Of a DNA stretch of 33,474 nucleotides, positions 1-33,474 are shown in pieces; positions within the stretch are counted from its first letter, which is position 1, and each line of letters starts with the position of its first letter. The notes beneath the pieces are model-generated. The model did no database searches. It was not told the origin of the DNA and saw nothing but the letters and a program-made list of their open reading frames with translations. The position numbers were made by a program, and so were the translations under genes. The DNA is from Calditrichota bacterium (lineage in GTDB: Bacteria > Zhuqueibacterota > Zhuqueibacteria > Thermofontimicrobiales > Thermofontimicrobiaceae): NCBI GenBank assembly GCA_013152715.1, contig JAADFU010000048.1:1-33474 (forward strand), written 5' to 3'.

Positions 1-178
1 TGGTCATGTCCCAGGTCAGTACGCTGCTGCCGTCGCCTTCGTTCAGCTTATTCCAGAAATTTGGCGTGGCGATTTCCAGATCGCCGTTGGGTAGTAAATT
101 AGTGGTTTGAGAAAATGCGATACTTGAGAGGCAAAAAATGAAAATGATCGCCAAACTGGTTCGAAGCAACACTTTCAT
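1..178 (-). CDS. N-terminus of a secreted protein (cut by window edge)
   Basis: Only the first 59 codons are present; the gene runs off the left edge. The start at 178 follows a strong ribosome site (GAGGAGGG, about 5 nt upstream). An in-frame ATG six codons further upstream has no comparable site. Residues 1-24 form a signal peptide: a basic N-region (MKVLLR), a hydrophobic core and a cleavage site after AFS. The mature start contains NLLPNGDLE, which resembles the opening of secreted proteins with a carbohydrate-binding beta-sandwich (CBM4/9-like 'NGDFE' motif), but too little is visible to assign it. It lies 200 nt downstream of the LacI-family regulator in the same orientation, so it could be a regulated secreted or glycan-active protein; that is inference. 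Confidence 0.8.
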   Translation of the reverse strand, partial: MKVLLRTSLAIIFIFCLSSIAFSQTTNLLPNGDLEIATPNFWNKLNEGDGSSVLTWDMT

Positions 179-378
179 AGAACCCTCCTCTTTCATTTTT
201 GGGTTACCAACTATTTGTGATTTAAGTGATTGCTGTGCGGGATTATCACCTCCTCTCGAATTATTAGTTACAAATTTTAGTAATTTGATCGTTACGAGTC
301 TTTTTGATTAAAATAGAAAATTTCTTGATGTTGGCGAGACAAAATCACCATTTGATATTTCCCTTAACCATCAGGAAA
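179..378. other. Intergenic leader between the LacI-type gene and the secreted-protein gene
   Basis: This 200-nt AT-rich spacer holds the GAGGAGGG ribosome site of the leftward secreted-protein gene (about 183-190) and a second GGAGG-rich stretch (about 248-256) not followed by a start codon. A short odd palindrome (TCGTTACGA, about 289-297) is present. I see no convincing sigma70 promoter and no copy of the GAAACGTTTC-type operator found upstream of the regulator. Confidence 0.4.
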
Positions 379-1383
379 TTAAGTCGAATTGCGAACGACA
401 AGTTCGACGGGCACGAGAAATCGGCCCTGAAGTTTTCTATTTGAATTAATGATATCGACCATTGTTTTTACGGCAATGGACCCAATATCTTCCTTGTTGA
501 CTCTGATTGTCGTCAGTTTGGGATCCATTTGTGAAGCAATTTCTACATCGTCAAACCCGATAAGAGCGACTTGATCCGGAACGCGGATATGTTTCTCGCG
601 CAGGCATTTCATGCATCCAAAAGCCATGGCGTCGTTTGTCGCGAAAATTGCTGTGAAAGGTATTTTTTTGTCTAATAAGTCGCAAGTGGATTGGTAGCCG
701 TACTGGGATGTGGTGTCCGGCGCTGTGGCGACAATTAAATCTTCTGAAATGCGAATGCCGTGTTTTTCCAGCGCTAATTTGTAGCCTTTGAGTCGGGAAT
801 GAATGCTTGGATGGCCAATGTCTCCACCCACAAAGGCAATTTTTTGGTGCCCTTTTTTGATGAGATGGGTTATGGCCTGAATTGCGCCATCCACATTGTC
901 CATGAGAACGGCTAAATATTTGCCGCGCGGCGGCACATAGTCGATGAAAATCACCGGAAGATCAAAATGGCTCAGATACTCAATTAAGCCGGTTGGAATT
1001 TTTCCAGCCAATATCACGCCGTCCACATTTTTTTCCGACAAAAATCTGGGGACGTCTTTTCGAGAGAACTTGCTCTCTACGGTAGTCAATAAAATATAGT
1101 AATTGTGATTGCGCGCTTCTAATTCTGATCCAAGGAAAATTTTTGTGTAGAACGGTTCAGCGCGGGAAAAGTGATAGTTGGTGAGAATGAAGCCGATGTT
1201 GCCTTTGCGTTTCGAAGCCAGGCCGCGTGCAAAATAATGCGGATGATAATTCAATTCTTTGATGGCTTTGAGAATTCTTTGTCGCGTAGTTTCGTTTACG
1301 CCGGGCTTGTTATTGATGACCAAAGACACGGTCGAAACCGATACCCCGGCTTTTTTGGCGACGTCTTTAATTGTTGCAGTCAT
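379..1383 (-). CDS. LacI-family transcriptional regulator
   Basis: This is a 334-residue DNA-binding repressor of the LacI/GalR family, of usual family length. Residues about 3-50 form the helix-turn-helix and hinge helix (IKDVAKKAGVSVSTVSLVIN, then LNYHPHYFARGLASKR). Residues 60-330 form the periplasmic-binding-protein-like effector domain, ending in the typical IGFDDVEIASQMDPKLTTIR strand. The effector is probably a sugar, but the sequence does not identify it. Two GAAACGTTT-type operators lie upstream, one in the leader and one abutting the -10 box of its own promoter, so autoregulation is very likely. The next gene on the same strand is a secreted protein 200 nt away and is the first candidate target. 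Confidence 0.95.
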   Translation of the reverse strand: MTATIKDVAKKAGVSVSTVSLVINNKPGVNETTRQRILKAIKELNYHPHYFARGLASKRKGNIGFILTNYHFSRAEPFYTKIFLGSELEARNHNYYILLTTVESKFSRKDVPRFLSEKNVDGVILAGKIPTGLIEYLSHFDLPVIFIDYVPPRGKYLAVLMDNVDGAIQAITHLIKKGHQKIAFVGGDIGHPSIHSRLKGYKLALEKHGIRISEDLIVATAPDTTSQYGYQSTCDLLDKKIPFTAIFATNDAMAFGCMKCLREKHIRVPDQVALIGFDDVEIASQMDPKLTTIRVNKEDIGSIAVKTMVDIINSNRKLQGRFLVPVELVVRNST

Positions 1384-1392
1384 CTGTTTCCT

Positions 1393-1408
1393 ATCGAAAC
1401 GTTTCGAT
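1393..1408. promoter_or_regulatory. LacI-family operator (perfect 16-bp palindrome)
   Basis: ATCGAAACGTTTCGAT is a perfect palindrome with the central CG and GAAAC/GTTTC half-sites typical of LacI/GalR-family operators. It lies 10 nt upstream of the regulator's start codon, inside the predicted 5' leader. Confidence 0.75.
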
Positions 1409-1516
1409 TTTTATTTAAAAAAAATTAAAGAACGAGCATTAATAGGAAAAACATAACACCAATAAAAATAATAGTTAAAAAGGGAAATCGGAGATTCAAA
1501 ATGAAGCGAAAAAGAC

Positions 1517-1528
1517 TAGAAACGTTTT
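1517..1528. promoter_or_regulatory. Second LacI-family operator at the promoter start site
   Basis: TAGAAACGTTTT shares the GAAACGTTT core of the perfect site at 1393-1408, with one half-site imperfect. It directly abuts the -10 box of the leftward promoter, where bound repressor would block transcription initiation. Confidence 0.65.
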
Positions 1529-1557
1529 AATATAATAACAAAATGTGGCTTTGTCAA
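1529..1557 (-). promoter_or_regulatory. Sigma70-type promoter of the LacI-family gene
   Basis: Read leftward: TTGACA (1557-1552), a 17-nt spacer, then TATATT (1534-1529). Initiation is expected near 1522, giving a leader of about 140 nt that contains the perfect operator. Confidence 0.75.
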
Positions 1558-1712
1558 GTAAAATTTTTCAATTTGGTCATTTTTTTTAGTTTCGGGTTTT
1601 GCGTCTTGAACTTCGAGTTGTGAGTTTGAAAATTAAAGTTACGGTTTAAAAATGATGAAATACGGGGTGAAAAATTTTCCAACAAAGCGAGTACTTATTT
1701 TCACAATTTTAC
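1558..1712. other. AT-rich intergenic spacer between divergent promoters
   Basis: Non-coding sequence between the leftward LacI-gene promoter and the rightward transglutaminase promoter. It contains a degenerate stretch with repeated TTCGxGTTT/TTGxGTTT-like words (about 1588-1630) that looks like a decayed tandem repeat. I see no gene or RNA here. Confidence 0.35.
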
Positions 1713-1741
1713 TTGAATAATTGAAAACTTTCAGTTATATT
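1713..1741 (+). promoter_or_regulatory. Sigma70-type promoter of the transglutaminase-PAP2-CTP transferase genes
   Basis: TTGAAT (1713-1718), a 17-nt spacer and TATATT (1736-1741). The predicted start is 37 nt upstream of the GTG codon, leaving room for the GGGAGG ribosome site at 1771-1776. Confidence 0.65.
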
Positions 1742-1784
1742 GTGAGAAATTCAATTATCCGATTATCGTTGGGAGGAATTCATT

Positions 1785-3218
1785 GTGAAAAAGATTGCCT
1801 GTTTTTCATTTTTCTGGCTGTTTTTTTTAGCTCAAATTCTGGCCGGACAGATTCCTGATTCCATTCGCCAGTTGATTTTGAAAGGCGAGTACACCCGGGC
1901 GCAGCAAATGTTGCATCATGAAATTTGCACCAATCCGAAAATTGATGCTTTGCAAAAACTGGAAATGGAATTTGAAATCGAGCGTCTGGATCGGATTCGT
2001 AAAGATTTCACTGGGACGCGCCATGACATCATCGAATATGTCAAAAATTACGTGCCGGATGTTTCGATTGACGATCTGGAAAAATGGGAACAGCAAAAAG
2101 CGCTTGAGTTCAAAATCATCGACGGCGAGAAAAAATATTTCCAACGGGCGGCGCCGAATTTGTTTCGCATCGACAAAAAGTTGAAACAAATTAAATTGAA
2201 AAAAGACGGCCCGTCAACGCCCGGGATCTACAACCGGCTGGCGGATGTGAGAAAAATTATTCGGACTGCGGAAGAATCCGGCAAAAAATTCGTCAACCCG
2301 GTGCGAGTTCAAATAAATTACTCGGTCACAGTCAAGCCCGATGTCGTGCCGGACGGCGAAGTAATTCGCTGCTGGCTGCCATTCCCAAGAGAAATTTCCG
2401 GACGGCAAACGGACATAAAACTGGTTTCCTCATTTCCTGATCGACATCTCATTGCCCCGAATGATTTTTTGCAGCGGACAATTTATTTCGAGCAGACGGC
2501 GGAAAAAGGAAAGCCCACCAAATTTCAGATTGCGTTTGAATTTACTAATCACGCGGTTTACAATCACATTGATCCCGAAAAGGTCGTGCCTGCTCCGCGG
2601 TCACCGGAATTGCTGCCGTTTTTGTCTGAAAGACCTCCGCACATTGTTTTCAACAATGATTTGCGGCAATTGTCCCGAAAAATCGTTGGCGACGAGAAAA
2701 ATCCCTACCGCATCGCGCAGAAAATTTTCCGCTACATCAGCGAAAATATTCCCTGGGCATCGGCGCGGGAGTATTCGACAATTCCTAACATCAGCGAATA
2801 TGTGTACCAAAACCACCACTGCGATTGCGGTATGCACTCCATTTTTTTCATCACTCTTTGCCGCATGAACGGCATTCCGGCACGCTGGCAGTCCGGTTGG
2901 ACCACCAAACCCGGGAGTCACGGCATGCACGACTGGGGTGAAATTTATTTCGAGCCCTACGGCTGGCTGCCGGTGGATGCGGATATCGGAGTTTTGAATT
3001 CAGAAAATGAAGAAATAAAATGGTTCTTCCTCGGTAGTATGGATGCGTACCGGTTGATTGTCAATGACGGCTATTCACAACCGTTGTATCCGGCAAAAAT
3101 ACACTTCCGTTCCGAAACCGTGGATTTTCAGCGCGGTGAATTAGAATGGCGAGGCGGGAACCTCTATTTTGATCAGTGGGATTGGGATTATCAGGTGGAG
3201 TTTGTGAAAGATTTTTAA
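1785..3218 (+). CDS. Exported transglutaminase-like (papain-fold) protein
   Basis: A 477-residue exported protein starting at GTG, preceded by GGGAGG at 8 nt spacing. Residues 1-21 are a signal peptide (MKKIACFSFFWLFFLAQILA/G). Residues 25-170 are a helical, charged region of unknown role. The C-terminal half carries a transglutaminase-like core with the full triad: Cys348 (CDCGMHS, 15 residues before GIPAR), His382 (GMHDWGEIYFEPYGW) and Asp398 (PVDAD). In bacteria this fold covers cysteine proteases, amidases and transamidases acting in the periplasm or outside the cell; the substrate here is unknown. It is the first gene of a rightward cluster with a lipid phosphatase and a polyprenol-kinase-like enzyme, so a role in envelope protein or lipid processing is plausible but inferred. 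Confidence 0.88.
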   Translation: MKKIACFSFFWLFFLAQILAGQIPDSIRQLILKGEYTRAQQMLHHEICTNPKIDALQKLEMEFEIERLDRIRKDFTGTRHDIIEYVKNYVPDVSIDDLEKWEQQKALEFKIIDGEKKYFQRAAPNLFRIDKKLKQIKLKKDGPSTPGIYNRLADVRKIIRTAEESGKKFVNPVRVQINYSVTVKPDVVPDGEVIRCWLPFPREISGRQTDIKLVSSFPDRHLIAPNDFLQRTIYFEQTAEKGKPTKFQIAFEFTNHAVYNHIDPEKVVPAPRSPELLPFLSERPPHIVFNNDLRQLSRKIVGDEKNPYRIAQKIFRYISENIPWASAREYSTIPNISEYVYQNHHCDCGMHSIFFITLCRMNGIPARWQSGWTTKPGSHGMHDWGEIYFEPYGWLPVDADIGVLNSENEEIKWFFLGSMDAYRLIVNDGYSQPLYPAKIHFRSETVDFQRGELEWRGGNLYFDQWDWDYQVEFVKDF

Positions 3219-3296
3219 CTACCAAAACGCAGTAGCACCGGGTTTCCCGTTTGAAATTGCAAGACACTTGGCGGGCATTCAGTAAAGGAAATTCTG

Positions 3297-4097
3297 TTGA
3301 AAAAATTGACTATTCTTTTCAGCGCTTTGATTTTCATCTTTATTTTGCAGCAAAATTTGTTTGCAGGGGTGAAAGATAACCTTTGCAGCGACGGAAAACA
3401 TTTTGCGGAAATTGGATTAAAGCTCTTCATAGCCCCCAGTCATTTCCAGAAAAGTGATTGGGAAAAATTAGGCATCATTACAGCGACAACGGGCATGTTA
3501 TTTTTTGTCGATGATGAGGTGCAAAACATTGCTTTGAAAAATCAGCATTCGAAAAATGATCGGATTTTTGCTCTGGACAAATTTTATGGGAACAAGTACA
3601 CGATCATGATGACTGTCGGTATTTACGGAATTGGTCTTTTTTGCGACAAGCCGGCTGTCCGGCGAATGGGACTAAATTCTTTCGAGTCATTTTTGTATTC
3701 CGCATTCTTGTCAACGACCTTGAAAGCACTTTTTGGCCGGCACAGACCTGACGTTGGGGACGGGCATTTGCTTTTTACGCCATTTCAGATAAAAGATATG
3801 TACCAGTCTTTGCCCAGCGGACATGCCACAGTGAGTATGGCGGTGTCTGCGGCGATGGCGAAATCGCTTGATAATTTTGTCTGGAAATTATTTTGGTATT
3901 CGAGCGGCGGATTAGTGGCGGCATCGCGAATTTACCATAATCGACACTGGGCATCCGATGTCTTTTTAGGCGCGACGATTGGCTATTTTGTGGCTGATTT
4001 TGTGGTGAAATTTGACAGGAAAAATGAAAAGAGAATCACGGGCAAGATTCTGCCTTTTAGCAATGGACGCAACCTTGGCGTGGCGATTGCTTTTTAG
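3297..4097 (+). CDS. PAP2-family membrane phosphatase
   Basis: A 266-residue PAP2 (type 2 phosphatidic acid phosphatase) protein. It starts at TTG after an AAAGGAAA ribosome site. The N-terminal hydrophobic segment ends near FAG and looks like a signal peptide or anchor. All three catalytic motifs are present: K143-x6-R150-P (KALFGRHRPD), P-S-G-H176 (SLPSGHAT), and S-R211-x5-H217-x3-D221 (SRIYHNRHWASD). The family dephosphorylates lipid phosphates or pyrophosphates (phosphatidate, undecaprenyl pyrophosphate) on the outer face of the membrane. It is 78 nt after the transglutaminase gene and 33 nt before the CTP transferase-type kinase, so it probably belongs to the same transcript. Which lipid it uses cannot be read from sequence. 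Confidence 0.92.
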   Translation: MKKLTILFSALIFIFILQQNLFAGVKDNLCSDGKHFAEIGLKLFIAPSHFQKSDWEKLGIITATTGMLFFVDDEVQNIALKNQHSKNDRIFALDKFYGNKYTIMMTVGIYGIGLFCDKPAVRRMGLNSFESFLYSAFLSTTLKALFGRHRPDVGDGHLLFTPFQIKDMYQSLPSGHATVSMAVSAAMAKSLDNFVWKLFWYSSGGLVAASRIYHNRHWASDVFLGATIGYFVADFVVKFDRKNEKRITGKILPFSNGRNLGVAIAF

Positions 4098-4130
4098 GGC
4101 GAATTGCACTCTATTTTTTTCAAGGAAATC

Positions 4131-4868
4131 ATGGATAAAGTTTTCAATTTTTTCATAGAAAATTTTCCTTCAGTGAAAACAATTCTCATCGGCGGGCCTT
4201 TAGGTTTGTCGTGGGCATTTTTGTGTTTGTACGTTGCCGGGCTATTTAAAAGAAAGTTTGGCCTGAAAACGGGCTACACCCGAAAAATTTTCCATTTTTC
4301 CATCTTTGCCAGCGTGGCGGCCATTCAATTCCTCTGGGGAACGCCGATCGTATGTTTGTTCGGCGGCATGACATCTCTTGTAATTTTGCTGGCGGTAATT
4401 TTAGGAGATGGGAACATTTTTTACGAGGCGCTGGCTCGGGAGAAAGATGCGCCGCATCGCTCATATTTCATCATTGTGCCCTATTTTGCCACATTAATCG
4501 GCGGTCTGGCGAGCAATATTTTTCTGGGAAATTTTGCTGTTTTCGGCTACCTGGTCACCGGTTTCGGCGACGCCATCGGCGAACCGGTAGGAACGCGATT
4601 TGGCGCGCACGAATATCGCGTGCCCTCTCTGAAAGGCGTCAAGACGAAGAGAAGTTTGGAAGGCTCGTTCGCCGTTTTTGTTGTTTCCGGCATTGCCATT
4701 GTGTTGGGAATATTTTTGACGCCAACGATGGATTTGCATTTTTCCCTGATTTTGAAAATTTTGCTCATTGCCTTGTTCAGCGCGGTTATCGAAGCAGTTT
4801 CACCTCATGGCTGGGACAATACGACGATGCAGATTTTGCCGGCTTTGATGGTGAAATGTTTGTTGTAA
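4131..4868 (+). CDS. Polyprenol/phytol/dolichol kinase-like CTP transferase, membrane protein
   Basis: An integral membrane protein of 245 residues with 6-7 hydrophobic segments. I chose the ATG at 4131 (AAGGA just upstream) over an in-frame TTG at 4104, which has no good ribosome site and would nearly abut the previous stop. It shows hallmarks of the dolichol kinase/phytol kinase/CDP-alcohol CTP transferase family: an N-terminal TRKIFHFS motif and, from about residue 145, GDAIGEPVGTRFG followed by KTKRSLEGSFAVF. Family members phosphorylate an isoprenoid alcohol with CTP, or make CDP-lipids. Its position behind a PAP2 phosphatase suggests a phosphorylation/dephosphorylation pair acting on one isoprenoid or other lipid. 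Dolichol, phytol or polyprenol specificity is not resolved. Confidence 0.85.
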   Translation: MDKVFNFFIENFPSVKTILIGGPLGLSWAFLCLYVAGLFKRKFGLKTGYTRKIFHFSIFASVAAIQFLWGTPIVCLFGGMTSLVILLAVILGDGNIFYEALAREKDAPHRSYFIIVPYFATLIGGLASNIFLGNFAVFGYLVTGFGDAIGEPVGTRFGAHEYRVPSLKGVKTKRSLEGSFAVFVVSGIAIVLGIFLTPTMDLHFSLILKILLIALFSAVIEAVSPHGWDNTTMQILPALMVKCLL

Positions 4869-4916
4869 CTTGAGATTTTTCAAGGGTTTGAAATCTTTGA
4901 AAAGTTGGCGCGATAA

Positions 4917-7148
4917 TCACAAAACCCGCAACACAATTAAGGTTAAATCGTCGTACTGCGGTGTGCCGCGAGTGAAGCGAACCATTTCTTCATAAATCAA
5001 ATTGCGCAATTCCTCTGCCGTGTGAAAGGGATTTTGCAGAATGATATCGATCAATTTCCTTTCGCCAAATTCTTCCACGTCCACATTAATCGCTTCTGTG
5101 ATGCCGTCGGTGTAGAAGACGATGGTGTCGCCCGGAGAAAGTTTGACTTGAGAAGATTGGTAGGGAAAATCCGGTTGCACGCCGATGACGAGACCGCCTT
5201 CGCTGAGAAAACAGTGTGAACCGTCCTGCGTTTTGATGATGGGATAATTGTGCCCCGCATTGCTGAAGGTGAAAGTCAATTTTTTCGTGTCAAATATGCC
5301 GTAAAAAAATGTGGCATATTTCTCCGCAGAAGTCGTGTGCGCTAATTGATTGTTGATTTTGTTCATCACCAGTTCCGGTTTTCGATATTGCCATGCGGAA
5401 GCGCGCAACGCCGCCTGCAAGTTTGACATCAGCAAAGCGCCGGGAATTCCTTTGCCGGCGATGTCGCCGATGGCGATCCCGATGTGTCGTTCGTCCAACT
5501 CGATGAAATCATAGTAGTCGCCACCAACTTCTTTGGAGGGAATGTTCATGGCGGAAATTTCAAAATTTTTCCCCAGCGGCACGTGACTGGGCAGCAGCAT
5601 TTGCTGGATTTCCTGCGCCAGAGAAATCTCTTCTTCAATGCGTTGTTTGGCAATTTTTTCTTTGTAAAGCTCAATATTTTCCAACGCAATGGCAATTTGA
5701 CCGGACAACAAATTCAACAGCGAAGCATCTTCCGCGGAGAATGACGTTCGTGTGAGTTTATTTCCCAAACACAAAATTCCTTTCAGTTCCGTGCGGTGAG
5801 CGAGCGGAATGAGCAAGTAGCAATTCAAGCGATTGAGGATATTTTTTTCTTCGACGTCGTCGAGCAGCGTCATCAATTCTTCCACTGAAGCAGGTCTTTC
5901 CAATTGTCGCATGATGGTGATAAATTTGGAATTCAGAAGGAAAGTGTATTTTGTATTTTCTGTGTCAGCAGACCATTCAACATCAAAATCGCCGTTTTCA
6001 TTTTCAATGATCAAATGTACGTTTTCCAGCATGAGACTTTGCGTGAGTACGGAAGTGATTCTCCTTTTCAATGTCTCGACGTCGGGAATGGTCAAAATAT
6101 CGTGACTCAGCGATTCGAGAATGGTGCGAAAATCAGTGCGGTCTTTGCCAAAAAGTTGGGTGAGAAAATTTTGGATGAAATTGATTGTCGGATGAAAAGC
6201 AAGCACGGCGAAAATGATAAAGACCACCTCGACAATAGGCACATCAAAACCTAACACGCTCGGTACCAATTTTTTGAACTGATAAAAAACGAGCAGAAAA
6301 ATAGCTGTGATGATGCCGAAACAGACGGAAAAGAGAAATTCCCGCGTAATTCGGGAACTGATGTCCAAGAACTGATATTTTATCATGGCCCAGGCGATGG
6401 AAATTGTACCGATGAGCAGGGCGACGATGGTGATGAGATAAACGACGTTGTCGGAGGTGCGAATTGGCAGCAGTCGCGGCAGAATGAAGGCGATTACATA
6501 AAGACCAACGCTGGCGCGAATTCCCCAAATGACCAGCCCGACCTGTTTTTTGATGCGTGGTGTGGGAAGTTTTTGAAAGCTTTGATACATGAAATATACT
6601 GCCAGCAGCACGTAAATTAAATTAATCACTGCGAAAAAATTCAGATGAAACTCATAAAAATAGCTGATCAAACTGAGGCTGAAATTGAAAAACAGCGACA
6701 AAGGTTTGAGAATGAGATTGAAGGTGGAGTCGCTTACTGGCAGTCGGATCAAGGAAATGATGGACTCCGGGCTCTTGAAAAGCAAAACGATGATAAAATG
6801 AAAAATGTGCGGCAGATAGATGAAATAGACAATTTTCGGGAATGAGCGAACGATTTTTCTTTCCGTGGGAAAAACAAGGGAAAAATAGAGCAACTGCGGG
6901 AAAAATAATTCCCACAACAAAAAGAGCCGGCGGAAGAATTCGAGATCGAGCTGCTGTAGTTTGTAAATTTTGAAAACGATGAGGCCGAAGGAACCCATGA
7001 TCGGCGCCAGCGCTGCGAAGAACAATAACACGCCGGTCACACGATTGACGCGCTGCGCTGCATTTTCTCTGTAAATGAGAAGCCCTAACAGAAAAAGCAG
7101 CACACCGATAGTGAGATAAACGATGGCAGCAATAAAAGTAAGATTCAT
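4917..7148 (-). CDS. Membrane-bound GAF-SpoIIE (RsbU-type) protein serine phosphatase
   Basis: A 743-residue signalling protein. Residues 1 to about 330 hold 9-10 hydrophobic segments of the 7TM sensor type. Residues about 345-490 form a GAF-like domain (ending in ILCLGNKL...LLNLLSGQIAIALENIELY). A short coiled linker (EEISLAQEIQQMLLP) leads to a SpoIIE/PP2C-type phosphatase domain with the metal-binding motifs GGDYYDF (about 541), GDIAGKGIPGALLMS (about 561), FYTDGITEA and YDDLTLIVL (about 733). Such enzymes dephosphorylate an anti-sigma-factor antagonist (RsbV/SpoIIAA type) to switch on a sigma factor or other partner response. No RsbV, RsbW or sigma factor is adjacent, so its target must lie elsewhere. 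It is divergent from the patatin gene. Confidence 0.92.
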   Translation of the reverse strand: MNLTFIAAIVYLTIGVLLFLLGLLIYRENAAQRVNRVTGVLLFFAALAPIMGSFGLIVFKIYKLQQLDLEFFRRLFLLWELFFPQLLYFSLVFPTERKIVRSFPKIVYFIYLPHIFHFIIVLLFKSPESIISLIRLPVSDSTFNLILKPLSLFFNFSLSLISYFYEFHLNFFAVINLIYVLLAVYFMYQSFQKLPTPRIKKQVGLVIWGIRASVGLYVIAFILPRLLPIRTSDNVVYLITIVALLIGTISIAWAMIKYQFLDISSRITREFLFSVCFGIITAIFLLVFYQFKKLVPSVLGFDVPIVEVVFIIFAVLAFHPTINFIQNFLTQLFGKDRTDFRTILESLSHDILTIPDVETLKRRITSVLTQSLMLENVHLIIENENGDFDVEWSADTENTKYTFLLNSKFITIMRQLERPASVEELMTLLDDVEEKNILNRLNCYLLIPLAHRTELKGILCLGNKLTRTSFSAEDASLLNLLSGQIAIALENIELYKEKIAKQRIEEEISLAQEIQQMLLPSHVPLGKNFEISAMNIPSKEVGGDYYDFIELDERHIGIAIGDIAGKGIPGALLMSNLQAALRASAWQYRKPELVMNKINNQLAHTTSAEKYATFFYGIFDTKKLTFTFSNAGHNYPIIKTQDGSHCFLSEGGLVIGVQPDFPYQSSQVKLSPGDTIVFYTDGITEAINVDVEEFGERKLIDIILQNPFHTAEELRNLIYEEMVRFTRGTPQYDDLTLIVLRVL

Positions 7149-7296
7149 TTCGTCCGCATGAAATCAATTAAAAGTGTGAACTTGATTTATTTTTAATACG
7201 AAAAAAAAAAGATTTGTTTCTTGAAAAGAGTGTTTTCTTTCCTCGCCGAAGCTGATGGAATAAATTTAAACAAATTTGCCCAGAATCGCAAGATAA

Positions 7297-7324
7297 ATAA
7301 TATTTTTTTCGGAATGGTTTCCAA
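7297..7324 (-). promoter_or_regulatory. Candidate promoter of the SpoIIE-type phosphatase gene
   Basis: Leftward TTGGAA (7324-7319), a 16-nt spacer and TATTAT (7302-7297). It is weaker than the other promoters here. The -35 overlaps the inverted repeat at 7314-7328. Confidence 0.4.
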
Positions 7325-7328
7325 CCAT
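7314..7328. promoter_or_regulatory. Perfect 6-3-6 inverted repeat, candidate operator
   Basis: ATGGTT-TCC-AACCAT is a perfect inverted repeat in the divergent intergenic region, overlapping the candidate -35 of the leftward phosphatase gene and lying 53 nt upstream of the patatin promoter. A dimeric regulator site is plausible; the regulator is unknown. Confidence 0.4.
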
Positions 7329-7380
7329 GATTTGACATTGGGTAGAATGCCGCAAAATTATTTTTTTAGTGGAATAAAAC

Positions 7381-7409
7381 TTGACAAAATCAGCTAATTT
7401 GGTTATATT
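7381..7409 (+). promoter_or_regulatory. Consensus sigma70-type promoter of the patatin gene
   Basis: TTGACA (7381-7386), an exact 17-nt spacer and TATATT (7404-7409). It predicts a leader of about 120 nt before the ATG at 7537. The rest of 7149-7536 is AT-rich and shows no other gene. Confidence 0.75.
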
Positions 7410-7536
7410 CGACTAATCAGATCGCAATTCAACTGATTAAATTTTACTTCAGGCTGCTTTCTCGTATTAATGATTCAATGAAAAAATCAGGAAATATTGC
7501 AAATAGCAATCCCACCTTTAACGATCGGAAACGCAA

Positions 7537-8460
7537 ATGAATCTTTTTTCTCGGCCTCGAATCGGACTGGCGCTCGGCGGCGGCGGCGCCCGCGGTTTTG
7601 CGCATATCGGTGTACTGAAAGTTTTCCATCAGGAGAAGATACCTTTTGATTTAATCAGCGGCGCCAGCGCCGGGTCGTTGATCGGAGCGATGTACTCGCA
7701 GCTTGCTGATGCTCAAAAAATTGAGGATCGAGTGAAAGCATTTTTAGCCAGCGAAACCTATCACAAACTTGGTTTGCGCAAAACATTTTTCGGCAATCAG
7801 ACCAGCGGAGTTTTTTCGCATTTGATCACTCATTTGAAGGAAACAATTGTCATCAATCTTGCTCATCGTCGAAATTTCCTCATTCCCGCTGATAAATTTA
7901 TGGTGGCGTTGGAGTTTCTGCTGGAGGACGGTTTTATTCAGGACGGAATTTTGCCGTTTTGCGCCGTCGCTTCGGACATCATCTCCGGGGAAGATGTCTA
8001 CATGACTCATGGCCCCATTCGCACGGCAGTGCTGGCGAGTAGCTCTATTCCAGGATTTTTGCCGCCAGTGGAGCGCGACGGCAAGCTATTACTCGACGGC
8101 GCTGTGACGCAAAAAGTACCGGTGCAAGCAGCGCAACTGATGGGAGCCGATGTTGTCATTGCGGTAGATGTTTCCCAAGAACTCGGTCATGAAACGGAAT
8201 ACGATAATATTCTCGAAATAATTAATCGAACGTCAAAAATTACATCGGATCAGCTTACGCAATTTCAGATGAAATCCGCTGATGCCGTGATCCGGCCGGA
8301 AGTGGGAAAATATCACTGGTTTGAGTTTGATCGCGTCGAGCAATTCATCAACGCTGGCGAAGACGCGGCACGGGAAGCGTTGCCAAAAATTCGTAAAGTG
8401 ATCTCGCGGCGGCATGTTTGGAAAAAAAATAGTTTTTCTCGTTTACAACAATTTGAGTAA
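7537..8460 (+). CDS. Patatin-like phospholipase
   Basis: A 307-residue patatin/RssA-type serine hydrolase of usual family length. It contains the oxyanion-hole glycine loop (LALGGGGARGFAH, residues 11-23), the nucleophile elbow G42-A-S44-A-G-S and the catalytic Asp187 in DGAVTQKVPV, so the Ser-Asp dyad is complete. Enzymes of this family hydrolyse acyl esters of membrane lipids. No signal peptide is present, so it is probably cytoplasmic or peripheral on the inner membrane. The ribosome site before the ATG is weak (GATCGGAAAC). It has its own consensus promoter and is divergent from the SpoIIE-type phosphatase gene. The real substrate cannot be deduced. Confidence 0.93.
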   Translation: MNLFSRPRIGLALGGGGARGFAHIGVLKVFHQEKIPFDLISGASAGSLIGAMYSQLADAQKIEDRVKAFLASETYHKLGLRKTFFGNQTSGVFSHLITHLKETIVINLAHRRNFLIPADKFMVALEFLLEDGFIQDGILPFCAVASDIISGEDVYMTHGPIRTAVLASSSIPGFLPPVERDGKLLLDGAVTQKVPVQAAQLMGADVVIAVDVSQELGHETEYDNILEIINRTSKITSDQLTQFQMKSADAVIRPEVGKYHWFEFDRVEQFINAGEDAAREALPKIRKVISRRHVWKKNSFSRLQQFE

Positions 8461-8656
8461 CTATTCAGATACAAAGGCGCGCAGCCCCTCACTATTGAGA
8501 CATAGAATGAAGTCGGAAGATGAAAAGGGTGAACAACTACAAGATGAAATCCGTTTCCCATTCTGAAGCTAATTAGAAAAATCTTGAAAAGGAACAAGTG
8601 CACTGCTCTGGAAGTTTACTGCCGGAGCTTTCTTTTTAACGGAGGAAACTGAATCT

Positions 8657-10249
8657 TTGTCTCGTCGCATACTGAAAAATCTCATCGATCTGGCTACCGG
8701 AACGCTGGTGTCGCGCGTCTTTGGCTTTTTGCGCGAATTGATCACTGCGGCGTACTACGGCACTCACCGCGCCATGGATTTGTTCGTGATCGCGTTTACC
8801 ATTCCTGCCTTTTTTCGTCAGGTATTGGGCGAAGACGTCGTGGAGCGCGCTTTTATGCCGCCGTTTAAAACTCTCATCAGTCAAAAAAAATACGCCAAAG
8901 GCTGGCGTCTGCTTTCGTCCTGTTTGAATTTAATGATTTTTGTGCTGCTCATTTTGACGGCAGTTCTTTACCTACTCGCGCCTTTGATCGTGAAAATGAT
9001 TGCTCCGGGCCTGGCGGAAGATTTACTCCCGCAGGCGGTGACCATGACTTACTGGATCATTCCGTTCATGTTCATCATCGGCATCGCGGCGTTCGCCGGC
9101 GGGATTTTGAATTTCTTTGAAATGAACAAAATTTACAGTCTGGCGCCGGCGATGATGAGCGTGGGCGTGATTATTGGCGTGCATTTTTTTCGTTCATTTT
9201 TGGGAATCTACGCTCTGCCGGCTGGTTTTCTGCTGGGTGCAATAATGGTCGTGGCGGTTCAGTTGCCTTTTCTTTTTGCAAAAAAAATTCACAAGGACAC
9301 TCAGGCGCGCTACTATCCCGGTCTGCAAATTCACGATCCGGAAATGCAGAGAGTCGGCCGCGAAAGCGGTTTTATTTTTCTCAAATCACTGCTGGACAAA
9401 TCCGTGGAAATCGTGGACAGAATTCTGGCTTCGTTTTTGATTACCGGAAGTATTTCCTCGCTTTGGTTCGCGCATCGTCTCATTTTGCTGCCTGTCGCCA
9501 TCATCGGTCTGGCAATCAGCCGCTCGCTGATTCCGTATTTGACAGAAAAAAAGGCTTTAATTGAAGACCGAAAATTTTTAGAAGGAATCACGCTGGGCAT
9601 CGAGTTGAATTTTACGCTCGTGTTGCCGACGATTATGTTCATGGTTGTCATGGCAAAACCAATCATCAGCTTTGTCTATCAACGTGGCGAGTTCGATGCC
9701 GAAAGCACGCGATTGACGGCAATCGCTTTTTGGTGCTACTCCGCCGGTCTGCTCGGTTTAAGCCTCAACGCTTTTCTGTCGCGCATTTTCTCCATTTTTC
9801 AGAAAAATCGCATTCCGTTTTACGTGGCAATTTTTTCCGCGACGCTCAATATCGGCTTGAATTTTCTGCTGGTGAGAACTTCGCTCAAGCACGGCGGCAT
9901 TGCTCTGGCTTCTTCCATCGCCTTTACCATGAGCGGTATTGTCTTGTTTTACTTTTTATTGAGACAATTGAATTTTGAACTGAATGTGCGGCAGATTGTC
10001 AGCGATCTGATTAAACTGACAGTTCTCAGTGCGGTCATCGGATTGGTGTGCCATCGGATTTATTTTGTGTGGCTGGAACCGTTTTTCTCGAGGAATGTGG
10101 CTTCGCTTTTTTTGCGAAATGCGATTGGTTTGAGTGTCGTGGCAGTTATTTCGCTCGCTATTTATGGAGTCGCTTTGTTTCTGTGGGGACCTGAAATGAT
10201 AAAATCGCGGTTGAAAGCAATGAATAAAAAAAGTGTGCTACACCTTTGA
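8657..10249 (+). CDS. murJ: MurJ/MviN-family lipid II flippase
   Basis: A 530-residue polytopic membrane protein of the MviN/MurJ family (MOP superfamily), with about 14 hydrophobic segments. It starts at TTG with GGAGGA 10 nt upstream. The N-terminus (LATGTLVSRVFGFLRELITAA) matches the conserved first helix with its RxxGFxRE motif, and the middle has a conserved QRGEFD-like loop (VYQRGEFDAESTRLTA). MurJ moves lipid-linked peptidoglycan precursor from the inner to the outer face of the cytoplasmic membrane. The last codons (KSVLHL) and the TGA stop lie within a hairpin-forming repeat, so the natural C-terminus may have been replaced when that repeat arrived. The 196-nt gap upstream (8461-8656) shows no clear promoter or gene. 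Confidence 0.93.
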   Translation: MSRRILKNLIDLATGTLVSRVFGFLRELITAAYYGTHRAMDLFVIAFTIPAFFRQVLGEDVVERAFMPPFKTLISQKKYAKGWRLLSSCLNLMIFVLLILTAVLYLLAPLIVKMIAPGLAEDLLPQAVTMTYWIIPFMFIIGIAAFAGGILNFFEMNKIYSLAPAMMSVGVIIGVHFFRSFLGIYALPAGFLLGAIMVVAVQLPFLFAKKIHKDTQARYYPGLQIHDPEMQRVGRESGFIFLKSLLDKSVEIVDRILASFLITGSISSLWFAHRLILLPVAIIGLAISRSLIPYLTEKKALIEDRKFLEGITLGIELNFTLVLPTIMFMVVMAKPIISFVYQRGEFDAESTRLTAIAFWCYSAGLLGLSLNAFLSRIFSIFQKNRIPFYVAIFSATLNIGLNFLLVRTSLKHGGIALASSIAFTMSGIVLFYFLLRQLNFELNVRQIVSDLIKLTVLSAVIGLVCHRIYFVWLEPFFSRNVASLFLRNAIGLSVVAVISLAIYGVALFLWGPEMIKSRLKAMNKKSVLHL

Positions 10250-10260
10250 GTGTAGTACAC
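10233..10260 (+). terminator. Palindromic repeat copy A: hairpin at the 3' end of murJ
   Basis: An 11-bp stem (GTGTGCTACAC / GTGTAGTACAC, one G-U pair in the rightward RNA) with loop CTTTGA, flanked by A-rich and T-rich sequence. The murJ stop codon is the last three bases of the loop. The poor downstream U-tract makes it a modest terminator. Closely related palindromes lie at 10446-10474 and 15576-15603. Confidence 0.6.
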
Positions 10261-10268
10261 TTTAAAAA

Positions 10269-10422
10269 TATGAATGACCAGTTGAAAATTTTTAAGTAAA
10301 ATAGCAATGGAAAACAATAAAAGCCTTACGGCTTAATTCCGAAACTGGGACGGAGTTAAGGCGTCAGCCTTTTAAAAACAGGTAGTTAATACCAAATGTC
10401 CAATTTTAACCGGTCATTTGTA
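10269..10422. repeat. Nested inverted-repeat element (MITE-like) between murJ and a lipoprotein gene
   Basis: The ends are imperfect terminal inverted repeats: 10269-10290 (TA then AATGACCAGTTGAAAATT) and 10402-10422 (AATTTTAACCGGTCATT through TA), differing by a few bases and one indel. A second inverted repeat lies inside (10321-10375). No coding sequence is present. The architecture resembles a small non-autonomous element, but I see no clear target-site duplication beyond TA. Confidence 0.5.
10321..10375. repeat. Double-hairpin palindromic repeat
   Basis: Two 23-nt arms match at 19 of 23 positions as an inverted repeat. Each arm also folds alone: AAGCC-TTAC-GGCTT on the left and AAGGC-GTCA-GCCTT on the right. 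Such a pair of adjacent small hairpins is typical of REP/BIME-like dispersed repeats. Confidence 0.5.
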
Positions 10423-10445
10423 CTAAAACTATAAAAGAGAAAAAA

Positions 10446-10480
10446 GTGTACCACACCTTTCAGGTGTAGCACACTTTTTT
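10446..10480 (-). terminator. Palindromic repeat copy B: terminator of the glycosidase-like lipoprotein gene
   Basis: In the leftward RNA, GTGTGCTACACC / GGTGTGGTACAC forms a 12-bp stem with two G-U pairs and loop TGAAA, followed by a run of T. The gene's TGA stop (10482-10480) immediately precedes the stem. A/T runs on both sides could allow bidirectional termination for the convergent genes. Confidence 0.7.
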
Positions 10481-12510
10481 CACCGAAACTTGGGAATTTT
10501 CCTCAAATTAAGAAAATACCGCTCTCCGCAATTGACCTCGTCCAATTCAAAAATTCCATCGGCCAATTTCCTGAAGGGCACGATGGTGTTTTTTTCGTTG
10601 CGAACTTTTCTAATCTCGAAATTATCCATTAATAGCACCAGCCGTCCGTTGTGCGCAGACAAGAATTCGGCTCGATTGTTGTGATAAATGATGATTCCTT
10701 TGCCTTTTTCCGCGGTTTCAGCGAGCAAATCGCCGTCAAAGGAGCGGAGTTTCCACTTGCCAAAATCGGAGAATGTGACGATGCCATCCGGTTTGTTCGC
10801 GGCAAATTGAACCGCTTGTCTGATAAAATTTTTGTTCTCGTCGGCAATTTTCCCGTCCGCAAAAGACTGGCTGTACTGAATCGCCGGCATTCCGAAAATA
10901 GCTGCCGTGGCAAAATAGTACGGAGCAATTTTATTGTACATCGTCACCGCGCCGGCGTCGATCAATTTCCCGGGCAGGGCATTGATGATAATTCGGGCTC
11001 TTTTTTCGCGGCGCAATTTATTGTCCCAGCCATCTTGCAACTGCACCATGTCCTGAATGTGGTAAAAATGCGGGTCGATTGCCGAACTGATAATCAGCGC
11101 GTCTGGTTTGTGAAGTTTTGCCCGGCGGTAAAATTCCCCTAAATAACGGTAAGCTTCTTTAATTCCCATTCCTAAAGTGGGATTTTCAAAATCTGCTGTA
11201 ACAGGATTGGGCGTCAGAAACAGGTTCTCGATTTGGATTCCGTCCGCATTGAGTTGCCCAGGCCTATTGCCGAGCATCATTTTACAGCAGCTATCGACGT
11301 AGGCAGAAAACAGATGATGCGTCGCGTCGCAGAATTCGCCGTCGTGTAAACCCCAGCGCACCGCTTTGGTGTCCGGCTCGATTTGCCAGGCTTTCCAGGA
11401 AAGAATGACGCGAATGCCGCGAACGTGACACCAATCAATGAAATTTCGTAAATTCTTAAAATTTGGTCCTGGCGTAGGATCTCCGTAGAGGCGATTCCAT
11501 TTTCCGTCAAGGATAAAAATAAAATTAGTGTCGATCCAAGTCGAACGAATGGAATCGACAAATGTTTTGACCCAATCCAGTGTGTAGCGTTGGTCATCGG
11601 CCGTAAATTGGTTGAGCAGACGGTCGCCGCGCGGAGAAACGAGCGGCTGTTTCCACCAGTCTGCCATTTTTTCACTGCGTTTTTGTTGAGATTTGTTTCC
11701 CTGAAGAATGAAGCGGCTGAAATCGCGGACGCCATCCCACTCGGAACGATTGCAGCTAATGAGCAATTCCGGGAGCTGGTAGAAATTATTTTTCGCCGCG
11801 GAAATTTTTTCCCAGGGAATGTCCAGCGAGAGGGATTTGTTTTTGAAAGCAAAAATTGTCGCGTCAGGTAATTCAGTAAGTCCGACGCTGAACCAACCAG
11901 CCGGGCTGTGAAAAGACAAATTGAGCGGCGCTGGGGCAAATTTCCATTGCTGATCCCGGTCGGTGCGGATGTCGATTTGCGGATTTCTGGTGTAATAATC
12001 GTCCGGTTCCGGAGAGAAAAATTCACTCCAGCCGCGGGAATCCATTGCCTCGTTTTCGCGACGGAAAAAATAGACGCCAACCCCGCTGTCCGGCGGATGA
12101 ACGGAAAATTTCACGGAAAAGCAATTTTCAAAAAAAGCGAATTCCATTTTTAAAATCAAAGAATCTTCTGAAAACTGCTGGCAACTGAGAAAATTATTTT
12201 TAATTTGCCATTTGAAAGAAGACTCTGCTCGCGAGTCAGATTTCGGCGCCGGCAACTGCACCGCGAGCGGAAAAGAGGTGTATTTTTTTTGGACGGAATT
12301 GAAAAACTCAGCGCGCGCATTGTGCTTGTTAATTTTCAAAAAATAGACCGGAGTCGTTATTCTAATTTCACTCGAATCCTGGACAATGGTGGTAGCGGGT
12401 TTTATTTCCTCTGAAGGCGGACGGTTGGAGGCACAGGAAAAATAAATCACCGCTGCAAAAATGACCGGCAAAATTGGTCCAAAGAATTTATTTGACCACA
12501 TAGCGCGCAT
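10480..12510 (-). CDS. Glycoside hydrolase-like (TIM-barrel) lipoprotein
   Basis: A lipoprotein of 676 residues with start ATG at 12510 (AAGG 8 nt upstream). The longer in-frame reading to 12792 is rejected because the promoter at 12683-12711 lies within it. Residues 1-26 form a lipoprotein signal (AAVIYFSCAS, Cys26). Residues about 30-270 look like a beta-sandwich. A barrel region follows, reminiscent of the GH31/GH36 alpha-galactosidase/alpha-glucosidase clan (TNFIFILDGKWNRLYGD, FIDWCHVRGIRVILSWKAW, LNADGIQIENL), then a beta-rich tail. At the expected nucleophile position the sequence reads ADGIQIEN rather than the usual K/W-x-D, so activity and family are uncertain. It is probably an outer-membrane or periplasmic glycan-active protein. 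Confidence 0.72.
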   Translation of the reverse strand: MRAMWSNKFFGPILPVIFAAVIYFSCASNRPPSEEIKPATTIVQDSSEIRITTPVYFLKINKHNARAEFFNSVQKKYTSFPLAVQLPAPKSDSRAESSFKWQIKNNFLSCQQFSEDSLILKMEFAFFENCFSVKFSVHPPDSGVGVYFFRRENEAMDSRGWSEFFSPEPDDYYTRNPQIDIRTDRDQQWKFAPAPLNLSFHSPAGWFSVGLTELPDATIFAFKNKSLSLDIPWEKISAAKNNFYQLPELLISCNRSEWDGVRDFSRFILQGNKSQQKRSEKMADWWKQPLVSPRGDRLLNQFTADDQRYTLDWVKTFVDSIRSTWIDTNFIFILDGKWNRLYGDPTPGPNFKNLRNFIDWCHVRGIRVILSWKAWQIEPDTKAVRWGLHDGEFCDATHHLFSAYVDSCCKMMLGNRPGQLNADGIQIENLFLTPNPVTADFENPTLGMGIKEAYRYLGEFYRRAKLHKPDALIISSAIDPHFYHIQDMVQLQDGWDNKLRREKRARIIINALPGKLIDAGAVTMYNKIAPYYFATAAIFGMPAIQYSQSFADGKIADENKNFIRQAVQFAANKPDGIVTFSDFGKWKLRSFDGDLLAETAEKGKGIIIYHNNRAEFLSAHNGRLVLLMDNFEIRKVRNEKNTIVPFRKLADGIFELDEVNCGERYFLNLRKIPKFR

Positions 12511-12682
12511 GGGGTAAACCTTAAAAATTTTGACGTTCCAATCTAATCGAATAAAATAACAGCAATTTATTACAAAAATTATTCCATTGTGTGATAATTG
12601 AGGATATTTGTTTTCAAGTTTAATAGAATCAATCAATTGAGCCTTGCAGCCCAAAGAGAAATGTTTTTTCCGTTGGTCGGAA

Positions 12683-12711
12683 ATGATACGAAATTTGCAC
12701 ACTAAAGTCAA
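12683..12711 (-). promoter_or_regulatory. Sigma70-type promoter of the glycosidase-like lipoprotein gene
   Basis: Leftward TTGACT (12711-12706), a 17-nt spacer and TATCAT (12688-12683). Initiation near 12676 gives a leader of about 165 nt to the ATG at 12510. Apart from this promoter, 12511-12894 shows no gene that I can support. Confidence 0.65.
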
Positions 12712-12894
12712 GAGTTGGTTGAAGATTGAAAGAAATTTAGAAAAATGACAAAAGGAAATGTCGAGAAAAGGCTGGAATTTTTTCAGTCTCAACTAATGAA
12801 AAATCAATGGGATGCATTTTCGTCCTTAATTTTCAGAAGAAAAGAAAAATGACATTTTTGAAATAGCAACATCAAAAATGAATTTAAGGAGATT

Positions 12895-13035
12895 TCATTT
12901 AGTGCCGGGACCTGTAACCGTGAAATTGCCGCCGTCGCGATAGGTGGGAACGCGCAAAAAGTCGAGCGTGGGCTTGTCGATGAGCGCGCTGATATTGTTC
13001 AGCAATTCTGCCGGCAATTTTGCCCTGAATGACAT
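12895..13035 (-). pseudogene. 46-codon ORF, possible gene remnant
   Basis: The ORF begins MSFRAKLPAELL and ends FTVTGPGTK, with balanced codon use and a protein-like texture (ISALIDKPTLDFLRVPTYRD). It has no evident ribosome site and I do not recognise it. It sits directly after another tiny ORF (13037-13108), separated by 1 nt. The pair may be the remains of a longer exported protein broken by a frameshift, or chance ORFs. Confidence 0.3.
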
Positions 13036-13036
13036 G

Positions 13037-13108
13037 CTAAACAAATGCAAATTTAGCGAGAATCAAAATTAAAAGAAGCAGTTTTAAGCCTTTGCGCAGG
13101 AAAGACAT
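13037..13108 (-). CDS. Possible 23-residue hydrophobic peptide
   Basis: A tiny ORF starting MSFLRKGLK, followed by a leucine/isoleucine-rich stretch long enough for one membrane helix or a signal peptide core. It has no strong ribosome site. It is 1 nt upstream of the 46-codon ORF on the same strand, so it may be that ORF's original signal peptide, now out of frame. Very uncertain. Confidence 0.2.
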   Translation of the reverse strand: MSFLRKGLKLLLLILILAKFAFV

Positions 13109-13112
13109 TTCC

Positions 13113-13129
13113 AAGGTGTACTCCACCTT
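13113..13129. repeat. Short palindrome related to the 3'-end hairpin repeat
   Basis: AAGGTGTACTCCACCTT has 6-bp arms (AAGGTG/CACCTT) around TACTC. It shares the GGTGTACT and CACCTT words with the palindromes at 10233, 10446 and 15576 and may be a decayed copy. It lies downstream of the DUF3783 gene. Confidence 0.35.
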
Positions 13130-13155
13130 CCGGCTTTCGAGTTTCGATCCTCAAT

Positions 13156-13190
13156 GCCAAAAGCCAAGAGCCAAATGCCAATAGCCAAAA
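13156..13190. repeat. Heptanucleotide tandem repeat, five units
   Basis: GCCAA recurs exactly every 7 nt at 13156, 13163, 13170, 13177 and 13184; the last two positions of each unit vary (AA, GA, AT, TA, AA). The array starts 5 nt beyond the DUF3783 stop codon. Confidence 0.7.
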
Positions 13191-13194
13191 CCAA

Positions 13195-13641
13195 TCACTT
13201 CCGCTGTTTTTCCTGCATCTTCCGGATTTCTTCTCTTTCCGCAGCTAATTCCTTTGTTAAATCCGATAATTTCCAATTTTCCGTTGTCGGCGTCAAAGTT
13301 GCCCACAGCGGCGCGGGCAGGCCTGCCGCGCGATAGCCGCGAATCAAAGTGTGCAGTTCTTTTTCCGTGATCCCGGCCATGACGACTGCGAGCGGAATTT
13401 TAGAAGGTTCGTTTAAGCCGGAATTTTCTGGCAGAGCGAACAAATCAGCCATTTTTTCGTTCGCTTGCTGCGTCGTGACAAATACTGCGGGCAGGGGAGA
13501 AAGTTCCAGTTCTTCAATCAATGACAGAAAGCGTGCATGAAGGTCTTTTCCCAGTCCGCACACCAGAACTTTTCGCGGACCGAAAAATCTCTGCTCGCTC
13601 TGTCCCACTTTTTTGAATGTCCCATCTTCGTTATTGCTCAT
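13195..13641 (-). CDS. DUF3783 domain protein
   Basis: A small cytoplasmic protein of 148 residues. The central and C-terminal part (AVVMAGITEKELHTLIRGYRAAGLPAPLWATLTPTTENWKLSDLTKEL) matches what I know of DUF3783: a short alpha/beta domain with a 'GI-x-E-x-EL...Y+xAGLP-x-P-x-WATLTP' pattern. Residues 22-45 (RKVLVCGLGKDLHARFLSLIEEL) form an N-terminal strand-helix unit. Molecular function is unknown. The C-terminal 20 residues are a charged helix. The start is supported by GAGGAAA 8-9 nt upstream. It is 84 nt downstream of the SufBD gene on the same strand but has a candidate promoter of its own, so cotranscription is possible rather than certain. Confidence 0.8.
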   Translation of the reverse strand: MSNNEDGTFKKVGQSEQRFFGPRKVLVCGLGKDLHARFLSLIEELELSPLPAVFVTTQQANEKMADLFALPENSGLNEPSKIPLAVVMAGITEKELHTLIRGYRAAGLPAPLWATLTPTTENWKLSDLTKELAAEREEIRKMQEKQRK

Positions 13642-13664
13642 TTATGTTTCCTCAATTTGCCTTC

Positions 13665-13693
13665 AAATTAATTAAAAAAAACAGGCATGACAA
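13665..13693 (-). promoter_or_regulatory. Candidate promoter of the DUF3783 gene
   Basis: Leftward TTGTCA (13693-13688), a 17-nt spacer and TAATTT (13670-13665). The predicted start is about 17 nt upstream of the ATG. Confidence 0.4.
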
Positions 13694-13724
13694 GATTTTG
13701 CCAATTGTCTGGTTTTCACAAAAT

Positions 13725-14663
13725 TTATGATAACAAACCGTTAATGATCAATTCGACGGCTTCTTCTTCGTCCATGCCGCGGGACATCAGCGTTTCTAAT
13801 TGTTTATTATCCACGCTCCCGATGGCGGCCTCATGAGTCACGTGGGCGCGAGGATCTTCTACGTCCACGATGGGAATGGCTTTGGCGACAGCCTCGTCTT
13901 TCACAATTTCGTGGCAATCGACATGGCCGCGCGTGAACGGCGCTGTAGCGCGCAAGGTATTGTAAACTTCGGCGCGCGCTTTTCCGCGAGCGGCAATTTT
14001 CGACGTGAGCACGCCGCGCGCCCGCTCGCCAACGAGAAATCCGGATTCTCTGATTTCAATTATGTCGTCTTCAGTGCCGCTAATACGCGAAGTCATTTCC
14101 ATCACGCTGTCTTCTTTGCCGGTAATCTCATAATCGATGTAAATTTCGCCCACGCGTCCTTTGAGCAACTCAAACTCCGTGTTGAATTTCGCGCCTTTTT
14201 CCAGCGTCACCTTTGCTTTGGGAACGACTTTTATGCCCCCTTTGCTGCCGTGGATGTGGCGCTCAAAATAAGTATAGTCAGCATTTTCGCCAATATTGAT
14301 TTTCGCGTCCATGATGTGCTGAATAGCGACAGCATTGGGAAATGTGCAATGAGAGAGCAGCGAAATTTTAGAATTTTTGCCAATTTTCACATCCATCTTG
14401 ATGCGCTGAATACCGGTTTCAGGAATGATCCCGAAACACAAATGCACCGGATTTTTCACGACAACGTCGTCTGCGAGCCGCATGGTTAATTCCACGCCGT
14501 CTTCCAATTCTTTCGCGTCCATTTCCAAACCCGGAACCAGGTGCGTGCCCAATACTTTATTTTGATGAACCACCAAATGGGCAACTTCCGGGTCGCTCAA
14601 AATGCCCGAATCTGACTCGGTGGTCTCGTAAACTTCTTTCATTTGCTGCATCTTATCGTTCAT
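13725..14663 (-). CDS. SufB/SufD-family Fe-S assembly scaffold protein (short, archaeal-like form)
   Basis: A 312-residue SufBD-core protein, clearly shorter than bacterial SufB (about 470-480) or SufD (about 420). The beta-helix core spans residues about 70-280, with the conserved end GHVDCHEIVKD and HVTHEAAIGSVDNKQLETLMSRGMDEEEA. The C-terminal EEEAVELIINGLL helix is the usual SufC-docking end. Its start overlaps the SufC stop by one base (TAATG), so translation is coupled. With SufC it should form a scaffold complex on which iron-sulfur clusters are built in the cytoplasm. The length and two-gene arrangement resemble the minimal SufCB (SMS-type) systems of methanogens and other anaerobes. 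I cannot decide from sequence alone whether to call it B or D. Confidence 0.9.
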   Translation of the reverse strand: MNDKMQQMKEVYETTESDSGILSDPEVAHLVVHQNKVLGTHLVPGLEMDAKELEDGVELTMRLADDVVVKNPVHLCFGIIPETGIQRIKMDVKIGKNSKISLLSHCTFPNAVAIQHIMDAKINIGENADYTYFERHIHGSKGGIKVVPKAKVTLEKGAKFNTEFELLKGRVGEIYIDYEITGKEDSVMEMTSRISGTEDDIIEIRESGFLVGERARGVLTSKIAARGKARAEVYNTLRATAPFTRGHVDCHEIVKDEAVAKAIPIVDVEDPRAHVTHEAAIGSVDNKQLETLMSRGMDEEEAVELIINGLLS

Positions 14664-15409
14664 TATTTTGCCTCCGCTGGAAATTCTTCAGGTGCATTTT
14701 TGTGATCGCAGATCAGACATTTGTCTTCAAAATAGTGCCGGATGCGGCTCACCGGACCTTTGTCAAAAATTTTGCCAGCGCAAAGCAGAAACGCGTGATC
14801 CGCCTGTTTCAACACTTCCAGGCTGTGAGTGATCAAAAGCACTGTCGAGCCCATGGCTTTGAGATAGGTGAGGGCTGCGAAAATATTTTTCAGCGCGCTG
14901 ATGTCAATGCCGGAATCGGGCTCGTCGAGCAAAACTAATTTGGGACGCATCGCCAGAATCGACGCCATTTCGATTTTCTTCCTCTCGCCACCGCTGAGCG
15001 TTTTGTCCACAGCCCGGTCGGCGTAAATTGGCGGCTCCAGTCCCATTTTATTCAACACTTCTTCGACAATGCCGTTTTTCCCTCCGTTAAAATGTGCGGC
15101 AGCTTTAATAAAATCGCGCACTTTCAGTCCTTCGTAGCGCGCCGGTTCCTGCCAGCCGAGCGTAATGCCCAATCGCGCTCTCTGATCGACGGAAAGATTT
15201 TTTATCGAATTTCCTGCAAATAAAATATCGCCTTCAAAATCGCGGTAGCCGGAGAGACCCATAATTGTGTAAGCAAAAGTCGATTTTCCGGCGCCGTTTG
15301 GTCCCACAACAGCGTGAATATGTCCTTCCCAAAAATCTACGCTTAAATCGTCAAGAATTTTATGACCATCAAGTGAAAGACTCAAGTTTTTAACTGTTAA
15401 AATTCCCAC
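14663..15409 (-). CDS. sufC: SufC, Fe-S cluster assembly ATPase
   Basis: An ABC-type ATPase of 248 residues with Walker A GPNGAGKST, the SufC-typical GWQEPARYEGLKVRDF Q-loop region, signature LSGGERKKIEMASI, Walker B KLVLLDEPDSGIDI and the H-loop (LLITHS). It powers SufB/SufD scaffold remodelling. I chose the GTG at 15409, preceded by AGGTGG at 5 nt, over an in-frame GTG at 15418, which would lie inside that ribosome site. The last ~25 residues (CLICDHKNAPEEFPAEAK) add a small tail with a C-x2-C pair. It is the first gene of a translationally coupled pair with the SufBD protein; no SufS, SufU or SufE follows. Confidence 0.93.
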   Translation of the reverse strand: MGILTVKNLSLSLDGHKILDDLSVDFWEGHIHAVVGPNGAGKSTFAYTIMGLSGYRDFEGDILFAGNSIKNLSVDQRARLGITLGWQEPARYEGLKVRDFIKAAAHFNGGKNGIVEEVLNKMGLEPPIYADRAVDKTLSGGERKKIEMASILAMRPKLVLLDEPDSGIDISALKNIFAALTYLKAMGSTVLLITHSLEVLKQADHAFLLCAGKIFDKGPVSRIRHYFEDKCLICDHKNAPEEFPAEAK

Positions 15410-15423
15410 TAATTCCACCTCAT

Positions 15424-15452
15424 AATTTAAGTTCTAATCGTTTGATTCTCAA
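15424..15452 (-). promoter_or_regulatory. Weak candidate promoter of sufC
   Basis: Leftward TTGAGA (15452-15447), a 17-nt spacer and TAAATT (15429-15424). If used, transcription would start within the AGGTGG ribosome site and give an almost leaderless mRNA, so an alternative upstream start is possible. Confidence 0.25.
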
Positions 15453-15575
15453 AAAATGGGAAAGATTCAGTTATGAAAAAATTTCTCTCGATGGAGAAAT
15501 TGGACTCATTTTCAATGCAAGATTTCCGTTTTTTTTAAATTTTTTGTGAGGTCAATCATTTTGCAGCGGAACAAA

Positions 15576-15603
15576 GTGTGCCCACCTTTCAGGTGAAGTA
15601 CAC
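15576..15603 (-). terminator. Palindromic repeat copy C at the 3' end of the T9SS protein gene
   Basis: In the leftward RNA, GTGTACTTCACC and GGTGGGCACAC pair imperfectly around TGAAA, followed by TTTG. It differs from copies A and B by several substitutions and one indel but keeps the CACCTTTCAGGTG core (plus strand). It starts 3 nt after the TAA stop of the T9SS protein. Confidence 0.5.
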
Positions 15604-15606
15604 CGT

Positions 15607-18600
15607 TTATCTGAAAATCGCCATCTTCCTCGATGATGCAAAGCGGCCGGCTTTGATGACGTAAACGTAAATCCCCGAACTCACCGCATCGCCGGTAGCG
15701 TTACAGCCGTTCCATTTCACGCTTTTTCTGCCGGGAGATTGATGCTCGTGAACCAACTCGGCCACTTTTTCGCCCGTTACGTTGTAAACAGTCAGCGTCA
15801 CAAATGTGGCTTCGGGTAAATCGTACTGGATCGTCGTCGTGGGATTGAATGGGTTGGGGTAATTCTGGTACAATTCAAATCGCTGCGCCTGCGCAAAATT
15901 GCCATTCTGAATGAGTGAGACTGTCCCTCTTCCCGCCGGGAAATTGTTGATGCGATAGCTCAAAATTTCAATCGCTGATTCCGGCAGCAGAGAAGATGAT
16001 TTTTCCCGAAAGCGGACTTTCAGAAACGTCCCCGATTTTTCAATGGCCTGCGTCCCAAAAGCGCCGATTCTGACTAATCCCGGCTGCGAGGAATTAACCA
16101 GAGTTTGAAACGGAATTTCCGCGGAGACAAAAACAGAATCGAATTCGAGTTCTTCCGCATCAAAGCGCAGGTTCAAGTCGCACGAGTAAATTTGGTAATT
16201 TTCATCATTTTTGAAATCAAGACTAATTTTTCCGCCGTCGTCGACGTCGGCGGTGAAAGTTTTCCGCAAAGCAAAAGGCGTGCTCAATTCCCCAGCCGGT
16301 GACCAACTTGCATCCACGTCGCCGATGACGATTGCCTGAAAATCCGCATCCGTGACATCGTCGGACAAATTGGGGTAATTTCGCTGTGCCGGGGAAAATG
16401 TCCATTGAGTGATGTGTGACTCCGGCGGCTGCGACAAGCCCACAGCTTCTCTGGCGATAAGCGCCGCGTCGTACATTTGAATCTCGCCATTCAGATCGAC
16501 ATCTGCCGCCAGCCTCTGCGCGGGAGTCGCCTCAGGAAAAAGTTCCAGCGCCAGACGTGCCGCCAGCGAGGCGTCGTAGCTCAAAATTGTCGTTTCTGCC
16601 ACATCGCCCGTTTTTGCCGGCGTCAACACGAGCGCGCTGTTAGTTTCCAAATCATCAAATTGAAACGCGCCATCTGCAGCGGAAATTTGGTCGCCGTTGA
16701 TATCGCCGGTCAAAACCAACCTCGCGCCGCCGACAGGTCTGGACGAATCCTGATATTTCACGATGCCCGACAAAATGAGCAAGGGAATATCGTTCGCCAG
16801 ACCCTTGATGCAGAAATTTGCCGATTGATCGTAATCGTACAAATCGAGCCATTGCGAGTTGGCGAAATAGTAACTTTCGCCGGGATTTGCCGTGGATTGA
16901 ACAATCGTTCCCTGCGCCGTTGCGCCAAGCAAAACCGGCACTTCGGAAGTTTTGTCGTAAGGCTGACCACCGTCAGAGAGGTAGAGATAAATGTAAAAAT
17001 CATCGCCGTTGTGAAGTCTGGCCGGCTCAGTCAAATCAATGGTATGAAATCCCTTTTCCGCCAGAGTCCCGGTTTGAGTTGTCAATTCGCTCGCTGGCTG
17101 ACCGCCGATGAAATCGTCAAAAATTTTTACAACGTAGCTGACGTTGTCGGCGGCAGTGAAAAAATTCACCGCCGTCAATTTCTGCGTTCCCACGGCAGTA
17201 AACGCATTCATCGCCACGCTGCAACTGGTCAGCGTGGCGCGCCAGCCGTGGTAGTCGTGGAAATAGACGTGATCCCACTGCAGCGGCGCCACATCGCGGA
17301 AGGAGACCGCGCCCATTTCCGGATGTTTGCCGCAATGTTTATCGTAGTAAGAAATCCAGAAATAACCGTCCAGTCCCCAGGAATCGCCCCAACTATTTTT
17401 GCACAGCCAGGCGCCGGGTTGCGGTGCGTCGGTCACTTTGAAGTCGTTCCAGCCCACAATGGCGATAGAGTGATTAGGCTCGTGGTTGTCCGATTCCGGC
17501 TGATAATGCTCAAAATCGGAATTGAGAAAACTGCTGCTGTAATACATGCAGCTTCCCACGGCGCCATAATTTTTCACGTCCTGTTTGATTTTTTCGATAT
17601 TGCGGAGATCGCTGTCCGTGTTCTCCCAGATGATTTCCCACGGATAAAAGTAGTGAAAACTTTGATTCGAATAATCCGGCGGCGAAGAATACGACTGCCC
17701 GTCCTGTTCGCGCACCGCGCCGTCGCCGCGGCTCAAATAAGCGGCTGCCACGCGATAATCGCCGCCCTGGTGCACTGTCAAACCGTCTCCTGTCGACGGA
17801 TCCAGGTCCCCGTTGTAGTGCTCGTTGAATCCGTTCCACCAATCCAGATGATACTCGGCAAGATTGGGTTCTCCGGACTCGCCGGCGGAAGTCCAGTTTC
17901 CGGTTTTCAGCAAATTACTTTCCATGGCCGCCATCACGCCGTGCGTCCAGCAGGTGCCGCCGCGCTGATTGCGCACGCCAGAGACCAGACCGAGCTCGCG
18001 CAGGTCAAACACCGCCGGAATTTCGCCGTACAAATCGATGCCGTCAAAAAGTCTGTCCAGCGCGCGCACGGAAACGTAGGGGATGTAGCCGTGCGGACGA
18101 ACAACATCCACGTATTTTTCAATTTTTCTGTTGCGCGTCAAATATTCGATGGAAAGAATCAGTTCTCCATGGGCACGATAGCGGCTGTCCAGCAAATTGA
18201 GGCGATAGTTATCCGGATCGTAAGGATTGTTTTCATCGTTGTCGCCCTGAAAAAAGAGCCCCTCGCAGCCAATGCCGTCGATGGCTTGAAAATATGCCTC
18301 TTGTTCCGCAACTGAAACATCGGACTCGTCAGTTACTGCCTCTGCATTTTGCGCGAAGATGTAAAACGGCGGTTCGGCGTGAGCGTGCGAGTAATTGTCG
18401 ATGGCTTCAATGAATTGAATCATGCGCGACGCTGCGTTCGGAATTTCGTTGGCCATGAAACCCCAGTAGTAGTAAGCGTCCACAATGTCCATGTAAATGC
18501 CGTCGAAGCCCTGGGAGAAAATTGTGTCCAGATACTGAAAGACAATCGCCTGCCAAGCCGGATCCCAAAAGCGGACCTTGTAGTTGTCTATCCAGTCGGG

Positions 18601-18996
18601 ATTTGCCGGACCCAGCCAGTCCGGAGCGCCCGGGTCGGGATTGCCGTCGTGATTGGCGTCCCAGCTATTCTGCCAGTACCAGCGGTAAGTTTCCGCCTCG
18701 CCGATGGAAAGGTAGGCGAGTACGATTTTGCCGCTATTTTTTAGCTGTGCGATTTGCTCTGCGGAAAAAACTGCTTCGGGCCCGCCGGTCGCTGAGTAGT
18801 CGATAACAATCAAATCAATGGAGTTATTTTGACTGATTTCCTGAATGTCGATATTTTGCAGTTGAATGGCCCAGGTGCGGACAGTGGAAAGATCAGCGGC
18901 AAACCCTTTGGCAAAAATCAAGCCGCAGGAAAAAATGATGAAAAATAATATTTCCCGCGTTCTCTCAACTATTATTTCACGAAATGAATCATTCAA
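15607..18996 (-). CDS. T9SS-secreted mosaic protein: TM1410/GH114-like barrel + papain-like protease + dockerin/cohesin-like modules
   Basis: About 1129 residues from the proposed TTG at 18996; the reading frame stays open to 19158, but a promoter at 19049-19078 favours the shorter form. Order: signal peptide (1-34, FAKGFAA/D); TM1410/MJ1477 (GH114-like) barrel about 35-316 ([39 protein letters not shown]); papain-like C1A protease about 326-566 with Gln344, Cys349 ([11 protein letters not shown]), His509 ([11 protein letters not shown]) and Asn534 ([10 protein letters not shown]); lectin-like beta domain about 590-735; dockerin-like repeat about 832-853 ([20 protein letters not shown]); cohesin-like domain about 906-1026; T9SS C-terminal sorting domain about 1042-1129 ([20 protein letters not shown]). 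It is exported and probably surface-anchored. The papain loop is one residue shorter than usual and lacks the extra cysteine. The joint substrate is unknown; glycoprotein or exopolysaccharide-protein matrix is a guess. Confidence 0.85.
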
Positions 18997-19048
18997 TTTG
19001 TGAGCTCGGATTTGGTTTTGCAATTTACTATTGAAAAATAATAAAATC

Positions 19049-19078
19049 AGCATAGAAAAGCAAATCAAAATTTTGCAA
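19049..19078 (-). promoter_or_regulatory. Candidate promoter of the T9SS mosaic protein gene
   Basis: Leftward TTGCAA (19078-19073), an 18-nt spacer and TATGCT (19054-19049). Initiation near 19042 would exclude all upstream in-frame starts and leave the TTG at 18996 as the best candidate. Confidence 0.4.
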
Positions 19079-19305
19079 CTTTTTAAGGCACAAATTATCT
19101 TGACTAACATAGCTAACTTGAAGAATAATGAATGAGTTAAATTTAAAATAGTTGCCATTTTTTGAAACTACAAGTTTTAGAAGAATTGCAAAAGTGGTGC
19201 CAATTTTTGAAGAAAAATTTTGCCAATAAAAAATGAAATAGCGAAAGCTTTATTTTCCGAAAGATTTTGAATTGTTTTGAAAAAAAATTAAATATCGGTG
19301 TGGTG

Positions 19306-19337
19306 CAGGGCTTTGTGCCTTGGCGTCTTGGCGTGAG
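19306..19337. repeat. Degenerate 8-9-nt tandem repeat (CTTTGTG/CTTGGCGT type)
   Basis: Contains two perfect tandem CTTGGCGT units (19319-19334) preceded by CTTTGTGC. This resembles the CTTCGTGTCTTCGTGG-type intergenic repeat seen in many environmental bacterial genomes. A related run in the opposite orientation lies at 20591-20617, so the two bracket the aminotransferase gene. The rest of 18997-19435 is AT-rich with no gene seen. Confidence 0.45.
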
Positions 19338-19357
19338 AAATAATTTTAAAAAATCAG

Positions 19358-19386
19358 TTGCAAATTTACCTGAAATTTTGTAAGAT
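19358..19386 (+). promoter_or_regulatory. Sigma70-type promoter of the aminotransferase gene
   Basis: TTGCAA (19358-19363), a 17-nt spacer and TAAGAT (19381-19386), with the predicted start about 43 nt upstream of the TTG codon at 19436. Confidence 0.5.
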
Positions 19387-19435
19387 GTAGGATAAAATCG
19401 AGAAAGAGAATAACGTTTTGGAGAAAGGAAGAGAG

Positions 19436-20566
19436 TTGAAAAATCCGTTTCGGGAATGGTTTAGCTATGATTCTGATTTGCTTTATTTCAATAATGCCGC
19501 CACAGGAATGGTGCCGCAGCGCGCCGTGGAGGCGATGAAACAGTTCATTGATGAAATCGCGCGCAACGGGAAGCCGGCGTTTGAAAAATTGCTGGAAATG
19601 CAGGCGGATTTTCGCGCGCAAGCCGCTAAATTGCTCAATGTCAGCGAGGAAGAAGTAGCGTTTGTCAGAAATACGACCGACGGGCTGGAAATGGCGCTGT
19701 ATTCCATTGATTGGCGCGACGGCGACAACATGATCGTTCAGGAAGACGCATTTCCCGCAAGCCTGTATCTGGCGCATTACTGCTTTCCCGGCGTGGAGAA
19801 ACGATACATTCCGCTCATTTCGGAGAATGATTTTTACGAGCAACTCACGCAGCGCATCGATGAACGCACGCGGGCAGTCGTCGTCGATCTGGTGCATTTT
19901 CTGTCCGGCAGCCGTTTCGATCTGCAGCGGCTCGGCGAAATTGTCAGAGACACAAACAGTTATTTGATCGTTGACGGCATTCAGGCGGCTGGCGCGGTGA
20001 AAATAGATTTGAGCGAAACGCCGGTGGATTTTTTCGCAACTGGAGGCGTCAAGTGGCTGCTCAGCCCCTCGGGAACGGGAATTTTTTACGTGCGCAAAGA
20101 GATTTTAGGAGAGCTGATTCCTTTTCACATTAGTTGGGCTGGCGCGCATTACGAGGATATTTCCAGCCTTTACCCGGTGCGACAGCTTCATCCGGATGCG
20201 CGGCGGTTTCAGCCGGCGAATGAAAACTACATCGGCATGATTGCCCTGACCGAATCGCTGCGCATGTTCAATGAGATGGGAGCCAAAAATACGCAAGAGA
20301 GAATATTTGCTCTGACCGGGAAGTTGCTCAGCGAGTTGGAGCGATTGGGTTTTGAGATTTTCACCCCCAAAAGCGAAGCCGAGCGCGCCGGAATCGTCGC
20401 TTTTCGCCATCCGCATTTTTCCTCCGCGGACATCCACAACAAGCTGACGGAAAAGAAAATTATCTGTTCCCTGCGCGAAGGCTGGGTGCGGTTTGCGATT
20501 CATTTTTACAACGGGGAGGATGAAATTGAACGGGCGATGGCATTGCTGAAAGACCTGACTCAATAG
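19436..20566 (+). CDS. Class V PLP-dependent aminotransferase (cysteine desulfurase/isopenicillin-N-epimerase-like)
   Basis: A 376-residue fold-type I PLP enzyme of the class V aminotransferase/NifS-like superfamily. I chose the TTG at 19436, with AAAGGA six bases upstream, over the in-frame TTG at 19418, which precedes that ribosome site. Features: N-terminal substrate loop (LYFNNAATGMVP), phosphate-binding TT (VRNTTDGLE), Asp180 (VDGIQAAGAV) contacting the PLP ring nitrogen, and Lys206 (ATGGVKWLLSPSGTGI) forming the Schiff base. Members act as cysteine desulfurases, epimerases or kynureninases. I do not see a clear SufS-type flexible active-site cysteine loop, so a role as sulfur donor for the nearby SufCB pair is not supported. 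Specific function is unassigned. Confidence 0.88.
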   Translation: MKNPFREWFSYDSDLLYFNNAATGMVPQRAVEAMKQFIDEIARNGKPAFEKLLEMQADFRAQAAKLLNVSEEEVAFVRNTTDGLEMALYSIDWRDGDNMIVQEDAFPASLYLAHYCFPGVEKRYIPLISENDFYEQLTQRIDERTRAVVVDLVHFLSGSRFDLQRLGEIVRDTNSYLIVDGIQAAGAVKIDLSETPVDFFATGGVKWLLSPSGTGIFYVRKEILGELIPFHISWAGAHYEDISSLYPVRQLHPDARRFQPANENYIGMIALTESLRMFNEMGAKNTQERIFALTGKLLSELERLGFEIFTPKSEAERAGIVAFRHPHFSSADIHNKLTEKKIICSLREGWVRFAIHFYNGEDEIERAMALLKDLTQ

Positions 20567-20590
20567 AACGCGTATTTTTATTTTTTGAAT

Positions 20591-20617
20591 AGCCACGAAG
20601 TCACAGAAGACGCAGAG
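20591..20617. repeat. Intergenic CACGAAG-type degenerate repeat
   Basis: Contains CCACGAAGTCACAGAAGACG, an 8-9-nt period repeat of the CACGAAG family. It is roughly the reverse-complement counterpart of the run at 19306-19337 on the other side of the aminotransferase gene. Confidence 0.45.
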
Positions 20618-20632
20618 AAAAAATTGTAGAAA

Positions 20633-20666
20633 AGAAACCTGACATTTTTAGAAATACCAGGTTTCT
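20633..20666. repeat. Strong hairpin (9-bp perfect arms) upstream of the Fpg-like gene
   Basis: AGAAACCTG (20633-20641) and CAGGTTTCT (20658-20666) are perfect inverted arms, with four more inner A/T pairs around a 4-nt loop. No T-run follows on the plus strand, so it is more likely a dispersed palindrome or 5'-leader structure than a terminator for the aminotransferase gene. Confidence 0.5.
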
Positions 20667-20689
20667 GAAAATTGCCATGAGGAAAATTC

Positions 20690-21559
20690 ATGCCAGAGTT
20701 GCCGGAAATAGTCGTCATTGCCACGCAGATGGACGAAACCTTGCGCGGGAAGACGGTATCCGATGTGGAAATTTTCCAGCCGAAATGTCTCAATCGCGCG
20801 GTAGCGGATTGTCGGAAATATTTGCCTGGGAGAAAAATTTTGCGTGTTCGCCCACTGGGCAAATGGATTGAAATTGTGTGCGATGAAGCGGTGAAAATTC
20901 TCATTAATTTAGGCATGGGCGGCGAAGTGCTTTATTTTGAAAATGAAAATGAGATTGCTGACAAGGCGAAAATAATCATGAGATTCAATGACGACAGCGG
21001 ATTTTACATCACGTTGTGGTGGTTCGGCTATTTTCATCTCGTGCGTGACGGTGAAAAAAATCCGATGACAGACAAATTGGGACCCGGTGCGCTGGAAATT
21101 TCCCTTGCTGATTTCCAAAAAATCCTCACCAGAAAACGCGGCGGGATCAAGTCGTTTTTGTTGAATCAAAAAAATATTCGCGGCATCGGTAATTTTTACA
21201 TTCAGGAAATTCTTTTTCGAGCGAAAATCCACCCGCTGACGCCGATCAATGTTTTGAGTGAGGCGGACATCGAGCGGCTCCATTCCGCCATTCACGAGGT
21301 GTTGAAGCGATCCATCGCGCTGGGGTCGAGTTCGTACGAGCTGGATTTTTTCGGAAAGAAGGGAAAATATTCGTTGCGGGAATTGAGTTTTGCCTATCAC
21401 GAAAACGGCGTTTGTCCTGATTGCGGCGCTGCGGCGCAAAAAATCAAAACCGGCGCCAATTCTCAATACATTTGTCCGCAGTGTCAGGTTTTGCCGACGG
21501 AACAGGTGAGTGTGGAGAAAGCGGATTTTAAGCCAACGAAGATTATGAAGAGTTTGTGA
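20690..21559 (+). CDS. Divergent Fpg/Nei-family DNA glycosylase
   Basis: A 289-residue member of the formamidopyrimidine-DNA glycosylase/endonuclease VIII family, which excises oxidised bases. ATG at 20690 follows GAGGA at 7 nt. Conserved: catalytic N-terminus after Met removal (PELPE, Pro2/Glu3), Lys58 (LGKWIEI), Met76 (LGMGG), H2TH region (RGIGNFYIQEILFRAKIHP, about 164-182) and the C-terminal zinc finger C242-P-D-C245...C262-P-Q-C265. Not conserved: the RRFG loop of Fpg reads WWFG (110-113), losing the intercalating arginine, and the zinc-finger arginine before YxC is Asn257 (GANSQYIC). It also has the LGSSSYELDFFGKKGKY stretch seen in a little-studied Fpg/Nei subfamily. Lesion specificity is therefore uncertain. 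Confidence 0.9.
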   Translation: MPELPEIVVIATQMDETLRGKTVSDVEIFQPKCLNRAVADCRKYLPGRKILRVRPLGKWIEIVCDEAVKILINLGMGGEVLYFENENEIADKAKIIMRFNDDSGFYITLWWFGYFHLVRDGEKNPMTDKLGPGALEISLADFQKILTRKRGGIKSFLLNQKNIRGIGNFYIQEILFRAKIHPLTPINVLSEADIERLHSAIHEVLKRSIALGSSSYELDFFGKKGKYSLRELSFAYHENGVCPDCGAAAQKIKTGANSQYICPQCQVLPTEQVSVEKADFKPTKIMKSL

Positions 21560-21627
21560 GTAAAACGGAACGCGGTTTTTAAATGTGCTCAAAAAAAGAA
21601 AAACGACAAAAATGATAGGGGAGAGAG

Positions 21628-22242
21628 ATGATTCAAAAAATTAGTGTTTATTTTTCACTGGCCGTGCTGATTTTGGCGACAAGCTGCGTGAAAATTGATG
21701 AAATTGAAAACGTGAAAATCAAAACAGAAGCTGTCGCGAAGGATTTTATCCAAGCGATTGAACAAAAAGATGGTAACCATGCTGCAGACTTGTTTGCACG
21801 AACTGCTGATGTTGTTTTGATTGATCCGGTGAACGACAGTCTTGTCATCGGTGTCGATCAGATTGAAGCGACGCTGTCAAATTTGCTGGGTCAAATTGAT
21901 AGTGTGAAAATCAACGAGCAGGAAGTGCATATTTCCCCGGGGCAAGATCTTGTCAGTTCACGGATAGCTGCGATTTACAATGTGAGCATCCAGAAAGCGG
22001 GAAAGAAAAGCGTGTTTCTGGCGCTGGTTTCCGGCTATCTCGAAAAAAGCGGTCCTGCCTGGCGGTTTGTGCAATTGCAGACGTCGCTCAAAAAGAAACT
22101 CCGGGAAAAAATCAGCACCGGGACTCAATCAGTTCCAACGCCGCAACCAAAGCCGAAAAAAGAAGCCGTTGTTCCGGGAACTGCTGCCAAATCAGATTCT
22201 CTGACAAAAACACAAACTGATACTGTCGGAAAATCGTACTAA
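21628..22242 (+). CDS. NTF2-like (SnoaL/DUF4440-type) lipoprotein
   Basis: A 204-residue lipoprotein: signal plus lipobox LATSC (Cys20). Residues 25-160 match the NTF2-like fold pattern: a helical start (VAKDFIQAIEQKDGNHAADLFA), VVLIDPVNDSLVIGVDQIEATL, then curved beta-strands ending AWRFVQLQTSL. This fold usually makes a small binding pocket; no catalytic residues can be named. The last ~40 residues are a Pro/Lys/Thr-rich tail of low complexity. GGGGAGAGAG precedes the ATG. Its stop is only 15 nt before the next gene, so it is very likely cotranscribed with the large HEFHH-containing protein and may help it in the envelope (inference). Confidence 0.78.
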   Translation: MIQKISVYFSLAVLILATSCVKIDEIENVKIKTEAVAKDFIQAIEQKDGNHAADLFARTADVVLIDPVNDSLVIGVDQIEATLSNLLGQIDSVKINEQEVHISPGQDLVSSRIAAIYNVSIQKAGKKSVFLALVSGYLEKSGPAWRFVQLQTSLKKKLREKISTGTQSVPTPQPKPKKEAVVPGTAAKSDSLTKTQTDTVGKSY

Positions 22243-22257
22243 CTTCTGGAGAGAAAA

Positions 22258-25200
22258 ATGAAGCGTCTGGCATGGGTGACATTTTTGTTCTTCATTTTGG
22301 CAGGAAGTATTTTTGCCGGTGGGAAGAAAAATATTCTTTTCTCAGACAATTTTCAGAGTTACCAGAACGGTTCGCCCGGCGCGCCAGATTGGCACATCAC
22401 AAAAGGGGACTGGCACGTCGAGAATGGAAAATTTTTTCAGACGAGTTCGGACTACGATTGCGGCGCGCTGCTGGATTTTTATTTGAACGAATCCTTTGAG
22501 TTGTCCTTCAAATTCCGCGTCATTAGCGGAACTCCCGGAGCGGGATTCTTTTTCCACAGCCGCGACTTGAATGCGACGAAATTTTCGCACATGTGTCGTT
22601 TCGAATCGGAGACGACAATGCTGGTGGGCAGGTTTGTGAACGGCGAATATGAGAGTACGCACAATGTCATTTTGAAAAAACAAAATTTTTCTCGTTGGCA
22701 CAAAATACGTCTGCTCGTTAATCAGGAAAAATCAACTTTCTCTATTTTTCTGGATGATTCTCCGCTTGCTTCCGATGAGCCGCTGTCTTTCACCGGCGGA
22801 TTTTGCGGCTTGCAATCTTCTGGCGGAGAAATAGCATTTGACGATGTGCAACTTAAAATCTTGCCCATGAAAAAGAAAATTCATAATTTGAGTTGGATCG
22901 ATCGTTTTGTTCTGGCGGAAGGAAAAAAGATTGTTTTTCCTCGAACGGCGCAGGGCATTGTGGACAAGATTGATTTTAGCGGCAAAGTTTTGCAGACCAT
23001 CGGCGCGCCGGAAAAAATGCGTGGTCAATTGAACAAACCTACCAGCATTGCCATGTTCGCTAACGGTGATTTTGTTGTCAGTGACTCGGCTGCCGGAAAA
23101 ATTCATATTTTCAGTCGCCAAGGAAAATGGCTGCGCATGACCGGCGGGGCAGATAAATTAGCGGCTGCCGGAGATGTGACTGTCGATGACGAGCGTCGTA
23201 TTTACGTCATTGATCGCAAAGAAGCGCAGGTGTTCGTTTTTGATGAAAATTTGAAAAAAATGACAGATTTTGGCAAAGGTAGATTGGAAAATCCCGCAGC
23301 GATTGATGTGCGGGACGACTCAATTTTTGTCCTCAACAATGGGACTCATCGGGTGGAAATTTTTAGATGGAATTCAGAGAAAATTGAAAATCTCGGAAAT
23401 TTTTCTTTTCATGCCGGCATCGGGAAAGATATTCTGGTAGACAAAAAATTCATTTACGTTACCGCTGATCGGGAAATTCGGCTGTTTGCACGAAACGGAA
23501 AATTCATCAAAAATTTTCACGGAGAGCTGTTGGCTGATTTTCATCCGTCCGGCTTGGCCGCTGATCGGCATGATAAAATTTATGTCAGCGATCCCCTGCA
23601 AGGGAAGATTTTTATTTTTGATGAAGATTTATCAGAGATTTCGCCGGTGGTTGAGTTTTCGCCGAACAGGAATGCGAGCATCCGTTTTGGCTCGGGGAAA
23701 AAACAGAAAGCTGGGATTCGCGTCACCCAAAATGACTCCGTCATTTTTCAGAAAATAGGCAATGAAGAAATAGAGCACAGATTCGTTTTGGCAAATTTGC
23801 CGACATCAACGGTTTACCATTTTTCCATTTCCCCAACCTATCCTCAAATTCCGAAAGCGAAAAAATGGTCAAAACCGTTCGTTTTCATCACGCCGCCGGA
23901 TTCCGGGAAAAAGCATTTCTGGCGCATTCCCATGGTGACGATCATTTTCACCAATGTTTTGGATACGGCAAAATGGAAGACGGATTTTCCGCCGTTACCG
24001 GATTTGTCGGAAAATGAAATAAACCGCATTAAAGCGCAAATAAATGACGGCGTCAAATTTTATTGGATGAATTCGGGCATGAATTTGTGGCTCGACAACA
24101 AATTTATTGTGGTGAAGAAGCACTATTTTCGTCATCAACTTTTTGGCAGCGAATGGTGGTACCCGCCGCGCGAGGAAATGGTCGAGCAGGCGATCGAGGA
24201 CGCTGGCTACAAAGTAGAGCAATTTAAATCGGTGTTGTATCTGGCGTGCGTGCGCGATTTTGATGAGGAAAAAGGTGAGTATTTTCTTCGCGGTCGAGGT
24301 GGTGGCTTTACCTCTGGCTTGAGCGCGAACGGAAAATTTGGTCTTTCTTACTGGGAAGTCACTCATGCCAATCATTTTTCCGGAAATAACTGGCTGATGG
24401 CGCATGAGTTTCACCATCAACTGGACGAACTTTTTCTGCTCAGCGGCTATCCCGAGTACTGGTTCAATCATTTCTCTCCGACAATTGGGACGGCGGCTCA
24501 TTTCGGCGAGCATTTTGACGGCAATGCCTGGATTTTGAGAAATTGGGACCAGGCAAAATGGTTTGACTTGAAATACGGCGAGATGGTTTTCGCTGACGAC
24601 AAAGACATGGACGGCATTCCCGACAATGATCCGCGCGTTCCGGTCGATGAAAAGAGGCTGGGAACAAGTCCGCTGTTCCGGGATTACGACCACGACGGCG
24701 TGGCTGATGGCGATGAAATTAAATTTTCCAACTGGATCGTCGAAGGTTGCGGCGAAACCTACGGCGGCGCTGCCGTTTTTCCTGATTTGCTCAGTCCTGA
24801 CACTGATCGCGATGGCATCGGCGACGCTGATGATCCTTATCCGCTGTATCCGTTCCCGCCGAGAATATTTTATGTGGACTCAACATTTTCCGCTGACAAC
24901 TTAGCCGCAAAATTTTTATTTGCCCGACTGACAGACAAACGAATTCACGCCGAAGTCTTCGCTGCCTGGGACAGTTCGGCGGTAACATTTTTTTTCAAGA
25001 CAGACCGCCTGGCTCCGGTCAAACTGATGCTCGACAGCGACGCTGACGGCTGGTTTTTGGGCAGAGACAATTTGCGTTTTTATCTCACGCCGGAAAATGA
25101 CTCGACGCTGACCGCGAAAATTGAAGTTGTAAATTGCTCGCGGCCGGATCGCTGGCCTTTTCACGATACCGAGTTGGCGAAAAAAGTGAAATTTGAGCAT

Positions 25201-25404
25201 GAAATCCAACTCCTGGATAACAGCTATCTCATTTTTTTGAAAATTTATAAGAATGAATTTTTAGGACTGGCGTTGAAAAAAGGCGAGGAAATTGGCGTGA
25301 ACATCGGCTTTAAAGTGATGATGGACGAAAAGGGACATCAGCGCTACGTAACAATTTTTGAGCCGAATCGGTTTTTTGATGTGGAATTGAAAAACTTGCC
25401 TTGA
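22258..25404 (+). CDS. Large secreted protein: laminin-like lectin fold, beta-propeller, HEFHH metal site, calcium repeats
   Basis: A 1048-residue exported protein. Order: signal peptide (1-21, AGSIFAG); a concanavalin-like domain about 24-203 (3-keto-disaccharide-hydrolase/DUF1080 texture); an NHL-type beta-propeller about 235-475 (repeats like FANGDFVVSDSAAGKIHIFSR and DRHDKIYVSDPLQGKIFIFD); a fibronectin-like stretch about 480-560; a domain with the zinc-protease motif H716-E-F-H-H720 in NNWLMAHEFHHQLDEL; calcium-binding thrombospondin-3-type repeats about 780-860 (DKDMDGIPDNDP, DYDHDGVADGDE, DTDRDGIGDADD); and a C-terminal beta-sandwich resembling a CBM9-like sugar-binding domain. No T9SS tail is seen, so it may be periplasmic or exported by another route. 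It follows the NTF2-like lipoprotein by 15 nt. Protease activity is inferred only from HExxH. Confidence 0.82.
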   Translation: MKRLAWVTFLFFILAGSIFAGGKKNILFSDNFQSYQNGSPGAPDWHITKGDWHVENGKFFQTSSDYDCGALLDFYLNESFELSFKFRVISGTPGAGFFFHSRDLNATKFSHMCRFESETTMLVGRFVNGEYESTHNVILKKQNFSRWHKIRLLVNQEKSTFSIFLDDSPLASDEPLSFTGGFCGLQSSGGEIAFDDVQLKILPMKKKIHNLSWIDRFVLAEGKKIVFPRTAQGIVDKIDFSGKVLQTIGAPEKMRGQLNKPTSIAMFANGDFVVSDSAAGKIHIFSRQGKWLRMTGGADKLAAAGDVTVDDERRIYVIDRKEAQVFVFDENLKKMTDFGKGRLENPAAIDVRDDSIFVLNNGTHRVEIFRWNSEKIENLGNFSFHAGIGKDILVDKKFIYVTADREIRLFARNGKFIKNFHGELLADFHPSGLAADRHDKIYVSDPLQGKIFIFDEDLSEISPVVEFSPNRNASIRFGSGKKQKAGIRVTQNDSVIFQKIGNEEIEHRFVLANLPTSTVYHFSISPTYPQIPKAKKWSKPFVFITPPDSGKKHFWRIPMVTIIFTNVLDTAKWKTDFPPLPDLSENEINRIKAQINDGVKFYWMNSGMNLWLDNKFIVVKKHYFRHQLFGSEWWYPPREEMVEQAIEDAGYKVEQFKSVLYLACVRDFDEEKGEYFLRGRGGGFTSGLSANGKFGLSYWEVTHANHFSGNNWLMAHEFHHQLDELFLLSGYPEYWFNHFSPTIGTAAHFGEHFDGNAWILRNWDQAKWFDLKYGEMVFADDKDMDGIPDNDPRVPVDEKRLGTSPLFRDYDHDGVADGDEIKFSNWIVEGCGETYGGAAVFPDLLSPDTDRDGIGDADDPYPLYPFPPRIFYVDSTFSADNLAAKFLFARLTDKRIHAEVFAAWDSSAVTFFFKTDRLAPVKLMLDSDADGWFLGRDNLRFYLTPENDSTLTAKIEVVNCSRPDRWPFHDTELAKKVKFEHEIQLLDNSYLIFLKIYKNEFLGLALKKGEEIGVNIGFKVMMDEKGHQRYVTIFEPNRFFDVELKNLP

Positions 25405-25472
25405 AAAAGAAAATGGTCACATTCTGGCAAATTTTTAGCTGGTGAAAGCCAGGACGATTGAAAAATTGCGAG

Positions 25473-26147
25473 TCAAAAATTCAGCTTTTTCTTCAGCTTT
25501 TCAATGGGAAATGGCTTTCCATGCGCCGGATAAATCATTTTGACATCTCTGTCGATTAAATTTTTCCAGCTATTTTTCAACTGCTCCAGATTCTCGGCAA
25601 AAATCGGCAGACTGGGCCTGATTGTGAGCGGGTGACCATTCATCGCCATGTCGCCAACGAACGCCTCGCCCGAATCGAGTACCACGGAAACGGAGCCGGG
25701 AGAGTGCCCTGGCGTGAAAATGACTTCGCCTTCGATGCCGTATTCCTGTAGAGAAAAATTCTTTCCCCGATGAATGATGTCTGCTGAGCAGGGATCGAGG
25801 TTTAGATTTTTAGTGAGGCTTTTCAGGAATGTAGCGAAAATTTTTCCCCAACGAGTCACTGCCGGAGGCATGACAACTATTCCATTCGCGAGAAATTTTT
25901 CTTCGTTTTCGTGGACAAGAATTTTAGCTGCGGTTAAATCTTTAATTTTTTTAGCGCAGCCAATATGGTCCCAATGGCAGTGCGTGATGACGATTAATTT
26001 GATGTTGTCAGGATTCACGTGTCTTTTTTCCAGACCTTTGACGAAATTTGAAAATTTTCCCGGCATGCCGGCATCTACCAATATTTGGCTTTTTTCTCCG
26101 ATGAGATAGCAATTATCAACGCCGACTTTGATGGTTTGAATTTTCAT
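25473..26147 (-). CDS. Metallo-beta-lactamase-fold hydrolase
   Basis: A 224-residue MBL-fold enzyme. I chose the ATG at 26147 (GGA 7 nt upstream) over an in-frame TTG 12 nt earlier. Metal-binding residues: H56-x-H58-x-D60-H61 (ITHCHWDH), then FTPGHSPGSVSVV and a late AHG. This two-metal hydrolase family includes glyoxalase II-like and lactonase-like enzymes. The substrate is not evident and no signal peptide is present. It is 93 nt downstream of the flavodiiron protein gene on the same strand, so the two may be read together. It converges with the HEFHH protein gene; the 68-nt gap contains a CTGG/CCAG inverted repeat but no clear terminator. Confidence 0.88.
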   Translation of the reverse strand: MKIQTIKVGVDNCYLIGEKSQILVDAGMPGKFSNFVKGLEKRHVNPDNIKLIVITHCHWDHIGCAKKIKDLTAAKILVHENEEKFLANGIVVMPPAVTRWGKIFATFLKSLTKNLNLDPCSADIIHRGKNFSLQEYGIEGEVIFTPGHSPGSVSVVLDSGEAFVGDMAMNGHPLTIRPSLPIFAENLEQLKNSWKNLIDRDVKMIYPAHGKPFPIEKLKKKLNF

Positions 26148-26240
26148 CTTTTGATCCAATCTGCAAAATAAAAATCCGCCGCCTCAATTGGGCTTCGAAA
26201 AAAAACTTGAAACGACGGAAAGAATGAGATTCCGAATGTT

Positions 26241-27419
26241 TTATTGCCAACCAAGCTCTTTGTGTTTATCGGCGATGGTTTGCGCCAATTTCTCCAGCGC
26301 TTGAAAATCCTCTTGTTTGGGCATACCTTTCACAAGCACGGGATCGATGACTTCGACTTTCAGATTGAAAATCATGTTTGCCAATGTCTCCACTGTTTTC
26401 CCGCCCCAGCCGTAAGAGCCAATGATAGAAATAAATTTGGCTTTGGGACGCAGAGCATTTGCCAGAAAAGTGGCATAAGCGGCAAGGGGATGTGGCCCTA
26501 CCAAAACTGTCGGTGTGCCCACGACAATTGTGCCAGCGTCGACGAGCGCAATTGCTAATTTCCCGATATCTGTCACAGCAAGATTGAATTTTTCCACAGT
26601 GACGCCTTTTTCCACCAGTGAAGACGTTAAAAAATCGACCATTTGTCTGGTGCTATCGTGCATGGAAATGAAGGGCAGAACTACAACATTTTTCGGAGTC
26701 TCGTCAACCCATTCTTTGTGGGCTTCAATGATTGTCGATGGATTCGAGTAAATAGGACCGTGGCTCGGAGCAATCATTGCCAGTTCACGGGTGGTAACTT
26801 TTTCAATATTTTTTTTGATGATATTTCGGAACGGCATCATAATTTCGGCGAAATAGCGTTTTGCCGCTTCGCAGACCTTGGCTTGGTCGGTTACAAAAAG
26901 GTCGGTGGTAGCAATGTGAGAACCGAAGAAGTCGCAACTAAATAGAATCTTGTCTTCTTTCAGGTAAGCAACCATTGTCTCAGGCCAATGAACCCAGGGC
27001 GTATGAATGAACTCAAGAGTTTTGTCGCCCAGAGAAATTGTTTCTCCGTTTTCGACAGTGATGAAAAATTCTTCTGCGACATGGAGATGGTTCATGAGCA
27101 TGCCCTTTGCTTTGGAGCTACAGATGAGTTTTGCATTCGGGTACTTGGCGAGCACCTGCGGAATCGTTCCCGAGTGATCCTGTTCCGAATGGAGCGACAC
27201 AACGTAATCGATTTTGTCAATTTCTTCGAGCTGCTGAAATAATTCGTCCGCCATTGCCGGATCCACCGTGTCGATCAATGCCGTTTTTTCGCTTCCTTGA
27301 ATCAGATAGGCATTATAGCTTGTCCCATCCGGCAGCGGAATGAGAGAATCGAACAGCCGTCTGTCCCAATCAACAGCACCCATCCAGTAAATTCTGTCTT
27401 TTATTTTTCTCGCTTTCAT
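26241..27419 (-). CDS. FprA-type flavodiiron protein (A-type flavoprotein)
   Basis: A cytoplasmic flavodiiron protein of 392 residues, close to the usual ~400. The N-terminal MBL-like domain (1-245) has the full di-iron ligand set: H77-x-E79-x-D81 (SLHSEQDHSG), H144 (WVHWPETM), D163 (FSCDFFGSH) and H220 (APSHGPIY). The C-terminal flavodoxin domain (about 250-392) contains the FMN loop (SMHDSTRQM). These proteins reduce O2 to water or NO to N2O with electrons from rubredoxin or similar carriers, protecting anaerobes. No rubredoxin or NADH oxidoreductase domain is fused or adjacent. TTAGGAG lies just upstream of the ATG. A consensus promoter at 27594-27622 gives a long (about 165-nt) leader. 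Confidence 0.94.
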   Translation of the reverse strand: MKARKIKDRIYWMGAVDWDRRLFDSLIPLPDGTSYNAYLIQGSEKTALIDTVDPAMADELFQQLEEIDKIDYVVSLHSEQDHSGTIPQVLAKYPNAKLICSSKAKGMLMNHLHVAEEFFITVENGETISLGDKTLEFIHTPWVHWPETMVAYLKEDKILFSCDFFGSHIATTDLFVTDQAKVCEAAKRYFAEIMMPFRNIIKKNIEKVTTRELAMIAPSHGPIYSNPSTIIEAHKEWVDETPKNVVVLPFISMHDSTRQMVDFLTSSLVEKGVTVEKFNLAVTDIGKLAIALVDAGTIVVGTPTVLVGPHPLAAYATFLANALRPKAKFISIIGSYGWGGKTVETLANMIFNLKVEVIDPVLVKGMPKQEDFQALEKLAQTIADKHKELGWQ

Positions 27420-27593
27420 AGCTTCTCCTAATATATTGTTATTTTATAAAATAATTACAAAAATATTGCTGCTATTGTTTTATTTTGCTGGCAAACTAAT
27501 TGTTCTGGTAGAAAATGCAAAGATTTAATCTGAAAATTTGGCATCAGTTGAATGAATATTTCTAAAAAGCAGAAAGAATGAATTTCGCAACTG

Positions 27594-27622
27594 AATATAA
27601 CGGAATACTCGTACAATGTCAA
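27594..27622 (-). promoter_or_regulatory. Consensus sigma70-type promoter of the flavodiiron protein gene
   Basis: Leftward TTGACA (27622-27617), a 17-nt spacer and TATATT (27599-27594). The leader from about 27587 to 27419 is AT-rich with no conserved riboswitch that I can name. The rest of 27420-27662 shows no gene. Confidence 0.75.
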
Positions 27623-27662
27623 GAAAAAAACAACAAAGAATCGGTTAGGACAAAATTCAATT

Positions 27663-28472
27663 TTATCCCAGCGCCACGTCGAGCATCATCATCACGGCGA
27701 AACCGACCATTGTGCCAATAGTGGCGACGTGGGTGTTTTTTGCCAATTGCGACTCCGGAATCAGTTCTTCAACGACGACATAAATCATGGCTCCGGCAGC
27801 GAACGCCAGCGCATAAGGCAGAATTGGTTTGACGAAAAGCACTGTTGCCGCGCCAATGACGCCGGCGACTGGCTCCACGAAACCGGAGAGCTGACCGTAC
27901 CAGAAGGCTTTCAGACGCCCCATTCCTTCACGGCGCAGTGGCACAGAGACAGCGGTTCCTTCGGGGAAATTCTGGATGCCAATTCCAATGGCGAGAGCAA
28001 TGGCGCCAGCGAGCGAGGCAGAGGGCAGATTTGCCCCGAGAGCACCAAAGGCGACGCCCACGGCTAAACCTTCAGGAATGTTGTGCAACGTGATCGCCAG
28101 AACCAGCAAAACGCTGCGTTTCCATTGGGTGTGAATTCCTTCCGCCTCTTCCATGGGAAAGCCAAGATGCAGATGAGGCAAGATGTGATCGACGACCCAC
28201 AGAAACGCCCCACCGAGCAAAAATCCCACAACTGCCGGAATCCAGGCCGGGAGATTTCCTTCTGCGGCCATTTCGATGGAAGGCGCCAGCAGAGACCAGT
28301 AGCTGGCAGCGATCATCACTCCGGCAGCAAAGCCGAGCATCGCGTCCAAGACTTGGCGGTTGATTGTTTTGAAAACAAAAACTAACGCAGCGCCCGCCGC
28401 AGTTACCAGCCAGGTGAAAATCGTGGCGACAAAAGCTTGCCAAATTGGATTTAATCCTTGGAACCATTCCAT
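27663..28472 (-). CDS. ZIP-family divalent metal transporter (ZupT/GufA type)
   Basis: An inner-membrane transporter of 269 residues with about 8 hydrophobic segments. The signature metal-binding helices are present: H130-N-I-P-E134-G ([20 protein letters not shown]) and N168-F-P-E171-G ([16 protein letters not shown]). A His-rich loop before them ([11 protein letters not shown], about residues 95-105) fits the variable metal-sensing loop of ZIP proteins. These proteins import Zn2+, with possible Fe2+ or Mn2+. It has its own promoter and sits upstream of the flavodiiron gene on the same strand, separated by a 243-nt gap that contains that gene's promoter, so the two are separate units. Metal specificity is not determined. 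Confidence 0.92.
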
Positions 28473-28507
28473 TTGTTGTTTTTCCTTTGCGATATTTTTT
28501 TTGTTTT

Positions 28508-28536
28508 AATAAACCAAAATTGATTGAAAAAGTCAA
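28508..28536 (-). promoter_or_regulatory. Sigma70-type promoter of the ZIP transporter gene
   Basis: Leftward TTGACT (28536-28531), a 17-nt spacer and TTTATT (28513-28508), followed by AAAGGA before the ATG. I do not recognise a Zur-type operator. Confidence 0.55.
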
Positions 28537-28585
28537 GTGAAATATCAATTTCAACTCATTTTTCATCAAAGAATTCAAAAAAGTG

Positions 28586-28614
28586 TTGTATTAAAAAGGA
28601 AAATTTTGTACAAT
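28586..28614 (+). promoter_or_regulatory. Sigma70-type promoter of the GH127 gene
   Basis: TTGTAT (28586-28591), a 17-nt spacer and TACAAT (28609-28614), with initiation about 30 nt upstream of the ATG. The ribosome site AAAGGTGG precedes the start. No GAAACGTTTC-like LacI operator is seen here. Confidence 0.6.
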
Positions 28615-28651
28615 AATTCAAAACGACTCCTGAAAATTCAAAGGTGGAATT

Positions 28652-30619
28652 ATGGAAAAATATTTTCTTGTTTTCGGCATCTTATTCTTTCTGTTTTCCT
28701 GCTCCAAAAATGTGCGTCGGGATTATCCCATCCGACCGGTAGCTTTCACTGACGTCAAACTAACTGACAACTTTTGGGCGCCGCGGCTGGAGACCAATCG
28801 CACGGTAACTGTTCCCTATGATTTTCGCAAATGCGAAGAGACCGGGCGCATAGATAATTTTGCCAAAGCCGGCGGTTTGACGAAAGGAGATTTTGTCGGC
28901 ATCCGCTACAATGATTCCGATGTGTTCAAGGTCATCGAAGGGGCGTCATATTCATTGAGTCTGTATCCTGACGTTGAACTGGAAAAATATCTGGATGATT
29001 TGATTGCAAAAATTGCTGCGGCGCAGGAGGATGACGGCTATTTGTACACGGCGAGAACAATTAATCCTGAAAACTTGCCTCCAAGAACAGGAAAAACGCG
29101 CTGGTCATATTTGAACCACAGCCATGAACTGTACAACGTGGGGCACATGTACGAAGCGGCGGTGGCATTTTATCAGGCGACCGGAAAGAAATCGCTTTTG
29201 AACGTGGCGATCAAAAATGCCAACTTGATCGATTCCGTTTTCGGTCCGGGCAAGCGACACGATCCGCCCGGGCATCAGGAGATAGAAATAGGTCTGACGA
29301 AATTATACCGCGTCACCGGCGATGAGCGTTATTTGAAATTGGCAAAATTTTTTCTCGATCAGCGCGGCTACGAGCGAGGCCGGAAATTGTACACTGATTT
29401 ATTTACTGCGGAATACACGCAAGACCACAAACCGGTTGTGGAACAGGACGAGGCTGTCGGGCACGCCGTACGCGCGGGTTACATGTATTCAGCGATGGCG
29501 GATGTGGCAGCGCTGACTGGCGACAGAAGTTATTTAAATGCAATTGACAAAATTTGGGAAAATGTCGTTTCAAAAAAAATGTACATCACCGGCGGAATCG
29601 GCGCCCGATCTGACGGCGAGGCTTTTGGCGACAATTACGAACTGCCCAATCGCACCGCTTATAACGAAACCTGCGCTGCTATCGCCAACATGATGTGGAA
29701 TCACCGTATGTTCCTGCTGCACGGCGACGCTAAATATATCGACGTGCTGGAGCGAACGTTGTACAACGGATTTATCTCTGGGGTCAGTCTCAGCGGGAAG
29801 AAATTTTTTTACCCCAATCCGCTGGAATCATGCGGCGATCATCAGCGCAGTCCCTGGTTTGATTGTTCCTGTTGTCCCACGAATGTCGTTCGATTTTTGC
29901 CGTCATTGCCGGGATATGTTTATGCCGAAGACAATAATGCTATTTACGTGAACCTATTCATTCAAGGAAAAGCAAAAATTGAACATCGGGGACAGGAAAT
30001 TGAGTTAGAGCAAAAAACGAATTATCCCTGGGAAGGTAAAATCGTTCTTCAGATTTTTCCTGAAGAATCAACAGAATTTTCTCTGAAAATTCGCATCCCT
30101 GGTTGGGCGCAAAATAGTCCTGTTCCGAGCGATTTGTATCGTTACTTGGCAAATATCAATAAAAAGCCGCCTTTACTGCTGAATGGCGAAGAAATTATTT
30201 ACCAGATCGACAAAGGATACGCCACGATTAACCGGAAGTGGCAAGCTGCGGATAGTGTTGAATTAATTCTGCCGATGAAAATTCGTAAGGTTGTGGCGCA
30301 CGAAAGGGTGGCCGAAGATCGCGGAAAAATGTCACTTGAGCGGGGGCCAATCGTTTTTTGCGCCGAAGGAGTCGATAATGACGGTCATGTTTTGAACCTC
30401 GTTTTGCCGAAAGAGGTGCATTTAACTTATCATTTCAAGCCTGATTTGCTTCACGGAATTGGCATGTTAAAGGGACAAGCCGTTACATTTTCAAAAAAAG
30501 AAAATGGATCGATTGAAAAGAAAGAACAAACTTTCACTGCAATTCCCTACTATGCCTGGGCGCATCGCGGAAAAGGGGAGATGGCAGTCTGGTTTCCGTG
30601 GGATGAGAAAGGCCATTGA
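28652..30619 (+). CDS. GH127 beta-L-arabinofuranosidase-like lipoprotein (DUF1680)
   Basis: A 655-residue lipoprotein (FSCSK, Cys17), so probably anchored in the periplasm or on the surface. It matches glycoside hydrolase family 127 along its length: an N-terminal FWAPRLETNRTVTVPYDFRKCEETGRIDNF segment and an (alpha/alpha)6 barrel with GGIGARSDGEAFGDNYELPN. The zinc/catalytic set known from HypBA1 is present: E339 and C341 (YNETCAAIANMMWNHRM) and C407-C408 (FDCSCCPTNVVRFLP). A C-terminal beta-sandwich (FSLKIRIPGWAQN) follows. Family enzymes release beta-L-arabinofuranose from plant hydroxyproline glycoproteins or pectin side chains, using a cysteine nucleophile. It is monocistronic with its own promoter. 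Exact linkage is not proven; related families act on other sugars. Confidence 0.93.
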   Translation: MEKYFLVFGILFFLFSCSKNVRRDYPIRPVAFTDVKLTDNFWAPRLETNRTVTVPYDFRKCEETGRIDNFAKAGGLTKGDFVGIRYNDSDVFKVIEGASYSLSLYPDVELEKYLDDLIAKIAAAQEDDGYLYTARTINPENLPPRTGKTRWSYLNHSHELYNVGHMYEAAVAFYQATGKKSLLNVAIKNANLIDSVFGPGKRHDPPGHQEIEIGLTKLYRVTGDERYLKLAKFFLDQRGYERGRKLYTDLFTAEYTQDHKPVVEQDEAVGHAVRAGYMYSAMADVAALTGDRSYLNAIDKIWENVVSKKMYITGGIGARSDGEAFGDNYELPNRTAYNETCAAIANMMWNHRMFLLHGDAKYIDVLERTLYNGFISGVSLSGKKFFYPNPLESCGDHQRSPWFDCSCCPTNVVRFLPSLPGYVYAEDNNAIYVNLFIQGKAKIEHRGQEIELEQKTNYPWEGKIVLQIFPEESTEFSLKIRIPGWAQNSPVPSDLYRYLANINKKPPLLLNGEEIIYQIDKGYATINRKWQAADSVELILPMKIRKVVAHERVAEDRGKMSLERGPIVFCAEGVDNDGHVLNLVLPKEVHLTYHFKPDLLHGIGMLKGQAVTFSKKENGSIEKKEQTFTAIPYYAWAHRGKGEMAVWFPWDEKGH

Positions 30620-30635
30620 TAATGTTATTTCTGAA

Positions 30636-30926
30636 TTATCTTGCAAAAGCAAAAATCTTCCTGAAAATTGAAAAGAAAGACCGAAGCGGTTGTAGCATAA
30701 GCTTGCCGTTCCTCAAAGGATACGGATGATACTCGTGATAGATTTTTTCAATTTCAAATGGGAGAAATGCCTGCTGGATTTCCCGATCAGAAAGCCGAGC
30801 TAAAATTTGCACTTGTACTGTTTCTGTCATTTGAGAGAAACGCAAGATGATGATTCTGTCATCTTTGATCACTTTTACCAGGTCTTTCACGGTGACGTGA
30901 TCTTTAAATTTGATGAATTTTTCCAT
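30636..30926 (-). CDS. Small protein of unknown function (96 residues)
   Basis: A 96-residue soluble protein with a good start: AAGGGG five bases before the ATG. It shows two helical, charged segments (VKDLVKVIKDDRIIILRFSQ, then ILARLSDREIQQAFLPFEIEKIY) and ends in a basic, aromatic tail (LRSFFSIFRKIFAFAR) that might associate with membrane. I do not recognise a family. It converges with the GH127 gene, 16 nt from its stop. Upstream lies a GTGA-N6-TCAC dyad (31032-31045). Confidence 0.6.
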   Translation of the reverse strand: MEKFIKFKDHVTVKDLVKVIKDDRIIILRFSQMTETVQVQILARLSDREIQQAFLPFEIEKIYHEYHPYPLRNGKLMLQPLRSFFSIFRKIFAFAR

Positions 30927-31031
30927 GTGTTCCCCTTGGTGCTTTTCTCGTTCAATGGTGAAAGAAAAGTGGATTTATGATTCCCCAGTGAAATTTCATT
31001 GTAAATGTAAGAATGATTTCTCAAAAAAGAA

Positions 31032-31045
31032 GTGAGTTGCATCAC
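31032..31045. promoter_or_regulatory. CRP/FNR-type dyad (GTGA-N6-TCAC)
   Basis: GTGAGTTGCATCAC has perfect half-sites at the spacing used by CRP/FNR-family regulators. It lies 106 nt upstream of the 96-residue protein gene. The flanking bases do not extend the symmetry and no regulator of this type is in the window. Confidence 0.35.
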
Positions 31046-31090
31046 GTGGAAGGGAAAAAATGAATTTTTTTTGCGGAACCTTGCCGGGGA

Positions 31091-31134
31091 AAAGTGGCGA
31101 AGATTTTGCAATTTTTGAAAAACTTCGCCACTTT
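31091..31134 (-). terminator. Inverted repeat downstream of the MFS transporter gene
   Basis: AAAGTGGCGAAG (31091-31102) and CTTCGCCACTTT (31123-31134) are perfect 12-bp arms around a 20-nt AT-rich loop. The element begins 18 nt after the transporter stop in the leftward direction and is followed there by TTTTCCCC; a T-rich run also follows on the plus strand. Termination is the simplest role. Confidence 0.6.
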
Positions 31135-31152
31135 ATTTTTCGTTCGCTAAAA

Positions 31153-32505
31153 TCAATCTTTCGGGCGAACTCGCCATAACATGGTGGAAAGAATCAAAGA
31201 CACTACCGATGCGCCGACCCAAAAAATTATCACTTTGTGGAAATCATAATGCCGCGTTTCATTAATCATCGTTGTTCCGTGCTCGATCATTGTGCCGCTG
31301 ATCCATTCCTGAATTGCCGCAGCGACGTAGCTGAAAATTCCGACAAAACCCATGACTGCGCCGGCTGCTTTTTTGGGGGCAATATCCACGGCAAAAAGTC
31401 CGCCCAACGAAGTGATTAGTCCGCTCAGTGAAAAACCATAGATCAGGAATGCCGCAATGAGCAGTTTCGTGCTTGGGTGCGGCGTGAAAAAGATAATCGA
31501 GAGAGCTGCCAGTTCAAAAATGCCAAAAATCAAATTCGCCGGCGGACGTCGGGCATGAAATATTTTGTCGGAAATGAAGCCGAAACTGACGGCGCCGATA
31601 ATGCCGGCAAAGGTATTGACGCCGATAATGCTGCCGGCCTTGAGCAGGCTGAATCCTTTTGCTTCCTGTAAATAGAGCACGCCCCAGCTATTGATGGCGT
31701 AGCGCGTGACGTAAATGAGCGCGCTCGACATGCCGATGAGCCAAACTTGCGGGATTTTGAGAATGGAGATTTGCGCCTGGCGCGTCTTTTTTTCTGTCCC
31801 GTCCGCTCCGGTGACTGGCGTAATCGGGTCATTGCGCCATTTTGCAATAAGCGGCAGGCCTAACGTCGGTGGCCTGTCCTGTAACGCCAGATAAAGACCG
31901 ATGGCAGTGAAAATTCCCACAAAACCAGCAGCCCAAAATCCGGATCGCCAGCCCCAGGCGCTGACAACCGCGGCGATTCCCACAAAAGTTAGACCTTCGC
32001 CGATCCCGTGCGCTGTTGACCAGATGCCGTAATATCTGCCGCGCTCGCTGTTGCTGTACCAGTGCGTTAACGTCACAATTCCCGACGGCGCATTGAATCC
32101 TTGGAACCAGCCATTTACGCCCCAGAGAATAATCCATACCCAGAGCAGGGGAGACCAGCCCATGAAAAGATTGATCAGTCCCGATATCAGTACGCCGGTG
32201 GCAAAGAATCGTTTGATGTTGGCATAATCCGCCAAAATGCCGTTGAAAAATTTCCCGGCAGCGTAACCGTAAAATATCGCCGAGCCGATAATTCCCAACT
32301 GCTCCGCAGAAAAAACGCCGGCGTCGATGAGCGGTTTTTTGACGACGGACATTCCCAGCCGGCAGGTGTAGGCGAAACCAGCGCCGAGGGTAACAGCTAA
32401 AATTGAGGAAATGCGATATTTTCGATAGAGCCGATCAATGAGTTTCTTGTCTTGCAATTCCGGTTGTGGTGCCCCGGTTTTCCAGAAATCGAGAATGTTT
32501 GCCAT
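31153..32505 (-). CDS. MFS transporter, organophosphate:phosphate antiporter (OPA) type
   Basis: A 450-residue, 12-helix major facilitator of the GlpT/UhpT/UhpC (OPA) type. Matching segments: AYTCRLGMSVVKKPLID near the N-terminus, then GWFQGFNAPSGIVTLTHWYS, NSERGRYYGIWSTAHGIGEG and the central GWRSGFW. OPA members exchange glycerol-3-phosphate or hexose phosphates for phosphate, or act as sensors. The exact substrate is not readable. It lies 11 nt downstream of the DUF6599 gene on the same strand, so the two are probably one transcript ending at the inverted repeat 31091-31134. Confidence 0.9.
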   Translation of the reverse strand: MANILDFWKTGAPQPELQDKKLIDRLYRKYRISSILAVTLGAGFAYTCRLGMSVVKKPLIDAGVFSAEQLGIIGSAIFYGYAAGKFFNGILADYANIKRFFATGVLISGLINLFMGWSPLLWVWIILWGVNGWFQGFNAPSGIVTLTHWYSNSERGRYYGIWSTAHGIGEGLTFVGIAAVVSAWGWRSGFWAAGFVGIFTAIGLYLALQDRPPTLGLPLIAKWRNDPITPVTGADGTEKKTRQAQISILKIPQVWLIGMSSALIYVTRYAINSWGVLYLQEAKGFSLLKAGSIIGVNTFAGIIGAVSFGFISDKIFHARRPPANLIFGIFELAALSIIFFTPHPSTKLLIAAFLIYGFSLSGLITSLGGLFAVDIAPKKAAGAVMGFVGIFSYVAAAIQEWISGTMIEHGTTMINETRHYDFHKVIIFWVGASVVSLILSTMLWRVRPKD

Positions 32506-32516
32506 GACAGTCCCAG

Positions 32517-33362
32517 TCAGTTTTTCTGTTCCAATTTCATTAATCGAATTAACTGTTCTTTTGCTTGCTCAGCGGTTTTGCAATCAGCTACGCCGTAAAT
32601 CAAATCGTTTTTCTTGACGACGGCGGCTATTCCTTTGTAAGGAATTTTTCTGAATAAAATCTCTGTATTGCCAATCTTTGCCCTTTGCCAATTAGTCGCC
32701 AATTTTTGCCACATCGCGTCTGCGGCCTCCTCGGCATCTGGCAGCATAACAAAATAGCGAAATGAAGAAGAATGGTTCAGTCGATATCCGGCGAAAAGGC
32801 AGCGCTTGAGAAAAGACATGCCCAAAAATGCTTCGCGGACGTAGCCTTCTGACTCGGGGATTTTATTTTTTTCGGGAAGGATGCTGATTTGAGCGGGAAA
32901 ATTTCCTTCTCCCTTGATGGCGCGCGAAATAGCAGTTAAAATCTGAAAGCCGACCGTTGAGTCCAATTCTCCTTCGTAAACGTTAATTTTGACATAATAG
33001 ACGCCCTTAAACATTATCGCCTGATAGGGCGGAGAGATAACAGCTTCCGCGCCGATTTTAAGCCCCGGTGTATTTTGAGGCCGTTCGCTTTTGTAAATGC
33101 CGAATGCGTTCAGCTGTGTCCCCATGTTGTACAGTTCCACGGTGAATTGCAGCGAATCAAACGCAAAGTCGCGAACTTGCAATTGCTGGAACCCAAGGGA
33201 AAGAAAAATATCTGCTCCGCCGTCGATGTACTCGAATAAATTCTCCGGATTATAAATTTCTGTCTTGCTTTCGGGGTCGAACTGTTTGATATCGAGAATA
33301 TCGCCCGCGAGAAGCGAGGTTGCAAATAAAAAAGTCAATAAAACGGAAACCCATTTTTTCAT
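32517..33362 (-). CDS. Secreted DUF6599 protein
   Basis: A 281-residue exported protein: residues 1-19 form a signal peptide (MKKWVSVLLTFLFATSLLAG). The conserved early segment (YNPENLFEYIDGGADIFLSLGF) and a central MGTQLNAFGIYKSERP match what I know of the DUF6599 family of secreted proteins, whose role is not known. No catalytic motif is evident. It sits between a truncated gene (34 nt upstream) and the OPA-type transporter (11 nt downstream), all on the minus strand, which suggests an operon. Confidence 0.75.
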   Translation of the reverse strand: MKKWVSVLLTFLFATSLLAGDILDIKQFDPESKTEIYNPENLFEYIDGGADIFLSLGFQQLQVRDFAFDSLQFTVELYNMGTQLNAFGIYKSERPQNTPGLKIGAEAVISPPYQAIMFKGVYYVKINVYEGELDSTVGFQILTAISRAIKGEGNFPAQISILPEKNKIPESEGYVREAFLGMSFLKRCLFAGYRLNHSSSFRYFVMLPDAEEAADAMWQKLATNWQRAKIGNTEILFRKIPYKGIAAVVKKNDLIYGVADCKTAEQAKEQLIRLMKLEQKN

Positions 33363-33396
33363 AAACTGCTCTGATCTAATTGTTATTCATCACTTT

Positions 33397-33474
33397 CTAA
33401 CCCAAAATATCCTCTACTAACTCAGTAATTGGTCTCTTTATGAATGGAACAAATTTATCCTTCAGAATTTCACC
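33397..33474 (-). CDS. C-terminal end of an unidentified protein (cut by window edge)
   Basis: The last 25 codons of a leftward gene (ending KRPITELVEDILG, stop TAG at 33399-33397). The frame is open to the window edge. It is 34 nt upstream of the DUF6599 start, so it probably heads that operon. Too little remains for identification. Confidence 0.55.
   Translation of the reverse strand, partial: GEILKDKFVPFIKRPITELVEDILG

Follow-up and report, generated by a model that had tools for sequence, protein, structure and literature searches.

Sequence Analysis of a Predicted Exported Protein That Joins a GH191 Barrel to a Cwp84-type Protease in Candidate Phylum KSB1

Introduction

In 2025, TM1410 (TmGH191) and an environmental enzyme (Env-GH191) were taken out of the glycoside hydrolase family GH114 and placed in GH191, and Asp156 and Glu225 were put forward as the catalytic pair of TmGH191 (PMC12054363). 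Env-GH191 cleaves Pel, whereas neither activity nor binding was seen with TmGH191 in the assays performed, and endo-galactosaminidase activity in GH191 has been demonstrated for one member only (PMC12054363). Among papain-family proteases, Cwp84 of Clostridioides difficile processes SlpA and matures the cell's own S-layer (PMC4089489). Here we describe a gene from the candidate phylum KSB1, encoded in a stretch of 33,474 nucleotides that was analyzed as a whole (the window), in which these two known kinds of enzyme are joined in one chain, an arrangement that appears to be new.

Gene and Overall Organization

The gene occupies positions 15607..18996 on the minus strand, as do all features described below unless otherwise stated, and encodes 1129 residues from a TTG start at 18996. 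The frame is free of stops throughout, the corresponding register of the plus strand over 15607–18996 has many, and the gene was judged to be real. Upstream of the TTG the frame continues open as far as an ATG at 19158, but a translation start at or near 18996 is favored because the G+C content of 18997–19158 is only 27% as compared with 51–54% in the gene body. Starting at the TTG yields an ordinary signal-peptide-like N terminus (residues 1–34, 18895..18996), recognized from sequence and hydropathy, with a hydrophobic stretch at residues 13–29 followed by KGFAA. The parts that follow the signal peptide are, in order, a GH191 barrel, a C1A protease, a Lectin_like domain, a degenerate dockerin-like stretch, a cohesin-fold domain, and a type A sorting tail of the type IX secretion system (T9SS).

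An earlier note on this DNA, made from its letters, had described the open frame, the barrel motifs, the residues Cys349, His509, and Asn534, and the motifs DVDLNGEI and NYPNPFNP, all of which were found as described. Its central claim, that barrel and papain-like protease lie in a single protein, is borne out by profile matches far beyond chance (TIGR01370, E 8e-65; PF03537, E 9e-25; Peptidase_C1, E 1e-13). Its list of domains holds for the barrel, the papain domain, the cohesin-like domain, and the tail, but it overlooked the Lectin_like domain (PF18560), and the dockerin is weak.

The GH191 Barrel

The barrel comprises residues 36–315 (18052..18891). It scores 218.9 bits against TIGR01370 (MJ1477/TM1410, NCBIfam), for which the curated cut-off is 181.25, and matches the Pfam family PF03537 (GH114) over residues 41–314. 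A sequence search of the PDB with this region returned TM1410 (E 9e-39) and Env-GH191. The AlphaFold model is confident, with pLDDT mostly between 80 and 95, and has the form of a modified (β/α)8 barrel. When this model was used in Foldseek, the top matches were the GH191 structures 9euz and 9eux (E 4e-21), followed by PelA and Ega3, with GH114 coming after PelA. The prediction for this first region thus agrees with the TM1410-type barrel that had been proposed from sequence motifs; the family that was named with it, GH114, is replaced by GH191 in the current CAZy split (PMC12054363).

Counted along the PDB alignment, Asp170 (18487..18489) is the equivalent of the TmGH191 nucleophile Asp156, and Glu245 (18262..18264) is the equivalent of the acid/base Glu225 (PMC12054363). 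Both residues are invariant across the aligned related sequences, which include two fusion proteins and their free-standing relatives.

Barrels of the GH191 type were also encountered in a circularly permuted form, in which, within one frame, the half located after the YLD motif in TM1410 precedes the N-terminal half. They are present in L041 (925–1938), L042, L043, L044, and L047, from the KSB1 genomes G037, G004, G028, G035, and G005, in L077, and in L078 (Treponema sp. RUI111). After in silico rotation, their alignment extends across the entire barrel, with both catalytic residues retained. No description of circularly permuted GH191-type barrels was found in the open-access literature.

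The Protease and Lectin-like Unit

The C1A papain-family protease (residues 326–557, 17326..18021) scores 52.3 bits against PF00112, for which the Pfam cut-off is 20.7 (E 1e-13), and PDB matches are to Cwp84 and cathepsins. By alignment, the papain set is complete: the catalytic Cys349 (17950..17952) is preceded five residues earlier by Gln344, the catalytic histidine is His509 (17470..17472), and the papain asparagine is Asn534 in the sequence KNSWG (17395..17397). Wherever KSB1 relatives extend to these positions, all four residues are conserved. The triad reported in the earlier note is present. The AlphaFold model of the protease half has a pLDDT of about 25, with one homologue covering that half, and is too poor to place the triad, so that the predicted convergence of these residues in a papain fold rests on the alignment.

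Between Gln344 and Cys349 the chain has one residue fewer than papain, as had been pointed out previously with the suggestion that the enzyme may be atypical. The shorter length is confirmed, but it is not a peculiarity of this protein because QxGGTCW occurs in every KSB1 homologue of the same clade that reaches this stretch, whereas a second, separate KSB1 group (L022 and L069) has the usual spacing. The idea that the short loop marks an inactive enzyme was rejected, since the loop is clade-wide and Gln, Cys, His, and Asn are otherwise strictly conserved.

Directly after the protease is a Lectin_like domain (PF18560; residues 577–733, 16798..17268) with a score of 101 bits as compared with a cut-off of 27 (E 9e-29); a second search gave the same coordinates. 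In the PDB search, Cwp84 aligns over residues 329–733, about 400 residues that take in the protease and the lectin-like domain together. Because the Lectin_like domain is present, the protease half is, by sequence, a Cwp84-type C1A-Lectin_like unit. Among the side-chain calcium ligands of the Cwp84 lectin-like domain, the equivalent of Asn487 is kept and that of Glu448 falls at an ambiguous position in the alignment. Examination of the frame sequence and the Pfam bounds revealed no propeptide ahead of the protease, the GH191 barrel ending about 10 residues before it, and for this reason we regard the fusion as sharing the Cwp84-type unit and not as an orthologue of Cwp84.

C-terminal Modules and Export

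Residues 744–799 (16600..16767) form a weak carboxypeptidase-regulatory-like β stretch, assigned by aligning the fusion to a relative, L058, the only sequence in which PF13620 was matched (E 3e-5, below the cut-off). The degenerate dockerin-like stretch (residues 800–855, 16432..16599) scores 11.9 bits against the type I dockerin family PF00404, for which the cut-off is 22.9 (E 0.26), and has one clear DxDxNGxI loop where two calcium loops are expected; in the low-confidence model, its helices are correctly placed. The cohesin-fold domain (residues 924–1002, 15991..16227) scores 27.2 bits against PF00963, above the cut-off of 24.1, and Foldseek returned cohesins at E 2e-5, which is a weak support for the fold since the C-terminal model has a pLDDT of 43. 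Of the two modules named in the earlier note, the cohesin-like one is accordingly upheld, and the dockerin-like one falls short of its threshold.

Cohesin and dockerin matches number 31 and 13, respectively, in the window's own genome, and about seven open frames contain both, most of them also ending in a T9SS tail (contigs C179, C54, C167, C204, C175, C68, and C121 of G000). Cohesin together with dockerin in T9SS frames could allow a chain-like assembly of surface proteins. Despite these numbers, a cellulosome-like system was not adopted for the present protein because its dockerin is below the cut-off.

The type A sorting tail (residues 1046–1127, 15616..15861) scores 28.4 bits against TIGR04183, above the cut-off of 23, in agreement with the tail already recognized from its NPNPFNP motif. 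The T9SS machinery was checked by its component SprA, which is encoded in the genome (895 bits over the frame), and the genome has about 140 matches to type A tails. With SprA and this number of tails, T9SS export of the fusion is credible.

Distribution and Origin

Eighty-two KSB1 genomes were surveyed, the window's genome being 97.9% complete. A Lectin_like match is present in 18 of them and a TM1410 match in 30, but only two, the window's genome and that of KSB1 bacterium 4572_119 (G061), have both domains in one frame. The latter is classified in the same GTDB family but in a different genus, and its domains come in the same order. The two fusions share 63% identity across the 660 residues common to both, and their C-terminal modules are also alike. 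A genome of the same genus as the window (G058) has the C-terminal half of such a protein (the end of the protease, lectin, cohesin, and tail) at a contig edge, with the front out of view. Separate proteins of the GH191-tail and C1A-Lectin_like-tail types are also found in the phylum. The trees are consistent with a single ancestral fusion, in that the two proteins group as sisters both for the GH191 domain (96/98) and for the protease (98/97). The simplest reading is that two kinds of T9SS cargo typical of the phylum were fused once, in an ancestor within the family.

In 4572_119, a second C1A-Lectin_like frame directly follows the fusion gene (L058, 3496–4971). It lacks its start, including the stretch with the catalytic cysteine, and is a decayed or mis-assembled copy.

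A scan of viral contigs yielded no relative with which to deepen the alignment, and no record in the plasmid collection had both domains. Contigs beyond KSB1 were scanned with the barrel motifs only, a search that would miss fusions with divergent barrels; the survey outside the phylum being limited, the claim of rarity holds for KSB1.

Genomic Context

The next gene downstream encodes a SufC-like ABC ATPase (14663..15418) and the second a SufB/D-like protein (13725..14663), neither of which is part of the proposed mechanism. An ABC ATPase gene is found after the fusion in the window and in 4572_119 and after the C-terminal half in G058, with 4572_119 and G058 judged by eye from the protein starts. 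Taken together, the neighbors in the window (SufC-like, SufBD-like, aminotransferase, DNA glycosylase, and MurJ) give no hint of what the fusion does. Elsewhere in the window are a 770-residue frame with zero Pfam matches (10480–12792, minus strand) and, on the plus strand, a gene of the GH127 β-L-arabinofuranosidase type (28652–30619) with an MFS transporter gene nearby (31153–32505).

Because PelG was not found in the window's genome, the cell probably does not synthesize Pel, and a Pel matrix of its own making is disfavored as the substrate. PelG is nevertheless a single marker in a genome that is 97.9% complete, and its absence is compatible with galactosamine polymers of other kinds made by the cell itself.

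Discussion

The order and families of the domains, the conserved catalytic residues, the T9SS context, the occurrence in a second genus, and the trees are the basis on which we read the protein as having two activities. Exported through Sec and the T9SS, it would be attached to the cell surface or released. The GH191 barrel is predicted to use a retaining Asp/Glu mechanism to cut a cationic, partly deacetylated α-1,4-galactosamine polysaccharide (Pel- or GAG-like); the Cwp84-type unit would cut matrix or surface-layer protein, and a single chain could attack both components of a foreign biofilm matrix or of cell debris, with the cohesin- and dockerin-like modules as spacers or docking parts. 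That the protein is such a bifunctional hydrolase, directed at the sugar and protein of a non-self matrix or necromass, is a reading in which our confidence is about even. For it are the catalytic residues kept in both the GH191 and the papain sets, the confident barrel model with GH191 structures as its top matches, the sorting tail in a genome that has SprA and about 140 such tails, the failure to find PelG, the cleavage of Pel by one GH191 member, the existence of a GH191-GH16 fusion elsewhere (L071), and the retention of the fusion in two genera; the patchy occurrence of C1A-Lectin_like proteins is also what one would expect of a nutritional rather than a housekeeping role. Against it are the inactivity of TmGH191 in the tests made, the poor model of the protease half, the role of Cwp84 in maturing its own S-layer, and the restriction of the fusion to two genomes. 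The earlier note had suggested attack on a mixed sugar-protein matrix; the two catalytic sets are intact in the sequence, and the activity of both enzymes, their substrates, the foreign target, and the cooperation of the two activities are what we infer.

The alignment of the protease-lectin unit with Cwp84 over some 400 residues raises the alternative of a surface-maturation protease. Its targets would be the S-layer or other T9SS surface proteins of the same cell, and the GH191 barrel would direct it to the glycans of those targets or strip them off. We consider this possible but unlikely: the Lectin_like domain is found in only 18 of the 82 KSB1 genomes and is missing from some members of the family to which the window belongs, a distribution unlike that of an essential maturation step, and the T9SS tail marks exported cargo. 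A different role for the barrel, as a non-cutting part that binds polysaccharide or gates the protease, would accommodate the lack of detectable activity in TmGH191, and since there is no separate propeptide between the two domains, the barrel does occupy the place of the Cwp84 propeptide. This seems distinctly improbable, however, because both catalytic residues are kept in the two fusions and in the free-standing relatives, and the clade's stand-alone KSB1 proteases have neither a barrel nor a long propeptide, so that no gate seems to be needed. A more elaborate version, to which we assign only a slim chance, has the barrel replacing the propeptide as a gate that holds the protease groove closed until polysaccharide is bound or cut, so that proteolysis would occur only inside the right matrix.

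The shortened loop before Cys349 might be taken to mean that one or both enzymes are inactive relics retained as binding modules, which is very unlikely given that the loop is found throughout the KSB1 clade, alongside strict conservation of the papain residues, and that the GH191 residues are intact. Since GH191-tail and C1A-Lectin_like-tail proteins also occur separately in the phylum, the fusion could in principle be the product of a mis-assembly of two adjacent genes; such an artefact is scarcely credible when the same joint and order are present in an independent MAG of another genus at 63% identity and the two proteins are sisters in both trees. The two-activity reading, if correct on both sides, would make this protein, which comes from an uncultured phylum, a natural degrader of a matrix of amino-sugar polysaccharide and protein, and it could then be considered for studies of biofilm dispersal.

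Comparison with Known Systems

With TmGH191 (2aam, 9eux, and 9euz) and Env-GH191 (9ep5), the fusion shares the barrel fold, both catalytic residues, and about 30% identity. The crystallized proteins are single catalytic domains with no protease, unlike the fusion; Env-GH191 is active on Pel, and TmGH191 was inactive in the tests made. GH191 is also joined to another module in a protein from an Endomicrobia MAG (L071, 78–2222), where it shares one chain with GH16 and a T9SS-like tail, and in two longer proteins of about 1050–1085 residues from Actinomycetota MAGs (L073 and L074), where it is C-terminal to a front half with no Pfam match; in contrast to the fusion, none of these has a protease partner. 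The closest free-standing barrels in the phylum, by score, are stand-alone GH191 proteins with a T9SS-like tail (for example L034), which are also devoid of a protease. The stand-alone C1A-Lectin_like proteins of KSB1 (for example L060 from the same genome, L062, L065, and L066) belong to the same QxGGTCW protease clade, and several have a T9SS tail of their own, but they lack the GH191 barrel. Cwp84 (4ci7 and 4d59) resembles the fusion in that its Lectin_like domain comes immediately after the C1A protease. The propeptide of Cwp84 is wrapped around the lectin-like domain, and its C terminus carries cell-wall-binding repeats, whereas the fusion has a GH191 barrel in front and a T9SS tail behind, and the papain asparagine position is Asn in the fusion and Ser in Cwp84, by alignment. 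The fusion thereby adds a protease to the partners of GH191, a recently defined family with poorly known substrates, and brings lectin-like proteases of the Cwp84 type into the range of T9SS cargo. No description of a barrel combined with a papain domain was found in the open-access literature searched, in line with the earlier note, which knew of none; each module is known, and the joining of GH191 to a Cwp84-type protease seems to be rare and not to have been described before.
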